Positions 1 through 64,000 of a stretch of DNA of 64,000 bases are shown here, one piece after another. The notes under the pieces are model-generated. The model was not told where the DNA came from. It did not search any database and was given only the letters and a program-made list of their open reading frames with translations. Both the position numbers and the translations under genes were made by a program. The stretch's first letter is position 1. Each line of letters starts with the position of its first letter. Source of the DNA: Streptomyces sp. Je 1-332 (GTDB lineage: Bacteria; Actinomycetota; Actinomycetes; Streptomycetales; Streptomycetaceae); assembly GCF_040730185.1 (NCBI RefSeq), contig NZ_CP160402.1, positions 7,874,001-7,938,000 of the forward strand, written 5' to 3'.

Positions 1-1
1 C

Positions 2-268
2 GCGCACTTGGCCGCGCTGCTGTCGCCGTTGACGGACGGCCCGGACCTGCCGACGACCCTGCGGACGTACTTCGCCTCGAACCTGGACCGCCGTGAGACG
101 GCGGCGCGCCTGCACGTGCACCCCAACACCGTGGACTACCGCCTGCGCCGCATCGCCACCCTGACGGGCCTCGACCTCGCCGCCCACACCGATCTCCTGA
201 CGCTACGGGCGGCGCTGAGCGCGTACGACGCGACGAGCGTGGGGCGTGCGAGAAGGGCAGAATCCTGA
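2..268 (+). CDS. PucR-family transcriptional regulator, C-terminal part
   Basis: The open frame enters from the left edge, so only the last 88 residues or so are present. They form the C-terminal helix-turn-helix typical of PucR/CdaR regulators: LRTYF, then ETAARLHVHPNTVDYRLRRI, then a leucine-rich helix before a short tail. This domain binds DNA of neighbouring metabolic operons, and the missing N-terminus would carry the sensor region. It ends three bases before the next gene starts, so the two are probably cotranscribed. The family is clear, but the target cannot be judged from this fragment. Confidence 0.85.
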   Translation, partial: AHLAALLSPLTDGPDLPTTLRTYFASNLDRRETAARLHVHPNTVDYRLRRIATLTGLDLAAHTDLLTLRAALSAYDATSVGRARRAES

Positions 269-271
269 ACC

Positions 272-1411
272 GTGACGATCACCGCGCGTGAACTCAACCG
301 AGCGACCCTCAGCCGCCAACTGCTGCTGGAACGTGAGCCACTGACCGTCCAGGAAGGCATGCGCCGCGTGGTCGCGCTCCAGGCACAGCAGCCGGTCTCG
401 CCCTACCTCGCTCTGTGGAACCGGCTCACCGGTTTCACCGCGGCCGACCTCGACGCGGCGTTCACCGCGCGTTCGCTGGTCAAAGCGACCCTGATGCGGA
501 TCACGCTGCACGTCGTACACGCCGATGACTATCCCGCCTTCCGGGCGGCGATGCAGCCGACGCTGTACGCCTCGCGGCTCGGCTTCCGCTTCGCCGCGTC
601 CGGACTGACCCCGGCGGACGCCGACGAACTGGTGGCGGAACTCCTCGGCTTCGCCGACCGGCCGCGGACCTCGACGCAGATGCAGGCGTGGGTCGAGGAG
701 CGGCTCGGCGCGGAGCAGAAAGAGGGGGCGTGGTGGGGGCTCAAGGCGTACGCGCCGTTGCACCATGCCCCCACGGAGGCGCCCTGGTCGTTCGGCCTCC
801 GACCGTCGTTCGTGGCAGCCCGAAAGGGGCCCGTACCAACAGGCCGGGCGGGGGACCCGCAGGCGCTGCGGACGCTGATCCTGCGCTACCTGGCAGGGTT
901 CGGGCCCGCGTCGGTCGCGGACGTGGCGCAGTTCGCCATGGTGCAGAGGGCGCCCGTCCGCGCGGCGCTCCTCGCTCTGGGCGACACCGTCGAGCGGCTC
1001 CAAGGCCCGGAGGGGGTGGTGCTGTTCGACCTTCCCGGCGCCGCTCGGCCGCCCGCCGAAACCCCCGCGCCTGCCCGGCTCATGGCCATGTGGGACAGCA
1101 CTCTGCTGGCGTACGCCGACCGCAGCAGGGTGATACCGCCGGCCTACCGGCCGTGGGTGATCAGGCGCAACGGCGACGTACTGCCCACCTTGCTGGTGGA
1201 CGGGCAGGTCGCCGGTGTATGGCGCCAGCAGAAGGACGGCATCGAAGTCACGGCCTTCCACCCTCTGGCGCCCGCCACGTGGGACGAGATCGCCGACGAG
1301 GCCCAGTCCCTGACGGCCTTCATCGGTGACCGTGAGCCGGCGGTCTACAGCCGCTTCCACCACTGGTGGGCGAAGTTCCCCGAGGCCGAGACCGAAGTGC
1401 GGATGCTGTAG
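272..1411 (+). CDS. winged-helix (HTH_42) protein, AlkZ-like DNA glycosylase candidate
   Basis: A 379-residue protein of the HTH_42 / DUF1006 winged-helix superfamily, which includes the AlkZ and YcaQ (AlkX) DNA glycosylases. These unhook bulky alkyl adducts and interstrand crosslinks. Residues 36-41 read LQAQQP, so Gln37 and Gln39 form the Q-x-Q pair that is catalytic in AlkZ and sit at the same positions as in AlkZ. Family features follow: a FTARSLVKATLMRITLHVV stretch near residue 70 and an AxWDSTLLAYADRSRVIPP segment near residue 285. The GTG start lies three bases after the PucR stop. A second member lies at 35462-36583. Glycosylase activity is inferred from motif and family. Confidence 0.8.
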   Translation: MTITARELNRATLSRQLLLEREPLTVQEGMRRVVALQAQQPVSPYLALWNRLTGFTAADLDAAFTARSLVKATLMRITLHVVHADDYPAFRAAMQPTLYASRLGFRFAASGLTPADADELVAELLGFADRPRTSTQMQAWVEERLGAEQKEGAWWGLKAYAPLHHAPTEAPWSFGLRPSFVAARKGPVPTGRAGDPQALRTLILRYLAGFGPASVADVAQFAMVQRAPVRAALLALGDTVERLQGPEGVVLFDLPGAARPPAETPAPARLMAMWDSTLLAYADRSRVIPPAYRPWVIRRNGDVLPTLLVDGQVAGVWRQQKDGIEVTAFHPLAPATWDEIADEAQSLTAFIGDREPAVYSRFHHWWAKFPEAETEVRML

Positions 1412-1435
1412 CGGCGCCGGCGGCGGAGCGCGACG

Positions 1436-2524
1436 TCATCGGTTCCGGTGGGTGTTCCAGAGCGGCAGCTGCTCGAAGAGGGCGACGGCTTCGCCGTTCC
1501 AGTGCCGGTGCCAGGTGCTCGCTTCGGCCGACGCGGCGTGGGCGTAGTGGTCGATGGTCTGCTGCAGGCGGATGTGGACGTCGTGGCGGTGGGCGATGTC
1601 GCGGATGCGGTCGATGGTCCACGGCGGGGAGTCGGCGCTGCCCAGAGCGGCCTTGACGGTCTCGTGCTCGTCATCGCTGGTGACGGCGAGGAGCTCGCGG
1701 GTCAGGTAGGTGTGACGGCCCGCCCGGAGATCGGCGCCCGCGGGCTTGCCCGTGACGTCGGGGTCGCCGAAGAGGTCGAGGTAGTCATCGCGTATCTGAC
1801 CGCTGAGTCCCGCTAGTCGGGCATAGCGGCGCAGACTTTCCTCGTGTTCCGCGAGGTCCTGGCCCGCGGCGAGCAGGCCGAGGCGCATGGGGGCGAGGAC
1901 GGTGTAGCGGGAGGTCTTGTACTCGCACACGGTCTCCAGCAAGCCGTCGTCGGCCGACGACCTCGATGAGTTCACATCGCGTTCCAGGTCGAGGACCTGG
2001 CCGAGCACGGTGTCGGTCGTCACCCCGAGCTGGACATCGAGCAGGGCCTGTTTGCGGTCGGCGGGCAGGTCGGCCAGGGACAGGACGCGCAGGGCGAGGA
2101 AACCGGCGAGGTCCGCCGTCATCATGGCCAGTCCCAGCGCGGCCTGCGGGTGGTCCGGGAGGTCTTCGCGGCACGCGTAGTACGTCGAGGGGCCGCCGCG
2201 TCGCGTCGGTGAGTCGTCCATGATGTCGTCGAGGATGAGCGCGTGGCTGTGGAGCAGTTCGAGACTCAGCGCGGCTTCCACCAGCCCCGGGACCTCTTCC
2301 CGGGTGACGAGACCGGCGGCCTCGTAGAGCAGGGTGGTCCGGATTCGTTTGCCGCCGCGCAGCGACAACTGCGCGAGAAGGTCGAGACATCGAGCCGGGA
2401 AGCGGCCCAGTCGCGCCCCGTTGAGGTCGTCCGCGAGTTCGGCGAAGTATCTCGCGAAGGACACTTCGAACCGCTGCTGATGAGCGGCGGCACGCTCCAG
2501 GGCGCTGACGGTGTGGCTGTTCAC
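1436..2524 (-). CDS. trans-isoprenyl (polyprenyl) diphosphate synthase
   Basis: A 362-residue all-helical prenyltransferase that condenses isopentenyl diphosphate with an allylic diphosphate to make a C15-C20+ chain. Both aspartate-rich Mg-binding motifs are intact: DDIMDD near residue 110 and DDYLD near residue 250. GGKRIRTTLLYEAAG near residue 55 is the substrate-binding KR segment. The GTG start overlaps the stop of the upstream VOC gene as GTGA, so translation is probably coupled. No terpene cyclase or carotenoid gene is next to it, so the product (GGPP, FPP or longer) cannot be assigned. IdsA-like GGPP synthase is the nearest guess. Confidence 0.88.
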   Translation of the reverse strand: MNSHTVSALERAAAHQQRFEVSFARYFAELADDLNGARLGRFPARCLDLLAQLSLRGGKRIRTTLLYEAAGLVTREEVPGLVEAALSLELLHSHALILDDIMDDSPTRRGGPSTYYACREDLPDHPQAALGLAMMTADLAGFLALRVLSLADLPADRKQALLDVQLGVTTDTVLGQVLDLERDVNSSRSSADDGLLETVCEYKTSRYTVLAPMRLGLLAAGQDLAEHEESLRRYARLAGLSGQIRDDYLDLFGDPDVTGKPAGADLRAGRHTYLTRELLAVTSDDEHETVKAALGSADSPPWTIDRIRDIAHRHDVHIRLQQTIDHYAHAASAEASTWHRHWNGEAVALFEQLPLWNTHRNR

Positions 2525-2937
2525 GGGTGTTCGGGCCGGCCTTCCCGCTTGGGCGCACTGCCGCTGGGCGCTCGGCTCAGGTCGACCACGCAGAAGAGGT
2601 TGTCGTCCGGGTCGGCGAGAACGATGAAGTCCGGGTCGGGTGGATAGAGGTCCCATGGGACGGCTCGCGCTCCCAGCGAGACCAGCCGCTGGACCTCTGT
2701 CTCCTGTTCCTCAGCGGTATCGGTGAAGAGGTCCAGATGGAGACGGGGCCGGGCTTCGGCCGGCGACGCGCTGTGCATCAGACCAAGAGCCCGTCCCGAT
2801 CCGTCGGCATGGTCGAGCGTCCGCCATTCCTCGCTCTGCCACTCCTCGGTGGCGACCAGGTCCAGCGCCTGCGTCCAGAAGGCGACCGCACGCGGGATGT
2901 CGGCGACGCCGATCACGGGGATTCCGAGCTTCAGCAT
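2521..2937 (-). CDS. VOC-family (glyoxalase/bleomycin-resistance fold) protein
   Basis: A 138-residue single-domain VOC protein. The N-terminal strand and helix read GIPVIGVADIPRAVAFWTQAL. A central LHLDLFTD strand contributes a His, and the C-terminal strand FIVLADPDDNLFCVVD is the usual 'DPDGN' signature. Members bind small molecules or act as metal-dependent lyases or dioxygenases, and the substrate here is unknown. ATG at 2937 begins directly at the conserved first strand and is preferred over further-upstream starts. It overlaps the polyprenyl synthase by four bases, so the pair forms a two-gene operon. Confidence 0.85.
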   Translation of the reverse strand: MLKLGIPVIGVADIPRAVAFWTQALDLVATEEWQSEEWRTLDHADGSGRALGLMHSASPAEARPRLHLDLFTDTAEEQETEVQRLVSLGARAVPWDLYPPDPDFIVLADPDDNLFCVVDLSRAPSGSAPKREGRPEHP

Positions 2938-3062
2938 GCGTACGAGCCTAGAGCCCGTCACGACTACCGAAAGCACTGCCACGTCTTGTCACGTGCGTGG
3001 CTAGACCTCTGCGCGGCGTGGGCTCACGGTGGTTCCCTCTACCCACGCGGAGGGATTCAGCG

Positions 3063-4196
3063 ATGAAACGAAGACGGTTTGTGGCAGGGACCATCGGCGC
3101 TCTCTCAGGGATCACGCTGGCTTCGGGCCAGGCAAGGGCCGACGCGCCGCTGACATCGCGCGCCCAGGGCTGGCAGCCCGTACCGGCACCCGGCAGCACC
3201 CCGGCCGCGCAGTTACGCCGCATCGCCGCAGCCGGGCCCCAACTGGCCTGGGCCGTCGGCGAGGAGGGGCGCGCCGGGCCTTCGCAGGGGCGGGCACTCG
3301 CCATGGTCTGGAACGGCAGCGCCTGGTCGAAGACCGACCTGTCGCATCTGGATTACGCCGGGCGGCTGAGCGACGTCGCCGGCACCTCCGCCGGCGAGGC
3401 GTGGAGCGTGGGCCTGCCCGCGGGGAACGCGAGCCCCCTGCTGCGCTGGGACAAAACCACCTGGCGCGAGGCGGAGTTCCCCGGCAAGGGCGAACCGGGA
3501 GTCCGACTCGAATCGGTGGCGATCGGCCCCGACCAGCGAGTCTGGATCTGCGGCAGCCGGGACGGCGCCGCCCGCCTGCTGCTGGGCGAGGGACAGAAGT
3601 GGCGATGGCTGGACCCCCTGCCTGGCGCGAGCGCCAGTCTGTACCGCATCGTGCTGCGCGCGCCCAACGAGGTCTGGGTCAGCGGCGACCAGGCTTCGGG
3701 CGGCGGATGGTCGGGGCTCGTGGCCCGCTGGAACGGTACGTGGACGGTGCTGCCCCCGATCACGGGCGCTCGCCTGAGCATCGGCGACGTGCACGCCGCA
3801 GCCCCGGACGACGTATGGGCCGTGGGCACCGACGCCGGTGTCGGCGGCCCTCCGGGACGTCCGGGCAACCCGGTCCTGGCCCACTGGAACGGCACGGCCT
3901 GGACAAAGGTGCAACCCGGCTTCACCGCCGGTGCGTTGAGCGGCATCGCGGCCGACGGGCAGGGCCGCGCCGCATGGATCTCGGGCTGGAACTACCAGGA
4001 CCAGAGCCGCAGCACGTATCTGCGCCGGGACGGCAGCACCTGGTCCGTCGTACGAGGCCCGGCGAACGCGGCTCCCGCCCCGTACCTGAGCGACGTGACA
4101 CCCATCCCCGGCACCGCCGGATTCTGGTCGGCCGGCATGACGAGCCCCACCCCGGCCCCTCCGACCGCGGCCTACACGGAGCGCTTCGGCGCCTGA
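3063..4196 (+). CDS. Tat-exported beta-propeller-like protein
   Basis: A 377-residue protein that opens with MKRRRFVAGTIGALSG and a short hydrophobic segment ending ASGQARADA. This is a twin-arginine-type signal peptide with a plausible AxA cleavage site, so the folded protein is expected outside the membrane. The mature part has about six repeats each carrying a Trp/Gly strand: LAWAVG, AWSVG, VWICGS, VWVSGD, VWAVGT, AAWISGW. Such spacing is typical of bacterial propeller or sialidase-like folds. No catalytic motif is recognised. ATG 3063 is preferred because it starts exactly at the signal peptide. It ends 11 bp from the convergent STAS gene. Confidence 0.72.
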   Translation: MKRRRFVAGTIGALSGITLASGQARADAPLTSRAQGWQPVPAPGSTPAAQLRRIAAAGPQLAWAVGEEGRAGPSQGRALAMVWNGSAWSKTDLSHLDYAGRLSDVAGTSAGEAWSVGLPAGNASPLLRWDKTTWREAEFPGKGEPGVRLESVAIGPDQRVWICGSRDGAARLLLGEGQKWRWLDPLPGASASLYRIVLRAPNEVWVSGDQASGGGWSGLVARWNGTWTVLPPITGARLSIGDVHAAAPDDVWAVGTDAGVGGPPGRPGNPVLAHWNGTAWTKVQPGFTAGALSGIAADGQGRAAWISGWNYQDQSRSTYLRRDGSTWSVVRGPANAAPAPYLSDVTPIPGTAGFWSAGMTSPTPAPPTAAYTERFGA

Positions 4197-4207
4197 GACG
4201 AACAGCG

Positions 4208-4576
4208 CTAGGGCATGCCCGGGGCGCCGTCCCCCGGGTCATGCCGCTCTTCGGTCCTGTCCTGCTCCGCCAGCAGCCCGTACACACCGAGGAGCTGGAG
4301 GATCTGCCGCACGGCCCTGGAGGGATGCAGCACGACGAGCCGGCCGCCCGCGGCCCGGCACCGTTCGTGATGCGACAGCAGGACGTTGACGCCGGAGGAG
4401 CCGATGAAGGTGACGTTCGCGAGATCCATCTCGACGCTCTTGGCCAGCAAGGGCTCAAGGACGGTCCTCAGCGAGGCCGCGCTGTCCATGTCCAGGTCCC
4501 CGCCCACACGCATCAGCACGGGGTCGAGACCCAATACCGTGTCGACATGCAGCGGCTGGGGTGTGGCGGGAGCCAT
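4208..4576 (-). CDS. STAS-domain anti-sigma factor antagonist
   Basis: A 122-residue single STAS domain like SpoIIAA/RsbV/BldG. Such proteins bind an anti-sigma kinase and release its sigma factor when unphosphorylated. The core reads VEMDLANVTFIGSSGVNVLL, so Ser60/Ser61 in the FIGSSG loop is the likely phosphorylation site. The usual aspartate before the serine pair is Gly here (canonical FxDSSG). The acidic tail after residue 105 is variable in the family. No partner anti-sigma kinase is adjacent. A SigF-type sigma factor lies 13 kb away and may or may not be its pathway. Confidence 0.88.
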   Translation of the reverse strand: MAPATPQPLHVDTVLGLDPVLMRVGGDLDMDSAASLRTVLEPLLAKSVEMDLANVTFIGSSGVNVLLSHHERCRAAGGRLVVLHPSRAVRQILQLLGVYGLLAEQDRTEERHDPGDGAPGMP

Positions 4577-4757
4577 GCTTCGTGGTCTCCTCGGTGCGCG
4601 GAACGGCTGGCCGGGCGGTAGATCGCTTCGTCGCGCATGAATATGCCCCGAAATGCCGAGCCGCACGCACGACGACACAGGGGGAACGTTGCTTGCGGGA
4701 ACACGGCTAGGCTGACGCGCGTTCGAGGGGTACGGGCGTGAGGGACAGGAGACCGAG

Positions 4758-4847
4758 GTGGCCGGGACGGTGTTGGCCGAGGTGATGGCCGAGGTCGGCG
4801 AGCTCGAGGACCCGAAGGTACGCGCGGCGAACGAGAAAGCGCGGTGA
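4758..4847 (+). pseudogene. N-terminal fragment of DNA alkylation repair gene, cut off by a frameshift
   Basis: A 29-codon GTG-initiated frame ending at TGA 4845. It encodes AEVMAEVGELEDPKVRAANEK, which matches how AlkC/AlkD-type DNA alkylation repair proteins of Streptomyces begin. In the +1 frame the sequence continues without a gap as GDDHGVNL and joins the open frame starting at 4858. One extra base in the AAA run at 4836-4838 accounts for the break: AAAGCGC where AAGCGC would keep the frame. It is therefore read as the displaced N-terminus of the next entry. Confidence 0.6.
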
Positions 4848-4857
4848 CGATCACGGC

Positions 4858-5430
4858 GTGAACCTCGGCAAGCTGCGCGCGCTCGCGAAGCGGCTGAAGA
4901 CGCAGCACGAACTCGCACGCGAACTCTGGGAGACGGACGACACCGCGGCACGGCTGCTGGCGCTCCTGATCTGCCGCCCGAAGGCGTTCGAGCGTGACGA
5001 GCTGGACGCCATGCTGCGCGAGGCGCGCGCACCCAAGGTGCACGACTGGCTCGTGAACTACGTCGTCAAGAAGAACCCGCACGCGGAAGAACTGCGCCTG
5101 GCCTGGTCCGCCGATCCGGATCCCGTGGTCGCGAGCGCCGGCTGGGCACTGACCACCGAGCGTGTGGCGAAGAAGCCGGAGGGTCTGGACCTCGTAGGAC
5201 TGCTCGACATCGTCGAGGCCGAGATGAAGGACGCGCCGGAACGCCTGCAGTGGGCGATGAACCACTGCCTCGCCCAGATCGGGATCGAGCACGCCGAGCA
5301 CCGCGCCCGAGCCGTCGACATCGGTGAACGCCTTGAGGTGCTCAAGGACTACCCGACGCCACCGGGCTGCACGTCTCCGTTCGCCCCCGCCTGGATCTCC
5401 GAGATGGTGCGGCGACAGAACGCCCGCTAG
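4858..5430 (+). CDS. DNA alkylation repair enzyme (AlkD-like HEAT-repeat), N-terminally shortened
   Basis: A 190-residue frame from GTG 4858 covering nearly all of a DNA alkylation repair (PF08713) HEAT-like glycosylase, which removes N3/N7-alkylpurines. Recognisable blocks include LRALAKRLKTQHELARELW, LLALLICRPKAFERDELD, KVHDWLVNYVVKKNPH and WALTTERVAKKPEGLDL. The conserved first 30 residues lie just upstream in another frame (4758-4847), so the protein is either shortened or the gene is inactivated by a single-base insertion. A sequencing error in the AAA run is also possible. The downstream TetR gene is convergent. Confidence 0.75.
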   Translation: MNLGKLRALAKRLKTQHELARELWETDDTAARLLALLICRPKAFERDELDAMLREARAPKVHDWLVNYVVKKNPHAEELRLAWSADPDPVVASAGWALTTERVAKKPEGLDLVGLLDIVEAEMKDAPERLQWAMNHCLAQIGIEHAEHRARAVDIGERLEVLKDYPTPPGCTSPFAPAWISEMVRRQNAR

Positions 5431-5459
5431 GGCGTGCCAGGGCGCCGTCTCGCGTGTGA

Positions 5460-6041
5460 TCAGTCAGGCGCGGGACCGTCGGCGAAGTGCGGCAGCACCA
5501 TCTCGATCAGCGCGTCGACGTCCGCGTCGACCATCGGCTCGCCGGTCATGCCCATCCGGTGGAGCAGGACTCCGACGACGACGTCGATGAAGAACAGGAC
5601 TCGGTTCTCCGGCTCGCCGAGCGCTTCCTGGAGCGCGATCCGATACGGGTCCTGCAACCGCGAGGAGAGGATCTCGCGCAGGGCCGGGTCGCTGACGGCG
5701 TCACTGAACACGCCCGCGAACGCGTCACCCACCCCGGGCTCGCCGATCTTCGCCGCCACCCAGCGGACGGTCGAGGTCATGAGCTCGGCGCGACTGGCCC
5801 CCTCCAGCGGCGCCGGGCCGAACGCGTCGAGAAGGCAGTCCACGATCAGTGCGCCCTTCGAGGGCCAACGCCGGTAGACCGTCGACTTCGCGACGCCGGC
5901 CGCGGCGGCGATGCGCTCGACGGTGGCCTGCCCGTACCCCAGCTCCCGCACCGTGCTGAGCGTGGCGGCGAAGACCGCGTCGTTGACGCCGGCGCGGGGG
6001 CGGCCCGGCGGCCGGGCGGATGTGGGCGAAGCCATACCCAT
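5460..6041 (-). CDS. TetR/AcrR-family transcriptional repressor
   Basis: A 193-residue TetR regulator. The N-terminal helix-turn-helix reads ATVERIAAAAGVAKSTVYRRWPSKGALI (residues about 38-66), and a ligand-binding helical domain with a TetR_C-like IDVVVGVLLHRMGMTGEP segment follows. It is divergent from an alpha/beta hydrolase gene 90 bp away, the usual arrangement for a repressor of that neighbour. The ATG at 6041 or the one at 6035 could be used. Only six bases separate them and neither has a strong ribosome binding site. The ligand is unknown. Confidence 0.9.
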   Translation of the reverse strand: MGMASPTSARPPGRPRAGVNDAVFAATLSTVRELGYGQATVERIAAAAGVAKSTVYRRWPSKGALIVDCLLDAFGPAPLEGASRAELMTSTVRWVAAKIGEPGVGDAFAGVFSDAVSDPALREILSSRLQDPYRIALQEALGEPENRVLFFIDVVVGVLLHRMGMTGEPMVDADVDALIEMVLPHFADGPAPD

Positions 6042-6131
6042 ACGGTACCTGTTTTCGCTACCTTAGGTTTCGATACTTCAGGTCGCGTAAATTGACTTCG
6101 GGTCGCGAAGAGCGCTGGGCAAGGAGAAGAC
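6042..6131. promoter_or_regulatory. divergent promoter/operator region between TetR and hydrolase genes
   Basis: This AT-richer spacer holds TTCAGGTCGCG at 6077-6087 and TTCGGGTCGCG at 6097-6107, a direct repeat 20 bp apart (two helical turns). The second copy sits in a small dyad CTTCG-N5-CGAAG (6096-6110). A TTGACT hexamer at 6092-6097 could be a -35 element for the rightward gene. Position and symmetry suit a TetR operator, but binding is inferred. An AAGGAGAAG ribosome binding site lies just before the hydrolase start. Confidence 0.45.
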
Positions 6132-7082
6132 ATGAGCGAGGACACTGTGACGGAACGGCCGCCGGAGCCGGACTGGCCGACCATGACGAGCGAGGAGTTG
6201 CTCGTCTACCGCGAGGCGGAGAACCGTTTCCGTGCGTCCGGCGCGGCGCGGGCGTTCCTCGGGGACCCGGATCCCGGCGCCACGATCGAGTGGCAGGAGG
6301 TGGCGCTGCCGGGCCGGAGGCTTCCGGTGCGCGTGTACCGGCCGGCCGCTGATTCCGCACGCGGACCTGACCTCCCCCTCGTGCTCCACGTGCACGGAGG
6401 AGGCTTCGTGGGAACGGCGGTGCAGTGCGACTGGCCGAACAGCCATGTCGCCGCTCAACTGCCCGCGGTCGTCGTCTCGGTCGAACACCGCCTGCTCGCC
6501 CCGGGAACGCCCCTGTCGGCAGCGGTCGACGACGGCTGGGACGCCCTGGAGCACGTGGTGCGGCACGCCGCGCAATGGGGCGTCGACCCGGCGCGGACCG
6601 CCGTCTTCGGCGAGAGCTGCGGCGCGCTGATCAGCGCCCTCGCGGCGATACGGGCCAGGGAGGCCGGTCTGCGGCTCACGGCGCAGGTGCTGGTCAACCC
6701 CGCGGTCGATGTGTCCGCGACGATGTTCGACTACGCCTCGATCGCCGAGTACGGGTACAGCCCGACCCGCGCCGAGCCGCAGCTGCGCTTCTTCCATCAG
6801 CTCGCCGTACCGCCGGGAACCGACGGTCGCGCGCTCTCGCCGCTGTACGCGGACCATCTGAGCGGCCTCGCCCCGGCGCTCGTGGTGGTGCCGACCGAGG
6901 ACGCGGTGGCCGATCACGGCCGCAGCTACGCCGAACGACTTCGGACGGCCGGGACGCCGGTACGGCTCACCGAGTACCCCGGATCGCGGCACGCGTTCCT
7001 CACCCTGCCCGGCGTGGACCCACAGGCAGGGGCCGCGCGGACGGAGATCGTCGAATTCCTCCGAACCGCACTCGCCATCTGA
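6132..7082 (+). CDS. alpha/beta hydrolase, hormone-sensitive-lipase (type IV esterase) family
   Basis: A 316-residue esterase of the HSL family. The oxyanion motif HVHGGGF lies near residue 80, the nucleophile elbow FGESCGAL near residue 160, the acid region VVPTEDAVADH near residue 255, and the catalytic His in GSRHAF near residue 290. The full catalytic triad is visible, so it should be an active carboxylesterase on small acyl esters. It is divergent from a TetR gene and is followed 64 bp later by a P5CR-like reductase on the same strand. Confidence 0.9.
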   Translation: MSEDTVTERPPEPDWPTMTSEELLVYREAENRFRASGAARAFLGDPDPGATIEWQEVALPGRRLPVRVYRPAADSARGPDLPLVLHVHGGGFVGTAVQCDWPNSHVAAQLPAVVVSVEHRLLAPGTPLSAAVDDGWDALEHVVRHAAQWGVDPARTAVFGESCGALISALAAIRAREAGLRLTAQVLVNPAVDVSATMFDYASIAEYGYSPTRAEPQLRFFHQLAVPPGTDGRALSPLYADHLSGLAPALVVVPTEDAVADHGRSYAERLRTAGTPVRLTEYPGSRHAFLTLPGVDPQAGAARTEIVEFLRTALAI

Positions 7083-7146
7083 CCACCTGTCCGACTCATA
7101 TGACCCGTCTGACCTGACTGACCCGTCTGATCCAGGAGGAAACGCA

Positions 7147-7926
7147 GTGGAGAGCATCGGCATCAAGCGCATCGGCATCATCGGGGTGGGCGAGATCGGC
7201 CGGGCCGTCGTGACGGGCCTGTGTGACGGGACCGAGGAGTCGCCGGAGGTGTTCCTCTCCCCACGAGGAGCCCGTACGGCGGCGGAACTGGCCGCGCGCT
7301 ACGAGGAAGTGGAGATCTGCGCCGACAACCAGGAGGTGGTGGACCGCTCCGAGGTGGTGATCATCGCCGTGCGCGCCAAGGACCGGCACGACGCTCTGGC
7401 CGGCCTGCGGGTGGACGGCGACAAGACGGTGATCAACGTGATGGCCGGTGTCGCCAACGACGACCTGCGCCGGACCCTGGCGAGCGACGCCGCGTTGGTC
7501 CGGGCCATCCCCCTTCCCTCCGTACGTGAACGCCGCTCCGTCACGGTGACCTTCCCGTCCCACCCGGTGGCGGACGCACTCTTCGAACGGCTGGGCGGGG
7601 CGCAGCCGGTGGCGGACGAGGAAGCCTTCAACGTCTGCTCCGCGCTGACGGGAACGCTGACCACCCACTACTCGTACCTCGCCACGCTCACGACGTGGGC
7701 CGTCGGCCACGGCATCGCGCCCGAGGACGCCGAACGCTACGTCCGCGGACTGTTCCAGGGTGTCGGCCGGGCCCTGAGCGACGAGTCCCGCTCCCTGAAC
7801 CAACTCGCCGCCGACCACGAGACCCCGAACGGAAACAACGAACGCATCCGCACCACGTGGTTCGGCCCGGCCAACTCCCAGGCGCTCCACCAGGCCCTGG
7901 ACGGCCTCCTCACGGACCTGAGGTGA
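7147..7926 (+). CDS. pyrroline-5-carboxylate-reductase-like NAD(P)H oxidoreductase
   Basis: A 259-residue protein with an N-terminal Rossmann fold, GIIGVGEIGRAVVTGL at residues 8-23, and a C-terminal helical dimerisation domain as in ProC. It aligns with P5C reductases, which make proline from pyrroline-5-carboxylate using NADPH. However, the usual NTP..G...T segments of the substrate loop are altered (PLPSVRERRS, HETPNGNNE), so a specialised imine or ketone reductase is possible. The GTG start follows an AGGAGGAAA ribosome binding site. It probably shares a transcript with the upstream esterase. Confidence 0.75.
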   Translation: MESIGIKRIGIIGVGEIGRAVVTGLCDGTEESPEVFLSPRGARTAAELAARYEEVEICADNQEVVDRSEVVIIAVRAKDRHDALAGLRVDGDKTVINVMAGVANDDLRRTLASDAALVRAIPLPSVRERRSVTVTFPSHPVADALFERLGGAQPVADEEAFNVCSALTGTLTTHYSYLATLTTWAVGHGIAPEDAERYVRGLFQGVGRALSDESRSLNQLAADHETPNGNNERIRTTWFGPANSQALHQALDGLLTDLR

Positions 7927-7959
7927 GCCGGAGGGCCTGGCGGGGCCGGGGCGTGAGCT

Positions 7960-8361
7960 TCAGACGCGTTCCAGGACCACTACCGGGATCTCCCGGTCGG
8001 TCTTGCGCTGGTAGTCGTCGTAGGCCGGCCATGTGGCGGCCATGGTCCGCCACATGTCCGGCTTCTCGTCGGGCCCCGCCGTACGCGCGCGGGCGGTGTA
8101 GCGGTCGCTCTTCACCTGCACCTGGACCTCGGGGTTCGCTTCGATGTTGCGGTACCACAGGGGCGGCTGGTCCGCGCCGCCGTTGGAGGCCACCACCAGC
8201 ACATCGTCACCGTACGGCTGGTAGATCAGCGGGGTGCTGCGCTGCTCGCCGCTCTTGCGGCCGATGGTGGTGAGGATCAGCACCGTGGTGTTCTGCCAGT
8301 CGTGGCCTTCCTCGCCGTCAGTCGCCACATAGCGCTCGACGTGCTCTTTACCGAACAGCAT
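7960..8361 (-). CDS. nitroreductase/deazaflavin-dependent oxidoreductase (DUF385 family)
   Basis: A 133-residue split-barrel protein of the Ddn/DUF385 family, whose members bind F420 or flavin and reduce quinones or nitro compounds. Signature blocks are LILTTIGRKSGEQRSTPLIY (residues 28-47), VVASNGGADQPPLWYRNIEANPEV and a TWPAYDDYQRKTDREIPVV C-terminus. Actinobacteria with F420 usually carry many copies. It is convergent with the reductase to its left and has a long, gene-poor region upstream. Confidence 0.88.
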   Translation of the reverse strand: MLFGKEHVERYVATDGEEGHDWQNTTVLILTTIGRKSGEQRSTPLIYQPYGDDVLVVASNGGADQPPLWYRNIEANPEVQVQVKSDRYTARARTAGPDEKPDMWRTMAATWPAYDDYQRKTDREIPVVVLERV

Positions 8362-8635
8362 CTGCCGTCTCCTTCGTGTCCACGTGGGGTCGTGCGGGTT
8401 CTGCCTCCGCCGACCAACTCTTCATGGTCACTGTGCGGTTTCCCAGCGGAACACGCATCAAGGGGCCTCGAACGGCCAGAAGACGCCAACTCGGCGGTAG
8501 TGAAATCGCTCCTTCTACCCGCTCTTCGCCGACTGAAGACACCAGAGGAGGAACTTCAGGCGTATGGGCGGCGTGTGGGGGCAGAGCGACCTCCGACCCC
8601 AGAACCCGGTACATTCGGGCCTCGTTGACCGGGGC
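8362..8635. other. intergenic stretch without a recognised gene
   Basis: Between the DUF385 gene start and a doubtful small frame there is no frame with convincing coding character on either strand. The codon periodicity typical of the neighbours is absent. The leftward DUF385 promoter must lie here, but I see no clear -10/-35 pair. Confidence 0.5.
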
Positions 8636-8806
8636 ATGGACGAGGAGACGAGAGATCCGCTGCCCGCTCCGGAGCAAGGTCAACTGCTCACCGGTGCCTA
8701 CTGGTTGGACTCTCCCGCACACGTGGCCGACGCATGCACATGGTGCACGCAGTTGGAGCGGGAGGGCGACGCTCCCGGCCGACGGTTCGGCGTGCGGGTC
8801 GAATGA
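8636..8806 (+). CDS. possible small acidic protein, unknown
   Basis: A 56-residue ATG-initiated frame (MDEETRDPLPAPEQGQLLTG...) with mostly G/C third positions. It contains a WLDSPAHVADACTWCTQLER segment that could be a helix with a C-x2-C pair (CTWC). No good ribosome binding site precedes it and I know no family for it. It could be a real small protein or chance. The same frame runs open upstream to 8564. Confidence 0.35.
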   Translation: MDEETRDPLPAPEQGQLLTGAYWLDSPAHVADACTWCTQLEREGDAPGRRFGVRVE

Positions 8807-8864
8807 TGCCGCACGTACGGCCCGCGCCTCGGCGGGGGAGGGCGCGGGGCTAAGGCCGGGCCGC

Positions 8865-9803
8865 TCACCACTGGTCGATGGCCGGGGCGTCGGGTTCGTG
8901 CCGCGGCCACATCGTGGTGAGGCGGGCGAGGCGTTCCGCGGCGGCGAAGCCGTGCAGCGCCGCCACCTTGCCGTCGCTGACCTGGAACGCCACCGCGCCC
9001 ACGACGCGGTCTTCGAGCACGGCGAGCACCGCCGGCCAGCCGTTGACCCGCCCGACGTGGATCGTGGGAGAGCCGCCGGCCAGGCGCCGCTTCGCGGGCG
9101 TCGGTTTGAAGGCGGTCCGCATCAGACTCGCGATGCGCGCCGGGGTCTCGAAGCGCAACAGCCTCTTGGTGAGTCCCGCGCCGTCGGAGACCGCGATCGC
9201 GTCGTCCGTGAGCAGCGCCACCAGCCGCTCGGTACGGCCCGACGACGCGGCGGCGAGAAACTCGTCGAGGACCTTGCGTGCCGACGCCGGGTCGACCTCA
9301 CCACCTCCGCGGCGCGCGGCCGCGACCCGGCGCCGGGACCGGTGGACGTGCTGCTGGCTCGCGGACTCGGAGATGTCGAGGATCCCGGCGATCTCGGCGT
9401 GGGGGTAGGAGAACACCTCGTGCAGGACGTAGGCGGCCCGCTCGACCGGTGAGAGCCGCTCCATCAGGGTCAGGATCGCGAGCGACACGGATTCGCGCTG
9501 CTCGAAGGTGTCGGCCGGGCCGAGCATCGGGTCCCCGTCGAGAAGCGGCTCGGGCAGCCACGTGCCGGCCGCGCGCTCGCGGCGCACCGGTGCCGAACGG
9601 AGCCGGTCCAGGCACAGGTTGGTGACGACCTTGGCCAGCCATGCCTCCGGCACCTCGATCCGCCCGCGGTCAGCTGCGTGCCAGCGCAGGTACGCCTCCT
9701 GCACGATGTCCTCGGCGTCGGCCGCCGAGCCGAGCAGACGGTACGCGAGCGAGGCCAGCCGTGCCCGGCCGGCCTCGAAGCGATCAGCGACGGTGCTTTC
9801 CAC
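8865..9803 (-). CDS. ECF41-type RNA polymerase sigma factor (SigJ-like)
   Basis: A 312-residue sigma factor. Region 2 is FEAGRARLASLAYRLLGSAADAEDIVQEAYLRW. Region 4 includes RLSPVERAAYVLHEVFSYPHAEIAGILDISESASQQHVHR. An extra C-terminal SnoaL-like domain of about 120 residues carries NGWPAVLA near its end. That domain defines ECF41, where it takes the place of a separate anti-sigma factor and adjusts activity. The GTG at 9803 is the first start after the stop of the upstream flavoprotein gene. ECF41 genes usually sit beside a redox enzyme they regulate, and here an NDH-2-like oxidoreductase ends 11 bp upstream on the same strand. Confidence 0.88.
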   Translation of the reverse strand: MESTVADRFEAGRARLASLAYRLLGSAADAEDIVQEAYLRWHAADRGRIEVPEAWLAKVVTNLCLDRLRSAPVRRERAAGTWLPEPLLDGDPMLGPADTFEQRESVSLAILTLMERLSPVERAAYVLHEVFSYPHAEIAGILDISESASQQHVHRSRRRVAAARRGGGEVDPASARKVLDEFLAAASSGRTERLVALLTDDAIAVSDGAGLTKRLLRFETPARIASLMRTAFKPTPAKRRLAGGSPTIHVGRVNGWPAVLAVLEDRVVGAVAFQVSDGKVAALHGFAAAERLARLTTMWPRHEPDAPAIDQW

Positions 9804-9813
9804 GCGGAGCACC

Positions 9814-11076
9814 TTATGCGGCGGCGTTCTCTGACGCGACACCAACGGCCGGGGTGCCGACGGCTGTTGTGCCGACGGGCACCGTGGCGGCGGGCACGGG
9901 GGCGGCGGTCAGGCGGCGCTTGCGCTTCGGCAGGCCGAAGGTCGGGTGCGAGACGGACCACAGGCTGCCCTTGAGGATGCCCGCCTTCAGCCGCGCGGCC
10001 TTCCGGCCGCGCACGGACCAGGACTTCGCCCGTGCGTCGCCGTCGACCATCTGGAAGATCGCGTCGTACCGCCCGAGGCTGATGTGGTTGCCGACGTAGG
10101 ACTTCTTGACGTTCGGGACCGGGCGTCCGGTCAGCCGTCCGATGATCGCCTCCGTCGCCTGCATGTTGGTGAACCCCGCCGAGGCGCAGGACATCGGCAG
10201 TGGCCGTCCGTTGTCGGCCATCGCGTACGCGCTGTCGCCCGCCGCGTGGACGTCCGGGTGCGAGACCGAGCGCATGGTGTCGTCGACGACGATCCGGCCC
10301 TCCTCGGTGACCTCGAGACCGGCGGCTCCCGCGATGGGGTCGACGGCGAACCCGGCCGTCCACACCGTCGCGTCGGCCGGGTAGGAGGTGCCGTCGGCGC
10401 CGACCGCGTACGTCTCCCCGACGGCTTCGATGCCGGTGTGCTCGTGGACGGTGATGCCGAGCCGGTCGAAGGCCTCGCGCAGATGGAGCCGGGCGCCCGG
10501 GGAGAGCCAGGCTCCCAGCTCACCACGGGCGGCGAGAGCCACGGAGAGGCCGGGACGCGACTCGGCGATCTCGGTGGCGGTCTCGATGCCGGTCAGGCCC
10601 TCGCCGACGACCAGCACGGAGCCGGCTCCGCCCAGAGCGTCCAGGCGTGCGCGCAGCCGTAGTGCCGACGGCCGTCCCGCGACGTCGAAGGCGTGCTCGG
10701 CCATCCCGGGGACACCGTGGCCGGCGACCCTGCTGCCGAGGGTGTAGAGCAGCGTGTCGTACGCGAGCTCGGCGTCGCCTTCCGCGCTTTCCGCGCCTTC
10801 CCCGCCGGTCACGGTGACGGTCTTGCGCTCCGGGTCGACCGAGGTGACGCGGGCCACGCGCAGGCGTACCCCGGTGCCCGCGAACACGTCGGAGAGGCGC
10901 CGGGTCGCGAGTTGCCGGCCGGTCGCGAACTGGTGCAAGCGCATCCGCTCGACGAAGACGGGCTCGGCGTTGACGACGGTGATCTCGGTGTCGGCGGGCG
11001 AGAGCCGACGGGCCAGGTTCCCGGCGGCGAAGGCCCCGGCGTAACCGGCGCCGAGGACGAGAATGCGGTGCTTCAT
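9814..11076 (-). CDS. NDH-2-like FAD/NAD(P)-dependent oxidoreductase
   Basis: A 420-residue two-dinucleotide-binding-domain flavoprotein. The FAD motif is ILVLGAGYAGAFAAGNLARR at residues 4-23. The NAD(P) motif is VLVVGEGLTGIETATEIAE near residue 155. The second FAD motif is HAAGDSAYA near residue 275, followed by MSCASAGFTNMQA. The family includes type II NADH dehydrogenases and carotenoid or quinone reductases. It lacks a clear C-terminal membrane helix, so it is cytosolic or peripheral. It lies directly upstream of the ECF41 sigma gene in the typical ECF41-oxidoreductase arrangement and is a likely target of that sigma factor. Confidence 0.87.
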   Translation of the reverse strand: MKHRILVLGAGYAGAFAAGNLARRLSPADTEITVVNAEPVFVERMRLHQFATGRQLATRRLSDVFAGTGVRLRVARVTSVDPERKTVTVTGGEGAESAEGDAELAYDTLLYTLGSRVAGHGVPGMAEHAFDVAGRPSALRLRARLDALGGAGSVLVVGEGLTGIETATEIAESRPGLSVALAARGELGAWLSPGARLHLREAFDRLGITVHEHTGIEAVGETYAVGADGTSYPADATVWTAGFAVDPIAGAAGLEVTEEGRIVVDDTMRSVSHPDVHAAGDSAYAMADNGRPLPMSCASAGFTNMQATEAIIGRLTGRPVPNVKKSYVGNHISLGRYDAIFQMVDGDARAKSWSVRGRKAARLKAGILKGSLWSVSHPTFGLPKRKRRLTAAPVPAATVPVGTTAVGTPAVGVASENAAA

Positions 11077-11173
11077 GGGTGTGGCTCCTGTCTGAATCGC
11101 TTGCCCTTCGGCCCTTCGACCCTTTGAGCGGGACAGCGCGGCGATTCCTGACAGGGGGGAGGTGTGAGGTGGG

Positions 11174-12538
11174 TCACGCCTCCCGGTCGTAGACGCGGCC
11201 TTCGATGACGAGGTCGCCGTCTTTGGTGAGGTGTGCGATCTGGCCGGTCTGGAGGTAACCGTCGGGGGTGAAGGCGCGGGCGTTCCGTTCCGGGGCCTTG
11301 TAATAGCCGCGCAGGATGCAGGGGCCGCGCGTCCAGAGTTGACCGGGGGTTCCCGTGGGGACGTCGTCGCCGTTCGGGTCGGTGATGCGGATCTCGTCCC
11401 CGGGCGAGAGCGGGCGGCCCTGCGTGAGGTGGACGACGTCGTCGGTGTCGGTGGGACGGGTCAGGGACAGCAGCCCCTCGGCCATGCCGAAGACCTGCTG
11501 GAGGCGGCAGCCGAGGGCCGGTTGGACGCGGGCCGCGAGATCGGCGGGGAGGGGCGCGCCGCCGATCTGGACGAGGCGCAGGCTGGAGAGGTCGTACTGG
11601 CCGTCCGGGAGGGCTTCCAGCCACTGTCGCGCGTCAGCGGGGCCGAGGGAGGTGACGGTGACCTTCTCGGTCTCGATCACGCGGAAGGCGTCGGCGGGGC
11701 CGGGCTCGTCGATCAGCACGACGGTGCCTCCGGCGGTGAGGGTGCCGACGATGCCGGGGCAGCCGAAGGTGAAGTTGGCCGCCGCCGGGAGTGCCGCGAG
11801 GTAGACGTCCTCGGGGCCGAGGCCGATGAGTTCGCCGGCGGCCCGGGCCTGGTACGCGTAGTCGTTGTGGGTGCGCGGGACCAGGTCGGGCAGGGTCGAG
11901 GTCGCGGCCGGCCCGGTCGTGGTGGCGTCCGTCGGCAAGAGGAACGCGACGTCGTTCGGGTCGTACGTGCGGTCCGGGCCGCGCGGCGCGTCCAGGGAGC
12001 CGAAGGGGAAGAACAGGCAGCCGCTGGGGGCCGTGCCGAAGCCGCCGTGAGTGCCGTCGGGGCCGTCGAGGGTGAAGGCGAGGCGCAGACGGGGATGGTC
12101 GTCGCTGACCGCGGAGGCCATCTTGGCGTGGTCGAAGCCGCGATGCTCGGTGGGGCCCATGTAGGCGGCGGCTTCGGTGACATGGGCGAGATGCCCGATC
12201 TCTTCGGCACGGAGGGAGGTGGACGTCGGCACCGGGACCGCGCCGGCACGCATGACGGCGTAGACGGCGATGACGAACTCGGGCACGTTCGGAAGCTGGA
12301 CGATGACCCTGTCACCCGCGCGGACGCCCCGGAGGGTGAGCCCGGCGGCCATGCGGTCGACGGAGCGGTTCAGCTCGCGGTAGGTGAGCCGGCGTGCGCC
12401 GTGGACGAGGGCGGTGCGGGTGGCGTGCGCACGGGCCTGCTCGGCGAGGAGTTGGGGCAGGGCGGCGCCCCGGTAGTAACCACGGTCGTAGTAGCGGCCT
12501 ATGGTCTCGGGCAGGTGCGGGGTGCAGCCGCGCAGCAT
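11174..12538 (-). CDS. degenerate DhbE-like aryl-AMP-ligase homologue lacking the C-terminal domain
   Basis: A 454-residue protein clearly related to 2,3-dihydroxybenzoate-AMP ligases (usually about 540 residues). It starts GCTPHLPETIGRYYDRGYY and keeps LTYRELN, VIVQLPNVPEFVIAVYA, LVPRTHNDYAY and QQVFGMAEGLLSLTRP. The catalytic parts are damaged. The P-loop SGGTTGxPK is replaced by DATTTGPAATST with no lysine. The A7 motif reads LQTGQI instead of YxTGDI. The protein stops at the hinge after VEGRVYDREA, so the domain holding the catalytic A10 lysine is missing. No adenylation is expected. A binding or regulatory role, or decay, are the alternatives. Confidence 0.82.
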   Translation of the reverse strand: MLRGCTPHLPETIGRYYDRGYYRGAALPQLLAEQARAHATRTALVHGARRLTYRELNRSVDRMAAGLTLRGVRAGDRVIVQLPNVPEFVIAVYAVMRAGAVPVPTSTSLRAEEIGHLAHVTEAAAYMGPTEHRGFDHAKMASAVSDDHPRLRLAFTLDGPDGTHGGFGTAPSGCLFFPFGSLDAPRGPDRTYDPNDVAFLLPTDATTTGPAATSTLPDLVPRTHNDYAYQARAAGELIGLGPEDVYLAALPAAANFTFGCPGIVGTLTAGGTVVLIDEPGPADAFRVIETEKVTVTSLGPADARQWLEALPDGQYDLSSLRLVQIGGAPLPADLAARVQPALGCRLQQVFGMAEGLLSLTRPTDTDDVVHLTQGRPLSPGDEIRITDPNGDDVPTGTPGQLWTRGPCILRGYYKAPERNARAFTPDGYLQTGQIAHLTKDGDLVIEGRVYDREA

Positions 12539-12652
12539 GGTCCAGATTCCTTCCGGTGGCGTGGGGGGATGTGGATCACGGCCGCTCACACTGGCACGCG
12601 GGATGCGGAAGCGACAACCAGCAGTTGTCCCCGGCCCCTTGCCCATCGGCTG

Positions 12653-13576
12653 CTACCGGCTGGAGGCGCGGGCCAGTTGGTGGAGGTCTTCCAGTGCGTC
12701 GACGAGGACGGTGTGCTGGTGCCACTTGATCCACGTGCCCAGGGCGCGGCTCGTGGCGTCCAGGGTCTGCAGCTGCGCCTGGGTGAAGCCGACCAGAGGG
12801 CGGGCGTGGTGAGAGGAGATGACACCGCGGACCGTGTCCTGTTCGTCGACGAGCGGGACGCTGTGGCAGGCGCGGCTGCCGGCCATGAGGATCACTCGGC
12901 GCGTCTGGTCGTCGAAACCGGCAGAAGTGGCCACGTCCTTGACGGTGACCTGGTGGCTTGCGGCGGCGGCCCGCGAGCATGCGGTGTTTCCGTCGACGAA
13001 CGCGAAGTAGTCGGTGAACTGCCGGGGCAGCCCCGCGTGCTTGGCCATCCGCAGCACACCGTCCTCGACCAGCTGCACGTTCCCCATGTCCGTACCGGTC
13101 ACGGCAAGGACGCGATGCAGCGCGGCGCCGAGGACCTCGCCCTGGTTGGCCGCGTTGAGCGTGCCTGCATCGAGCGCGGTCAGGTCGGGTATCGGATGCT
13201 GGACCCGTCCGCTGAACCACGTCTTGGCCCCCGGCGCCGGTCCCGGCGTCCGGGCCACCGCGGCGGCCAGCTGGTGCAGCTTGATGTTGGCCCGCTGGGA
13301 CGCCTGACGCAGCAGGGTGAACGCCGCCTCCGCGTTCGCCAGGCGGTACCGCTCGACCAGGACGCCCTCTGCCATCGCGATCCTGGGGCGCGCACGCGCC
13401 TGGACCTCCAGCTCGGACACCTGCTCGCGCAGCTGTTCGGCGGTGGCTCTCAGCTCGTCTTCCGTCTCTGCTTTCGAGGACGGGAGGCCATCGGATCTCG
13501 GGGACGGCAGTCCATCGGCCGAGGGCTGATCCTCGGGTGGGGGCGCGGCCGGAATGTTCGTCACGCTGTCTCCCAT
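12653..13576 (-). CDS. ANTAR-GAF regulatory protein
   Basis: A 307-residue protein. A charged, proline-rich N-terminus and a short coiled coil (residues about 35-60) lead into an ANTAR-like RNA-binding helical bundle: RPRIAMAEGVLVERYRLANAEAAFTLLRQASQRANIKLHQLAAAV. A GAF sensor domain follows (ALHRVLAVTGTDMGNVQLVEDG through GVISSHHARPLVGFTQAQLQTLDATSRALG). Most actinobacterial proteins of this class have GAF first and ANTAR last, so the order is reversed. ANTAR proteins act as antiterminators by binding paired hairpins in nascent mRNA. ATG 13576 is the start just upstream of the first conserved region. Confidence 0.78.
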   Translation of the reverse strand: MGDSVTNIPAAPPPEDQPSADGLPSPRSDGLPSSKAETEDELRATAEQLREQVSELEVQARARPRIAMAEGVLVERYRLANAEAAFTLLRQASQRANIKLHQLAAAVARTPGPAPGAKTWFSGRVQHPIPDLTALDAGTLNAANQGEVLGAALHRVLAVTGTDMGNVQLVEDGVLRMAKHAGLPRQFTDYFAFVDGNTACSRAAAASHQVTVKDVATSAGFDDQTRRVILMAGSRACHSVPLVDEQDTVRGVISSHHARPLVGFTQAQLQTLDATSRALGTWIKWHQHTVLVDALEDLHQLARASSR

Positions 13577-13882
13577 GGCGGCACCCTGCTCCCTGGCCCT
13601 CGTCGATCGGTGAGCAGCGGACGCGACCATCGCCGACCCCGCCCACCCCAGCCCCGTTCGCTGGAGGGGCCTGCTGACCACCACACCAGGCTGACCTTAA
13701 CCCGGCGTGTGCACGGTGTGACGACCCCCCTGGAACTCATGGGTGGGGAGGTGTGGTTGGGGCTGGTTTGCCGTAGATCTCCCCATTCTCGGTACCTGTC
13801 TGATTCGGCGTTATGACCGGGCACCCGAGGGCACCCGGGAAGCCACCCAGCACATCCCCGTACATCAGTGGAGGAGCCCGAC
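13577..13882. other. divergent intergenic region between ANTAR-GAF and CBS genes
   Basis: About 300 bp that must contain both outward promoters. The direct repeat GGGCACCCG near 13817-13835 is the only simple pattern I see. No convincing promoter hexamers or antiterminator hairpins were found, and no credible small gene is present. Confidence 0.4.
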
Positions 13883-14299
13883 ATGACCAAGGCACGCGAC
13901 ATCATGACCGGTGGCGCCCACTGCGTGGGCGCCGAGGAAACCGTGCTCGACGCCGCCCGCAAGATGACCGAACTGGGCGTGGGCGCACTGCCCATCTGCG
14001 GAACCGACGACCGGCTCAAGGGTGTTCTGACCGACCGGGACATCGTCGCCAAGGTGCTGGGCAAGTCCAAGGACCCGGCAACCGTCCTGGCCGGTGAACT
14101 CGCCCAGGGCGAGGCCGTCACCATCGGCGCCGACGACAGCGCGGACGAGATCGTGGCGACCATGACGCATCACAAGGTGCGGCGACTTCCCGTCATCGAC
14201 GGACATCGGCTCGTCGGGATGGTGGCCCTCGCCGACGCCGCCCGAGCGCTTCAGGACCCCAAGGCCGGGCAGCTCATCGAGGCGCTCTCCACCGACTGA
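13883..14299 (+). CDS. tandem CBS-domain protein
   Basis: A 138-residue protein made of one CBS pair (Bateman module). Repeat 1 is MTGGAHCVGAEETVLDAARKMTELGVGALPIC...LKGVLTDRDI. Repeat 2 is AVTIGADDSADEIVATMTHHKVRRLPVIDGHRLVGMVALADAA. Both contain the Asp-containing (TDRD) or equivalent strand used to bind adenine nucleotides. Such free-standing modules sense AMP/ATP or bind partner proteins and are common in Streptomyces stress regulons. ATG 13883 is chosen because GGAGGAG lies 8-12 bases upstream, whereas the GTG at 13868 overlaps that site. Confidence 0.9.
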   Translation: MTKARDIMTGGAHCVGAEETVLDAARKMTELGVGALPICGTDDRLKGVLTDRDIVAKVLGKSKDPATVLAGELAQGEAVTIGADDSADEIVATMTHHKVRRLPVIDGHRLVGMVALADAARALQDPKAGQLIEALSTD

Positions 14300-14316
14300 C
14301 TGATCCGCGGAGCCAG

Positions 14317-14338
14317 GGCCGCCGAGCCGTCGGCGGCC
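14317..14338 (+). terminator. hairpin after the CBS gene
   Basis: GGCCGCCGA at 14317-14325 pairs perfectly with TCGGCGGCC at 14330-14338 across a 4-base loop, 17 bp after the CBS stop. There is no T-run, as is usual in high-GC actinobacteria, so it is read as an L-shaped terminator. Confidence 0.6.
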
Positions 14339-14611
14339 GACATCCAAGGGCGACTGGAGCCGCATCACCGACAACACGGCCCCAGCCTCCGCCCACCAGA
14401 CGCGGCGGCGAGGCAACTCCCGCAGCCTCGCACCGCCGGGGGCGTTTCGGGCGAGAGCCGACCAGGGGGGAGCCTCGGCCTCCCGCGCTCCCGGACGCTG
14501 CCGCGCTCGGGCGGCGACGCCGGACACTCCCAGCGTCCCACTACGAGCGCGGCCTGTCCCCATGCCTGCGCAAACCCTGTGCGATGCCTGCGAGTTCCGG
14601 AAACGCCCCGA
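14339..14611. other. intergenic stretch between convergent genes, nothing recognised
   Basis: After the CBS terminator there are about 270 bp before the end of the leftward glutaredoxin-like gene. Frames crossing it are short and lack family resemblance. No repeat or mobile-element trace is seen. Confidence 0.45.
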
Positions 14612-15052
14612 TCACGGGGCAGGTCGGACGGCCTGCTCGCGCACCCATGCGGGGTCGGGGTTGACGTGCGGTCGGCCCGCCACGACGACGGTCGGAACGG
14701 TCTCGTTGCCCTCGTTGGTCGCCCGCACCACTGCCGCTCCGGCCGGGTCACGCCAGATGTCGACCCAGTGCAACTGGCGCGCGCTGCGCCCCAGTCGGAT
14801 ACGCAGCCGCACGCAGTACTGGCAGCCCGGCCGCCAGAAGACGATCGGCCGGCCGTCGACCGCGCTGCGGCGCTGGGCCTCCGTCGCACCGATCGACCTC
14901 GGAAAGAACAGCGGCGAGTGCACGCCCGCGAGGATCAGGAACACGAGGAAAAACGCTGCGGCCGCGCCAGGATCACCCCTGAAGATCAAGCCGACCGCAA
15001 CGGCCGAGCCGCCGATCACCAGCCACATCGGAAGAATCCAAGCGCGCATCAT
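14612..15052 (-). CDS. membrane-anchored glutaredoxin/mycoredoxin-like protein
   Basis: A 146-residue protein. Two hydrophobic segments at residues about 5-22 and 30-48 anchor a C-terminal thioredoxin-fold domain (residues about 68-140). The redox site is FWRPGCQYCVRLRI, a C-x2-C like that of mycoredoxins, which reduce mycothiol-mixed disulfides. The cis-proline segment is ETVPTVVVAGR. Membrane anchoring is unusual compared with the 80-residue cytosolic mycoredoxins. ATG at 15052 or 15049 both fit. It is divergent from the HTH gene at 15129 across 76 bp. Confidence 0.85.
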   Translation of the reverse strand: MMRAWILPMWLVIGGSAVAVGLIFRGDPGAAAAFFLVFLILAGVHSPLFFPRSIGATEAQRRSAVDGRPIVFWRPGCQYCVRLRIRLGRSARQLHWVDIWRDPAGAAVVRATNEGNETVPTVVVAGRPHVNPDPAWVREQAVRPAP

Positions 15053-15128
15053 GGACGCAGGCTAACGATGCGGACGGTCGCCGACCGGCCCTTCTATCTC
15101 CAACCCGGGTTGTTCCTAGACTGGCCGG

Positions 15129-15806
15129 GTGGAGGACATCGATGTGATCGCGGTGCTGCAGGATCCCGTGCGGCGCCGACTGTACGAGTACGTGGCGGCG
15201 CAAGGCCGTGAGGTCGGCCGCAACGAGGCCGCCGAGGCGGCCGGGGTGGCGCGCACGCTCGCCGCGCACCATCTGGACAAGCTGACGGACGCCGGGCTCC
15301 TGGAGAGCGGCAGCCGCCGCCTGACGGGCCGCTCGGGGCCGGGGGCGGGCCGTCCCGCCAAGGTGTACACGCGGTCGCGGGCCGAGCGGTCGGTCTCGCT
15401 GCCCGCCCGTGACTACCGCACCGCCGCCGAGCTGCTCGCCGAGGCCGCCGAGCAGGCCGGTCTCGACGCCGGGCTCTGCGCGGCGGCGCGCCGCAGGGGC
15501 GAGGCTCTGCGCGGATCGGCCGAGCCCTGCGGCGGCCTCGAAGAAGCCATGGAGATGTTGACCGCGCGCGGCTACGAACCGCACATGGAGGGTCCCGAAG
15601 GCGCGGAGGAGGAAGCGCCCGTCGTCCGTATGCGCAACTGCCCCTTTCATGCCGTGGCCGAGCGCTTCCCACCGCTGGTGTGCGGAATGAATCTCGCGCT
15701 CCTCGAAGGGCTGCTCGGTTCGGAAGGCCCGGTCCGCGCTCGCATGGACGCTCGGCCCGGGGAGTGCTGCGTCGTGCTCGACTCTTCTAAAAACCATGGG
15801 CGTTGA
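15129..15806 (+). CDS. ArsR-like winged-helix regulator with C-terminal cysteine cluster
   Basis: A 225-residue regulator. The N-terminal winged helix reads LQDPVRRRLYEYVAAQ...NEAAEAAGVARTLAAHHLDKLTDAGLLESG, followed by a GRPAKVYTRS wing. The C-terminal half ends with NCPFHAVAERF, then VCGMN 13 residues after the first Cys, then GECC. This resembles the SufR-like C-terminal cysteine pattern that binds an Fe-S cluster or metal. Its stop codon lies inside the -35 box of the promoter for the next gene, so it may control that gene directly. The signal sensed is inferred only from the cysteines. Confidence 0.82.
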   Translation: MEDIDVIAVLQDPVRRRLYEYVAAQGREVGRNEAAEAAGVARTLAAHHLDKLTDAGLLESGSRRLTGRSGPGAGRPAKVYTRSRAERSVSLPARDYRTAAELLAEAAEQAGLDAGLCAAARRRGEALRGSAEPCGGLEEAMEMLTARGYEPHMEGPEGAEEEAPVVRMRNCPFHAVAERFPPLVCGMNLALLEGLLGSEGPVRARMDARPGECCVVLDSSKNHGR

Positions 15807-15832
15807 CATAGAAAAGCGGGCCGTGCTGGGAT
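15803..15832 (+). promoter_or_regulatory. promoter of the DUF3291 gene (leaderless)
   Basis: A perfect TTGACA (15803-15808) contains the stop codon of the upstream regulator. An 18-bp spacer separates it from TGGGAT (15827-15832), a fair -10. The ATG at 15839 begins six bases later and there is no ribosome binding site, so transcription should begin at or next to the start codon and give a leaderless mRNA. Confidence 0.6.
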
Positions 15833-15838
15833 GAGGCC

Positions 15839-16369
15839 ATGACCGCATCCGCCGCGCACGGCGCCCACACCCACACAGACGGCCACGCCCCCACGCACGC
15901 CCATCTCGCCGAGCTCAACATCGCCACGCTTCTCCACCCCCTCGACGACCCGCGCATCGCGCCGTTCGTCGAGTTGCTCGATCCGGTCAACGCCGACGCC
16001 GACGCCGCGCCCGGCTTCGTGTGGCGGCTCGTGGAGGAAGGGGCGGCCGACGCCACCGGTCTGCGCCCGGCAGGTGAGGACGTCATCGTCAACCTGTCGG
16101 TGTGGGAGACCCAGGAGGCGCTGTGGGACTTCGCCTATCGCAGCGGGCACCTGGAGGTGATGCGCAGGCGGCGCGAATGGTTCGAGCGGCACGTCAAGGC
16201 GCACATGGTGCTCTGGTGGGTCCCCGCCGGACACCTCCCGACCGTCGGCGAGGCCCTGGAGCGCCTCGCGGACCTGCAGGCGCACGGCCCGTCCCCGCGG
16301 GCGTTCACGTTCACCTCGTCCTACACCGCGGCCGAGGCCGCCGAGCACCTTCAGGCCGCCCGGCGATGA
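15839..16369 (+). CDS. DUF3291 protein with His-rich N-terminal extension
   Basis: A 176-residue protein of the DUF3291 (antibiotic-monooxygenase-like) family. Its core starts at HLAELNIATLLHPLDDPRIAPFVELLDPVNADADAAPGFVWRL and includes VIVNLSVWETQEALWDFAYRSGH and RREWFERHVKAHMVLWWVPAGHLPTV. The family fold is a ferredoxin-like barrel of unknown function. Ahead of the core are about 20 extra residues with six histidines (H7, H10, H12, H16, H20, H22), which look able to bind metal. No other start codon is available. It follows a cysteine-rich regulator and precedes an SRPBCC gene on the same strand. Confidence 0.85.
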   Translation: MTASAAHGAHTHTDGHAPTHAHLAELNIATLLHPLDDPRIAPFVELLDPVNADADAAPGFVWRLVEEGAADATGLRPAGEDVIVNLSVWETQEALWDFAYRSGHLEVMRRRREWFERHVKAHMVLWWVPAGHLPTVGEALERLADLQAHGPSPRAFTFTSSYTAAEAAEHLQAARR

Positions 16370-16455
16370 GTTCCGTGGCGCCGGGTCGTCTACATGTCGG
16401 GACCATGCTTTCCGCGCCTGCGGAGGCCCGACGAGGTGACAAGGAGCGAGCGATC

Positions 16456-16947
16456 GTGGACCAGGAGAACGTGAGCGCCACCCTGACGGTCGCCGCGCCC
16501 GCCGCGAGGGTGTTCGCGGTACTCGCGGACCCGACGACGCACTCCGCGATCGACGGCACCGGCTGGGTCCAGGAAGCCGCCGACCGGGCGCCGCTGACCG
16601 AGGCGGGGCAGATCTTCCGGATGGACATGTACCACCCGAACCACCCGAACGGCGACTACCGGGTGGCCAACAAGGTCCAGGTGTTCGACCCGCCGCGCGC
16701 CATCGCCTGGCTGACGGGGGAGGAGAAGGAAGGCGGCCGTCTGGAGTTCGGCGGCTGGTTCTGGCGTTACGACCTCGTCCCGCTCGACCCGGCGCAGACC
16801 GAGGTCACACTCACTTACGACTGGTCGGCCGTGCCGCAGTTCATCCGCGAGTACCTCCAGTTCCCGCCTTTCGGCCCCGAGCACCTCATCAATTCGCTGC
16901 ACCACCTGGCGAAGCTGCTCCCGGGCCACCGGACGGACGCGACGTGA
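16456..16947 (+). CDS. SRPBCC (START-like) family protein
   Basis: A 163-residue helix-grip (Bet v1/polyketide cyclase-like) protein. It has ATLTVAAPAARVFAVLADPTTHSAIDGTGWV at the N-terminus, PPRAIAWLTG in the middle and a long C-terminal helix FGPEHLINSLHHLAKLL. Members bind hydrophobic ligands or act as cyclases/dehydratases, and none can be chosen here. GTG 16456 has an AAGGAG site 10 bases upstream and begins at the domain. An ATG at 16366 overlapping the previous stop (ATGA) would add 30 residues and cannot be excluded. A strong hairpin terminator follows. Confidence 0.82.
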   Translation: MDQENVSATLTVAAPAARVFAVLADPTTHSAIDGTGWVQEAADRAPLTEAGQIFRMDMYHPNHPNGDYRVANKVQVFDPPRAIAWLTGEEKEGGRLEFGGWFWRYDLVPLDPAQTEVTLTYDWSAVPQFIREYLQFPPFGPEHLINSLHHLAKLLPGHRTDAT

Positions 16948-16956
16948 TGTGGGGAG

Positions 16957-16992
16957 CTGTGGGTCCGGGCAGCACGCTGCCCGGACCCACAG
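16957..16992. terminator. strong bidirectional hairpin terminator
   Basis: CTGTGGGTCCGGGCAG (16957-16972) and CTGCCCGGACCCACAG (16977-16992) are perfect 16-bp arms around a CACG loop. Flanking GGGG/CCCC could lengthen the stem past a small bulge. It lies between the converging SRPBCC and SigF-type genes, so it can stop both transcripts. Confidence 0.85.
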
Positions 16993-17015
16993 CCCCGTAA
17001 TCCCGCCGGCGTCTC

Positions 17016-17903
17016 CTAGTCGTAGGTGAGCAGACCGGTGCGGAGGACGGCGAGGGTCGCTGCCAGGAGCCGGGACACGTGCATCTGCGAGAGTCCCAGA
17101 GCGGCTCCGATCTGCGCCTGGGTCATCTCCTGGCCGAACCGCATCTCGATGATGCGGCGTTCGCGTTCGTCCAGTCCGGCCAGGAGCGGGGCCAAGGCGT
17201 GCAGGTCCTCGAACACCTCGATGGCCGGGTCCTCCTCGCCCATGACGTCGGAGAGGGAGCGACCGGTGGTCTGCGCCCCGCCCTCCTCTCCCTCGCTGCG
17301 CGGGCTGTCCAGCGATCCGGCGGCGTAACCATTGGCCGCCACGATCACCTCCAGGACCTGGTCCTCGGTCACCGAGAGGTCGGACGCGAGCTCCGTGACC
17401 GTGGGTTCGCGGCCGAGTGTCGAGGACAACCGCTCCTGGGACTTGACCAGTTGAAGCCGCAGCTCCTGCAGTCTGCGCGGTACGTGCACGGCCCAGCTGG
17501 TGTCACGGAAGTAGCGCTTGATCTCCCCGAGGATGTAAGGGACCGCGAAGGAGACGAACTCGAAGCCGCGGTCGACGTCGAACCGGTCGATCGCCTTGAT
17601 CAGGCCCACGATGCCGACCTGGACGATGTCCTCCAGCTGGCCGTTGCCGCGGTTGCGGTAGCGGCCGGCCACGTAGTGCACCAGCGAGAGGTTCATCTCG
17701 ATCAGGGTGTTGCGCGTGTACAGGTAGGCGGGGGAGTCCTCATCAAGCGCCTTGAGCTCCTCGAAGAAGAGCTTCGACAGCTCCCGGGCGTCCCGCGGCG
17801 CGACCTGGTCGGCTTCCTCGATCCACGGCAGCCCGACGCTGTCGCCCCGTGCCCGTCCACCCGGCTCGGCGACCTCGTCCACGTCCGGCGCCTGCAGAAA
17901 CAT
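17016..17903 (-). CDS. SigB/SigF/SigG-type RNA polymerase sigma factor
   Basis: A 295-residue group 3 sigma factor of the SigB/F family. Region 2 is RNTLIEMNLSLVHYVAGRYRNRGNGQLEDIVQVGIVGLIKAIDRFD. Region 3 is WAVHVPRRLQELRLQL. Region 4 ends with ERERRIIEMRFGQEMTQAQIGAALGLSQMHVSRLLAATLAVLR. These sigma factors drive osmotic, oxidative or sporulation regulons and are normally controlled by anti-sigma kinases and STAS antagonists, but no anti-sigma gene is adjacent here. ATG 17903 follows an AGGAG site. A GTG at 17918 is an alternative. It is downstream of a VOC gene by 33 bp on the same strand. Confidence 0.93.
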   Translation of the reverse strand: MFLQAPDVDEVAEPGGRARGDSVGLPWIEEADQVAPRDARELSKLFFEELKALDEDSPAYLYTRNTLIEMNLSLVHYVAGRYRNRGNGQLEDIVQVGIVGLIKAIDRFDVDRGFEFVSFAVPYILGEIKRYFRDTSWAVHVPRRLQELRLQLVKSQERLSSTLGREPTVTELASDLSVTEDQVLEVIVAANGYAAGSLDSPRSEGEEGGAQTTGRSLSDVMGEEDPAIEVFEDLHALAPLLAGLDERERRIIEMRFGQEMTQAQIGAALGLSQMHVSRLLAATLAVLRTGLLTYD

Positions 17904-17936
17904 CGTCTGACTCCTCACTCTCTCGTTCTGCGTTGC

Positions 17937-18878
17937 TCAGTTCGCCACGACCGTGAAGGGGTTGCCCTCACGGTCCGCCAGCACGGCTTCGCGCCGGCCA
18001 CGGGGACCTTCCGGCGGTGAGATGACCCGCCCGCCCCAGCCGGTGGCCGCCACGGCTGCCACGCCGACGTCGGCCACGCGAAAGCACGGCTGCCACCCGG
18101 ACGCCGTGGCATCCCTGAACGCGGCGACCGTGCGCAGCCCGTCGCGCACCTCGATCTGCCCGTTCGTGTACTCCACGTCGCAGCAGTCGCCCGACGTGCC
18201 CGCCCAGCCCAGTACGTCCCCGTAGAAGTAGGCGGCGGCGAAGATGTCCCGGGTGCGCAGCTCGAGCCGGGCGACGGGGCCCGTGCCCACCCTCCACCGG
18301 GGGTCGGGGGCCTGCTGGCGCAGCCCGAACACCGCTTGCTGCGGACCCGCGGCCACGGCCAGTCGCCCGGTTTCCGTGGACAGCGGCCCTACGGCGACGG
18401 TGGCGCCGCGATCGCGCAGCCTGCCCACCATGGCGTCCACGTCATCGACGCCGAAGTACGGAATCCATCCCGCGGAGACGCCCAGGTCGCACGTGGCCTG
18501 GCTGATGGTCCCCACCGGTGCTCCGCACCGCAGCGCCAGGAAGCGAGCCCGGTCCGGCGCACCGATCAGCGGGACGTGGCACCAGCCGAGAACGCGGGCG
18601 TAGAACTTCTTGGCGGCCAGGACGTCACCGGAGGCCAGGCTGAGCCAGCACGGCGCACCCCGCGCCTTCTCCGAAGCGCGCGGCGACGAGCTGTTGCCGG
18701 GCACGGCACCCCGCCGTTCACCGGGCGGCGGAACAAGACGCAGCCCTCCGCCCCGCCGGAACGGCCTGACGCCGGTCCACACCCGTCCCGCATCCCGGCC
18801 CTGCCCCCTCGCACGCGGAGCAGGCCTCTCCCGCCGCTGCTGCTCGCGCTCGCTGCTCACACCGATGTCCCTTGGCAT
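17937..18878 (-). CDS. double-VOC-domain protein with conserved Cys-Cys pair
   Basis: About 240 residues form two VOC domains. The first starts GAPCWLSLASGDVLAAKKFYARVLGW and the second includes LELRTRDIFAAAYFYGDVLGWAG, then GDCCDVEY. The order and the adjacent cysteines match the protein at 26498-27295. The family is annotated as hydroxylase or glyoxalase-like, and no metal ligands are obvious. ATG 18878 has a GGGGAGAGG site but adds about 70 basic, low-complexity residues before the first domain. GTG 18704 is a shorter alternative. It lies 33 bp upstream of the SigF-type gene and may be cotranscribed. Confidence 0.8.
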   Translation of the reverse strand: MPRDIGVSSEREQQRRERPAPRARGQGRDAGRVWTGVRPFRRGGGLRLVPPPGERRGAVPGNSSSPRASEKARGAPCWLSLASGDVLAAKKFYARVLGWCHVPLIGAPDRARFLALRCGAPVGTISQATCDLGVSAGWIPYFGVDDVDAMVGRLRDRGATVAVGPLSTETGRLAVAAGPQQAVFGLRQQAPDPRWRVGTGPVARLELRTRDIFAAAYFYGDVLGWAGTSGDCCDVEYTNGQIEVRDGLRTVAAFRDATASGWQPCFRVADVGVAAVAATGWGGRVISPPEGPRGRREAVLADREGNPFTVVAN

Positions 18879-19028
18879 AGCGCCCTCTCCCCATCTGGTT
18901 CGCGGTCTCGCCAGGTGGTTCCGCAGACGGGAGGCGCCATACCGGGACCTTCCTCACCCATCCCGAGGACCAAGGCCCTGCCCTGCCCAGTGCCAAAGCC
19001 CCGCTCCCCTTACGGGCAGGGGACACCG

Positions 19029-19763
19029 CTAACGGGAAGGGGACACCGCGCCCGCTATCAAGCGGGCTGTCTCCCGCCCGATACGCGATACGGACGGCTC
19101 GTCCGTCGCCAGGCACCGGTGCGCGGCCGGGTCGTACACACAGCCGAGTACCCCGGCGTGGTCGGTCACCGGCTCGGAGAGTTCGGAGTCCCAGCCGTGG
19201 GCGAGGAGGGCTTCGTGCAGTTCGCGCGAGGAATCGACGGGCACGATCTCGTCCGTGGTGCCGTGCACGAGCCGTACGGGTATCGGTGCCACCGCCCGTC
19301 CGACGGCGTGGAGGGGCGCGGTGCCCGTGGTGGGCGCCGGGCGCCGATAGCCGCCCGCCACGCCCACCACCGCGGCGGGCCTCCAGCCGCCGACGACGTC
19401 CGGCCGCAGGGTGACGCCCAACGCGGCGGCTGCCCCGGCCGACCACCCCGCCAGGACCAGACGGCCGGTTCCGCCGGTGAACGCGGCCACGTGGTCGCGG
19501 GCGAACCGCAGGGCGTCGGTGAGATGTTCCCGGCCGCCGTCGGGCCGGTCCGAACGCCAGTCGGGGACCAGGACGGTGGGACCGAACCCGGCGATCTCCC
19601 GGGCCAGCGAGGCCATCACCTCTCGCTCGTCGGGCCCCATGCCATGCCAGAGCAGCACGCACCGGTCATCCCGCTGCCCGGAAGGACGGATGGGGGCGTG
19701 GATGTCGAGGAGCTTGCCGGCGCCGCCGGTGGCGTAACGCTCGGTCCGGGTCGTGATCGTCAA
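19029..19763 (-). CDS. alpha/beta hydrolase (dienelactone-hydrolase-like)
   Basis: A 244-residue hydrolase. VLLWHGMGPDEREVM (near residue 32) gives the oxyanion region, LAGWSAGAAAALG (near residue 105) holds the nucleophile Ser, VHGTTDEIVP holds the acid Asp, and TDHAGVLG gives the likely catalytic His. The TTG start at 19763 is chosen because GGAGGA lies 7-12 bases upstream and it begins directly at the domain. Much longer leftward frames past this point are antisense to other genes. It is divergent from the YciI gene. Confidence 0.82.
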   Translation of the reverse strand: MTITTRTERYATGGAGKLLDIHAPIRPSGQRDDRCVLLWHGMGPDEREVMASLAREIAGFGPTVLVPDWRSDRPDGGREHLTDALRFARDHVAAFTGGTGRLVLAGWSAGAAAALGVTLRPDVVGGWRPAAVVGVAGGYRRPAPTTGTAPLHAVGRAVAPIPVRLVHGTTDEIVPVDSSRELHEALLAHGWDSELSEPVTDHAGVLGCVYDPAAHRCLATDEPSVSRIGRETARLIAGAVSPSR

Positions 19764-19907
19764 GACTGTTCCTCCGAGTCTCCGGGCCGGGCGCTCCTCG
19801 AAAGAAATTCGAGAAGAGTCGCGCGGCGATGTCGAGAATCCGAATCCCGCTCCGTCCCCGTGGTGAACGCGACCACAATGGGCCGCACCAGCACCGAGGA
19901 GAACACC

Positions 19908-20315
19908 ATGGCGAAGTACCTGCTCCTGAAGCACTACCGGGGCGCCCCGGCCGCGGTCAACGACGTACCCATGGAGCGCTGGACGCCTGATGAGATCACG
20001 GCCCACATGCAGTACATGCGCGACTTCGCGGACCGGCTGGAGAAGACCGGGGAGTTCGTCGACGGCCAGGCGCTCGCTCCCGAGGGGACGTTCGTCCGGT
20101 ACGACGGAGAGGGCCGCCCGCCGGTCACCGACGGCCCCTTCGCCGAGACCAAGGACCTCATCGCCGGCTGGATGGTCATCGACGTCGACACCTACGACCG
20201 CGCGCTCGAACTGGCAGGGGAACTGTCGGCCGCCCCCGGGGCAGGCGGGAAGCCGATCCACGAGTGGCTCGAGATCCGCCCGTTCCTGGGCGCGAAGCCC
20301 ACCGCCACGGAGTGA
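19908..20315 (+). CDS. YciI/DGPF-family protein paired with ECF42 sigma factor
   Basis: A 135-residue DGPF-domain (YciI-like) protein. MAKYLLLKHYRG opens the ferredoxin-like fold, and VTDGPFAETKDLIAGWMVIDVD is the diagnostic DGPF block. Such proteins are nearly always encoded beside ECF42 sigma factors in actinobacteria, as here, where the sigma gene starts 9 bp after the stop. The biochemical role of DGPF proteins is not settled. ATG 19908 has a GAGGAG site nearby. Confidence 0.92.
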   Translation: MAKYLLLKHYRGAPAAVNDVPMERWTPDEITAHMQYMRDFADRLEKTGEFVDGQALAPEGTFVRYDGEGRPPVTDGPFAETKDLIAGWMVIDVDTYDRALELAGELSAAPGAGGKPIHEWLEIRPFLGAKPTATE

Positions 20316-20324
20316 TGGCCGGAC

Positions 20325-21464
20325 ATGGACGAAGCCCAGCTCCGGAGTCTCACACCGAGCGTGCTCGGAATCCTCGTCCGCCGCGGAGCCGACTTCGCGG
20401 CGGCCGAGGACGCCGTACAGGACGCCCTGGTCGAGGCGGTCCGCGTCTGGCCGGACGAGCGGCCCCGGGACCCGAAGGGCTGGCTGGTCACGGTGGCCTG
20501 GCGCAAGTTCCTCGACGCGACCCGCTCGGACACCGCACGCCGTCGGCGTGAGGACCTCGTCGACGAGGAGCCGGCACCCGGACCCGCGTCCGCCGTGGAC
20601 GACACGCTCCAGCTCTACTTCCTGTGCGCCCACCCGAAGCTGACGCCGTCGTCCGCGGTCGCGCTCACGCTGCGCGCCGTCGGCGGTCTCACCACCCGCC
20701 AGATCGCCCAGGCGTACCTGGTGCCCGAGGCGACCATGGCGCAACGCATCAGCCGGGCCAAGCGAACCGTCTCCGAGACGCGGTTCGACGAGCCCGGCGA
20801 TGTCGCCACCGTGCTGCGGGTCCTCTACCTGGTCTTCAACGAGGGCTACTCCGGCGACGTCGACCTCGCCGCCGAGGCCATCCGGCTCACCCGGCAGCTC
20901 GCGGCCGCGATCGACCACCTCGAGGTGGCGGGCCTGCTCGCCCTCATGCTGATCCACCACGCCAGGCGCGCCGCCCGGACCGCGCCCGACGGCAGCCTCG
21001 TGGCGCTCGCCGAGCAGGACCGCGGCCGGTGGGACACCACGTCCATCGCCGAGGGCATCGGGATCCTGCACGCCGCCCTCGCCCGTGACCGCCTGGGCGA
21101 GTTCCAGGCCCAGGCCGCCATCGCCGCACTCCACGCGGACGCACAAACCGCCGAGGAGACCGACTGGGTGCAGATCGTCGAGTGGTACGACGAGCTCGTA
21201 CGTCTGACCGACAGCCCGGTCGTCCGGCTCAACCGCGCGGTGGCCGTCGGTGAGGCCGACGGACCACGCGCCGGTCTGGCGGCGCTCGCGGCCCTCGACG
21301 ACTCACTGCCACGGCACGCCGCGGTGGCGGCGTACCTCCACGAGCGCGACGGGGACCTGAAGGAAGCGGCGCGGCTCTACGTCGAGGCGGCCCGCAAGGC
21401 GCCCAACCTCCCCGAACGTGACCACCTGACGCGTCAGGCGGCCCGGCTCAACGCGACCACGTAG
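20325..21464 (+). CDS. ECF42-type RNA polymerase sigma factor
   Basis: A 379-residue sigma factor. Region 2 is FAAAEDAVQDALVEAVRVWP and region 4 is GGLTTRQIAQAYLVPEATMAQRISRAKRTV. The helical C-terminal extension of about 200 residues (VLYLVFNEGYSGD..., LMLIHHARRAAR..., DSPVVRLNRAVAVGEADGP, ALDDSL...YLHERDGDLKEAARLY) is the TPR-like region that defines ECF42. That extension, not an anti-sigma factor, is thought to control these proteins. It directly follows its DGPF partner and is the last gene of the pair. The next gene is convergent after 13 bp. Confidence 0.93.
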   Translation: MDEAQLRSLTPSVLGILVRRGADFAAAEDAVQDALVEAVRVWPDERPRDPKGWLVTVAWRKFLDATRSDTARRRREDLVDEEPAPGPASAVDDTLQLYFLCAHPKLTPSSAVALTLRAVGGLTTRQIAQAYLVPEATMAQRISRAKRTVSETRFDEPGDVATVLRVLYLVFNEGYSGDVDLAAEAIRLTRQLAAAIDHLEVAGLLALMLIHHARRAARTAPDGSLVALAEQDRGRWDTTSIAEGIGILHAALARDRLGEFQAQAAIAALHADAQTAEETDWVQIVEWYDELVRLTDSPVVRLNRAVAVGEADGPRAGLAALAALDDSLPRHAAVAAYLHERDGDLKEAARLYVEAARKAPNLPERDHLTRQAARLNATT

Positions 21465-21477
21465 CCGGCCACGCGGC

Positions 21478-22488
21478 TCAGGACTCCCCGCGCTCCCTGA
21501 CCACATCGGCCGGGTTCTTGTCGTCCCGCAGCCCCTGGAAGCGGGGGTGGCGCAGCATGCCGTCGCGCGTCCACTCCGTGAAGGCGACCTGCGCCACGAG
21601 ACGCGGCTGCGCCCAGTGGGGCCTGCGCTCCGCGACGGTGTCCGCGAACGGCGATTGCCGTACCTGGAGTTCGTCGAGTTGCCGCCGCAGGGACATCAGG
21701 GTGCGCGCGTCGAAACCGGTGCCGACCTTGCCGGCGTAACGCAGCCGTTCGCCCTCGTAGTAGCCGATGAGCAGCGCGCCGATGCCCGACCGGCTGCCCG
21801 CGGGCTCGGTGAACCCGCCCACCACGAACTCCTGGCCCCGGGAGCACTTCAGCTTGAGCCAGTCACCCGAGCGGCGTGCCTGGTAGGTGCTGTCGGCCCG
21901 CTTGGCGATGAGGCCCTCCCAGCCGCGCCCGCACGCGTCGGCGAGGAGCTCGGGACCGCCTTCGTTGCGATGGGTGCTGAACCGCAACGGCGCGGTGAAC
22001 GTGATCGAGCGCCGCAGCAGGGACTTACGGGTGCGCAACGGCAGCCGCCGCACGTCCATGCCGTCCAGGCGCAGCAGGTCGAAGACGTAGTAGGTCACCG
22101 CGACCTTGCTCGCCGCCACGTCGGCGGGCCGGGTGAGCCCCATGCGCTGTTGCAGTCGCGAGAAGTCGGTCCTGCCGTGCGAGTAGGCGACGATCTCCCC
22201 GTCGACCGTGAAGTCCGCACTGTCCTGCCCGGCGAGCGCGTCGATGATCTCCGGGTACGTGGCGTCGAGCCGTCGACCGGACCGGGACCGGAGCGTCAGC
22301 GTGCCGTTCTCGCGCACCGCGAGTGCCCGGATACCGTCCAGTTTCCGTTCGAAGATCCAGCCGCCCGGAAACTGCCGCAGGTTGGTGAGCGTCGCCAGCA
22401 TCGGGGACGCCGCGAGTTCGACGCCCGGCGCCGCCTCGCGGGTGCGGGCGGCCAGGTCGGGCGGCAGCGTGTCCAGCAGGCCGGTCAT
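21478..22488 (-). CDS. ATP-dependent DNA ligase, LigD-type ligase module
   Basis: A 336-residue NHEJ-type ATP-dependent ligase. The adenylated lysine is Lys49 in ERKLDGIRAL. Further nucleotidyltransferase motifs are RSRSGRRL, DFTVDGEIVA, YYVFDLLRLDG, EGLIAKRADSTY and DWLKLKC. An OB-fold domain follows (VVGGFTEPAG...LLIGYYEG...YAGKVGTGF), ending with VAQVAFTEWTRDGMLRHPRFQGLRDDK. In many bacteria this is one domain of a single LigD. Here it stands alone and overlaps the phosphoesterase gene by four bases. Confidence 0.95.
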   Translation of the reverse strand: MTGLLDTLPPDLAARTREAAPGVELAASPMLATLTNLRQFPGGWIFERKLDGIRALAVRENGTLTLRSRSGRRLDATYPEIIDALAGQDSADFTVDGEIVAYSHGRTDFSRLQQRMGLTRPADVAASKVAVTYYVFDLLRLDGMDVRRLPLRTRKSLLRRSITFTAPLRFSTHRNEGGPELLADACGRGWEGLIAKRADSTYQARRSGDWLKLKCSRGQEFVVGGFTEPAGSRSGIGALLIGYYEGERLRYAGKVGTGFDARTLMSLRRQLDELQVRQSPFADTVAERRPHWAQPRLVAQVAFTEWTRDGMLRHPRFQGLRDDKNPADVVRERGES

Positions 22489-23153
22489 TTCCGCTCACCC
22501 CGGTCGGAACGCCAGGTCGGCGCGTCCGGCGCCTCGGCGACCTGGCGCAGCGTACGGCCGCTGCGTGCCGAGCGCGCCCGCCGTGGATCGGGGGTGCCGC
22601 CACCCGAGTGGTGGCCGGTGCGCACGAGCAGCCAGGTCGGCTTCGCGGAGGACCCTCCGCTCTTCTCCTCGCGGCTGTGGAAGCGGGTGAGCGCGTACTC
22701 CCCGCGCAGTTTCTCGCCGTGCAGGACGAACGTGGCGTGACCGTTCTCCAGGGCCTGGTCGAAGGGCACCGGCCGGTTCCGCTTGTCGTGACTGGTCGGC
22801 CGATACGTGCCGTGGTCCCAGACGATGACGGTCCCGCCGCCGTACTCGTCCTTGGGGATCACTCCCTCAAAGTCCCGGTACTCCATGGGGTGGTCCTCGG
22901 TGGGGATGGCGAGCCGCTTGTCGTGCGGATCGGTGGAGGGGCCTTTCGGGACCGACCAGGACTTCAGTACGCCGTCTACCTCGAGGCGGAAGTCGAAGTG
23001 CACCGAGCTCGCGTCGTGGATCTGCACCACGAACGCGGGCTCGTCGGCCGGAGTCCGCGCTGCGTCCCGCGTCCCGCGCTCGCCGCGCGGCTCGCTCGTC
23101 CGCTCGAAGTGCCGCTTGTCCCGATAGGTCCGCAGCTGGTCCTTCTCGCTCAC
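22485..23153 (-). CDS. LigD-type 3'-phosphoesterase (PE) module
   Basis: A 222-residue stand-alone LigD phosphoesterase, which trims 3'-ribonucleotide and 3'-phosphate ends during end joining. The metal and phosphate ligands are visible: His46 and His52 in QIHDASSVHFDFRLE with Asp54 and Arg56, then TEDHPMEYRDFEG and GGGTVIVWDHGTY. The last 55 residues are basic, low-complexity and probably disordered. It is the first gene of the leftward pair with the ligase (ATGA overlap). Confidence 0.93.
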   Translation of the reverse strand: MSEKDQLRTYRDKRHFERTSEPRGERGTRDAARTPADEPAFVVQIHDASSVHFDFRLEVDGVLKSWSVPKGPSTDPHDKRLAIPTEDHPMEYRDFEGVIPKDEYGGGTVIVWDHGTYRPTSHDKRNRPVPFDQALENGHATFVLHGEKLRGEYALTRFHSREEKSGGSSAKPTWLLVRTGHHSGGGTPDPRRARSARSGRTLRQVAEAPDAPTWRSDRGERK

Positions 23154-23355
23154 CTCAGCTCCCTTCCACCGACCGGTCCGGAGGCCGCGTACAGGTTATG
23201 CACCCCCGATCTCACCCGCACGGCGAGCCGATCGGAATGTGTGGGACCGCGGCTCGCGGGACACCCGGTGCCCCGATGGCTCCCGTTCACTCAGGTCGTG
23301 TGCCGCGAGCGGAGTCAGGCGTTCGCGCCCCCGAGAGGTGCGGAGCAAGCTGGAG

Positions 23356-23377
23356 AGAGTGGACCCAGAGTGGACCC
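23356..23377 (+). repeat. 11-bp tandem duplication before the SDR gene
   Basis: AGAGTGGACCC occurs twice in immediate succession (23356-23366 and 23367-23377), just upstream of the GAGGAAGGA ribosome binding site of the SDR gene. It is in the untranslated leader or promoter of that gene, and any role is unknown. Confidence 0.6.
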
Positions 23378-23395
23378 GAGGAAGGAAGCGCACCG

Positions 23396-24277
23396 ATGAG
23401 TGACAGCCCGCAGGACCCGACGACCAAGCACCCGCAGCCGGAGTTCGCCCAGCAGGACCAGCAGACCCCCGGCTGGACCGGGCCGATGGACCCGCCGCCC
23501 GACCACGGCGAGGAGTCCTACCGGGGGAGCGGACTGCTGCAGGGCCGGGCAGCTGTCATCACCGGCGGCGACTCCGGCATCGGCCGGGCCGTGGCCATCG
23601 CCTACGCACGTGAGGGCGCGGATGTCCTGTTCACCTATCTGCCCACGGAGGCGGGGGACGCCCAGGAGACGGTCAGGCTCGTCGAGAAGGCGGGGCGTCG
23701 TGGTCTGGCCGTGCCGTGCGACATCCGGGAAGAGGAGCAGTGCCGGCGACTGGTCGAGCGAGCCGTGGCGGAGTTCGGACGCATCGATGTGCTGGTGAAC
23801 AACGCGGCGTACCAGATGTCGCAGCCCGAGGGCATCACGGAGATCTCCACGGAGCAGTTCGACCGTGTCGTGCGCACGAATCTGTACGGCATGTTCTGGC
23901 TGTGCAAGATGGCCGTGCCGCACATCCCGTCGGGCGGCTCGATCATCAACACCACGTCGGTACAGGCCTACAAGCCGAGCCCGCACCTGCTCGACTACGC
24001 CATGACCAAGGGCGCCATCGTCACCTTCACCCAGGGCCTCGCGCAGATGCTGGTCGAGAACGGAATCCGCGTCAACGCCGTCGCTCCGGGGCCGGTGTGG
24101 ACGCCGCTGATCCCGGCCACGCTGCCGGACACCAAGGAGTTCGGAAAGCAGGCCCCGATGGGCCGGCCCGCCCAGCCCGCCGAGATGGCGCCCGCGTACG
24201 TGTTCCTCGCCTCGGAACACGCGAGCTTCATCACCGCGGAGATCATGAACGCCACCGGAGGTACGCCGCTCCCGTAG
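23396..24277 (+). CDS. short-chain dehydrogenase/reductase, stress-type (YdaD/YhxC-like)
   Basis: A 293-residue SDR with a 45-residue Pro/Gln-rich N-terminal extension (KHPQPEFAQQDQQTPGWTGPMDPPPDHGE) typical of the general-stress SDRs. Cofactor binding is AVITGGDSGIGRAVAIAYAREGADV. Catalytic residues are Ser in IINTTSVQAY and Tyr/Lys in YAMTKG. The substrate is unknown. It sits between the divergent NHEJ phosphoesterase gene and the LigD polymerase module 54 bp downstream, so it may be co-induced with DNA end-joining functions. Confidence 0.92.
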   Translation: MSDSPQDPTTKHPQPEFAQQDQQTPGWTGPMDPPPDHGEESYRGSGLLQGRAAVITGGDSGIGRAVAIAYAREGADVLFTYLPTEAGDAQETVRLVEKAGRRGLAVPCDIREEEQCRRLVERAVAEFGRIDVLVNNAAYQMSQPEGITEISTEQFDRVVRTNLYGMFWLCKMAVPHIPSGGSIINTTSVQAYKPSPHLLDYAMTKGAIVTFTQGLAQMLVENGIRVNAVAPGPVWTPLIPATLPDTKEFGKQAPMGRPAQPAEMAPAYVFLASEHASFITAEIMNATGGTPLP

Positions 24278-24331
24278 TCCGGACGGGGCGTGAGGAGGCA
24301 GCACAAGCATCCGCGCTAAGGAGGCGGCGAG

Positions 24332-25243
24332 GTGAGTTCCAGCGTTGAGCTACGGGTCGGACGACGCAGGATCGAGGTCAAGCGAGCCGAGAAGGAGCTG
24401 TTTCCCGAGGACGGCATCACCAAGGCCGACCTCGCCGAGCACTACCGGCGTGTGGCGCCGCGCATGCTGCCCGAACTGCGCGGCAGGCCACTGATGCTGG
24501 AGCGGATGCCGGACGGGATCGACGGGGACCGCTTCTACCAGAAGGAGGTCTCCGACTACTTCCCCGACTGGATTCACCGCACCACGGTGTCCAAGGAGGG
24601 CGGCGAGGTCACCCATGTGGTCTGCGACGACACGGCGACCTTGGTCTATCTCGCGGGCCAGGCGTGCATCACCCCCCACCGCTGGCTGAGCCGCGCCGAC
24701 CGGCCGCGCCGCCCCGACCGCCTCGTCTTCGACCTCGACCCGCCCGGCGACGACTTCGAGCCCGTGCGCCGCGCGGCACACCATCTGCGCGAACTCCTCG
24801 ATGAGCTGGACCTTCCGTCGGGCCTGATGACCACGGGCTCACGTGGCCTGCACGTCGTCGTGCCGCTGAACCGGCGCGACGACGCCGACGACGTGCTCGC
24901 GTTCGCCCGCGCCGCCGCGGACGAACTGGCCGCGCGCCACGAGCGGGAGCTGACGACCGAGCCCCGCAAGGACGCACGCAAGGGGCGGCTGTATCTCGAC
25001 GTGGCACGCAACGGCTACGCCCAGACCGTGGTCGCTCCGTTCGCCGTCCGGTCACGGCCGGGCGCCCCCGTGGCCGCGCCCTTGGGCTGGGACGAACTGG
25101 ACGCACCCGATCTGACCGCGCGCCGCTGGACCGTCAGCGACCTCGGTGACCGCCTCGACAAGGACCCCTGGGCCGGCCTCACTCGTCACGCGCGTGGCGT
25201 GACCGCGGCAGCCCGGCGTCTGCGAGAACGTACCCACGCATAG
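24332..25243 (+). CDS. LigD-type polymerase/primase module
   Basis: A 303-residue stand-alone archaeo-eukaryotic-primase-type polymerase of the LigD POL family, which adds nucleotides to broken ends. The catalytic metal site is Asp134 and Asp136 in VFDLDPP. The nucleotide-binding SRGLHVVVPL follows, and RLYLDVARNGYAQTVVAPFAVR carries the third Asp. Family blocks KEVSDYFPDWI and VYLAGQACITPHRWLSR are present. The GTG start follows AAGGAGG. The other two LigD modules are 1.2 kb away on the opposite strand, and no Ku gene is in this window. Confidence 0.94.
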   Translation: MSSSVELRVGRRRIEVKRAEKELFPEDGITKADLAEHYRRVAPRMLPELRGRPLMLERMPDGIDGDRFYQKEVSDYFPDWIHRTTVSKEGGEVTHVVCDDTATLVYLAGQACITPHRWLSRADRPRRPDRLVFDLDPPGDDFEPVRRAAHHLRELLDELDLPSGLMTTGSRGLHVVVPLNRRDDADDVLAFARAAADELAARHERELTTEPRKDARKGRLYLDVARNGYAQTVVAPFAVRSRPGAPVAAPLGWDELDAPDLTARRWTVSDLGDRLDKDPWAGLTRHARGVTAAARRLRERTHA

Positions 25244-25303
25244 TGACGCCCTCTCGGGAGACCCGCAGGGGACCGAGCGTCGCCGCTAACGAAGGAGAGC
25301 CCG

Positions 25304-26488
25304 ATGCGAGCACTCACCTGGCACGGCAAGCGCGATGTCCGTGTCGAGACCGTCCCCGATCCCGTGCTGCGGGACCCGACTGACGTCATCGTGCGGGTGA
25401 CTTCCACCGGTGTCTGTGGTTCGGACCTGCATCTGTACGAGGTCCTTGGGCCCTATCTCGACCCCGGCGACATCCTGGGGCACGAACCGATGGGGATCGT
25501 CGAGGAGGTCGGCGCCGGAGTCACCGAACTGTCGGCCGGTGACCGGGTGGTGGTGCCGTTCAACATCTCCTGCGGGCACTGCTTCATGTGTGACCGCGGC
25601 CTGCAATCGCAGTGCGAGACCACCCAGGTCAAGGAGCGCGGCACGGGCGCGTCCCTCTTCGGATACACCAAGCTCTATGGGCAGGTGCCCGGCGGGCAGG
25701 CGGAACTGCTGCGGGTGCCGTTCGGCAACACCTTGCCGATCAAGGTGCCGGAGGGCCCCGCGGATGACCGGTTCGTGTTCCTGTCCGACGTGCTGCCCAC
25801 TGCCTGGCAGGCGGTGGAGTACGCCGACATCCCGCCCGGCGGCACGGTGACCGTCCTGGGCCTTGGGCCGATCGGCGCCATGGCGGCGCGTATCGCGCTG
25901 CACCGGGGCGCGAGCCTCGTCGTGGGCGTGGACCTGGTGCCCGAGCGCCTGAGCCGCGCCTACGGCGACGGCGTCAAGGCCCTTGACCTGCGCCGGTACG
26001 GCAAGGACCTCGGCGACAAGATCCGGGACCTGACGGACGGGCGCGGCACGGACGCCGTCATCGACGCCGTAGGGATGGAGGCACACGGCGCGCCCCTGGC
26101 CAAGGCGGCCCACTGGGGCGTGGGCCTGCTGCCGAACGCCGTGGCCGAGAAGCTCATGGACCGCGCCGGCATCGACCGGCTCAGCGCCCTCTACGCGGCG
26201 ATCGACATCGTCCGCCGGGGAGGCACCGTCTCCCTCTCCGGTGTCTACGGCGGCTCGGTCGACCCCATGCCGCTCCTGACCATGTTCGACAAGCAGATCC
26301 AGCTCCGCATGGGACAGGCCAACGTCAAGCACTGGGTGGACGACATCCTCCCCCTCCTCACCGACGAGGACCCGCTCGGAGTCGACGACTTCGCCACCCA
26401 CCACATGACCCTGGAAGACGGCCCCAAGGCGTACCAGATGTTCCAGGACAAGGAAGACGGCATGATCAAGACGCTGCTCAGGCCTTGA
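25304..26488 (+). CDS. zinc-dependent alcohol dehydrogenase (formaldehyde-dehydrogenase-like)
   Basis: A 394-residue medium-chain dehydrogenase. Catalytic zinc ligands are in GVCGSDLH and GHEPMG. The structural zinc loop CGHCFMCDRGLQSQC has all four cysteines. The Rossmann motif is VTVLGLGPIGAMAARIA. The layout, with a long insertion before the last domain, matches glutathione-independent formaldehyde dehydrogenases and related threonine/alcohol dehydrogenases, so detoxification of small aldehydes is likely. It follows the LigD polymerase by 60 bp with its own AAGGAGAG site. Its 3' end overlaps a small tandem duplication. Confidence 0.9.
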   Translation: MRALTWHGKRDVRVETVPDPVLRDPTDVIVRVTSTGVCGSDLHLYEVLGPYLDPGDILGHEPMGIVEEVGAGVTELSAGDRVVVPFNISCGHCFMCDRGLQSQCETTQVKERGTGASLFGYTKLYGQVPGGQAELLRVPFGNTLPIKVPEGPADDRFVFLSDVLPTAWQAVEYADIPPGGTVTVLGLGPIGAMAARIALHRGASLVVGVDLVPERLSRAYGDGVKALDLRRYGKDLGDKIRDLTDGRGTDAVIDAVGMEAHGAPLAKAAHWGVGLLPNAVAEKLMDRAGIDRLSALYAAIDIVRRGGTVSLSGVYGGSVDPMPLLTMFDKQIQLRMGQANVKHWVDDILPLLTDEDPLGVDDFATHHMTLEDGPKAYQMFQDKEDGMIKTLLRP

Positions 26489-26513
26489 GCTGGTTGCTCA
26501 GGCCTTGAGCTGG
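26475..26513. repeat. tandem 20-bp duplication covering two convergent gene ends
   Basis: TGCTCAGGCCTTGAGCTGG occurs at 26475-26493 and again at 26495-26513. Each copy contains the near-palindrome GCTCAGGCCTTGAGC, which reads as a stop codon on either strand. The dehydrogenase stops in the first copy and the leftward VOC gene stops at the edge of the second. The dyad could also serve as a weak terminator. Confidence 0.8.
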
Positions 26514-27295
26514 GTCACGACGAAGCGCGCCCCGTCGGGATCACTCAGGAGCGCCTCCGCCGCCCCCTCCGCGCGGTGCAGGAGGCTGCCGCCGTAGGCT
26601 CGCGCGGCCTGGACGCAGGCATCCACGTCGTCGACCGTGAAGTGGATCTGCCAGTGAGGGCGGATCTCTGGATCGGGCGCGGATTCCACCGCGCCCGAAT
26701 GGATGCGGGCCACGACATCGCCCCCGCTGCGCAGGACGACCTTGTCGTCCTCGTAGTGGACCTCGCAGCACCCGGAGGCGGTCGACGCCCAGCCGAGGAC
26801 CTCGGCGTAGAAGATGGCCGCGTCGAAGGCGTCCCGGGTGTAGAGCTCCACGAAGACCGGTGCGGCGCGGCGCCATTCCTCCCAGTCGGACACCAGCTCG
26901 CCCTCCCAGATGCCGAATACCGCCCCCTCGCGGTCGGCCAGCAGCGCCGCTCGCCCGGGAGGGAACGAGATGGGCCCCACGGCGGTCGTCCCGCCGCGTT
27001 CCTGACTGCGGGCCACGGTCTCGTTCGCGTCGGACGCGGCGAAGAAGGGAGTCCAGGCGACAGCCGTCCGCCCCACGGCCTCCACGGCCGAGACCCCAGC
27101 CACCGGCACACCGTTCACACTCGCGAATCTGTACTCGTCGCCCAGTTTTCCGATGCGCCAGTCCCACCCCAGTACGGCGTGGTAGAACTCCTCCGCAGTC
27201 TCTAGATCACGCGTGGTCAGACTGACCCAACAGGGTGCTCCGAACACCGAGCTGCTGGCTACGTTCTGGTTTGCAGGTGCCTTTTCGCTGTTCAT
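26498..27295 (-). CDS. double-VOC-domain protein with conserved Cys-Cys pair (second copy)
   Basis: A 265-residue protein of two VOC domains. Domain 1 starts GAPCWVSLTTRDLETAEEFYHAVLGW. Domain 2 is FVELYTRDAFDAAIFYAEVLGW...GCCEVHYEDDKV and ends HFTVDDVDACVQAARAYG...LLSDPDGARFVVTQ. It is a clear paralogue of the protein at 17937-18878, with the same GxPCW opening and the same adjacent cysteines in domain 2. ATG 27295 begins shortly before the first strand. It converges on the zinc dehydrogenase. Confidence 0.88.
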   Translation of the reverse strand: MNSEKAPANQNVASSSVFGAPCWVSLTTRDLETAEEFYHAVLGWDWRIGKLGDEYRFASVNGVPVAGVSAVEAVGRTAVAWTPFFAASDANETVARSQERGGTTAVGPISFPPGRAALLADREGAVFGIWEGELVSDWEEWRRAAPVFVELYTRDAFDAAIFYAEVLGWASTASGCCEVHYEDDKVVLRSGGDVVARIHSGAVESAPDPEIRPHWQIHFTVDDVDACVQAARAYGGSLLHRAEGAAEALLSDPDGARFVVTQLKA

Positions 27296-27538
27296 CTTCG
27301 TACCGTTCTGAGGTCGATGGGCGCCCCACCCTCCGGGTTACCGGCGCCCGACCTCGCGAGGCCGGGAGACGACCCGCGTCAGCGGCCCGCGCCCGTGATC
27401 CCTTTCGGCTCCATCATCCCCATCGCGGGGCCTCACGTCGCGCTGTACTCCGGCATCGGGCCGGGGGCGGCACGCGGCTCGGCACGCCCCATCCCACTGG
27501 CGGGCGCTTTTTCTCCTCGGACGGGGTAGATCATCGTT

Positions 27539-27784
27539 ATGCGTACTCACAGCTATACCGTTCTGGCCGTCGAGGGCGGCGGCTCGTTGATCTTCATCAT
27601 CGTCGGCCTCTTCGTGGTCATCGGGCTGCTCACCATGTTCGTCAGCGGCCGGCGCCGCGCGGCCCGTCGCACCGAGCCCACCACGCCCCCGCACAACGCC
27701 AATCCTCCCAGCGGCGAGGCCCAGCGCGGCACCACCTGGCAGACCCCTGACGACGACCCCGACCAGGGGCACCCCCACCCCTGA
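27539..27784 (+). CDS. small single-pass membrane protein (DUF6479-like)
   Basis: An 81-residue protein. A short N-terminus is followed by one transmembrane helix, SLIFIIVGLFVVIGLLTMFVSG (residues about 16-37), then RRRAARR and a proline-, asparagine- and aspartate-rich tail ending PDQGHPHP. The basic cluster predicts a cytoplasmic tail. It resembles the small Streptomyces membrane proteins grouped as DUF6479. It is upstream of the Gfo/Idh/MocA gene on the same strand. A GGGGTAG segment about 13 bases before the start could be a SigB-like -10. Confidence 0.65.
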   Translation: MRTHSYTVLAVEGGGSLIFIIVGLFVVIGLLTMFVSGRRRAARRTEPTTPPHNANPPSGEAQRGTTWQTPDDDPDQGHPHP

Positions 27785-27842
27785 GCGGATGATGGCGGGT
27801 AGTTCCTGACCAGAGGGCACCAGGAGGGGAGACACCATCGTC

Positions 27843-28862
27843 ATGCCATCTCAGCGAGGACTCGGTGTGGCCGTCATCGGCACCGGCAAGATGGGCGCGG
27901 ACCATGTGCGCCGGCTCCACGAGGTCATCAGCGGGGCGCGGGTGGTGGCCGTCGCCGACATCGAGGCGGAGCGGGCGAAGTCCCTGGCCGCCACGATCGA
28001 CGGGTGCACGGCCTACACCGACCCGGCGGCCGCCATGGCGGCGGGAGAGGTGGACGCCGTACTCATCGCCTCCCCCGGCGAGGCCCACGAGGCGGCCCTG
28101 ATCGAAGCCATCGGCCGTGATCTGCCGGTGCTGTGCGAGAAGCCGATGACTCCGGACACGGCCTCTTCCCTGCGCGTCCTCGATGCGGAGCAGCGGCTCG
28201 GGCATCGGCGCGTCCAGGTGGGCTTCATGCGGCGCTACGACGCCGAGTACGTCAAGCTCGAAGGGCTGCTCCGCAGCGGCGAGTTGGGCGCGGCCCTGAT
28301 GCTGCACCAACGCCACCGCAATCTGGCGATGCCGCCGGGGTTCACCGACGAGATGCTCATCACCAGCTCGGTCTCCCATGAGGTGGACGCGACGCGCTGG
28401 CTGCTCGGCCAGGAGATCGCGGCCGTCACCGTGCTCAAGCCGACGGCTTCGTCGCTGGCACCGGCAGGCATGAACGACCCTCAGTTCGTCCTCCTGGAGA
28501 CCGCGTCGGGTGCGCTCGCCGACGTCGAGATCTTCGGCCACTGCGGTTACGGCTACCAGGTCCAGGCGGAGGCTGTCTGCGAGCGGGGCGTCGTGCGCAT
28601 CGGGGACGAGCAGGGCCCCCGGGTGAGCACCGAGGGCCGCTGGGGAGGTCACGTACCCCCGGACTACGTCGAGCGTTTCGAGGACGCCTACGACCGCGAG
28701 GTGCAGGCCTGGGTGGACGCGACCCGCGGGGACGAGGTCACGGGGCCGAGCGCCTGGGACGGCTATGCGGCCGCGGCCGTGTGCGAGGCGGGCCTGGCGT
28801 CCCAGCGTGATGGCGGGCGCGTCGAGGTCGAGCTGGTGGAGCGACCGGAGTTCTACGGGTAG
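27843..28862 (+). CDS. Gfo/Idh/MocA-family oxidoreductase (inositol dehydrogenase-like)
   Basis: A 339-residue sugar or polyol dehydrogenase. The N-terminal Rossmann motif is [17 protein letters not shown], the cofactor/catalytic motif [12 protein letters not shown] (EKP Lys) lies near residue 97, and [14 protein letters not shown] carries the His/Asp catalytic region. [10 protein letters not shown] is typical of inositol 2-dehydrogenases, which oxidise myo-inositol at C2. No other inositol genes are near, so the substrate is open. An AGGAGGGGAG site precedes the ATG. Two overlapping hairpins follow the stop. Confidence 0.9.
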
Positions 28863-28892
28863 CGGGTGACCCGGGCTCTACGAGTGAACCGT

Positions 28893-28957
28893 GCGGCCAT
28901 GGCGGGCGACGCCGCATGGCGGGCGGCGCCGGATCCGGTGCCGCCCGCCATGGCCGC
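28893..28957. terminator. hairpin region with two competing left arms
   Basis: Right-arm sequence near 28940-28957 can pair perfectly with GCGGCCATGGCGGGCG (28893-28908, 16 bp) or with CATGGCGGGCGGC (28915-28927, 13 bp, short palindromic loop). The two pairings exclude each other. It lies between convergent genes and is taken as their shared terminator. Confidence 0.75.
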
Positions 28958-28980
28958 GTAGCCGCTGTGGCTCCCGGGGC

Positions 28981-29973
28981 CTACGGGCGGACCGTGAGCA
29001 CCAGCTTCCCCGTGACGCGGCCCGTCTCAGCCTCGGCGTGCGCCTTGGCGGCATCCGCGAGGGGGTACGTCTGCGAGACGTGCACCCGCAGTTGCCCGGA
29101 CTCGGCGAGCGCCGCGACCGCCGCCATGCCCGCCTGGTCGTGCTCCACCAGCATGTCCGTGGCTCGCACGCCCAACTCGGCGGCCCGCTCGGCCACTTCG
29201 CCGAAGTTGCCCGGCAGGATCGACACCAGGATGCCGCCAGGCCGCAGCACCTCCAGGGAGCGCAGCCGGTCGTCACCGCCCAGGGGATCGAGGACGATGT
29301 CGATGTCGCGGGCCTCCTTCACGAAGTCGGCGGTGCGGTAGTCGATGACCTCGTCCGCGCCCAGGCCGCGCACGAAGTCGTGCTTCGCCGCGGAGGCCGT
29401 ACCGATGACGTACGCGCCGCGGGCCTTGGCGATCTGCACCGCCGCATGGCCCACACCACCGGCCGCCGCGTGCACCAACACCCGCTGACCCGGCTCCACT
29501 TGGGCGTTGTCGACCAGGGCCTGCCAGGCGGTCAGCGCGACCAGCGGCAGGGCACCCGCCTCGACGTGGCTCAGCCCCGCGGGCCTGGGCACGAAGGCGC
29601 GGGTGGGTCCGGTCACGTACTCGGCGTGCGAACCGGCCCCGTACGGGTACGGCAGCATCCCGAACACCTCGTCGCCCGGCTCGAACAGCGAGACGCCGAT
29701 GCCGACCGCCTCGACGACGCCCGACACGTCCCAGCCGAGCGTGAACGGCGGCTCACCCAGGAAGGCGCCGGACCGGCGGTGCTTCCAGTCGGTGGGGTTC
29801 ACGCCCGCGGCGTGCACGGCGACGAGGACCTGGCCGACTCCGGGCTCGGGGCGTGCGACCTCGATCTCCTTCAGTACGCCGGGGTCGCCGAGGACGTCCT
29901 GGCTGATGGCCTTCATGGCCGGCTGGGTCGAGCGAGTCGGCTCGGTGGGCTGAGACGCGGTGTTGTTGGTCAT
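28981..29973 (-). CDS. NADP-dependent quinone-oxidoreductase-type medium-chain reductase
   Basis: A 330-residue zinc-free medium-chain reductase (QorA/enoyl-reductase type). It has GVNPTDWKHRRSGAF, TLGWDVSGVVEAVG, the nucleotide-binding VLVHAAAGGVGHAAVQIAKARGA and DIVLDPLGGDDRLRSLEVL. It is predicted to reduce quinones or enones with NADPH. ATG 29973 begins a Thr/Ser-rich N-terminus. It is divergent from a GlxA-type regulator, with a long inverted repeat between the two, which suggests regulation by that protein. Confidence 0.9.
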   Translation of the reverse strand: MTNNTASQPTEPTRSTQPAMKAISQDVLGDPGVLKEIEVARPEPGVGQVLVAVHAAGVNPTDWKHRRSGAFLGEPPFTLGWDVSGVVEAVGIGVSLFEPGDEVFGMLPYPYGAGSHAEYVTGPTRAFVPRPAGLSHVEAGALPLVALTAWQALVDNAQVEPGQRVLVHAAAGGVGHAAVQIAKARGAYVIGTASAAKHDFVRGLGADEVIDYRTADFVKEARDIDIVLDPLGGDDRLRSLEVLRPGGILVSILPGNFGEVAERAAELGVRATDMLVEHDQAGMAAVAALAESGQLRVHVSQTYPLADAAKAHAEAETGRVTGKLVLTVRP

Positions 29974-30007
29974 GGATCCAGCGTGCGGCACAGGCCTGAC
30001 CTGGGCA

Positions 30008-30044
30008 ATGGCACGATTGCCATTAAGCGATAGGATCGTGCCAT
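30008..30044. promoter_or_regulatory. large inverted repeat, likely GlxA-type regulator operator
   Basis: ATGGCACGAT (30008-30017) and ATCGTGCCAT (30035-30044) are perfect 10-bp arms separated by 17 bp. The left arm sits inside a second dyad, GGCAAT-N6-ATTGCC (30004-30021). The right arm includes the start codon of the regulator gene. Placement between divergent genes suggests an operator that represses the regulator and controls the oxidoreductase. Confidence 0.6.
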
Positions 30045-31035
30045 GGCTTCAGTGTCGATGGAACTCCTCGCCGGTCGCCCGCACCGTGTGGTCGTCCTCG
30101 CGCTCGACGGCGTCTACCCCTTCGAGCTGGGCATCCCTGACAGGGTCTTCTCGCTGGTCCCCGGCGCCTACGAGGTGCTGACCTGCGCGGCGACAGCGGA
30201 CCGTACGGTGGCCACCAACGCCGACTTCAGCATCAACGTCGGGCACGGCCCCGAGGCGCTGGAGAGTGCGGACACGGTGGTCATACCGCCGTACGACCTG
30301 CGGTACCTGGCGGCCGAGCTGTCGGATCCGGTGCGCGACGCGCTCGCCCGGATCAGGCCCGGCACGCGGTTCGTGTCCATCTGTACGGGGGCCTTCACGC
30401 TCGCCGCGGCCGGTCTGCTCGACGGGCGGCCCGCGACGACGCACTGGGCGCTCGCCGATCACTTCCGGAAGATGTTTCCCCAGGTCGACCTGGACCCCGA
30501 CGTGCTGTTCGTGGACGACGGTGACGTGCTCACCTCGGCGGGCGCCGCGTCCGGGGTCGACGTATGCCTGCACGTGGTGCGCTCCGACCACGGCAGCGCC
30601 ATCGCCAACCGGGTCGCCCGGCACTGTGTCGTGCCCCCGTGGCGAGAAGGCGGCCAGGCCCAGTACATCGAGCAGCCGATCCCTGACGAGGGCGCCGCGG
30701 GCACCGCGGCCACCCGCTCCTGGGCCCTGGAGCACCTCGACCGGCCGCTCGCCCTGCGGGAGTTGGCCGCGCACGCGCGGATGAGCCCGCGCACCTTCGC
30801 CCGCCGCTTCCAGGAGGAGACGGGCACGAGCCCCGGCCGTTGGCTGATCCAGCAGCGGGTGCACCGGGCGCGGCATCTGCTGGAGTCCAGCGACCTGTCG
30901 GTGGACCGGGTCGCCGCGGAGGTCGGTTTCGCCACCGGGACGTCACTGCGACAGCACCTGCACGCGGCCATCGGGGTCTCGCCGCAGGCCTACCGGAAAA
31001 CCTTCCAGGCGGGGACGGCGGCCGGCGGGGCATAG
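30043..31035 (+). CDS. GlxA-family regulator (DJ-1/PfpI domain plus AraC HTH)
   Basis: A 330-residue regulator. The N-terminal two-thirds is a DJ-1/PfpI-like amidotransferase fold (VVVLALDGVYPFELGIPDRVF, and VSICTGAFTLAAAGLLDGRPATTHW with Cys in the nucleophile elbow). The C-terminal AraC/XylS domain has LRELAAHARMSPRTFARRFQEETGTSPGRWLIQQRVHRARHLLE and VDRVAAEVGFATGTSLRQHL. The start codon lies within a long inverted repeat, so autoregulation is likely. No good ribosome binding site precedes 30043, and ATG 30058 is an alternative. Confidence 0.92.
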   Translation: MASVSMELLAGRPHRVVVLALDGVYPFELGIPDRVFSLVPGAYEVLTCAATADRTVATNADFSINVGHGPEALESADTVVIPPYDLRYLAAELSDPVRDALARIRPGTRFVSICTGAFTLAAAGLLDGRPATTHWALADHFRKMFPQVDLDPDVLFVDDGDVLTSAGAASGVDVCLHVVRSDHGSAIANRVARHCVVPPWREGGQAQYIEQPIPDEGAAGTAATRSWALEHLDRPLALRELAAHARMSPRTFARRFQEETGTSPGRWLIQQRVHRARHLLESSDLSVDRVAAEVGFATGTSLRQHLHAAIGVSPQAYRKTFQAGTAAGGA

Positions 31036-31089
31036 GCGGTTCCGGCCGCTCGGAGTGCTGACCCGAGCGTCACGGAGCACCCTGGAGAC

Positions 31090-31302
31090 ATGCAGACCGC
31101 GCCGATCATCGTCCACGCGCTCTCCCCGACGGGCGGGCGCAGAGTGACCGCGCGCGGAAAGATCCTCGGCCTCGCGCACTCCGATGCCGACGTCATCGAG
31201 TTCCTGCGCCGGGCCGGCCTGCCGGACGCGGAAGTGCTGCTCGACGACCCGGCGTGGGTGAAGTGGCGCGGCGGCAGGGCTCACCACTATGAAGCGGCCT
31301 AG
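31090..31302 (+). CDS. small conserved hypothetical protein
   Basis: A 70-residue protein, MQTAPIIVHALSPTGGRR, VTARGKILGLAHSDADVIEFLRRAGLPDAEVLLDDPAWVKWRGG. Its compact alpha/beta pattern and Gly-rich turns resemble a small conserved Streptomyces family of unknown function. It follows the GlxA-type regulator by 54 bp on the same strand and converges with the DsbB-type gene. Confidence 0.65.
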   Translation: MQTAPIIVHALSPTGGRRVTARGKILGLAHSDADVIEFLRRAGLPDAEVLLDDPAWVKWRGGRAHHYEAA

Positions 31303-31316
31303 CGCGATGGGGCGCC

Positions 31317-31973
31317 TCAGTCCATGATCCCGACGTCGTAGAAGAAGCGGTAGCGGTCCGGGTCGTCCGGCAGGAACCAGTGGAAGCCCTCCAGGAGGAA
31401 GACGGCGACCAGGTTCACCGCGATCACCAGGGCGAGGAAGCCGAGCACGACGCGGCCGGCCATGCCGTACGCACCCTGCCCTCCCCGCGCTCCCCGCACG
31501 GGCACCGTGGTGTCGGCCGTGGAGTGGGCGAAAGCCATCACGATGCCGATCGCCACCACTGAGGCCATGAAGAGGATCCAGGCCCAGACATACATGTGCA
31601 GACCGAGCACGGGGGCGCCGTAGCCCTTGTCGCCCGGCAGGATGTGCAGCATCGTCTGCCGCCAGGAGGCGAAGGCGCCGCACATCACGGCGACCAGGGC
31701 AAGCCCCCAGCCCATCATGTAGTCGCGGCCCGTGATCGTGCCGGTCATGCCCCGGCGCACGATGTACGCCGCCCCCAGCGCGGCGAGCAGCATGAACATG
31801 CGCTGCACCATGCACAGCGGGCAGGGGTAGTCCCAGGAGATGAACTGCACGCCGAGGCCGCCGCAGACCACGCCCGTCCAGCCGGCGGCGAAGAAGCAGG
31901 CGAACCAGTACTGGACCTTGCCGAGCACGCTGAAGCGTTCGGTCCCCGGCAGCGGGCCCGTCAGAGTGCTCAT
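31317..31973 (-). CDS. DsbB-family disulfide-bond-formation membrane protein
   Basis: A 218-residue membrane protein with about five hydrophobic segments: residues about 22-45, 58-75, 85-103, 120-145 and 165-185. The quinone-side redox motif PCPLCMVQRMF has Cys51 and Cys54 at the start of helix 2, as in DsbB. It should oxidise a periplasmic-side thiol partner and pass electrons to quinone. The ATG overlaps the stop of the DUF5993 gene (TGATG), so the pair is translationally coupled. No DsbA-like partner is next to it. Confidence 0.85.
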   Translation of the reverse strand: MSTLTGPLPGTERFSVLGKVQYWFACFFAAGWTGVVCGGLGVQFISWDYPCPLCMVQRMFMLLAALGAAYIVRRGMTGTITGRDYMMGWGLALVAVMCGAFASWRQTMLHILPGDKGYGAPVLGLHMYVWAWILFMASVVAIGIVMAFAHSTADTTVPVRGARGGQGAYGMAGRVVLGFLALVIAVNLVAVFLLEGFHWFLPDDPDRYRFFYDVGIMD

Positions 31974-32137
31974 CAGTAGTTCAACCCCAACTTGAGGCCG
32001 CTGGTGATGTGATGAGCGAGCAGGAGGACCGTGAGCACGAGCATGATCCACCAGCCGCCGAGCAGCACGGCCCGTGACCGCTGCCGGTGAAGGGCGTACA
32101 GGGTGGCCAGGAGGCCGCCGAAGATGAGGGTGTCCAT
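31973..32137 (-). CDS. DUF5993 small membrane protein, coupled to DsbB-type gene
   Basis: A 54-residue protein with two hydrophobic helices (MDTLIFGGLLATLYALHRQ and AVLLGGWWIMLVLTVLLLAHHITSGL), matching the DUF5993 family. This small protein is usually found directly upstream of a DsbB-like gene. Its stop overlaps the DsbB start. A helper or stabiliser role for the oxidase is inferred from this linkage. Confidence 0.75.
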   Translation of the reverse strand: MDTLIFGGLLATLYALHRQRSRAVLLGGWWIMLVLTVLLLAHHITSGLKLGLNY

Positions 32138-32236
32138 GGCCGCGGAACGTATCCGGGACGGCGGCGTCACCGCCGCAGGACGGCCGGGACGCGCCACCGG
32201 TTCCACGGGAAGGGACCAACCCGGGTCCCCTGGCAC

Positions 32237-32689
32237 TCACATGGGATGCGCCGCACGCCAGGCCGCCATGGAGAGGTTCCACTCCTCGCCGTCGAGCGCC
32301 GTGAGCGAGGCCGGAAACAGGCCGTCCTCCTCCTTGGCGATGTGCCGGTGCAACTCGTCGACGGCTTCGGTGAGGGTGCGCACGTCGTCGGCGTCCGAGA
32401 GATCGAGAGCGGGCAACAGACGCGCGAGCTCACGGTGTTCACGCTCCAGGCTCGCGATGTAGTCCGCGTACTCGGGGTCCTTGCGCATCACCCTGAACAG
32501 GCCGTTCTCCTCACCCCGCCAGTGCGCGTCCAGCTCGCGGGCCATGACGTCCACGAGCGCACGCGCAACGGCGGTGTCCCCCTGCTCCAGGGCACGGACC
32601 GCGTCTCCCGCCGCATCGGTGACGCGCTCGTGTTCGGCGATGAACTCCTTGATCAGAGGAATCTCCCGGCAACCGCAGTAGTGACACAT
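32237..32689 (-). CDS. hemerythrin-domain protein with Cys-rich N-terminus
   Basis: A 150-residue hemerythrin-like four-helix bundle. Candidate di-iron ligands are His20, His56 and Glu60 (DAHWRGEENGLF), His85 (EREHRELARLL), His116 and Glu120 (HRHIAKEEDGLF). It would bind oxygen or NO or act as a sensor. Before the bundle it has MCHYCGCREIP with three cysteines, which could bind an additional metal. It lies about 100 bp upstream of the DUF5993/DsbB pair on the same strand, which fits a redox-related group. Confidence 0.87.
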   Translation of the reverse strand: MCHYCGCREIPLIKEFIAEHERVTDAAGDAVRALEQGDTAVARALVDVMARELDAHWRGEENGLFRVMRKDPEYADYIASLEREHRELARLLPALDLSDADDVRTLTEAVDELHRHIAKEEDGLFPASLTALDGEEWNLSMAAWRAAHPM

Positions 32690-32752
32690 GAAGGCGTTTC
32701 TAGGCGAAACCCGGCCCCGGATGCCGAACCGCCACGCGCGCGTGCCCGGCTG

Positions 32753-33364
32753 TCACGCGTCGGCGCCGTACGTTCCGTATTGCGGGTGGCCCGTCGATTC
32801 GTAGACGTGGATCGCCAGTCCGCCCGGGGTCGTCTCGTTGCTCAGCAGGCGCAGGCCGGTGGGTGCGCCACCGTCCGGCAGCAGGCGGCGGCCCGTGCCG
32901 ACGATCACGGGTGCGATCGCCAGGCGCAGTTCGTCGACCAGGCCGGCTGCCAGCAGGGACTGGCCGAGTCGTCCGCTGCCATGGATCTGCAGTTCGCGGC
33001 CGGGTTGCCGCTTCAGCTCGGCGACCTGGTCGGGGATGTCGCCGGACAGGATCGTGGTCGGGTCCCACTCGGCCGAGGTCAGGCTGTGTGAGGCGACGTA
33101 CTTCGGCAGGCCGTTCAGGATGGCGGCCGCGGGGTGCTCGGTCATCTTCGGCCAGTCCCGCGCGAAGTTCAGATACGTGCGACGGCCGAAGAGGAACGCG
33201 TCGGCCCGGCCGAGCCAGGTGCCGGCGAGGCGTTCGAACTCCTCGTCCAGGTGCGGCACGAACCAGCCGCCCCGGGTGAACCCGTCACTAGTGTCCTCGT
33301 CCGGCGCGCCCGGGCCCTGGTAGACGCCGTCGAGGGTCAGGAATTCCTGCAGTACCAACCTCAT
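32753..33364 (-). CDS. dihydrofolate-reductase-like (RibD C-terminal) protein
   Basis: A 203-residue RibD-C-type reductase. MRLVLQEFLTLDGVYQGPGAPDEDTSDGF opens the fold, DAFLFGRRTYLNFARDWP is the nucleotide-binding core, and LQIHGSGRLGQSLLAAGLVDELRLAIAPVIVGTGRRLLPDG is the most conserved block. Stand-alone RibD-C proteins are NADPH-dependent reductases of uncertain substrate and are common in actinobacteria. It is divergent from the hypothetical gene at 33642 across 277 bp. Confidence 0.88.
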   Translation of the reverse strand: MRLVLQEFLTLDGVYQGPGAPDEDTSDGFTRGGWFVPHLDEEFERLAGTWLGRADAFLFGRRTYLNFARDWPKMTEHPAAAILNGLPKYVASHSLTSAEWDPTTILSGDIPDQVAELKRQPGRELQIHGSGRLGQSLLAAGLVDELRLAIAPVIVGTGRRLLPDGGAPTGLRLLSNETTPGGLAIHVYESTGHPQYGTYGADA

Positions 33365-33641
33365 CGCGCATCACTCCTCAACGGGGGACGTGGCGGGTGG
33401 CCGTCCCTCTCACTCTTCAGACACCGTCCGCCACGCATACTCATCGGTCCCGCCGCTGCCGGCTCGTGTTCCCGGCCGGAGCGCGGCCGCCCCCGTTTGA
33501 CCTGCGATGGCTGCATCGGAGCGGCTTGACGCCTAACGTACGGTCCGTCCCGCGTGGTGGAGCGGCGGTGCGGGGTACCGCTCTCCTCCTCAGGTCCACG
33601 GGCCATACTGGTCGGGCCCCGACCACTCACAGAACGACTCC

Positions 33642-34793
33642 ATGGCCAAGAAAAGCACCTCCTCGACCACCGTCCCCGACACCGCGTGGCTGGGGCGCGG
33701 GCGCCACCTCGGGCCCGAGCCCGAGCAGGACGTCCGGCGCAACCTGATCGCCCTCAAGGCGGCCGGGGTGCTTGACGACTTCCTGGACCTCGATCCTGTC
33801 GAGGCGGTCCGCTCCACCGTCCTTCATCCGCGGGACGAGTCCGCCGACCCCGGCCCGTCCGCCCGCCGCCTCTTCGAGGCCCGCTGGCGCGTGGCCGACG
33901 AGGTCACGGTCCGCGCGCAGCTGACGCTGTACGACCCCGAGAGCCGCCGCAAGGAGGGCGAGGGCGTCACGTGGGTCCTCGCCGCCGAGGCGGAGCGGGC
34001 CTGGGAAGCGCACTGGCCGTCGCCCGCCCTGATGTTCTGGCCCGACTCCGACCGGGTCGACTGGGACCACGACACGGTGCCGGGCGTGCGCCTGCGGACG
34101 ACGAACCACCTGCCGAAGGACGACGACGAGCTGCGCCACCGGCTGCGGGACTGCACCCGCCAGAGCTGGTACATCCATCTCGTGGTGCACGAGGCGATGA
34201 CGCCGGACGCGGTCGGGCAGCGGCCGCTCTCCACGTTCCTGCCCCCGAGCCTGCGGCACAGGGTGGTCGAGCACCGGGGCACGCCGGAGCAGGCGCAGAT
34301 CGCCGACTTCGCGATGAAGCGGGAGCTGAGCGTACGGATGCCGCGCGGCGGCGCCGTGGTCCTGCCCACGGCGCCGCAGACGGAAGGGTACGACGCGGAG
34401 CGTTTCTCGGTGCGCACCGTCTTCCTTGACGGCTCGGAACCGACCGAACTCCTCGACAGGATCAAGGAGTTCGCCGCCCTGCCGCGGCCGCTGCCCGCCG
34501 AGGCCGAGCGGGCCCTGACCCGGCTGCGACAAGGCTGGCACCTGCTCACCCCGGACGAGGAGCTGACCCACGCCCAGGGCATGGTCACCAAGTACGCCGA
34601 GGCCTTGGAGGCCATGACGAACTCCCGCGACCTGTACCAGCAGGCGGCCGAGGCGGCGCAGGCCGCGCTCGCCGAGGTGGCCGGCGGCGACGGCGTGCCC
34701 CGGCCGTCGACGCCCGGACATGTCAAGGCGGAGGGCTCGCCGCTGAGCGCCCTGACGAAGGCGTTCGGCCGCTTCCGGGACCCGAACAAGTAA
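33642..34793 (+). CDS. hypothetical protein, 383 residues
   Basis: A 383-residue soluble protein I cannot place in a family. MAKKSTSSTTVPDTAWLGRGRHLGP opens it. The middle has a Trp/Asp-rich segment (WPSPALMFWPDSDRVDWDHDTVPGVRLRTTNHLP) and a predicted helix rich in Ala/Glu near residues 285-345 (AEAERALTRLRQGWHLLTPDEEL and YAEALEAMTNSRDLYQQAAEAAQAALAEV), probably a coiled coil. No signal peptide or membrane segment is present. Codon use matches neighbours. The next gene (DinB) follows after 23 bp and may be cotranscribed. Confidence 0.72.
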   Translation: MAKKSTSSTTVPDTAWLGRGRHLGPEPEQDVRRNLIALKAAGVLDDFLDLDPVEAVRSTVLHPRDESADPGPSARRLFEARWRVADEVTVRAQLTLYDPESRRKEGEGVTWVLAAEAERAWEAHWPSPALMFWPDSDRVDWDHDTVPGVRLRTTNHLPKDDDELRHRLRDCTRQSWYIHLVVHEAMTPDAVGQRPLSTFLPPSLRHRVVEHRGTPEQAQIADFAMKRELSVRMPRGGAVVLPTAPQTEGYDAERFSVRTVFLDGSEPTELLDRIKEFAALPRPLPAEAERALTRLRQGWHLLTPDEELTHAQGMVTKYAEALEAMTNSRDLYQQAAEAAQAALAEVAGGDGVPRPSTPGHVKAEGSPLSALTKAFGRFRDPNK

Positions 34794-34816
34794 GCGGGCC
34801 CGTTAGGGTGCCGTGC

Positions 34817-35314
34817 ATGGTGACGAACGTGCCGTTCATCGGCGGCGAGAAGGAGAGCCTGTACGCCAGCCTCGACCGGCACCGTGACGCGGTGCTGTGG
34901 AAACTCGACGGTCTCGACGACGAGCAGCTGCGCCGGCCGATGACGCCGTCGGGGACGACTCTGCTCGGCCTGGTCAAGCATCTCGCCGTCGTCGAGTACG
35001 GATGGTTCTGCGAGACCTTCGGGCGCGAGATGGAGCCCTTCCCGTTCGATCCGGAGGACGAGGGCGCAGACCTGCGGGTGGAGTCGCACGAGAGCACCGC
35101 CGACGTCGTGGATTACTACGGGCGGGCGCGGGCCGCCGCCGACGAGGTGATCGGCGAGGTCGGGATCGAGGAGCTCGGCACGGCGCGGTTCGGCGCGAGC
35201 ATGTCGCTGCGGTGGGTGCTCATCCACATGATCGAGGAGACCGCGCGGCACGCGGGCCACATGGACATCCTGCGGGAACTCATCGACGGCGCGACCGGCG
35301 ATCACGCTGTTTGA
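34817..35314 (+). CDS. DinB-family (DUF664) protein, possible thiol transferase
   Basis: A 165-residue four-helix DinB-like protein. Metal-binding histidines are visible in GLVKHLAVVEYGW, and HMIEETARHAGHMDILREL gives the second pair. Members include mycothiol-dependent S-transferases and bacillithiol S-transferases, so detoxification of electrophiles is plausible. ATG 34817 starts immediately before the first helix, and GTG 34808 would add three residues. It follows the hypothetical gene by 23 bp. Confidence 0.85.
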   Translation: MVTNVPFIGGEKESLYASLDRHRDAVLWKLDGLDDEQLRRPMTPSGTTLLGLVKHLAVVEYGWFCETFGREMEPFPFDPEDEGADLRVESHESTADVVDYYGRARAAADEVIGEVGIEELGTARFGASMSLRWVLIHMIEETARHAGHMDILRELIDGATGDHAV

Positions 35315-35461
35315 CCAGGCCGCCCCGCGGCCCGCGACCCGGGTCGGCTCCCGCTGATGCGTGCGAGCGCCGAGACCGCCCAGCACGCCGGCCACGGGGA
35401 CATCCCTCGCGGGTCCACCATGAAACCGCTACTGGTCCGAGCACGCCGCAGGAGGCCGCCC

Positions 35462-36583
35462 ATGACCGTTCTCGACCACCGGGCGCTCAACCGCGCGACG
35501 CTCGCCCGGCAGCTGCTCCTCGAGCGTGCCGACGTACCGGCACTCGACGCCGTCGCACATCTCGGCGGTCTGCAGGCGCAGGAACCGCAGGAGCCGTTCT
35601 TCGGCCTCTGGTCTCGGCTGCGGGCGTTCGACCCGACGGAGCTCTCGGACCACCTCGTACGGCGGCGCGTGGTGCGCACCCACCTCATGCGCCGCACCAT
35701 GCACCTCGTCACCGCCGACGACGCCCTGGCCTGGCGCGCCCGACACGACACGATGCTGCGTCAACGCGTACTCGGTGTCTACCGCGGCGAACTCGACGGG
35801 ACGGACCACGACGAGCTCGCGGCGGCGGGCCGCGAGGTCATGGCCGACGGTGAGCCGCGCTCGATGACCCAGCTCGCTCGTGCGCTCGCCGAACGCTGGC
35901 CGGAGCCAGGGCCGCGGGCCCTGGGGGAGATGCTCTTGGCCGTCGTTCCCGTGGTGCAGCTGCCGCCGCGCGGACTGTGGCGGACGAAGGCGGGAGTTCG
36001 GTACCTCTCGCTGGCGTCCTGGCTGGAGCGCGAGGTCGTCCCTCCCTCATCGGACGGCTCCGACCCCGTGGGACAGGCACTGCTGCGGCGCTATCTGGCC
36101 GCCTTCGGCCCCGCCGCGTCGGCCGACCTGCGCGCCTGGTGCGGACTCGCCGGGCTGTCGGCCGCTGTCGCCGCACTGCGCGATGAGCTGATCACCTTCC
36201 GGGACGAGCGGGGCCGGGAACTCCTCGACCTCCCCGACGCACCGCGCCCTGACCCCGACACACCCGCTCCGGTGCGGTTCCTGCCGGCGTTCGACAATGC
36301 CATCCTCGGCTACCACGACCGCAGCCGGATCATCGACGACGCCCACCGAGGCCTGTCGGTCGCCGGAGCACGTGTCGTCCTGGTCGACGGAAGGGTCGCC
36401 GCCACGTGGACCGTGGAGGAAAAAACCGTGACGGTCACCCCACTGGCCCGCTTCACCCGCCCGGAGCACACCGCGGTCACCGAAGAGGCCCAGGCCCTGG
36501 CAACGTTCCTGTCCGCCGACTCCGCCGACTCCGACCACGGCATCCACCGGGTGCGGATCTCGACCTCCGGCTCGGGGCAGTGA
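35462..36583 (+). CDS. winged-helix (HTH_42) protein, AlkZ-like DNA glycosylase candidate (second copy)
   Basis: A 373-residue paralogue of the protein at 272-1411. LNRATLARQLLLERADVPALDAVAHLGGLQAQEP places Gln38 and Gln40 as the Q-x-Q catalytic pair. RRVVRTHLMRRTMHLVTADDALAW and PAFDNAILGYHDRSRIIDDAHRGLSV correspond to the same blocks in the first copy. Base-excision activity on bulky alkylated bases is inferred. Longer frames open upstream to 35357, but ATG 35462 aligns with the family N-terminus. The upstream DinB gene ends 148 bp before it. Confidence 0.82.
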   Translation: MTVLDHRALNRATLARQLLLERADVPALDAVAHLGGLQAQEPQEPFFGLWSRLRAFDPTELSDHLVRRRVVRTHLMRRTMHLVTADDALAWRARHDTMLRQRVLGVYRGELDGTDHDELAAAGREVMADGEPRSMTQLARALAERWPEPGPRALGEMLLAVVPVVQLPPRGLWRTKAGVRYLSLASWLEREVVPPSSDGSDPVGQALLRRYLAAFGPAASADLRAWCGLAGLSAAVAALRDELITFRDERGRELLDLPDAPRPDPDTPAPVRFLPAFDNAILGYHDRSRIIDDAHRGLSVAGARVVLVDGRVAATWTVEEKTVTVTPLARFTRPEHTAVTEEAQALATFLSADSADSDHGIHRVRISTSGSGQ

Positions 36584-36668
36584 ACACCGTGGTCACCGAA
36601 CGGTAGAGCCCTTCGGGCTGGGGCTGCTGTGCGCTTGACCTGACACGGCGGAGGAGAAGAGCTGTTGA

Positions 36669-36890
36669 CCACTAGAGTTCCACGAAGTCTGCGCCGACGT
36701 GGCGCGCCAACTCCACGCCGAAGGTCGCCTCGTCAGCGCGCTCGGACGGCCCCTGCCGGTCATCCTCTACGACCTGTCCGACCCGGACGAGACGTTCGCC
36801 CTGACCCGCGCCGCCAACCCGCCGGAACTGGTCGCGGAGTTCCTGAGCGAGGACCCGCAAGGGCAGAGCGGCCCCCTCACGCGGACTTGA
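36669..36890 (+). pseudogene. 5'-truncated conserved hypothetical gene fragment
   Basis: The open frame from 36669 encodes EFHEVCADVARQLHAEGR, LVSALGRPLPVILYDLSDPDETFALTRAANPPELVAEFLSEDP, a coherent conserved Streptomyces block of unknown function. No start codon with a ribosome binding site precedes the conserved EFHEV residues. The first in-frame GTG, at 36699, is inside them. The upstream part therefore seems lost. The end overlaps the stop of the convergent glgB by 14 bp. A short real protein from GTG 36699 cannot be excluded. Confidence 0.5.
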
Positions 36891-39165
36891 TCGGCCTCAG
36901 CCAGAGAGCCGCCAGCGGGGGAAGCGTCAACGCGAGGGACGTCGCGAAACCGTGGTGGGGCTGGGGGTCCGGGCTGCACGGGCTTCCGTTTTCGACGCCG
37001 CTGCCGCCGTAGCGCGACGCGTCGGTGTTGAGGATCTCCTCCCAGGCGTCGCCCGCCTCGGGGGGCACGCCGAGCCGGTAGTCGTGGCGTACCACCGGCG
37101 AGAAGTTGAAGACGGCCAGGAGCGGGCTGCCGTCGGAGGCGTGGCGCAGGAAGGCGAAGACATTGTCCTCGGCGGCGTCGGCGGTGATCCAGGTGAAGCC
37201 CGACGGGGAGGTGTCACGCTCCCACAGGGAGGGTGTCGCGACGTAACGGTGGTTCAGGTCGGCCACGAGACGCTGGACCGCGCGGTGTTCCAGGTGGGCA
37301 GGGTGATTCTCCTCGAGCACCCACCATTGAGGCCCCTCGGCCTCCGACCACTCGGCGCCCTGCGCGAACTCCTGCCCCATGAAGAGGAGTTGCTTGCCGG
37401 GGTGGGACCACATGTAGGCGAGATAGGCGCGGTGGTTGGCGCGCTGCTGCCACCAGTCGCCCGGCATCTTCGACACCAACGCCTGCTTTCCGTGCACGAC
37501 CTCGTCGTGCGAGAGAGGCAGGACGTAGTTCTCGCTGTAGGCGTACACCATCGAGAACGTCATCTCGTCATGGTGATACTTGCGGTGCACGGGCTCGTGG
37601 GAGATGTAGGCCAGCGAGTCGTGCGACCAGCCCATGTTCCACTTCAGCCCGAACCCAAGGCCGCCGAACCCGCCCGCGCCAGGCCGGTCCGTGGGCCGGG
37701 TGACCCCGTCCCAGGCGGTGGACTCCTCGGCGATGGTGACGACGCCGGGGCAGCGGCGGTAGACCGTCGCGTTCATCTCCTGGAGGAAGGCCACCGCGTC
37801 CAGGTTCTCCCGCCCCCCGTGGGCGTTGGGCGACCAGCCCCCCTCCTCGCGGGAGTAGTCCAGGTAGAGCATGGAGGCGACGGCGTCGACCCGGAGCCCG
37901 TCGATGTGGAACTCCTCGCACCAGTAAGTGGCGTTGGCGACAAGGAAGTTGCGGACCTCCTTGCGGCCGTAGTCGAACACGAGGGTGCCCCAGTCGGGGT
38001 GCTCCGCCTGCCGCGGGTCCTGCGGCTCGTACAAATGGCGGCCGTCGAACGAGGCCAGTGCCCAGTCGTCGCGAGGGAAATGGCCGGGGACCCAGTCCAG
38101 GAGGACGCCGATCCCGGCCTGGTGCAGCGTGTCGATCAGGTACTTGAAGTCGTCGGGAGGTCCGAAACGTGCCGTGGGGGCGTAGAAGCCGGTGACCTGG
38201 TAGCCCCAGGAGCCGCCGAAGGGGTGCTCGGCGACCGGCATCAGCTCGACGTGGGTGAATCCCAACTCCCGTACGTAGGAAACGAGTTCATCGGCCAGTT
38301 CACGGTAGGTGGCTCCCTGTTTCCACGATCCGAGGTGGACCTCGTACACGGACATCGGCGCCTCGTGGACCGGGCGGTCACCCCGGCGCTCCATCCACTG
38401 GGCATCGCCCCACTCATGGTGGCTGCTCGTCACGACGGAGGCCGTCGCGGGCGGGGTCTGCGTGCGGCGCGCCATCGGGTCCGCGCGCTGCGTACGCGAA
38501 CCGTCTTCCCGGGTGATCTCGAACTTGTACATCGCCCCTTCGCCCAGTCCGGGTACGAAGAGCTCCCACACGCCCGACGACCCGAGGGACCGCATGGGCA
38601 GCGCGGTTCCGTCCCAGTGACAGAAGTCGCCGCAGATCCGCACGCCGCGCGCGTTCGGGGCCCACACGGCGAACCGCGTGCCCTGCACCCCTTGGTGCTC
38701 TCCCACGTGCGCGCCGAGCGCCGTCCAGAGCTCCTCGTGGCGCCCTTCGGAGATGAGATGCAGATCCAGCTCGCCCAGGGTGGGAAGGAACCCGTAGGGA
38801 TCCTCCACCTCCAGGACGGCCTCGGGGTACCGCACGCGCAGCCTGTAGGGCGCGGGTCCCTGGACGACCGGGATGCCGCCCGAGAACAGGCCGTCTCCCT
38901 CGTCGTGCAGCTCCCACACGAGGCCGTCCATGACGGCGGACACCGCCTTCGCACCGGGCCGCAGGCACCGTAGATGCACCCCGTGGGGCACGGGATGCGC
39001 ACCGAGCACGGCGTGCGGGTCGTGGTGCGCGCCGCGCAGCAGCCGGTCCCGGTCGCCGGCGGCCAGTGGAGGCACCGCGCACGCGCCGCGGACGGCCGCG
39101 GTCGCGCGGACGGCTGCGGTCGCTGTGTCGGCTGTTGCGGCGGGGGACACGTCGGTGACGGCCAT
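36877..39165 (-). CDS. glgB: 1,4-alpha-glucan branching enzyme GlgB
   Basis: A 762-residue GH13 branching enzyme. An N-terminal module (residues about 30-120, [10 protein letters not shown]...) and a CBM48 domain ([25 protein letters not shown]) precede the barrel. Catalytic blocks are [51 protein letters not shown] (nucleophile Asp), VVTIAEEST (acid Glu) and [12 protein letters not shown]. It introduces alpha-1,6 branches into glucan made by GlgE. ATG 39165 is supported by the Ala/Thr-rich N-terminus typical of Streptomyces GlgB. It is last in the leftward glucan cluster. Confidence 0.96.
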
Positions 39166-39212
39166 GTGTGCTGCTCCTCGAACCGTGGGCGGGCGATCAG
39201 GGTGGCGGGCGC

Positions 39213-40559
39213 TCAGTGGTGGCGGGCGAGACGTGCGACGGCCCGCAGGGGGACGGTGATCCAGTCGGGGCGGTGCGTCGCTTCGTAGAGGACCTCGTAG
39301 ACGGCCCGGTCGGCTTCGTGTGCGTGCAGAAGTACCGGGACGTCCTGCGGATCGAAGAGACCCGTGTCGCCGTATCCGTCGCAGAAGGCCTTGCGGCAGC
39401 GTGCCGCCCATTCCGGCCGCGCCCCCTTCTCGACGTGGGCGGCGTAGTCGAAGGAGCGCAGCATGCCGGCGATGTCGTGGATCGGGGAGCGATCGGCGCG
39501 CCGTTCCGCCAGCGGTTTGGCGGGCTCGCCCTCGAAGTCGACCACGTGCCACCGGCCGTCGGCGTGCAGCACCTGGCCCAGATGGAGATCGCCGTGGATG
39601 CGCTGCAGGTGCAGACCGCCGTCCGTGGTGGCGAGCTTGATGAAGACCTCGCGCACGCCCGCCACATGCGAGCGCAGCGCGGGCACGGTGGCCGCGGCGT
39701 GCAGCAACCGGTGTGTCATCTGGTCGGCAAGGCGCGTGTGGTGCTCCGCGGTCGGCTCGCCCACGGGGAACGACTCGGCGAGCGCCACGTGCAACTCGCC
39801 CGTCAACCGGCCCAGTTCCCTGGCCTGCTCGGAGAAGTCACCCTGGCCGACCGCCGATTCCAGGGCCAGGGCCCAGCCGTCCGTCGCTCCGCGGAGGAAG
39901 CGCTGCACGACACCGAGCGTGCCCCAGAACGGCTGGGATGTGTGGAACCACGCGACCGGTGGGGGCACGCGGGTGTACCCGTGCCGGGCCAGGACCCCGG
40001 GAATCTCCAGATCGGGGTTGATGCCGGGCTGGACCCGGCGGAACAGCTTCAGGATGATCTCGTCGCCGTACACGATGGACGTGTTCGACTGCTCTGCCTC
40101 CAGGACATGGGGCATGAGACCCGCGGGTACCGAGGACCTGGGGAACGACTCGAAGCGGAGCGCTCCCGTGACGCCGCCGCGCCTGATCCGGTCGAGGAGC
40201 AGGATCGTGGCCCGAGGGTCGTACAGCGCGTCGTAGACCTGGAGGCCCTGGCCGCGCGGACCCTCCATGCGGCCGAGGAGGCAGCCGTTCAGGCGGGGCG
40301 GCAGGTCGGTGACGGCGCCCAGCAGCAGCTGGTAGCAGGCGGAGTCCTGGGGGAGGCCGTCCTGTTCGACCCGCACCAGCAGATGAAAGATGTCGGGGGC
40401 CAGCTCCGTCGCGGCCGTCACGGAGACGCCGGTGACGGCACGCTCCCGGTGAGCGAACCATCGTTGCCGTGGCAGCCAGCGGCTCAGCAGAGCCGTCAGC
40501 GTCGGCCCGGCGATGGGATGAGGCTCGGTGTCGTACGACAGCAGCAGAGGCGAAGACAT
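39213..40559 (-). CDS. mak: maltokinase (Pep2/Mak)
   Basis: A 448-residue aminoglycoside-kinase-like maltokinase that makes maltose-1-phosphate for Glg[10 protein letters not shown] opens the N-terminal cap domain. The kinase core includes [22 protein letters not shown] lysine segment (ILKLFRR), [12 protein letters not shown] with the catalytic Asp, and [14 protein letters not shown] with the metal-binding Asp. ATG 40559 is used here. A GTG at 40577 overlapping the treS stop (GTGA) would add six residues. In many actinobacteria this gene is fused to treS, but here it is separate and directly downstream. Confidence 0.93.
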
Positions 40560-40573
40560 GACGTCACGTCCGA

Positions 40574-42295
<1,722 letters not shown>

Positions 42296-42334
42296 GCATC
42301 CTCCGTTGCCGCACGGCTGATGGCGCGTGCTTCC

Positions 42335-44308
42335 TCACTCGACCGCGCATACGTGCGCGGGGGAAACGCCCGGTGTCAGACGGACGTATATGACCTCGCC
42401 CCACGTGTACGTCGTGTCGCTCAGTTCGTCGCGCACGCGGAAGGAAGAGCCGGGCGCGATGTTCAGACGCGTGGGGTCGAGGCGTACGGTCGCCTCCTGG
42501 GTGTGGTGCGGGTCGAGGTTCACGACCACCAGCACCGTGTCGCCGGGCTCATGGCGGCTGTACGCGATCACCTGGTCGTTGTCCACGGGGTGGAAGTGCA
42601 CGTTGCGCAGCCGGTGCAGCGCCGGATGGCGTCGACGGATCGTGTTGAGCGTGGTGATCAGCGGTGCGATGGTGGTGCCCGCGCTTTCCGCCGACTCCCA
42701 GTCGCGGGGCCGAAGTTGGTACTTCTCGGAGTCCAGATAGTCCTCGCCGCCCGGTTGGAGAGGCGTGTTCTCGCAGAGCTCGTATCCGCTGTAGAGACCC
42801 CACGTCGGCGCTAGGGTCGCGGCCAGTACGGCGCGCAGCTCGAAGGCGGGGCGGCCGCCGTTCTGGAGGAACTCGGGCAGGATGTCGGGGGTGTTGACGA
42901 AGAAGTTCGGCCGCATGCAAGCGGCCGTCTCACTGGCCAACTCCTGTACGTACGAGGTGAGTTCGTCCTTGGTGTTGCGCCAGGTGAAGTACGTGTAGGA
43001 CTGCTGGAAGCCGATGGCGGCGAGGGTGCGCATCATGGCCGGGCGGGTGAAGGCCTCCGCCAGGAAGATGACGTCGGGGTCGGTGCGGTTGATGTCGGCC
43101 AGGACCTGCTCCCAGAAGGTGACCGGTTTGGTGTGCGGGTTGTCGACGCGGAAGATGCGTACGCCGTGGTCCATCCAGAACCGCAGCAGGCGTACGGTCT
43201 CGGTGATCAGGCCGGGCATGTCGCGGTCGAAGGCCAGGGGGTAGATGTCCTGGTACTTCTTGGGCGGGTTCTCCGCGTAGGCGATGGAGCCGTCGGCGCG
43301 GTGCTGGAACCACTCGGGGTGTTTGTTGACCCAGGGGTGGTCGGGGGAGCACTGCAGGGCGAAGTCCAGGGCGACTTCGAGGTGCAGGTCCTTGGCGCGG
43401 CGTACGAAGGCGTCGAAGTCGGCCAGGGTGCCCAGGTCGGGGTGGACCGCGTCGTGGCCGCCCTCGGGGGAGCCGATGGCCCAGGGCACGCCCACGTCGT
43501 GCGGGCCGGGGGACAGGGAGTTGTTGGGGCCCTTGCGGAAGGTGGTTCCGATGGGGTGGATCGGCGGCAGGTAGACGACGTCGAAACCCATCGCGGCGAT
43601 GGCCGGAAGCCGCTCGGCGGCGGTACGGAAGGTGCCCGACTTCGGCGGCTGCCCCTCGCGGACGACGGCGCCCTCCGAGCGCGGGAAGAACTCGTACCAG
43701 GAACCGAACAGCGCCCGCTCCCGCTCCACCAGCAGCGGCAACGGCGCGCTCTCGGTGAGGCGTTCGCGCAGGGGATGGGCCGAAAGGAGCGCGCGCACCT
43801 CGGGTGCCGTGGCTGCCGCGAGGCGGTCGAGGGGGGTGCGTGTGTCATCGCGCAGCAGACCGAGCGCGGTCTGCAGGGTGGAGCGCGTCGTGTCGTCGGG
43901 AGCCTGGGCGACGGCACGCTCGAAGAGCAGGACCCCGTCATCGAGGGTGACCCCGGTGTCCACGTCGGCGTGCACCTTGATCACCGCGTCGCGCTGCCAG
44001 GCGGCCATGGGGTCGGTCCAGGCCACGACGGTGAACGACCAGTGGCCGACCGCGTCCGGGGTGATGTCGGTGGTCCACCGGTCCGTCCCTGGCGCCGACT
44101 CCCGCATGGGCCGACGACGCCGGGGGGCGCGGCCGTCGGGCGCGTACAGGACCGCCTCGGCGCCGACCATGGCGGAGCCTTCGGCGAACACGACAGCCGT
44201 GACCTCGACGGCCTCGCCGACGACTGCCTTCGCCGGGCGCAGGCCGCCGTGCACACAGGGCCGCACATCCTCGATGGGGATGCGGACGTGGCTGGGGTCC
44301 ACCGACAT
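42335..44308 (-). CDS. glgE: alpha-1,4-glucan:maltose-1-phosphate maltosyltransferase GlgE
   Basis: A 657-residue GH13_3 enzyme that transfers maltose from maltose-1-phosphate to alpha-1,4-glucan. The nucleophile is Asp389 in RIFRVDNPHTKP and the acid/base Glu418 in VIFLAEAFTRP, with the same 29-residue spacing as in Streptomyces coelicolor GlgE. ENPPKKYQDIYPLAFD and VYLPPIHPIGTTFRKG are diagnostic. An N-terminal beta-sandwich (residues 1-120) supports dimerisation. ATG 44308 has a GGAGG site and avoids a basic tail from repeat DNA upstream. It is the second gene of the leftward glucan cluster. Confidence 0.96.
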   Translation of the reverse strand: MSVDPSHVRIPIEDVRPCVHGGLRPAKAVVGEAVEVTAVVFAEGSAMVGAEAVLYAPDGRAPRRRRPMRESAPGTDRWTTDITPDAVGHWSFTVVAWTDPMAAWQRDAVIKVHADVDTGVTLDDGVLLFERAVAQAPDDTTRSTLQTALGLLRDDTRTPLDRLAAATAPEVRALLSAHPLRERLTESAPLPLLVERERALFGSWYEFFPRSEGAVVREGQPPKSGTFRTAAERLPAIAAMGFDVVYLPPIHPIGTTFRKGPNNSLSPGPHDVGVPWAIGSPEGGHDAVHPDLGTLADFDAFVRRAKDLHLEVALDFALQCSPDHPWVNKHPEWFQHRADGSIAYAENPPKKYQDIYPLAFDRDMPGLITETVRLLRFWMDHGVRIFRVDNPHTKPVTFWEQVLADINRTDPDVIFLAEAFTRPAMMRTLAAIGFQQSYTYFTWRNTKDELTSYVQELASETAACMRPNFFVNTPDILPEFLQNGGRPAFELRAVLAATLAPTWGLYSGYELCENTPLQPGGEDYLDSEKYQLRPRDWESAESAGTTIAPLITTLNTIRRRHPALHRLRNVHFHPVDNDQVIAYSRHEPGDTVLVVVNLDPHHTQEATVRLDPTRLNIAPGSSFRVRDELSDTTYTWGEVIYVRLTPGVSPAHVCAVE

Positions 44309-44360
44309 GCTGTCCACCTCCGTGGGTCGTCCGGTGCGTTGCTCGTCTCGGAGTACGTCT

Positions 44361-44405
44361 CGGCTTCGTTCCTTGCGGCTTCGTTCCTCGCGGTTTCGTC
44401 TCACG
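44361..44405. repeat. three 15-bp tandem repeats before glgE
   Basis: CGGCTTCGTTCCTTG, CGGCTTCGTTCCTCG and CGGTTTCGTCTCACG follow one another (44361-44375, 44376-44390, 44391-44405). The third overlaps the stop codon of the DUF5133-like gene. They lie in the gap before glgE, and copy number may vary between strains. Confidence 0.75.
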
Positions 44406-44625
44406 CGTCGGCCGACCCGTTTCGGCCGCCGCGCGGCGGGCGTTCCGCGGCCTCGGCCGCCTCACGGCCGCAGCGCTCGCTCGTCACCGCGCACAGCGCG
44501 GCCACGGCGTCCTCGAACTGGGCGCGCACCGCGGGGTCGCCGGGCGAGGCGAGGAAGCGGCGCTGCCATGCGCGGTACCTCACCAGTTGCCGGTCAACGT
44601 CTTCTGTGACGCGCTGCGCCCGCAT
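44401..44625 (-). CDS. DUF5133-like small protein
   Basis: A 74-residue protein, VTEDVDRQLVRYRAWQRRFLASPGDPAVRAQFEDAVAALCAVTSERC, matching the helical pattern of DUF5133 proteins (about 60-80 residues, common in Streptomyces). It has one Cys pair, in ALCAVTSERC, and a Gly/Arg-rich tail. It is the first gene of the leftward glucan group, 92 bp before glgE. Function unknown. The divergent gene at 44919 is 293 bp away. Confidence 0.68.
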   Translation of the reverse strand: MRAQRVTEDVDRQLVRYRAWQRRFLASPGDPAVRAQFEDAVAALCAVTSERCGREAAEAAERPPRGGRNGSADA

Positions 44626-44918
44626 CGCACTCGACCTCCTGGGCCCCCGCGACGGCGAGTCCCGGCGGGGCTCGCGGGCCGTTCACGGAGGGGGAGCGAG
44701 CCGTCACAACGGGTTCACTCCCTCCCCCATGGTGCGAGCTGAAGCGCGCCGCGTCCTGTTGAACGCAGCGCGCTCGACCGATCACGCTCGTGTTGCACGA
44801 ATGGAGTAGGGGGGTGAAAGTGGTGCTGACTCTCGAGCGAACACCGCTCACGTTCTGTGCACACAACGGCTCTGCCGAAGCGTCGGAGCGCGAGCCTCCG
44901 CGGTGAGGAGCATGAACG
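44626..44918. promoter_or_regulatory. divergent promoter region of the glucan cluster
   Basis: About 290 bp between the leftward DUF5133-glgE-treS-mak-glgB unit and the rightward HATPase-like/glgX unit. The dyad GAGCG-N5-CGCTC lies near 44836-44850. GGAGGGGGAG and CTCCCTCC segments near 44686 and 44716 form an imperfect inverted repeat. No promoter hexamer pair is convincing by eye. It must hold both promoters. Confidence 0.4.
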
Positions 44919-45437
44919 ATGAACCACCACGCAGTGCCCCGCTACTACCACCTCGACGTGGATCTGGTGCCTGAACGCGTCGGTCAGATCCGACGCATCC
45001 TGGCCGCCCATCTGAGGTACTGGGGGCTCAAACAGCTCGTTCCGGACGTGTCGCGAGGTCTCGGTCTCCTGCTGGAGCCGGCGGCACGGAACGCCTCCGC
45101 GGGCCGGACCGCGATCGAGACCTGGTGGACCGGGCAGCATCTGATCACCGCGGTCTCGCACGGCGACCCGGCCACCGAGGGGGAGCATCGCGCGGAGCCG
45201 GACTTCCTGGCCGAGATCGCGGCGCTCAGTGACGGGTGGGGCCGCTGCACCGCCGACGACAAGCACATCGTGTGGTTCTCGCTGCGCAGCCGTACCGAGG
45301 TCCGCGAACCGCTGGTTCCCAAGGGCCCGGCGCCCATCACGATCGAGGCGCGGCCCCTGCCCCGGGCCGTACCGCTGCCCGTCGGCGTGGGCACGCCCGA
45401 GCCGACACCGCCCCTTGAGGTCGCCGAACCCGCCTGA
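44919..45437 (+). CDS. HATPase-like regulatory protein of the glucan cluster (Pep1-like)
   Basis: A 172-residue protein. YYHLDVDLVPERVGQIRRILAAHLRYWGLKQLV, GLGLLLEPAA, TWWTGQHLITAV and AALSDGWGRCTADDKHIVWFSLR match the small ATP-binding-like proteins found beside GlgE clusters in Streptomyces. The layout recalls the anti-sigma-type HATPase fold, but the N-box and G-boxes are not clearly intact here. It may regulate the glucan enzymes or their expression. It is followed 109 bp later by glgX on the same strand. The tail from residue 140 is proline-rich. Confidence 0.7.
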   Translation: MNHHAVPRYYHLDVDLVPERVGQIRRILAAHLRYWGLKQLVPDVSRGLGLLLEPAARNASAGRTAIETWWTGQHLITAVSHGDPATEGEHRAEPDFLAEIAALSDGWGRCTADDKHIVWFSLRSRTEVREPLVPKGPAPITIEARPLPRAVPLPVGVGTPEPTPPLEVAEPA

Positions 45438-45545
45438 CCGGACCATGGCGGCGAAGGTGCGGCGGGTGCGCTCCCGGAAAGGCGCGCACCCGCCGCATGC
45501 CCGAAGGTCGAACCAGGGACACCAGGGACGACGACGGGAGACCTT

Positions 45546-47657
45546 GTGCGCGTGTGGACCGGCCGACCTTTTCCGCTCGGCGCCACGTACGACGGTGACG
45601 GGACGAACTTCGCCCTCTTCAGCGAGGTGGCCGAGCAGGTCGACCTCGTCCTCCTGGACGCGGACGGCACCGAACAGGCCGTGACGCTCGCGGAGGCCGA
45701 CGGCTCGGTGTGGCACGGCTACCTGCCCGACGTCGGGCCGGGCCGGCGGTACGGATACCGGGTGCACGGCCCCTGGATGCCGACCGCCGGGCATCGCTGC
45801 GACCCGGAGAAGTTCCTGCTCGATCCGTACGCGCGGGCGATCCACGACCTGGCCGACGACGGGCCGCGGCGGAAGGCGCCCGCTCGTGGCGCTGCGTCCC
45901 GCGACGGCTCCGGACCGGCCACCCTGTGCGGTGTCGTCGTCGATCCGTCCTTCGACTGGACCGGGGACAGCTCGCCCTCGCACGCCTACGCCGACTCGGT
46001 GATCTACGAGACGCACGTACGCGGACTGAGCCGCACCCACCCCGGCGTCCCCGAAGAACTCCGCGGCACCTACGCGGGCCTGGCCACACCGGCCGTCATC
46101 GACCACCTGACCTCCCTTGGGGTCACCGCGGTCGAACTGATGCCGGTGCACCAGTACGTCCAGGACGGGTTCCTGCTCGACAAGGGCCTGTCCAACTACT
46201 GGGGCTACAACACGATCGGATTCTTCGCGCCGCATCACACGTACGCTGCCCACGGAACACTCGGGCAGCAGGTCACCGAGTTCAAGTCCATGGTGAAGGC
46301 CCTGCACGCGGCAGGCCTCGAAGTGATCCTTGACGTGGTCTACAACCACACCGCGGAGGGCAACGAGAACGGCCCCACCCTCTCCTTCCGCGGCATCGAC
46401 AACGCGTCCTACTACCGGCTGTCCGACGAGGACTTCAGCCGGTACTACGACACCACGGGGACCGGCAACAGCCTGCTGATGCGCCACCCCAACGTCCTTC
46501 AGCTGATCATGGACTCCCTGCGCTACTGGGTCACCGAGTGTCACGTCGACGGATTCCGCTTCGACCTGGCCGCCACCCTCGCCCGGCAGTTCCACGAGGT
46601 GGACCGGCTCTCCGCCTTCTTCGACCTCATCCAGCAGGACCCCGTGATCAGCCGCGTCAAACTGATCGCCGAGCCGTGGGACCTCGGTGACGGTGGCTAC
46701 CAGGTCGGCAACTTCCCGCCGCTGTGGTCCGAATGGAACGGGAAGTACCGCGACTGTGTCAGGGAGTTCTGGCGCGGCGGCGAGGGGGCACTCGCGGAGT
46801 TCGCCTCACGGCTGACGGGATCCGCCGACCTCTACCAGCACGACCGGCGCCGTCCGCGCGCCAGCGTCAACTTCATCACCGCCCACGACGGATTCACCCT
46901 GCGCGACCTGGTCTCGTACGACACCAAGCACAACGAGGCCAACGGCGAGGGAAACCGGGACGGCGAGAGCGACAACCGCTCCTGGAACTGCGGCGCGGAA
47001 GGTCCCACGCGCAACCCCGAGGTGCGTGCCCTGCGCGCACGCCAGCAGCGCAACTTCCTGGCGACGCTGATGCTGTCCCAGGGCATTCCGATGCTCGGCC
47101 ACGGGGATGAGATCGGCCGCACCCAGCTCGGCAACAACAACGCGTACTGCCAGGACAACGAGACGGCGTGGATCGACTGGGACCTCGACGAGGAGCGCGA
47201 GGACCTCCTTGACTTCACCCGCCGGGTGGTGGCGCTGCGCACCGAGCATCCGATCCTGCGCCGCCGCCGCTTCTTCCGGGGCGACACCGTCACGCATCAG
47301 GGGCAGCCGCTGCCGGACCTGGTGTGGCTGCGGCCTGACGCGGCGGAGATGACGACGGAGGACTGGGACCGGCCCGACGCGCACTCCGTGGCCGTCTTCC
47401 TCAACGGCGACGCCATCGCGGAACGGGACCGCGTCGGCCGTACCGTCGTCGACGACTCGTTCCTCGTCCTGTTCAACTGCTTCTGGGAGCCGATGGAGTT
47501 CCGGCTGCCCGACGCCGCCTACGGCTCGTCCTGGACCACCCTGCTCGACACGTACGAAGCCGGCGGCCCGCCCGACGAGACGGAGCACAAGGCCGAGACG
47601 ACCCTGAGCGTGGGCCCGCGGTCCCTCATCATCCTCTCCCGCCCACCGGGCAGGTGA
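45546..47657 (+). CDS. glgX: glycogen debranching enzyme GlgX
   Basis: A 703-residue GH13_11 isoamylase-type debranching enzyme that cuts alpha-1,6 branches. The CBM48 domain starts VWTGRPFPLGATYDGDGTNFALFSE. Catalytic blocks are EVILDVVYNHTAEGNENGPTLSFRGIDN, VDGFRFDLAATLAR (nucleophile Asp), VKLIAEPWDLG (acid Glu) and FITAHDGFTLRDLVSYD. The GTG start directly precedes the CBM. It forms a rightward unit with the HATPase-like gene and complements GlgB in the opposite unit. Confidence 0.96.
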   Translation: MRVWTGRPFPLGATYDGDGTNFALFSEVAEQVDLVLLDADGTEQAVTLAEADGSVWHGYLPDVGPGRRYGYRVHGPWMPTAGHRCDPEKFLLDPYARAIHDLADDGPRRKAPARGAASRDGSGPATLCGVVVDPSFDWTGDSSPSHAYADSVIYETHVRGLSRTHPGVPEELRGTYAGLATPAVIDHLTSLGVTAVELMPVHQYVQDGFLLDKGLSNYWGYNTIGFFAPHHTYAAHGTLGQQVTEFKSMVKALHAAGLEVILDVVYNHTAEGNENGPTLSFRGIDNASYYRLSDEDFSRYYDTTGTGNSLLMRHPNVLQLIMDSLRYWVTECHVDGFRFDLAATLARQFHEVDRLSAFFDLIQQDPVISRVKLIAEPWDLGDGGYQVGNFPPLWSEWNGKYRDCVREFWRGGEGALAEFASRLTGSADLYQHDRRRPRASVNFITAHDGFTLRDLVSYDTKHNEANGEGNRDGESDNRSWNCGAEGPTRNPEVRALRARQQRNFLATLMLSQGIPMLGHGDEIGRTQLGNNNAYCQDNETAWIDWDLDEEREDLLDFTRRVVALRTEHPILRRRRFFRGDTVTHQGQPLPDLVWLRPDAAEMTTEDWDRPDAHSVAVFLNGDAIAERDRVGRTVVDDSFLVLFNCFWEPMEFRLPDAAYGSSWTTLLDTYEAGGPPDETEHKAETTLSVGPRSLIILSRPPGR

Positions 47658-47747
47658 AGCGACCGGGTCACGGGTGGTCCGGGTGGTCGCCAAGGGAGGC
47701 CGCCTCGCCCTCCATGGCGCGGCGGACCTCTCGCTGTGCCGGGCCGC

Positions 47748-48398
47748 TCAGATCTCCGCCTGCCCCATGCCGGCGAACCACCGAGCCGCCACGGTGGCGG
47801 CCTCGTTCAACGCTCCGGGTTCCTCGAACAGGTGCGTGGCGTCGGGAATCACGCGCAGCCGGCTCAGGACGCGAAGCCGGTTGGCCACTTCCCTGTTGAG
47901 CCGCAGGACCTCGGTGTCGCGCCCTCCGACGAGAAGCAGGACCGGCGCGTGCACATGGCCGAGAACATGGTCTCCGGCCAGGTCGGGGCGGCCGTCGGGG
48001 CAGACCACCGTGTCCACGAGGCCCGGCCTGGCGGCGGCGGCACCGAGCGCGGCCGCCGCGCCCGTGTTCGCGCCGAACAGGCCGACCGGCAGATCGGAGA
48101 CGCGAGGGGCCAGCCAGTCGACGGACGCGACCAGCCGGTGCGTCAGGAGCTCGACATCGCTGTGCTGCCGGCCGGTCGCCCGATCGGCGGCCGCCTCGTC
48201 GGCGGTGAGCAGGTCGATGCGCAGCGTCCCGAGCGCGGAATTGTGGAGCGTGCCGGCCACGGATCGGCTGCGGGGGTTGTGCCGGGCACTGCCGCTGACG
48301 TGGGCGAGGACCGCGACGCCGAACACCGTGTCCGGGACGGTCAGTTCACCGATGAGTGCCCCCTCGCCGCTGGGTACGGTGACGGTCTCGGACAGCAT
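47748..48398 (-). CDS. alpha/beta hydrolase fold protein lacking the nucleophile serine
   Basis: A 216-residue dienelactone-hydrolase-like protein. The nucleophile elbow, LPVGLFGANTGAAAALGAAAA near residue 110, has Asn where family members have Ser (GASTG). The acid GGRDTEV near residue 175 and His in DATHLFEEPG near residue 195 are present. Without the Ser it is probably not a classical esterase. A ligand-binding or moonlighting function is possible. The codon is AAC on the coding strand, so a single-base change from AGC (Ser) is enough. Confidence 0.82.
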   Translation of the reverse strand: MLSETVTVPSGEGALIGELTVPDTVFGVAVLAHVSGSARHNPRSRSVAGTLHNSALGTLRIDLLTADEAAADRATGRQHSDVELLTHRLVASVDWLAPRVSDLPVGLFGANTGAAAALGAAAARPGLVDTVVCPDGRPDLAGDHVLGHVHAPVLLLVGGRDTEVLRLNREVANRLRVLSRLRVIPDATHLFEEPGALNEAATVAARWFAGMGQAEI

Positions 48399-48500
48399 GT
48401 GACCTCCGGGTTCCGGGGACGGGGTGCATGCCGGGTACCCCTCGGGGCCCCCGGTACGCGGCAGCGGTACGGGGCGTACGTATTTACGGGGCGTACCCAG

Positions 48501-49280
48501 TCACGACGACGTCGGCATTGCCCTTCCCCCACCGGAGGTGCGCCGGGCCCGGGCAAGGGCCCGGCCCTCGGCCGCGTACCACTGGTGGCACAGGAGCACG
48601 GCCAGCGCGATGCCGACCACGTCACCGCCGTAGTACATGACGTATGACGCCCGCTGCAGGTCGGCGGCGGCGAACGAGGTGCCGGGCGGCCCCGCGGCGT
48701 AGAGGGACTTGGCCAGGATGCCGTGCGCGGCCGACGTGGCGAGCAGGGCTCCGCCCCGCAGCGCGAATCCCGCGCGGTGGCGCACGGGGTCGAGGGCCAG
48801 GACGGCGAAGGCGAACAGCGCGCCGGAGGCCAGGAGATGCACGCTGACCAGCGTGTCCAGCCATGGTCGGTGGTGCGCGGCGGCCATGAGCGGCGTGCGG
48901 TACACCGCCCAAAGACCGGCGATGTGCAGCAGCGCGGCCAGTGGCGGCCATACGAGCAGGGCCGCGGGCCGGGAACGCAGGCAGGAAAGAAGCCGCCGTC
49001 GGGATCCCACCGGCAGAGCCCGCAACGCCAGCGTCACGGGCCGTCCGAGTACGAACAGCAACGGCGCGATCATCCCGGTGCCCAGATGCGCGGCCATGTG
49101 CCCGGTGAACTGCGGCCATCCGTCCCACGAAGCGGTGACCGAGACGACGAGTACCGCACCGCCCGCCCAGACCGCCGCGTCACGCCGGCGCGGCCAGCGG
49201 TCGCCGCGCCGACGCAGCTGCCGGGCCGCCGCCAGATAAGCGAGACAGCCCACGGCCACGGCAAGCACCACGGCCGTCAT
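48501..49280 (-). CDS. CtaG-type cytochrome c oxidase assembly membrane protein
   Basis: A 259-residue multi-pass protein of the Caa3_CtaG family (7 hydrophobic segments), assisting assembly of heme-copper oxidases. WPQFTGHMAAHLGTGMIAPLLFVLGRPVTLALRALP is the family signature with conserved His residues. HLLASGALFAFAVLALDP and SYVMYYGGDVVGIALAVLLCHQW are further blocks. Its ATG overlaps the upstream DUF2243 stop (ATGA). No copper chaperone is adjacent. Confidence 0.88.
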   Translation of the reverse strand: MTAVVLAVAVGCLAYLAAARQLRRRGDRWPRRRDAAVWAGGAVLVVSVTASWDGWPQFTGHMAAHLGTGMIAPLLFVLGRPVTLALRALPVGSRRRLLSCLRSRPAALLVWPPLAALLHIAGLWAVYRTPLMAAAHHRPWLDTLVSVHLLASGALFAFAVLALDPVRHRAGFALRGGALLATSAAHGILAKSLYAAGPPGTSFAAADLQRASYVMYYGGDVVGIALAVLLCHQWYAAEGRALARARRTSGGGRAMPTSS

Positions 49281-49699
49281 CGACGGGCCCGGACCAGCAG
49301 CAGCGCTCCGGCGAGCAGGAAGAGTACGGCGATCACGTTCCAGGTCCAGTCGTACGGCGCCAGCTCCACGCCGTAGCGGATCTGGTGCAGCTCCAGAGCC
49401 TTGTGCTGGAACGTGCCGTCGTACAGCTGGAAGCCGCCGAGCCCCAGACACAGGCCCGACCACCAGGCGGTGAGGTGGCGGGCGCCCCGGCGCCACAGAT
49501 CCGCGTACAGGAACAGGCCCGCCACCATCGCCAGCCAGCCGAAGGCATGGAAGACGCCGTCGGAGACCAGGCCGGCCTCGCTCGACGCCTTGTCGTAGAA
49601 GTGGTGCCAGTGCAGCAGCTGATGGAACACCATCTCGTCGATGAACGCCGCGAATCCGACGCCGACCAGTGCCCCGGAGAGCAGGGAACGCCGGGTCAT
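49277..49699 (-). CDS. DUF2243 membrane protein
   Basis: A 140-residue protein with four hydrophobic segments, DUF2243 family. SGALVGVGFAAFIDEMVFHQLLHWHHFYDK, VSDGVFHAFGWLAMVAGLFLYADL, GFQLYDGTFQHKALELHQIRYG and WNVIAVLFLLAGALLLV show the His/Glu/Asp-rich pattern that could bind metal in the membrane. It overlaps the CtaG gene by four bases, so the two form a cotranscribed pair. Linkage with CtaG suggests a role in oxidase or copper handling. Confidence 0.87.
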   Translation of the reverse strand: MTRRSLLSGALVGVGFAAFIDEMVFHQLLHWHHFYDKASSEAGLVSDGVFHAFGWLAMVAGLFLYADLWRRGARHLTAWWSGLCLGLGGFQLYDGTFQHKALELHQIRYGVELAPYDWTWNVIAVLFLLAGALLLVRARR

Positions 49700-49981
49700 C
49701 GGCCCGTGCCCCTGCGCCGCTCCTGCGGAACACATCGCTGTTCGCGGGGATGGAACGTCATCCGGGTCTCCTCGGTGCCAGGGTGGTCGAACGGTTGGGA
49801 CGTGCGGGAAGCGAGGCGCCGGGTACCCGTGAAGCGGAATGGCAGGCCGCCACTATTGCGCCACCGTGGGGGCCCGGGTGCGGGCCCCGGACCCGGCGGC
49901 GTCCGGCCATGCGTGCCGCCCGTACGACTATTACGGTGAAACCCCAGTGAAACCCCACGAATGACCGTGAATGGAGCCCTC

Positions 49982-50656
49982 GTGAAGCGTGCCGCCCTGT
50001 TCGACGTCGACGGAACGCTCGTCGACACCAACTACCTGCATGTCACGGCCTGGTGGGAGGCCTTCCGGCAGGCCGGTCATCGGGTGCCGATGCGCGCCGT
50101 GCACCACGCGATCGGCCTGGGTGGCACCGACCTCATCGAACACGTTCTCGGCGACGACCGCGACCCGGGACAGGACGACGCCATCAGCGCCGCGCACAAG
50201 ACGCTCTACGGCACCCACTTCGACCGGCTCGAAGCGTTCGAGGACGCGGGGCGACTGCTCCGTGCTCTCGCGGGTGAGGGGTGGACCGTCGTCCTCGCCA
50301 CGTCCGCGGGCGGCGCCGAGCTCGACGCGCTGCGCGCCGCCGTCGACGCGGACGACGTCATCACGGCGACCGCGAGCGCCGACGACGTCGAAGAAGGCAA
50401 ACCCGCCGCCGAGCCCGTCACCCACGCGCTCGACCTGGCCGGGGCGAAGGCGCGGGACAGCGTGTTCGTCGGCGACTCGGTCTGGGACATGAAGTCCGCA
50501 CGACGTGCGGGCGTCACGCCCTTGGCCGTGCTCAGCGGCGGCATCCCCCGGGACGACCTCTCCCGGGCCGGAGCGGCCGAGGTGTACGACGACACCGCCC
50601 ACCTGTTGTCCTCGCTCAAGAGCAGCGTGTTCGCCCGTCAGGACGGCGAAGGGTGA
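49982..50656 (+). CDS. HAD-superfamily phosphatase (beta-phosphoglucomutase-like)
   Basis: A 224-residue HAD hydrolase of the PGM/phosphatase subfamily. Motif I is FDVDGTLVDTNYLH, motif II is VVLATSAGG, motif III/IV are EEGKPAAEP and VFVGDSVWDMKSARRAG. It is predicted to dephosphorylate a small phospho-metabolite. GTG 49982 is preferred because GGAG lies six bases upstream. ATG 49961 would add seven residues. It is convergent with the toxin gene. Confidence 0.87.
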   Translation: MKRAALFDVDGTLVDTNYLHVTAWWEAFRQAGHRVPMRAVHHAIGLGGTDLIEHVLGDDRDPGQDDAISAAHKTLYGTHFDRLEAFEDAGRLLRALAGEGWTVVLATSAGGAELDALRAAVDADDVITATASADDVEEGKPAAEPVTHALDLAGAKARDSVFVGDSVWDMKSARRAGVTPLAVLSGGIPRDDLSRAGAAEVYDDTAHLLSSLKSSVFARQDGEG

Positions 50657-50669
50657 GGGCGGCGGTGGT

Positions 50670-51047
50670 TCAGACCTTCCAGGACCTGATCCGGTCAGCG
50701 ACCGCGTAGACGGATATCCGGCTGTCGCGGATCTTCCGGATGAGGTCGGACAACGCACCGTAGGGCGGATCGATGCCCTCGCCCGACTGGTCCATGTACT
50801 GGGCAGCGACTAACGCCGCGTACAGGCTGTTGCGGTAGGGCAGCGGCTCCAGGCGCACGATGGTGTGCAGCAGTGCGGCGGCGCGCCAGGCGGCGTCCGG
50901 GTCGGCGGACTCCAGGGTCGGCAGCTTCGTCTTGTGGCGTGCGACCGCGGCGACCAGCGCGGAGTAGTCCGACACCGTCATGTCCTCGGGGGCGACCGCG
51001 AACTCCTGCACGTCCAGGAGCCAGGAAACGTCTACGTACAGAACCAT
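50670..51047 (-). CDS. Fic/Doc-like toxin of a type II toxin-antitoxin pair (motif degenerate)
   Basis: A 125-residue helical protein related to small 'Fic-family toxin component' proteins of Streptomyces. VDVSWLLDVQEF begins it. WRAAALLHTIVRLEPLPYRNSLYAALVAAQYM corresponds to the Fic core helix. The catalytic HPFx(D/E)GNxR is not present: only the first His (ALLHTI) is kept, with LPYRN in place of GNKR. A classical AMP- or phospho-transfer activity is therefore doubtful. It overlaps the antitoxin stop (TGATG), the usual TA arrangement. Confidence 0.72.
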   Translation of the reverse strand: MVLYVDVSWLLDVQEFAVAPEDMTVSDYSALVAAVARHKTKLPTLESADPDAAWRAAALLHTIVRLEPLPYRNSLYAALVAAQYMDQSGEGIDPPYGALSDLIRKIRDSRISVYAVADRIRSWKV

Positions 51048-51286
51048 CAGGCGGCCGTGGACCCCTCGTGCCGGGCGGAGGGCGGAATCTCCTCGGGGAT
51101 GGCCGCGTCGAACTCGGCCCGCAGCCTGTCGGCCCAGGTGGACGCGCCCGCGACGAACTTCTGGCGCTCCATCTCACGGACTCCGAGGTCGTGGAGATAC
51201 TGCTTGAGGCTCTTGCCCTCGGCCGCCGCGGCCGCGCGGACACCCTTGAGCTCCTCATCGGTGAAAGTCACGTTCAGAGACGGCAT
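51047..51286 (-). CDS. ribbon-helix-helix-type antitoxin
   Basis: A 79-residue protein. MPSLNVTFTDEELKGVRAAAAAEGKSLKQYLHDLGVREM is a RHH DNA-binding domain, and the C-terminal half is acidic and likely binds the toxin. It is encoded first, as in most TA operons, and its stop overlaps the toxin start. Two GGTACC copies one turn apart lie in its promoter region, suitable for autorepression. Confidence 0.8.
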   Translation of the reverse strand: MPSLNVTFTDEELKGVRAAAAAEGKSLKQYLHDLGVREMERQKFVAGASTWADRLRAEFDAAIPEEIPPSARHEGSTAA

Positions 51287-51294
51287 ACCTCCAA

Positions 51295-51311
51295 GGTACC
51301 AACTAGGTACC
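51295..51311. promoter_or_regulatory. paired GGTACC palindromes, likely antitoxin operator
   Basis: GGTACC occurs at 51295-51300 and 51306-51311, an 11-bp period, nine bases upstream of the antitoxin start. Each copy is itself palindromic and the pair sits within a larger TACCTAG-type context. This spacing fits two adjacent RHH dimers. Confidence 0.6.
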
Positions 51312-51346
51312 TGCCGGGGGAGTGCCTCCCTCGGCACGGTTGAACC

Positions 51347-52714
<1,368 letters not shown>

Positions 52715-52719
52715 TCACG

Positions 52720-52763
52720 TTTCCGGCTTTCCTGTTCGGAAAAACCGTACAAGAATCGTGTAC
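52720..52763. promoter_or_regulatory. two dyads between the aminotransferase and LysR genes
   Basis: TTTCCG-N11-CGGAAA (52720-52742) has the arm spacing of a LysR recognition site. GTACA-N7-TGTAC (52747-52763) is a second dyad next to the LysR start. Together they fit recognition and activation sites of a divergently acting LysR protein. Confidence 0.6.
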
Positions 52764-52766
52764 GTG

Positions 52767-53672
52767 ATGAACCCCTGGAGGCTGCGGCTCCTGAGCCAGC
52801 TCGACACGCTGGGCACCGTCCGGGCGGTCGCGCAGGCCGCCAACCTGAGCCCGTCGAGCGTGTCCCAGCAGCTCGCCGTGCTCGAGACCGAGACGCGTAC
52901 GCAGCTGCTCGAACGGACGGGACGCCGGGTGCGGCTGACCCCGGCCGGGCTGATCCTCGCCCGCCGGGCGCGGGCGATCCTCGACCACATGAACAGCGTG
53001 GAGGCGGAGCTGCGCGGGTTCGGCGAGGAACCGGCCGGCCTGGTACGGCTCGGGGCGTTCCAGAGCACGATCCACACCATGGCCGTGCCGGCGGTGCGCC
53101 GCCTCGCCCGCGAGCATCCGCACCTCGATGTCGAACTCCTCGAACTGGAGCCGCACGCGAGCATGCCAGCGCTGCGGGGCGGCGACGCGGACATCATCAT
53201 CACCACCACGGACTTCGACGAGCTGCCGCTCGGACCGGACCTCGACCTCGTTCCCCTGGCCATGGACCCGATCCTGCTGGTGGTCCCGCCCGAGCATCCG
53301 GCGGCCGGCCGCGGCGCCGTGGACCTCGCGGCGTACGCGGACGAGTCGTGGTCGTTCGACATCCCGCAGTCGTACATGGCCAATCTCGCGCTGCGCCTGT
53401 GCCGTCAGTCGGGCTTCGAGCCGCGCGTGGTGTGCCGGTTCAGCAACTACATGATGACCCTGCAGCACGTCGAGGCCGGACTGTCGATCGCGCTGCTGCC
53501 CGGCCTTGCGGTCGACCGCCGCTACCGCGTCGCCACCAGGGAGCTCGCCACTCCCGTGACGCGCTCCATCACGGCGGCGATCCGCCGCGGCTCACCGCCC
53601 CGCGCGGCGGTACGCGCCGTACTGGAGGCCTTGCGCCACCATCCGGAGCTGCCGCTGCCGGGCGGCGAGTGA
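52767..53672 (+). CDS. LysR-family transcriptional regulator
   Basis: A 301-residue LysR regulator. The N-terminal wHTH reads LDTLGTVRAVAQAANLSPSSVSQQLAVLETETRTQLLERTGRRVRLTPAG. The effector domain begins GLVRLGAFQSTIHTMAVPAVRRLAREHPHLDVELLELEPH. It likely responds to an amino acid or dialkylglycine and controls the divergent aminotransferase. ATG 52767 is used, and GTG 52764 directly before it is an alternative. It ends shortly before a small hypothetical gene. Confidence 0.92.
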   Translation: MNPWRLRLLSQLDTLGTVRAVAQAANLSPSSVSQQLAVLETETRTQLLERTGRRVRLTPAGLILARRARAILDHMNSVEAELRGFGEEPAGLVRLGAFQSTIHTMAVPAVRRLAREHPHLDVELLELEPHASMPALRGGDADIIITTTDFDELPLGPDLDLVPLAMDPILLVVPPEHPAAGRGAVDLAAYADESWSFDIPQSYMANLALRLCRQSGFEPRVVCRFSNYMMTLQHVEAGLSIALLPGLAVDRRYRVATRELATPVTRSITAAIRRGSPPRAAVRAVLEALRHHPELPLPGGE

Positions 53673-53797
53673 AGCCCCGCGGGACCCGGACAGCCACAGC
53701 AGCTCTGCCTGCCGGCGGATGCCGGGCAGGCTCCGGCGCTGTCATGCGCCCACGCCCGCGGAGCCCGATTGTCAGTGGTGGCTGGGAGTGTGGGGGC

Positions 53798-54076
53798 ATG
53801 GACAGGGACGAGGAGTTGCTGCGCGGCCGGATCTACGGCCAGGACCATGACGACCCCCAGCAGGGCCCGCAGCCGGGACGGGACTACGCCGAGCTGGTCG
53901 GCGGGCCGCTGGATGGCCTCCTGCTCGACATCACCGGCTGGACGAGGGGCGAGATGGACACCGGCGTCGCCCTGCCCACGGAACTCGGGAAGTTCGGTGC
54001 CGGAGGGCGCGCGATGTACGACCCACGCCCTGGTGACCGACGGCGCCGCTGGGACTGGTCCGGCGACACTCCCTGA
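53798..54076 (+). CDS. small conserved hypothetical protein
   Basis: A 92-residue hydrophilic protein: acidic N-terminus MDRDEELLRGRIYGQDHDDPQQGPQPGRDY, central AELVGGPLDGLLLDITGWTRGEMDTGVALPTELGKFGAGGRAMYDP and an Arg/Trp tail RRRRWDWSGDTP. The LVGGPLDGLLLDI strand pattern looks folded. I do not know its family. It overlaps the open frame of the truncated Imm49 gene by about 40 bp in another frame. Confidence 0.62.
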   Translation: MDRDEELLRGRIYGQDHDDPQQGPQPGRDYAELVGGPLDGLLLDITGWTRGEMDTGVALPTELGKFGAGGRAMYDPRPGDRRRRWDWSGDTP

Positions 54077-54507
54077 CGACCGTCCGGCTGCACGTGCGGC
54101 AGCTGCCCGCGACCCCGGCCGCGCCGCCCGCGGACGCCAGCGCCTGGCTCGACGCCTTCTACGTGGCGGTCGCGTGCCGGCAGCAGGCCAGGGCCGACCG
54201 GCTGTGCGAGGTACCGCTCGAGGTGCTGCGGCAGGACGACTCGGTCGACGCGTACGTGCTGCACCGGATCGACACGCTGCAGACCTACTGGTCCGAGCGC
54301 CCCATGGACGACGTCGTGGCCAAGCTGCTCGACACCATGAAGGCGTCTCACCCGGAGTCCCTGACCCATGCGCCGAAGGACTTCTCGGACCTGATCGACT
54401 ACCAGCCCGTCGCCCTCTTCCACCGCCTGATCGCCCGCGATCACGACGCCTTCGCCAAGGCCCTGTCCGAAGCCGTCGCGCACCACGGCACCTACTGGGG
54501 CGAGTGA
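54037..54507 (+). pseudogene. N-terminally truncated Imm49-family immunity gene
   Basis: The frame opens at 54037 and encodes LTTVRLHVRQLPATPAAPPADASAWLDAFYVAVACRQQARADRLCEVP, DAYVLHRIDTLQTYWSERP and YQPVALFHRLIARDHDAFAKALSEAVAHHGTYWGE. This is the C-terminal half of an Imm49 immunity protein, which normally has about 200-250 residues. The first GTG (54094) is inside conserved sequence, so the N-terminal part is missing. No polymorphic toxin is next to it. A start at GTG 54094 could still give a 137-residue protein. Confidence 0.6.
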
Positions 54508-54517
54508 GGCTCCGAGG

Positions 54518-54546
54518 CTGAAACCCTCCTGAAACCACGCTGAATG
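54518..54546 (+). promoter_or_regulatory. SARP-box-like triple direct repeat upstream of the exporter genes
   Basis: Heptamers CTGAAAC (54518-54524), CTGAAAC (54529-54535) and CTGAATG (54540-54546) repeat with an exact 11-bp period. Streptomyces antibiotic regulatory proteins bind heptameric direct repeats with this spacing just upstream of a -10. A weak -10-like CAGCCT at 54557-54562 would start transcription at about the ATG of the ABC gene. An AfsR/SARP-type regulator is encoded just beyond the transporter. Confidence 0.65.
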
Positions 54547-54575
54547 CGTCATGCCGCAGCCTCTGCGGCATGACG
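54547..54575 (+). promoter_or_regulatory. perfect palindrome covering the exporter start codon
   Basis: CGTCATGCCGCAG (54547-54559) and CTGCGGCATGACG (54563-54575) are perfect 13-bp arms around CCT. The right arm holds the ATG at 54570. It directly follows the triple heptamer repeat. It can act as a repressor operator at DNA level or, if transcription starts upstream, as an mRNA hairpin that hides the start codon. Confidence 0.75.
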
Positions 54576-55544
54576 ACAACGACGACATCGTCCTCGCTCG
54601 CCATCGCCGCCACGGGGATGCGCAAGGCCTACGGTGACAAGACGGTCCTGGACGGCATCGATCTCACGGTGCCGGCCGGCACCGTGTTCGCGCTGCTCGG
54701 GCCGAACGGCGCGGGCAAGACCACCGCCGTGAAGATCCTCTCCACGCTCATCACCGCCGATGCCGGAGCCTTGAACGTCGGCGGCCACGACATCGCCACC
54801 TCACCGGACCGGGCGCGTTCCGCGATCGGGGTCACCGGTCAGTTCTCCGCCGTGGACGGTCTGATCACCGGCGAGGAGAACATGCTCCTCATGGCCGACC
54901 TGCATCACCTGCCCAGAGGGGAAGGCCGCCGCGTCGTCGCTGAACTCCTCGAACGGTTCGATCTCACCGAGGCCGCGAAGAAGCCTGCCGCCACCTACTC
55001 GGGCGGTATGAAGCGGCGTCTGGACATCGCCATGACGCTGGTCGGCAGCCCGCGGATCATCTTTCTCGACGAGCCCACCACCGGCCTCGACCCCCGCTCC
55101 CGGCACAACATGTGGGCCATCATCCGCGAACTCGTCTCCGGCGGGGTGACCGTCTTTCTCACCACCCAGTACCTGGAAGAGGCCGACGAACTCGCCGACC
55201 GTATCGCGGTGTTGAGCAACGGCAAGATCGCAGCCGAAGGCACCGCCGAGGAACTCAAGCGGCTCATCCCCGGCGGCCACGTACGCCTGCGCTTCACCGA
55301 CCCGGAGGCGTACCAGTCGGCCGCGGCCCTCCTGCGCGAGGCCGCTCGCGACGACCGGACGCTGTCCCTGCAGATCCCCAGCGACGGCACCCAGCGCGAA
55401 CTGCGCTCCATCCTCGACTGGCTCGACTCGGCCGGCATCGAGGCCGACGAACTGACCGTGCACACCCCCGACCTCGACGACGTCTTCTTCGCCCTCACCG
55501 GCAGCACCCAACTCCCCAACCAGCCCATGGAGTCCCTTCGATGA
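54570..55544 (+). CDS. DrrA-type ABC transporter ATP-binding subunit
   Basis: A 324-residue ABC ATPase of the daunorubicin-resistance (DrrA) class. Walker A is LLGPNGAGKTT (near residue 44), the signature is YSGGMKRRLDIAMTLVG, Walker B is IIFLDEPTTGLDPRSR, and the H-loop region is VFLTTQYLEEADELADRI. The C-terminal DrrA extension (about 85 residues, ending TPDLDDVFFALTG) is present. It pairs with the permease at 55541 (ATGA overlap) to export a drug-like compound. The start codon lies in a palindrome and there is no ribosome binding site, which suits a leaderless mRNA. Confidence 0.94.
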   Translation: MTTTTTSSSLAIAATGMRKAYGDKTVLDGIDLTVPAGTVFALLGPNGAGKTTAVKILSTLITADAGALNVGGHDIATSPDRARSAIGVTGQFSAVDGLITGEENMLLMADLHHLPRGEGRRVVAELLERFDLTEAAKKPAATYSGGMKRRLDIAMTLVGSPRIIFLDEPTTGLDPRSRHNMWAIIRELVSGGVTVFLTTQYLEEADELADRIAVLSNGKIAAEGTAEELKRLIPGGHVRLRFTDPEAYQSAAALLREAARDDRTLSLQIPSDGTQRELRSILDWLDSAGIEADELTVHTPDLDDVFFALTGSTQLPNQPMESLR

Positions 55545-56332
55545 GCTCTTTCTCCCTCGCCGTCCGCGACTCGTCCACGATGCTGCGCCGCAACCTCCTG
55601 CACGCGCGGCGCTACCCTTCCCTCACCCTGAACATCCTGCTGACGCCGATCGTCCTGCTGCTGCTCTTCGTCTACGTCTTCGGCGACGTGATGAGCGCGG
55701 GCATCGGCGGTGGCGGCGCCGACCGGTCGGACTACATCGCCTATCTCGTGCCGGGCATCCTGCTGATGACTCTCGGTGCCACCCCGGCCGGCACCGCTGT
55801 ATCCGTCTCCATGGACATGACCGAGGGCATCATCGCCCGCTTCCGTGCGATGGCGATCCACCGCGGCTCCGTGCTCATCGGGCACGTCGTCGGCAGCGTG
55901 CTGCAGGCCATCCTCAGCGTGCTGCTCGTGGGCGCGGTCGCCGTGGCTATCGGGTTCAGGTCCACCGACGCCACGGTCCTGGAGTGGCTCGCGGCGTTCG
56001 GGCTGCTCTCGCTCGTCGCGCTCGCCTTCACCTGGATCGCGGTCGGGATGGGGATGGCGAGCCCGAATGCCGAGGCGGCAAGCAACAACGCGCTGCCGCT
56101 GATGATCCTGCCGCTCATCTCGAGCGCCTTCGTGCCGGTCGACGCGATGCCGGGGTGGTTCCGGCCGTTCGCCGAGTACCAGCCGTTCACACCCGCCATC
56201 GAGACCCTGCGCGGGCTGCTGCTCGGCAGCGGGATCGGCAACAACGGGTGGGTCACGATCCTCTGGTGTCTCGGCCTGGCCACGCTCGGATACCGCTGGT
56301 CGACGTCCCTGTTCAACCGCGACCCGAAGTAG
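55541..56332 (+). CDS. DrrB-type ABC-2 transporter permease
   Basis: A 263-residue ABC-2 permease with six hydrophobic segments. YPSLTLNILLTPIVLLLLFVYVFGDVM is helix 1, YLVPGILLMTLGATPAGTAVSVSMDMTEGIIARFRAM is the conserved coupling region, and LPLISSAFVPVDAMPGWFRPFAEYQPFTPAIETLRGLLLG is the ABC-2 signature. It forms a drug exporter with the upstream ATPase. It ends 56 bp from the convergent AfsR/SARP-like gene. Confidence 0.93.
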   Translation: MSSFSLAVRDSSTMLRRNLLHARRYPSLTLNILLTPIVLLLLFVYVFGDVMSAGIGGGGADRSDYIAYLVPGILLMTLGATPAGTAVSVSMDMTEGIIARFRAMAIHRGSVLIGHVVGSVLQAILSVLLVGAVAVAIGFRSTDATVLEWLAAFGLLSLVALAFTWIAVGMGMASPNAEAASNNALPLMILPLISSAFVPVDAMPGWFRPFAEYQPFTPAIETLRGLLLGSGIGNNGWVTILWCLGLATLGYRWSTSLFNRDPK

Positions 56333-56388
56333 GGACCCGCCCCGGAACAGCGCGCGTTCCGTCCGCCCCGAAGGAAACGGCTGCCGCG

Positions 56389-59300
56389 TCAGGCAAGCGC
56401 GCGGACCGCCTCCCACAGCTCGTCCCGATCCAGGGCCGCGTACCGCGACACCGCGTCGGCGTACGCCGCCCGGTCGGCGTGCTCGGCCGCCTGCCGCGCG
56501 CGGCCCGCCGACATCGTCGGCTGGAACTCGCGCGGCACACGCAGCCGTTCGGCCAGCGCGATCACGCGTACGGCGGAGGCGTCGCCGGACGCGAGCCCGG
56601 CCATGCCGAGCGCGTGCAGCACCGTCCCGAGCACAGGCAGCTCCACGGGGGAGCGGGGCGGGCCACCGAGCAGTGCCCGCAGCCGCGCCCGCAACCGGTC
56701 GACCTGGACCGCGACCAGATCGAGACGGCCGGCGTACGCGTGCGCCGTCACCGCCGCCGACTGGATCTGCAGCGCCCACGGGTCTAGCCCCGGGTCGCCG
56801 CCGTACAACGAGCCCGCCTCGGCCGTACGCTCCACCGCGCCGCGCCACAGGCCGAGCCCCGCCTCCGTCAGCCCACGGGTGAGGGCGATCTCCGCGCGTC
56901 CGCCGAGGTCGGGGCTGTAGAAGGCGTCCTCATCAGGGGTGCCTCCCTCGGTCTGCCGCAGCCAGTACTCGGCCTCGTCCGGGTCACCGCGCTGCAGGCA
57001 GGCGAGGACCAGAGCCGAGCGAATGCCGATGTGGTCGAGCTCGTCACCGATCCGCGGGAGCGCCTGCAGTGCGGCCCTGAGGTTCTCGTAGGCGGTCTCC
57101 CCGTGCCCCATCCGCAGGGCCAGTTCACTCAGCCGCGAGTGGCCCATGAGCCGCAGGGACGGCTGGTCGACCGCGGTGAGCGCGGTGAGCATCCGTCGAG
57201 CCGATGCGAGCGCGCCGTCGATGTCGTGCTCGTACTCCCATATGTACGTGGCCACGCACTCGGCGACGCCGGCGACCAGCGGCTGGTCGCTGTCGCAGAG
57301 TGCTCGGAGCACCGCGTAGTCGGGAGGGCGCATCTCGGGGAGTGCGCTGAGGACAGCCGCGGTCGCGCGCGGCAGCGTGTCCGGCGGAGCCGTGGGCAGC
57401 CGGCGGAGGGTGACGAGCTGGCGCACGCCATGCGGGCCGTAGTTCATGAAGAGGCCCGCAGCGCACAACACAGCGGCGGTGCGCGCGACTTCGACGTACG
57501 CGGGCCCGGGGTAGTAGTGCGAGAGCGGCGGGCCGGAGTCGGCCGCGAGAGCGGCGAGGCGGGGGTAGTTGGAGTCGGTGGACCACAGTGCGGCGAGCAC
57601 GGCGGTGAGGGCGGCGATCGTAGGACCGTCCGCACGGGCGAGGGCGTGCCGCAGGGCCCGTACGAGGTTGTCCTGCTCGGTTCTGATCCGCTCCCGGGCG
57701 GCGACGGGTGCGCCCCCACCCGGCCGGGAGCTGAGGGAGGGCTCCGGGCCGAAGAGCACATCGTGCTGCGCGAGCCCGAAGTCCCGTGCCCAGGCGAGGA
57801 ACCGGCCCACGGCCTCGCCCTCCTCGCCGGCCTCCGCACGGCGGACAGCGCTGAACTCCCGTACCACCTCCAGCATTCGGAAGCGCACGCCGGCCGGGGT
57901 GTCGAAGACGGTGAGCAGCGACTGCCCGGCCAACTGCTCGACGAGCAGCAGCGCGTCGTCCCCGAGCACATGCTCCGCCGCGTCCCCGGAGAAGCTCCCG
58001 GGGAAGACCGCCAGCGTACGCAGCGCGGCCCTGGCGTCCGGCGCGAGCAGATTCCAGCTCCACTCCACGACCGCGTGGAGCGTGCGGTGGCGCTCCGGCA
58101 CGTCCCGCGCCCCACCGCGCAGCAGCGCGAACCGGTCGCCGAGCCGGCGCGCGATCTCCGGCACCGACATCACCCGCACCCGCGCCGCCGCCAGCTCCAC
58201 GGCGAGCGGCAGCCCGTCGAGGTGACGGCAGAGGTCGGCAACGGCGTGCGGTGGCAGCTCCACGCCGGACCTGGCTGCCCGTGCCCGCTGCGTGAACAGC
58301 TCGACGGAAGTGGCAGGACCGAGTGCCGGCAACGCGTACACGGCCTCCGACGTGAGGTCCAGCGGGGCCCGGCTCGTGGCGAGCACCCGCAGCTCCTTCG
58401 AGGACGCGACCAAGTCCTGTACGAGGTCGGCGGCGCCCCGGACGACCTGCTCGCAGTTGTCGAGCACCAGCAGGGCGGGCCCGGCGCCGAGCACGCCGAG
58501 GATGCCGGACACCGGGTCGGCCGCTGCGTGCCCGCTCACGACGCCGTGCCGCCCTTCGCCCGCACCGAGCGCCGTGGCCACCTCCATGGCCACGTCCGCG
58601 TCCGCGGTGACGGCGGCGAGCGGCACGAAACACACCACCTTCTGCTCGGCGCGGCGGCTGACGGCGTGCGCGAGCCGGGTCTTGCCGAGGCCGCCGGGAC
58701 CGACGACGGTCACGGCCCGGGAGTCGCCCAACAGCCGTTCCACGGCCGCGATGTCCTCCTCCCGGCCGAGGAGCGGATTGGGCTCGTGCGGCACACCGTG
58801 CCGGACCACCGGCTCGCCGCGCAGCAACTCCTGCTGCACGGCCCTGAGTCCGGCGCCGGGATCCGTGCCGAGCGCGTCACGCAGCTCACGGCGGTAGGCC
58901 TCGTAGCGCGCGAGCGCGGCGGAGGGACCCGCCGTCGCGGCCTCGCCGCGCAGCAGCTCCGCGAGCACCTCCTCGTCGCGCGGATGCTCGGCGGCGGCCA
59001 CGGATAGCGGTCCTGCCGCCTCCGCATGCCGCGCGAGGCGGGCGAGCGCGAGCGCCCGCGCACGTACGAGAGCGTCGCGGACGGGAGCACGCTCGGCGCG
59101 CAACGCGGCGACGGGGTCGGCGACGCCGGCCAGTTGGACAGGAGGACCGCCGGCCGCTCCGCCCGGGACGCCCTCCCACAGGGCGAGACCCGCCTCGGCC
59201 GCGGCCAGCGCTGCCGCGTGGTCCCCGGCCCTTGCCCGCTCCGCGCAGGCAGCGGCATGCAGCAGCACGGCGGAACTGTCGACCTGCTCCTCGGCGAGGT

Positions 59301-59556
59301 CGAGCCGGTACCCCGTCGGTGTGCTCACGATGACGTCGGCACCCAGCTGCGCCCGCGCCCTGGACACGAGCACCTGCAACGCCTTCCCCGGCCGCTGCGG
59401 CAACGCGTCCGGCCACAGCCCCGCCACCAACCGCTCGGTGCCGCAGCCTGCGCGCACCTCGCCCGCGAGCAGCGCGAGGAGGCCGCGGAGCCGGGGCGCG
59501 GTGACCTCCTGCCCACGAAGGGCGACACGCGGCAACAGGGTCAGTTCGGTGGCCAC
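56389..59556 (-). CDS. AfsR/SARP-like regulator with BTAD, NB-ARC and helical repeats
   Basis: A 1055-residue regulator. Residues 1-90 are an OmpR-like winged helix (LRGLLALLAGEVRAG...VLVSRARAQLG...TGYRLDL). Residues about 92-245 are a bacterial transcriptional activation domain. The NB-ARC ATPase follows, with Walker A VVGPGGLGKTR (285-295), Walker B LLVLDNCEQ (362-370) and GLPLAVELAAAR. The C-terminal half is TPR-like helical repeats. Such proteins activate antibiotic and export genes by binding heptamer repeats. One such repeat lies before the convergent exporter pair. The start is GTG 59556. Confidence 0.92.
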   Translation of the reverse strand: MATELTLLPRVALRGQEVTAPRLRGLLALLAGEVRAGCGTERLVAGLWPDALPQRPGKALQVLVSRARAQLGADVIVSTPTGYRLDLAEEQVDSSAVLLHAAACAERARAGDHAAALAAAEAGLALWEGVPGGAAGGPPVQLAGVADPVAALRAERAPVRDALVRARALALARLARHAEAAGPLSVAAAEHPRDEEVLAELLRGEAATAGPSAALARYEAYRRELRDALGTDPGAGLRAVQQELLRGEPVVRHGVPHEPNPLLGREEDIAAVERLLGDSRAVTVVGPGGLGKTRLAHAVSRRAEQKVVCFVPLAAVTADADVAMEVATALGAGEGRHGVVSGHAAADPVSGILGVLGAGPALLVLDNCEQVVRGAADLVQDLVASSKELRVLATSRAPLDLTSEAVYALPALGPATSVELFTQRARAARSGVELPPHAVADLCRHLDGLPLAVELAAARVRVMSVPEIARRLGDRFALLRGGARDVPERHRTLHAVVEWSWNLLAPDARAALRTLAVFPGSFSGDAAEHVLGDDALLLVEQLAGQSLLTVFDTPAGVRFRMLEVVREFSAVRRAEAGEEGEAVGRFLAWARDFGLAQHDVLFGPEPSLSSRPGGGAPVAARERIRTEQDNLVRALRHALARADGPTIAALTAVLAALWSTDSNYPRLAALAADSGPPLSHYYPGPAYVEVARTAAVLCAAGLFMNYGPHGVRQLVTLRRLPTAPPDTLPRATAAVLSALPEMRPPDYAVLRALCDSDQPLVAGVAECVATYIWEYEHDIDGALASARRMLTALTAVDQPSLRLMGHSRLSELALRMGHGETAYENLRAALQALPRIGDELDHIGIRSALVLACLQRGDPDEAEYWLRQTEGGTPDEDAFYSPDLGGRAEIALTRGLTEAGLGLWRGAVERTAEAGSLYGGDPGLDPWALQIQSAAVTAHAYAGRLDLVAVQVDRLRARLRALLGGPPRSPVELPVLGTVLHALGMAGLASGDASAVRVIALAERLRVPREFQPTMSAGRARQAAEHADRAAYADAVSRYAALDRDELWEAVRALA

Positions 59557-59826
59557 CCGAGCAGATTAACCAAGGCGGCGGGTCAACGAGCGGGGGCGGC
59601 TCCCTCATTGTGAGTGATGTGGGCCCGCCGCGCGTGCCGGTCGGGCGTTGACTTCACGGGTGGATATTTGCTGACGGCACCGATCCCTGTGGTGCTTGGA
59701 GCTTTCTGTGCCTGTCACGCCTGACGCTTGTCTGTCCTCGAGTGGCAGCCTTCTCGGCTTCCCGCCGGGCGCAGCCGCCGGGCACCTCTCCCTCGCCCTG
59801 ACCGCCGAGCCGCACTCCACGTCCTC

Positions 59827-61422
59827 ATGAGGCCGCACGCCGACACAACTGCCGCCGCATGTCGCCCTGTTGCCGGTCGCCGGTGGGCCGCGTCCGGTGC
59901 GCTGTGCCTGGGTCTGTTCATCCTCGGCATGGACCTCACGATCCTCAACGTCGCCATCCCCGACCTGCACGCGGACCTGCGGCCTTCCATGGCGCAGATC
60001 CAGTGGATCGTCGATGGGTACGCCCTGATCCTGGGCGGCACCGTCCTGGCCTGTGGAGCGCTCACCGACCGCATGGGACGCCGGCGCACCTTCCTCGCCG
60101 GTCTGGTGCTGTGCGCGGGAACTTCGGTCCTCGGGGCCGTCGCGCAGACGCCGCTGCAGACGATCGCGGCCCGCGGCGGCATGGGTGCCGCCGGGGCCCT
60201 GATGATGCCGGCGACCCTGTCGATCATCCACTGGATGTATCCGGAGCCGATGTTGCGGCGCCGCGCCATCGCGGTATGGACGGCCGTCGCCGCGGCCGGT
60301 GGGCTCACGGGACCCGTCATCGGAGGATGGCTCGTCGAGCACTTCTCCTGGCGAGCCGGATTCTGGGTCAACGTGCCGCTCGCGGCGACGGCATTCCTCC
60401 TCACCTGCCTGCTCGTCCCCGAATCACGGGCGAAACGCACCGAGCCTCTCGACGGCGTCGGCACCGCGATGTCCGCGGCCGGACTCCTCGTCCTGGTCTG
60501 GGCGATCATCGAGAGCCCGGTCCGCGGCTGGACGAGCGGCCCCGTACTGCTCGCCTACGCGTCCGGGGCGCTCCTGCTCGCCCTCTTCGCCGTGCGCCAG
60601 GCCCGCACCGCGTTCCCCATGCTCCCGCCCGCCCTCATGCGCGACCCTCGCGTCAGCATGGCCGCCGTGGCCCTCGCGCTGATGTCCTTCGCCCTGTTCG
60701 GCGCGCTCTTCGTCATCACCCTGCATCTGCAAGGGGTGCTGGGATATACGCCCTGGCAGGCCGGGGTCAGGACACTTCCGTTGCCCTTGGCGCTCGCCGT
60801 GGGAGCCATCGCCGCCCTGCCGTTGGGCGGCCGGTGGGGGCAGCGACTGCCGATCGTCACCGGGCTGCTGCTCATCACGGCTGCCTTCGCGATCCTGGCC
60901 ACGACCACCGCAGCCGACGGTTACGCGCACCTGATGCTCTTCCAGGCCGTGGCAGGCCTGGGAGCGGGGGCGACGGCCGCGGCCGGCACCGAATCCGTCA
61001 TGAGCGCCGTCCCCGGCGACCGCGCGGGCCTCGGCTCAGCGGTCAACGACGCCACCCGTCAGGTCGGTTCATCCCTCGGGGTCGCCGTACAGGGCTCTCT
61101 CCTCAGCTCGGTCTACCACCACCGCATGGCCGACAGCCCGCCAGGAGCGGGTGACAACATCCTCGCCGTACGTGGCACCGCGTCCCACCTGCCAAAGCCC
61201 CAGGCCCTCCAACTCATCGCCACCGCGAAGGAATCCTTCATCTCCGGCCTCACCGCGACAGCCGCCCTGGCGGGCGTCGTCACCTTCGCCACCGCCCTGG
61301 CGGCAGCCCGTTGGCTCCCGGGTTCACGCCGGCCGGCAGCATTGGACCCCGACGTTCAGTCACCCTTGACGAACACGAGCCCGTCGACCCCGCTCAGGCG
61401 AGCCGGGTCGAGCGGGGCGTAG
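59827..61422 (+). CDS. DHA2-family (EmrB/QacA) drug:H+ antiporter
   Basis: A 531-residue major-facilitator exporter with 14 predicted helices. Motif A is GALTDRMGRRRTFLAG, motif D1 is LDLTILNVAIPDL-like (MDLTILNVAIPDL), and motif C-like glycines are in WTAVAAAGGLTGPVIGGWLVEHFSWRAGFWVNVP. The N-terminal cytoplasmic extension has His/Cys residues. ATG 59827 is used, and an in-frame GTG at 59728 would add 33 residues. The last 67 bp overlap the convergent Ere-like gene. It is divergent from the AfsR/SARP-like regulator. Confidence 0.93.
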   Translation: MRPHADTTAAACRPVAGRRWAASGALCLGLFILGMDLTILNVAIPDLHADLRPSMAQIQWIVDGYALILGGTVLACGALTDRMGRRRTFLAGLVLCAGTSVLGAVAQTPLQTIAARGGMGAAGALMMPATLSIIHWMYPEPMLRRRAIAVWTAVAAAGGLTGPVIGGWLVEHFSWRAGFWVNVPLAATAFLLTCLLVPESRAKRTEPLDGVGTAMSAAGLLVLVWAIIESPVRGWTSGPVLLAYASGALLLALFAVRQARTAFPMLPPALMRDPRVSMAAVALALMSFALFGALFVITLHLQGVLGYTPWQAGVRTLPLPLALAVGAIAALPLGGRWGQRLPIVTGLLLITAAFAILATTTAADGYAHLMLFQAVAGLGAGATAAAGTESVMSAVPGDRAGLGSAVNDATRQVGSSLGVAVQGSLLSSVYHHRMADSPPGAGDNILAVRGTASHLPKPQALQLIATAKESFISGLTATAALAGVVTFATALAAARWLPGSRRPAALDPDVQSPLTNTSPSTPLRRAGSSGA

Positions 61423-62552
61423 CCGAACCAAGGGGATTCGCGGGGCGGCGGTGGAGTGTCACCGAAGGCGGCAGCCAGCTGCGCGGCATCGATGACGTAG
61501 CGGTCCTCCGGGAGCGCGTACAAAAGCCCTTCGAGGGTGTCCGGATGCGGGGCGTCCACGCCCTGGCGGCGGATGGTGCCGAGGGCTGTGGCCAGGAAGG
61601 CGTACTCCTCGCCGATGCGGGCGCTGACGAGCGCACCGGCACTCCACCACTCCAGCAGCGGCTGGTCCCACATGCGTATCGAGCTCTTGTCCCGTTGCAG
61701 ATGGCTGTTGTGGGCGTGCACGAAGGTGGGGCCGCGCTCGGCGACGGCGAGGAGGTTGTGGGCCATCATCTGGTCCCGCAGGCCCAGGAGGCGGGTCATC
61801 CGGCCCGGTGAGGTGTCGGCCATCCAGTGGTGGTAGCGCAGCAGGCCCGTCGCGGTGCGGCCGTAGAGGCGCGCTCGGTCCAAGGCGTCGCGCGAGGTCG
61901 TCGCGAGCAGATGCGGGATCTGCGTGTCGAGCAGGGCCACGAGGTCGTCGGCGATCAGCCTTAGTTGCTCCGCCTCGGCCGACTGTCCCACGGACCGGGA
62001 CGGGTCCATCATCGCGGCGGGATCGGTCCATGGGGCGTCGGCGCCGAGCAGGCGGTCGAGTGCGTCCGTGGTGACGGGGAGCAGGTCCGCGTCCAGCTGG
62101 GCCGCGAGGTAGCTGTGGAGCGCGGTGAGGGCCTGGCGGGGGCTCGCGGCGTGGGTGATCTCCAGGGGGCCGTCGAAGCCGGCGAAGCGGACCTGTTCGT
62201 GTGCGGGCCTGCCGTCGTTGAACGCCTTTGCCCAGCGCACGAGTTCGCGGTTGGCCGCATGGGTGTCCCAGCCGTGGCTGAAGCCGTGCTTCACGACGTC
62301 GTCGAGAGTGCCGGTGCCCGAAGTGACGTAGTCGTCCACTGCCAGACCCCTCATGCAGTCGCTCTCGATCGCGATCGTCCGGTAGCCCTCCCGCTCGGTG
62401 AGCTGCTGGAAGAGCTCGTTGCGCAGGTCGAGCAGTGCGTCCTCGCCGTGGGTGGGCTCGCCCACGGCGAGCAGTCGCGGCCGGGCCGGGAGGAGGTTCA
62501 TGACGGTGGCCGCGTCGACGGAGCGCACGGTGTCCTTGGTGTCAGTAGCCAT
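61356..62552 (-). CDS. erythromycin-esterase-family protein
   Basis: A 398-residue Ere-type hydrolase. The catalytic His is in LAVGEPTHGEDAL near residue 35, Glu in TIAIESDCMRGLAVDDYV near residue 61, and His in FVHAHNSHLQRDKSSIR near residue 275. Macrolide hydrolysis is known for some members, but many environmental ones have other substrates. It is divergent from a TioE/MerR regulator with dyad-rich spacer DNA and overlaps the end of the DHA2 exporter, which suggests a resistance context. Confidence 0.88.
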   Translation of the reverse strand: MATDTKDTVRSVDAATVMNLLPARPRLLAVGEPTHGEDALLDLRNELFQQLTEREGYRTIAIESDCMRGLAVDDYVTSGTGTLDDVVKHGFSHGWDTHAANRELVRWAKAFNDGRPAHEQVRFAGFDGPLEITHAASPRQALTALHSYLAAQLDADLLPVTTDALDRLLGADAPWTDPAAMMDPSRSVGQSAEAEQLRLIADDLVALLDTQIPHLLATTSRDALDRARLYGRTATGLLRYHHWMADTSPGRMTRLLGLRDQMMAHNLLAVAERGPTFVHAHNSHLQRDKSSIRMWDQPLLEWWSAGALVSARIGEEYAFLATALGTIRRQGVDAPHPDTLEGLLYALPEDRYVIDAAQLAAAFGDTPPPPRESPWFGYAPLDPARLSGVDGLVFVKGD

Positions 62553-62610
62553 GCCTTAAACGCTATCGTTGAACCAACGGTTGAAACTTTGCAGCGGCAT
62601 GGGCGGTCCA
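62553..62610. promoter_or_regulatory. dyad-rich divergent control region of Ere-like and MerR genes
   Basis: CGTTG-AAC-CAACG (62567-62579) is a dyad, and TTGAA recurs at 62569 and 62581 (12 bp apart). The region is AT-richer than its surroundings. A MerR-type regulator binding here could control both outward genes. Exact -10/-35 boxes could not be fixed by eye. Confidence 0.45.
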
Positions 62611-63405
62611 ATGGGACGAAACCTTCAAAGCGGTGAGCGGCTCAGGCCCGTGGATCTGGCGCGCGGGCACGGTCTGTCCACCCAGGCGGTCAGGAACTAC
62701 GAGGAGGCCGGGATCCTCCCGGCCGCCGATCGCTCGCCGCACGGCTATCGCGCCTACACCTCGCTGCACGCGCGGGCGCTGCGCGCTTTCCTCGCCCTGG
62801 TGCCCGGCCACGGCCACCGGACCGCGACGGCCATCATGCGGGCCGTGAACCGAGGTGAGGTCGAGGAAGCGTTCCGCCTCATCGACGAGAGCCACGTCCA
62901 GCTCCTTGAGGACCGGCGGACCCTCCAGGCTGTGGAGAGGGCACTTCGAGACCTGGGGTCCGCGACACCGCTGTCCGGTGCCGGTGCCGGGCCCGGGGCA
63001 GGGGCCTGGGCCGGTTCCGAGGGCATGTTCGTCGGGCCGCTGGCCGGACAGCTCGGGATCCGGCCCGCGACCCTGCGCAAATGGGAGACGGCCGGATTGG
63101 TGAGCCCGCGCCGGGACCCGCGGACCGGCTACCGCGTCTACGACGAGGCCGACGTACGGGATGCCCGGCTGGTGCACCAACTCAGGCGGGGCGGCTATCT
63201 GCTGGAGCGGATCGCCCCGCTGATCGCCCAGGTGCGGGCGGCCGGTGGCCTCGAGCCCCTGGAGGCCGCGTTGAGCGACTGGCGCGGCAGGCTGGTCACC
63301 CGCGGACGGGCGATGCTGACCGGCGCCGCCGAGCTGGAGACATACCTGAGCGAGAGCGGGCTCTCAGGAAGGTCAGGGCGAGCCCACTCCAAATCTGCGG
63401 AGTAG
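62611..63405 (+). CDS. TioE-family MerR-type regulator with duplicated DNA-binding domain
   Basis: A 264-residue protein with two MerR-like winged helices. The first reads LRPVDLARGHGLSTQAVRNYEEAGILPAADRSPHGYRAY near residue 12. The second reads PLAGQLGIRPATLRKWETAGLVSPRRDPRTGYRVYDEADVRDARL near residue 150. This matches the TioE family, often found beside exporters and Ere-like genes. ATG 62611 is chosen because upstream in-frame starts (ATG 62599, TTG 62569) fall in the dyad-rich promoter region. Confidence 0.86.
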   Translation: MGRNLQSGERLRPVDLARGHGLSTQAVRNYEEAGILPAADRSPHGYRAYTSLHARALRAFLALVPGHGHRTATAIMRAVNRGEVEEAFRLIDESHVQLLEDRRTLQAVERALRDLGSATPLSGAGAGPGAGAWAGSEGMFVGPLAGQLGIRPATLRKWETAGLVSPRRDPRTGYRVYDEADVRDARLVHQLRRGGYLLERIAPLIAQVRAAGGLEPLEAALSDWRGRLVTRGRAMLTGAAELETYLSESGLSGRSGRAHSKSAE

Positions 63406-63453
63406 CGTTCGAAGTGGGTAGGAGGGTGACACGCGTCGATGAGAGGAGACGGT

Positions 63454-64000
63454 GTGGCGTCGGACGACAAGGACCCGGAGCGTTTGCTGGACGGGTTGTC
63501 GGTGGATGAGGCCCGGCCGGAGCGCCCGGTGCTGCTCGACGCGGACGGAGAGCCGCTGCGGACCTGGCGGGAGAACTATCCCTACTCGGAGAAGATGAGG
63601 CGCAGGGAGTACGAGCGCCAGAAGCGGATCCTGCAGATCGAGCTGCTGAAGCTGCAGAGATCGGTGCGTGAGCAGGGCCAGCGCATCGTGATCGTGTGCG
63701 AGGGACGCGACGCGGCGGGCAAGGGCGGCACGATCAAACGCTTCACCGAGCGCCTCAACCCCCGCGGGGCCCGCATCGTGGCGCTGGACAAACCCACTGA
63801 ACGGGAAGCCGGGCAGTGGTACTTCCAGCGTTACGTGGCGCAACTGCCGTCCGCCGGTGAAATCGTCTTCTTCGACCGGTCCTGGTACAACCGAGCCGGC
63901 GTCGAGCCCGTCATGGGCTTCTGCACTCCACACCAGCACGAGGAGTTCCTCCAGCAGGCGCCGCTGTTCGAGAAGATGATCACTGATGACGGCATCGTGC
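63454..64000 (+). CDS. ppk2: polyphosphate kinase 2 (PPK2), 3' end beyond window
   Basis: The frame runs past the right edge. The visible 182 residues have the PPK2 class I pattern: a charged N-terminus, YERQKRILQIELLKLQRSVREQGQRIVIV, Walker A CEGRDAAGKGGTIKRFTERLNPRGARIVAL, then EAGQWYFQRYVAQLPSAGEIVFFDRSWYNRAGVEPVMGFC with Walker B FFDRSWYN. It transfers phosphate between polyphosphate and nucleotides. GTG 63454 follows GAGGAG, and an ATG at 63439 in the same frame is an alternative start. Confidence 0.92.
   Translation, partial: MASDDKDPERLLDGLSVDEARPERPVLLDADGEPLRTWRENYPYSEKMRRREYERQKRILQIELLKLQRSVREQGQRIVIVCEGRDAAGKGGTIKRFTERLNPRGARIVALDKPTEREAGQWYFQRYVAQLPSAGEIVFFDRSWYNRAGVEPVMGFCTPHQHEEFLQQAPLFEKMITDDGIV

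Follow-up and report, generated by a model that had tools for sequence, protein, structure and literature searches.

The window, a 64,000-nucleotide stretch of contig NZ_CP160402.1 from Streptomyces sp. Je 1-332, is part of a single-contig genome of 8.27 Mb. Two genes of a DrrAB-type exporter lie on its forward strand: drrA (54570-55544, +), encoding a DrrA-type ABC exporter ATPase that covers profile positions 1-302 of 302 of TIGR01188 (312.1 bits; cut-off 312.45), and drrB (55541-56332, +), encoding a DrrB-like ABC-2 permease and overlapping the end of drrA with its start. Profile matches for drrB were obtained on a longer open reading frame (55112-56332), and the start at 55541 was taken from the translation. 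Convergent with both is the gene of a large SARP regulator of 1,055 residues (56389-59556, -); the first-pass annotation had placed it immediately beyond the exporter. Resistance-type genes are clustered around the regulator, namely an MFS transporter gene (59827-61422), divergent from it, and after this an erythromycin-esterase-like gene (61356-62552). On the other side, an Imm49-like immunity gene (54094-54507) ends directly upstream of the repeats described below; it matches profile positions 46-175 of 217, and its start may be truncated.

Three parts can be recognized in the regulator. Its N-terminal part (residues 1-250) combines an OmpR-type winged helix with a BTAD, the arrangement by which large SARP regulators are recognized, and matches AfsR, which has been solved in a transcription initiation complex, and EmbR, by both sequence and predicted fold (mean pLDDT 80.7, pTM 0.56). 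The middle part matches STAND ATPases (Apaf-1/NRC folds) by predicted fold; its NB-ARC profile hit lies just below the cut-off (4e-05, 23.4 bits versus 23.5), and its assignment as a NOD uses the Walker A motif GPGGLGKT, whose residues are mostly invariant in 25 regulator sequences, together with the fold matches. The C-terminal part is TPR-like, with matches among TPR sensors that include MalT domain III. The fold alignments cover the regulator model unevenly, and families absent from them may still match. An AfsR orthologue was considered and rejected, with 56 bits against NCBIfam NF053617 (cut-off 1430). An alignment of 76 regulator N-termini, from which sequences with stops or X were excluded, feeds none of the conclusions below.

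Upstream of drrA, the first-pass annotation had described three heptamers repeated at an 11-bp period, and this description is exact. CTGAAAC (R1, 54518-54524, +), CTGAAAC (R2, 54529-54535, +, in the -35 region) and CTGAATG (R3, 54540-54546, +) start at 54518, 54529 and 54540 and are separated by 4-nt spacers, the spacing that defines SARP operators. A mismatch-free triple CTGAA at this period occurs once in the window, where up to three mismatches give three matches (one overlapping the feature) versus 0.33 expected, a number reached in 0 of 100 shuffles. The whole 8.27-Mb genome also holds one perfect match, the 54518 site, along with five imperfect triple repeats (1-2 mismatches) versus four for the reversed control. 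Once the -10 is included in the pattern, the genome contains no second operator at three or fewer mismatches. Elsewhere, genome G000 carries three DrrA paralogues, 85-89% identical, at 228837, 3671301 and 4615763 (L037-L039), which are without the triple repeat.

The repeats are followed by a -10-like hexamer, CAGCCT (54557-54562, +; consensus CANNCT), in which A2 and T6 are invariant across 63 aligned promoters. Scanning 54300-54800 for sigma-70 and terminator consensus sequences gave no match, and no ribosome-binding site was seen before the drrA ATG. From the latter, the drrA mRNA is read as leaderless, or as having a 1-nt leader. The position of the -10, the missing ribosome-binding site and the geometry of AfsR, as given in the excerpted text of PMC10936776, together place the predicted transcription start at C54569 or A54570 (+). 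If the start is assumed to be 54569, R2 begins at -40, R3 begins at -29 and CAGCCT spans -12 to -7. The gap between R3 and CAGCCT is 10 nt compared with the 8 bp cited for SARPs, where the register of the heptamers is a matter of definition. In S. avermitilis, 22.2% of mRNAs are leaderless according to passages of PMC8780764.

The first-pass annotation had proposed comparing the heptamers in orthologous loci. Loci were gathered by homology to the regulator rather than by the operator: 245 stretches matched a pattern, 166 were confirmed and the best 80 were used, of which 72 have an assessable drrA start and eight were dropped for lack of one. The regulator relatives in the named part of the collection are mostly Streptomyces, and the set includes loci from Actinomadura, Actinopolymorpha, Nocardia, Phytohabitans and Amycolatopsis with 1-6 mismatches. 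Among the best 80 of 166 loci, 71 of the 72 assessable drrA genes keep the 11-bp triple repeat with 0-6 mismatches over 21 scored positions (0, 1, 2, 3, 4, 5 and 6 mismatches in 17, 24, 18, 7, 2, 2 and 1 loci), whereas control windows of the same size elsewhere in those loci reach six or fewer mismatches in 14 of 3,154 cases. Of the 71 repeat-bearing loci, 63 share one spacing, with the ATG placed 52 bp from the first repeat. The sole exception among the 72 has regulator and drrA without the operator, and its drrA promoter is of a different type with a ribosome-binding site; this drrA (L172:10943-11899) appears to result from an exchange, of promoter or of gene, with a paralogue.

A column profile was built from the 63 of 72 loci with six or fewer mismatches and an ATG at +52. 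All three heptamers stand out in it, R1 as TGAA(A)(C)C at -51 to -45 before the ATG. The loci are related, and a functionless block could in principle have been carried along by shared descent alone; against this, repeat columns reach 2.0 bits and columns upstream only 0.04-0.87 bits, and the operator persists where gene order differs, where different genes lie behind it and in further families, which leaves that explanation next to no probability. The comparison supports the earlier claim that the heptamers make up a SARP-type operator shortly before a -10: the putative operator is conserved in orthologous loci and tied to the adjacent SARP regulator.

The site was also searched independently of gene neighbourhood in 392 genomes of the genus Streptomyces at two or fewer mismatches, giving 72 sites in 65 genomes versus one match for the reversed control pattern; these site-selected loci share genomes with the regulator-selected set, and the two are not independent. 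Fifty-five of the 72 sites precede drrA, 51 of them with the regulator inside the fetched stretch. By our reading, the other 17 comprise six before a GtrA-like gene, four before a P450-type gene and seven without a fitting target, which look like chance yet exceed the single control match. A separate search with regulator residues 1-261 as query (E 1e-40) detected the regulator in 87 of the 392 genomes, so that 59 genomes have both, six the site only, 28 the regulator only and 299 neither. Five of the six site-only genomes have chance-looking sites and the sixth has a degenerate drrA; in one of the 59 with both, the site at two or fewer mismatches is likewise only chance-looking.

Most of the regulator-only genomes turned out to hold weaker sites. 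Twenty-four of 28 loci from 27 of these 28 genomes carry one with 3-5 mismatches, as do six of eight further regulator loci from other genomes. The six of these 36 loci without a site are two regulator fragments and four loci that reach the contig end. In the remaining regulator-only genome (G020) and in G032, repeats were seen before drrA. By these counts, the predicted operator tracks the neighbouring regulator across genomes. Another SARP, for example the global AfsR, might use the heptamers in place of the neighbour, since operator architecture and spacing are as for other SARPs (excerpts of PMC5930380 and PMC10972967). We consider this distinctly improbable, because presence of the site follows the neighbour, whereas AfsR homologues are stated in PMC10972967 to occur in all Streptomyces tested there, and the AfsR repeat reported in the same paper, CGTT(T/C)ATCGNN, differs.

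The neighbouring regulator remains the preferred candidate, and rearranged loci indicate which elements travel with the operator. In four loci, regulator and drrA are arranged in tandem, with drrA second, rather than convergently, and the operator is still found with drrA. In two others, drrA is followed by a P450-like gene after an interval as long as drrB, and in three (L095, L105 and L121) only a P450-like gene, adjoining the regulator, lies behind the operator (Pfam P450 confirmed for L095). In these three P450-only loci a leader is present that contains a sequence like a ribosome-binding site, so the leaderless layout is not universal. In one further P450-only locus (L232:6080-7364), the operator is followed by a start resembling that of drrA, which runs on into the P450 gene; this suggests that drrAB was deleted from the operon. 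In one genome (G271), a P450-type site and the regulator, the latter with its own drrA site, are on separate contigs. Four genomes have a GtrA-like gene with a site away from the regulator, and in two the GtrA-like gene lies directly before drrA; the GtrA-like gene of L114 scores 20.1 bits against Pfam GtrA, below the 26.1 cut-off. Because the operator is found before P450 and GtrA-like genes elsewhere, the operator-linked genes look like a small protection regulon with swappable outputs (drrAB, P450, GtrA-like). At L252:6284, a degenerate operator lies directly behind the regulator, and neither drrA nor a P450 gene was found there.

The same arrangement was recovered from the genus of one regulator-selected locus, Amycolatopsis sacchari (L228). 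Nine of 19 genomes have a site at three or fewer mismatches, amounting to ten sites versus two control matches. Eight of these ten Amycolatopsis-type sites precede drrA, and all eight loci carry the regulator (53-58% identical) and the -10 A2 and T6 in the same register. A leader with a GGAGG-like sequence is present in six of the eight. Given that these loci keep the repeats and the -10 and vary otherwise, repeats plus -10 are the fixed part of the promoter, and the leader and the palindrome discussed next are not.

Directly after the repeats, and covering the drrA ATG at 54570, lies, as first described, a perfect palindrome (54547-54575); its two 13-nt arms are fully complementary and its loop has 3 nt. 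Its sequence occurs once in the window; as a class, palindromes with 13-bp arms account for six centre/loop combinations there versus none in each of ten Markov-model windows. The first-pass annotation had suggested a second layer of control on this element and a comparison of it in orthologous loci, and in that comparison the element proved nearly private to Je 1-332. In a set of 161 distinct promoters, to which sites with 3-5 mismatches were admitted only with the -10 in register, arms of 12-13 bp occur in three (54547-54575, L180 and L253). The -10 is in register in 155 of the 161, a figure that holds partly by construction, the six out-of-register sites all being chance-looking.

The perfect arms and several comparisons favour the palindrome as the operator of a second regulator, such as a repressor blocking access to the -10 and the start. 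About 8.1 of 13 pairs form at the palindrome axis in the 63-locus alignment versus 2.3-5.1 at shifted axes, a TGCCGCA/TGCGGCA dyad of 7 bp or longer is present in 32 of the 161 promoters, and a flexible-axis test gives 5.14 versus 4.91 shuffled (3 of 300 shuffles reach the observed value), a slight excess that relatedness of the loci can produce; when the test is limited to the 37 promoters that do not contain TGCGGC, the observed value is reached by 36 of 500 shuffles. However, the first pair of the dyad is already missing in 38 of 161 promoters, and fixed-axis pairing in the 63 loci (8.02) does not exceed that with right halves shuffled among loci (8.08), with no compensatory change. Moreover, P450-only promoters lack the right half and GtrA promoters have an altered left half, with repeats and -10 kept in both, and inspection by eye showed no such dyad in those Amycolatopsis-type promoters that have a leader. 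A second-regulator operator is accordingly unlikely in our estimate, and the proposed second layer of control was not upheld. An mRNA hairpin hiding the start codon, for which the fold of 54547-54575 (-23.6 kcal/mol as RNA) could speak, is less likely still and by a good distance: promoter geometry puts the start at the ATG, so that the greater part of the hairpin would lie ahead of the transcript, no ribosome-binding site was seen as a control point, and the hairpin is not conserved. Were the mRNA leaderless, most of the palindrome would be untranscribed. Because the -10 and the discriminator, each conserved independently, both lie within the palindrome, we take the latter to be quite probably incidental, in which case it would be a by-product of substitutions in the Je 1-332 lineage.

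We thus interpret 54518-54570 as a SARP-dependent, leaderless drrAB promoter that is probably used by the convergently encoded SARP-NOD-TPR protein (probability roughly 0.84), and the predicted regulator-operator-exporter circuit is well supported by comparative sequence data. Conservation, spacing, co-occurrence with the regulator and domain architecture are what the sequences show; regulator binding, activation of drrAB, the start site and the signal are what we infer. The protein would bind the three head-to-tail heptamers with one protomer per 11-bp repeat, and R2 and R3 would occupy the two direct-repeat positions that AfsR uses over the -35 region. With the repeats so positioned, the SARP would bring sigma region 4 to a promoter with a weak -10 (CANNCT) and no good -35, and transcription would begin at the ATG or one base earlier. 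The STAND ATPase and TPR parts would keep the regulator inactive, and its release would take ATP together with a signal, for which a drug or a toxic metabolite is plausible.

SARPs are known mainly as antibiotic-biosynthesis switches, and here a large SARP appears linked, in distantly related lineages, with a drug exporter and detoxification-type genes via a precisely defined operator. In S. peucetius, the SARP DnrI reportedly binds the drrAB genes (drrAB/drrC; a 2017 study). DnrI is the pathway regulator of daunorubicin biosynthesis; it resembles the present regulator as a SARP tied to drrAB and differs in that pathway role. A close likeness is the AfsR/afsS promoter of S. coelicolor, for which the available passages of PMC10936776 give a SARP-NOD-TPR protein, 11-bp direct repeats over the -35 of a weak promoter and, if drrA starts at 54569, an equal repeat-to-start distance; in contrast, the drrA operator has three repeats, another repeat sequence and an exporter/P450 target. 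In AfsR, the NOD and TPR parts inhibit and ATP relieves (same passages of PMC10936776), and by analogy we infer the same for the drrAB-adjacent regulator. PimR/pimM of S. natalensis shares three heptamers with 4-nt spacers, whereas PimR is a SARP-LAL with CGGCAAG repeats, an operator off the -35 box and a biosynthesis target (PMC5930380, in excerpt); three-heptamer sites of further SARPs are given in the cited section of a review (PMC10972967). No published description of this operator was among the matches listed in the open-licence PMC literature, and one may exist elsewhere.

Resistance mutations have been published for Amycolatopsis sulphurea. According to section 2.5 of PMC7559539, nine of nine sequenced chelocardin-resistant mutants have point mutations in one AfsR/SARP gene beside drrAB, and overexpressing drrAB by itself brought no gain in chelocardin resistance, which led to the suspicion of further targets. 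That gene adjoins drrAB, as in the Amycolatopsis relatives studied here with regulator, operator and drrA, and the likeness is one of gene neighbourhood; section 2.5 of PMC7559539 describes no operator. As all eight Amycolatopsis-type operator-drrA loci carry the regulator, the A. sulphurea protein probably belongs to the same drrAB-adjacent family. Because overexpression alone failed, drrAB may not be the main output, and the P450 and GtrA-like genes are candidates for the extra targets inferred in that text. These mutations, the leaderless start and the wider regulon are additions to the first-pass annotation. More tentatively, and with the odds slightly against it, the SARP-STAND clade could be a drug-response switch that is conserved among actinobacteria and distinct from antibiotic biosynthesis, in which the NOD-TPR half senses a toxic compound, one operator drives a swappable DrrAB/P450/GtrA-like set and sensor mutations lock the switch on. 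The operator offers a searchable regulon signature, and the system is simple enough for studying which signal is sensed by the NOD-TPR half of large SARPs, a question that PMC10936776 leaves to further work.

Upstream of the regulator gene, the region 59557-60000 was read by eye and showed no triple repeat that would point to autoregulation. A TAATCT hexamer precedes the regulator's own GTG start by 6 nt (59554-59568, also read by eye), and the regulator mRNA may be leaderless too.
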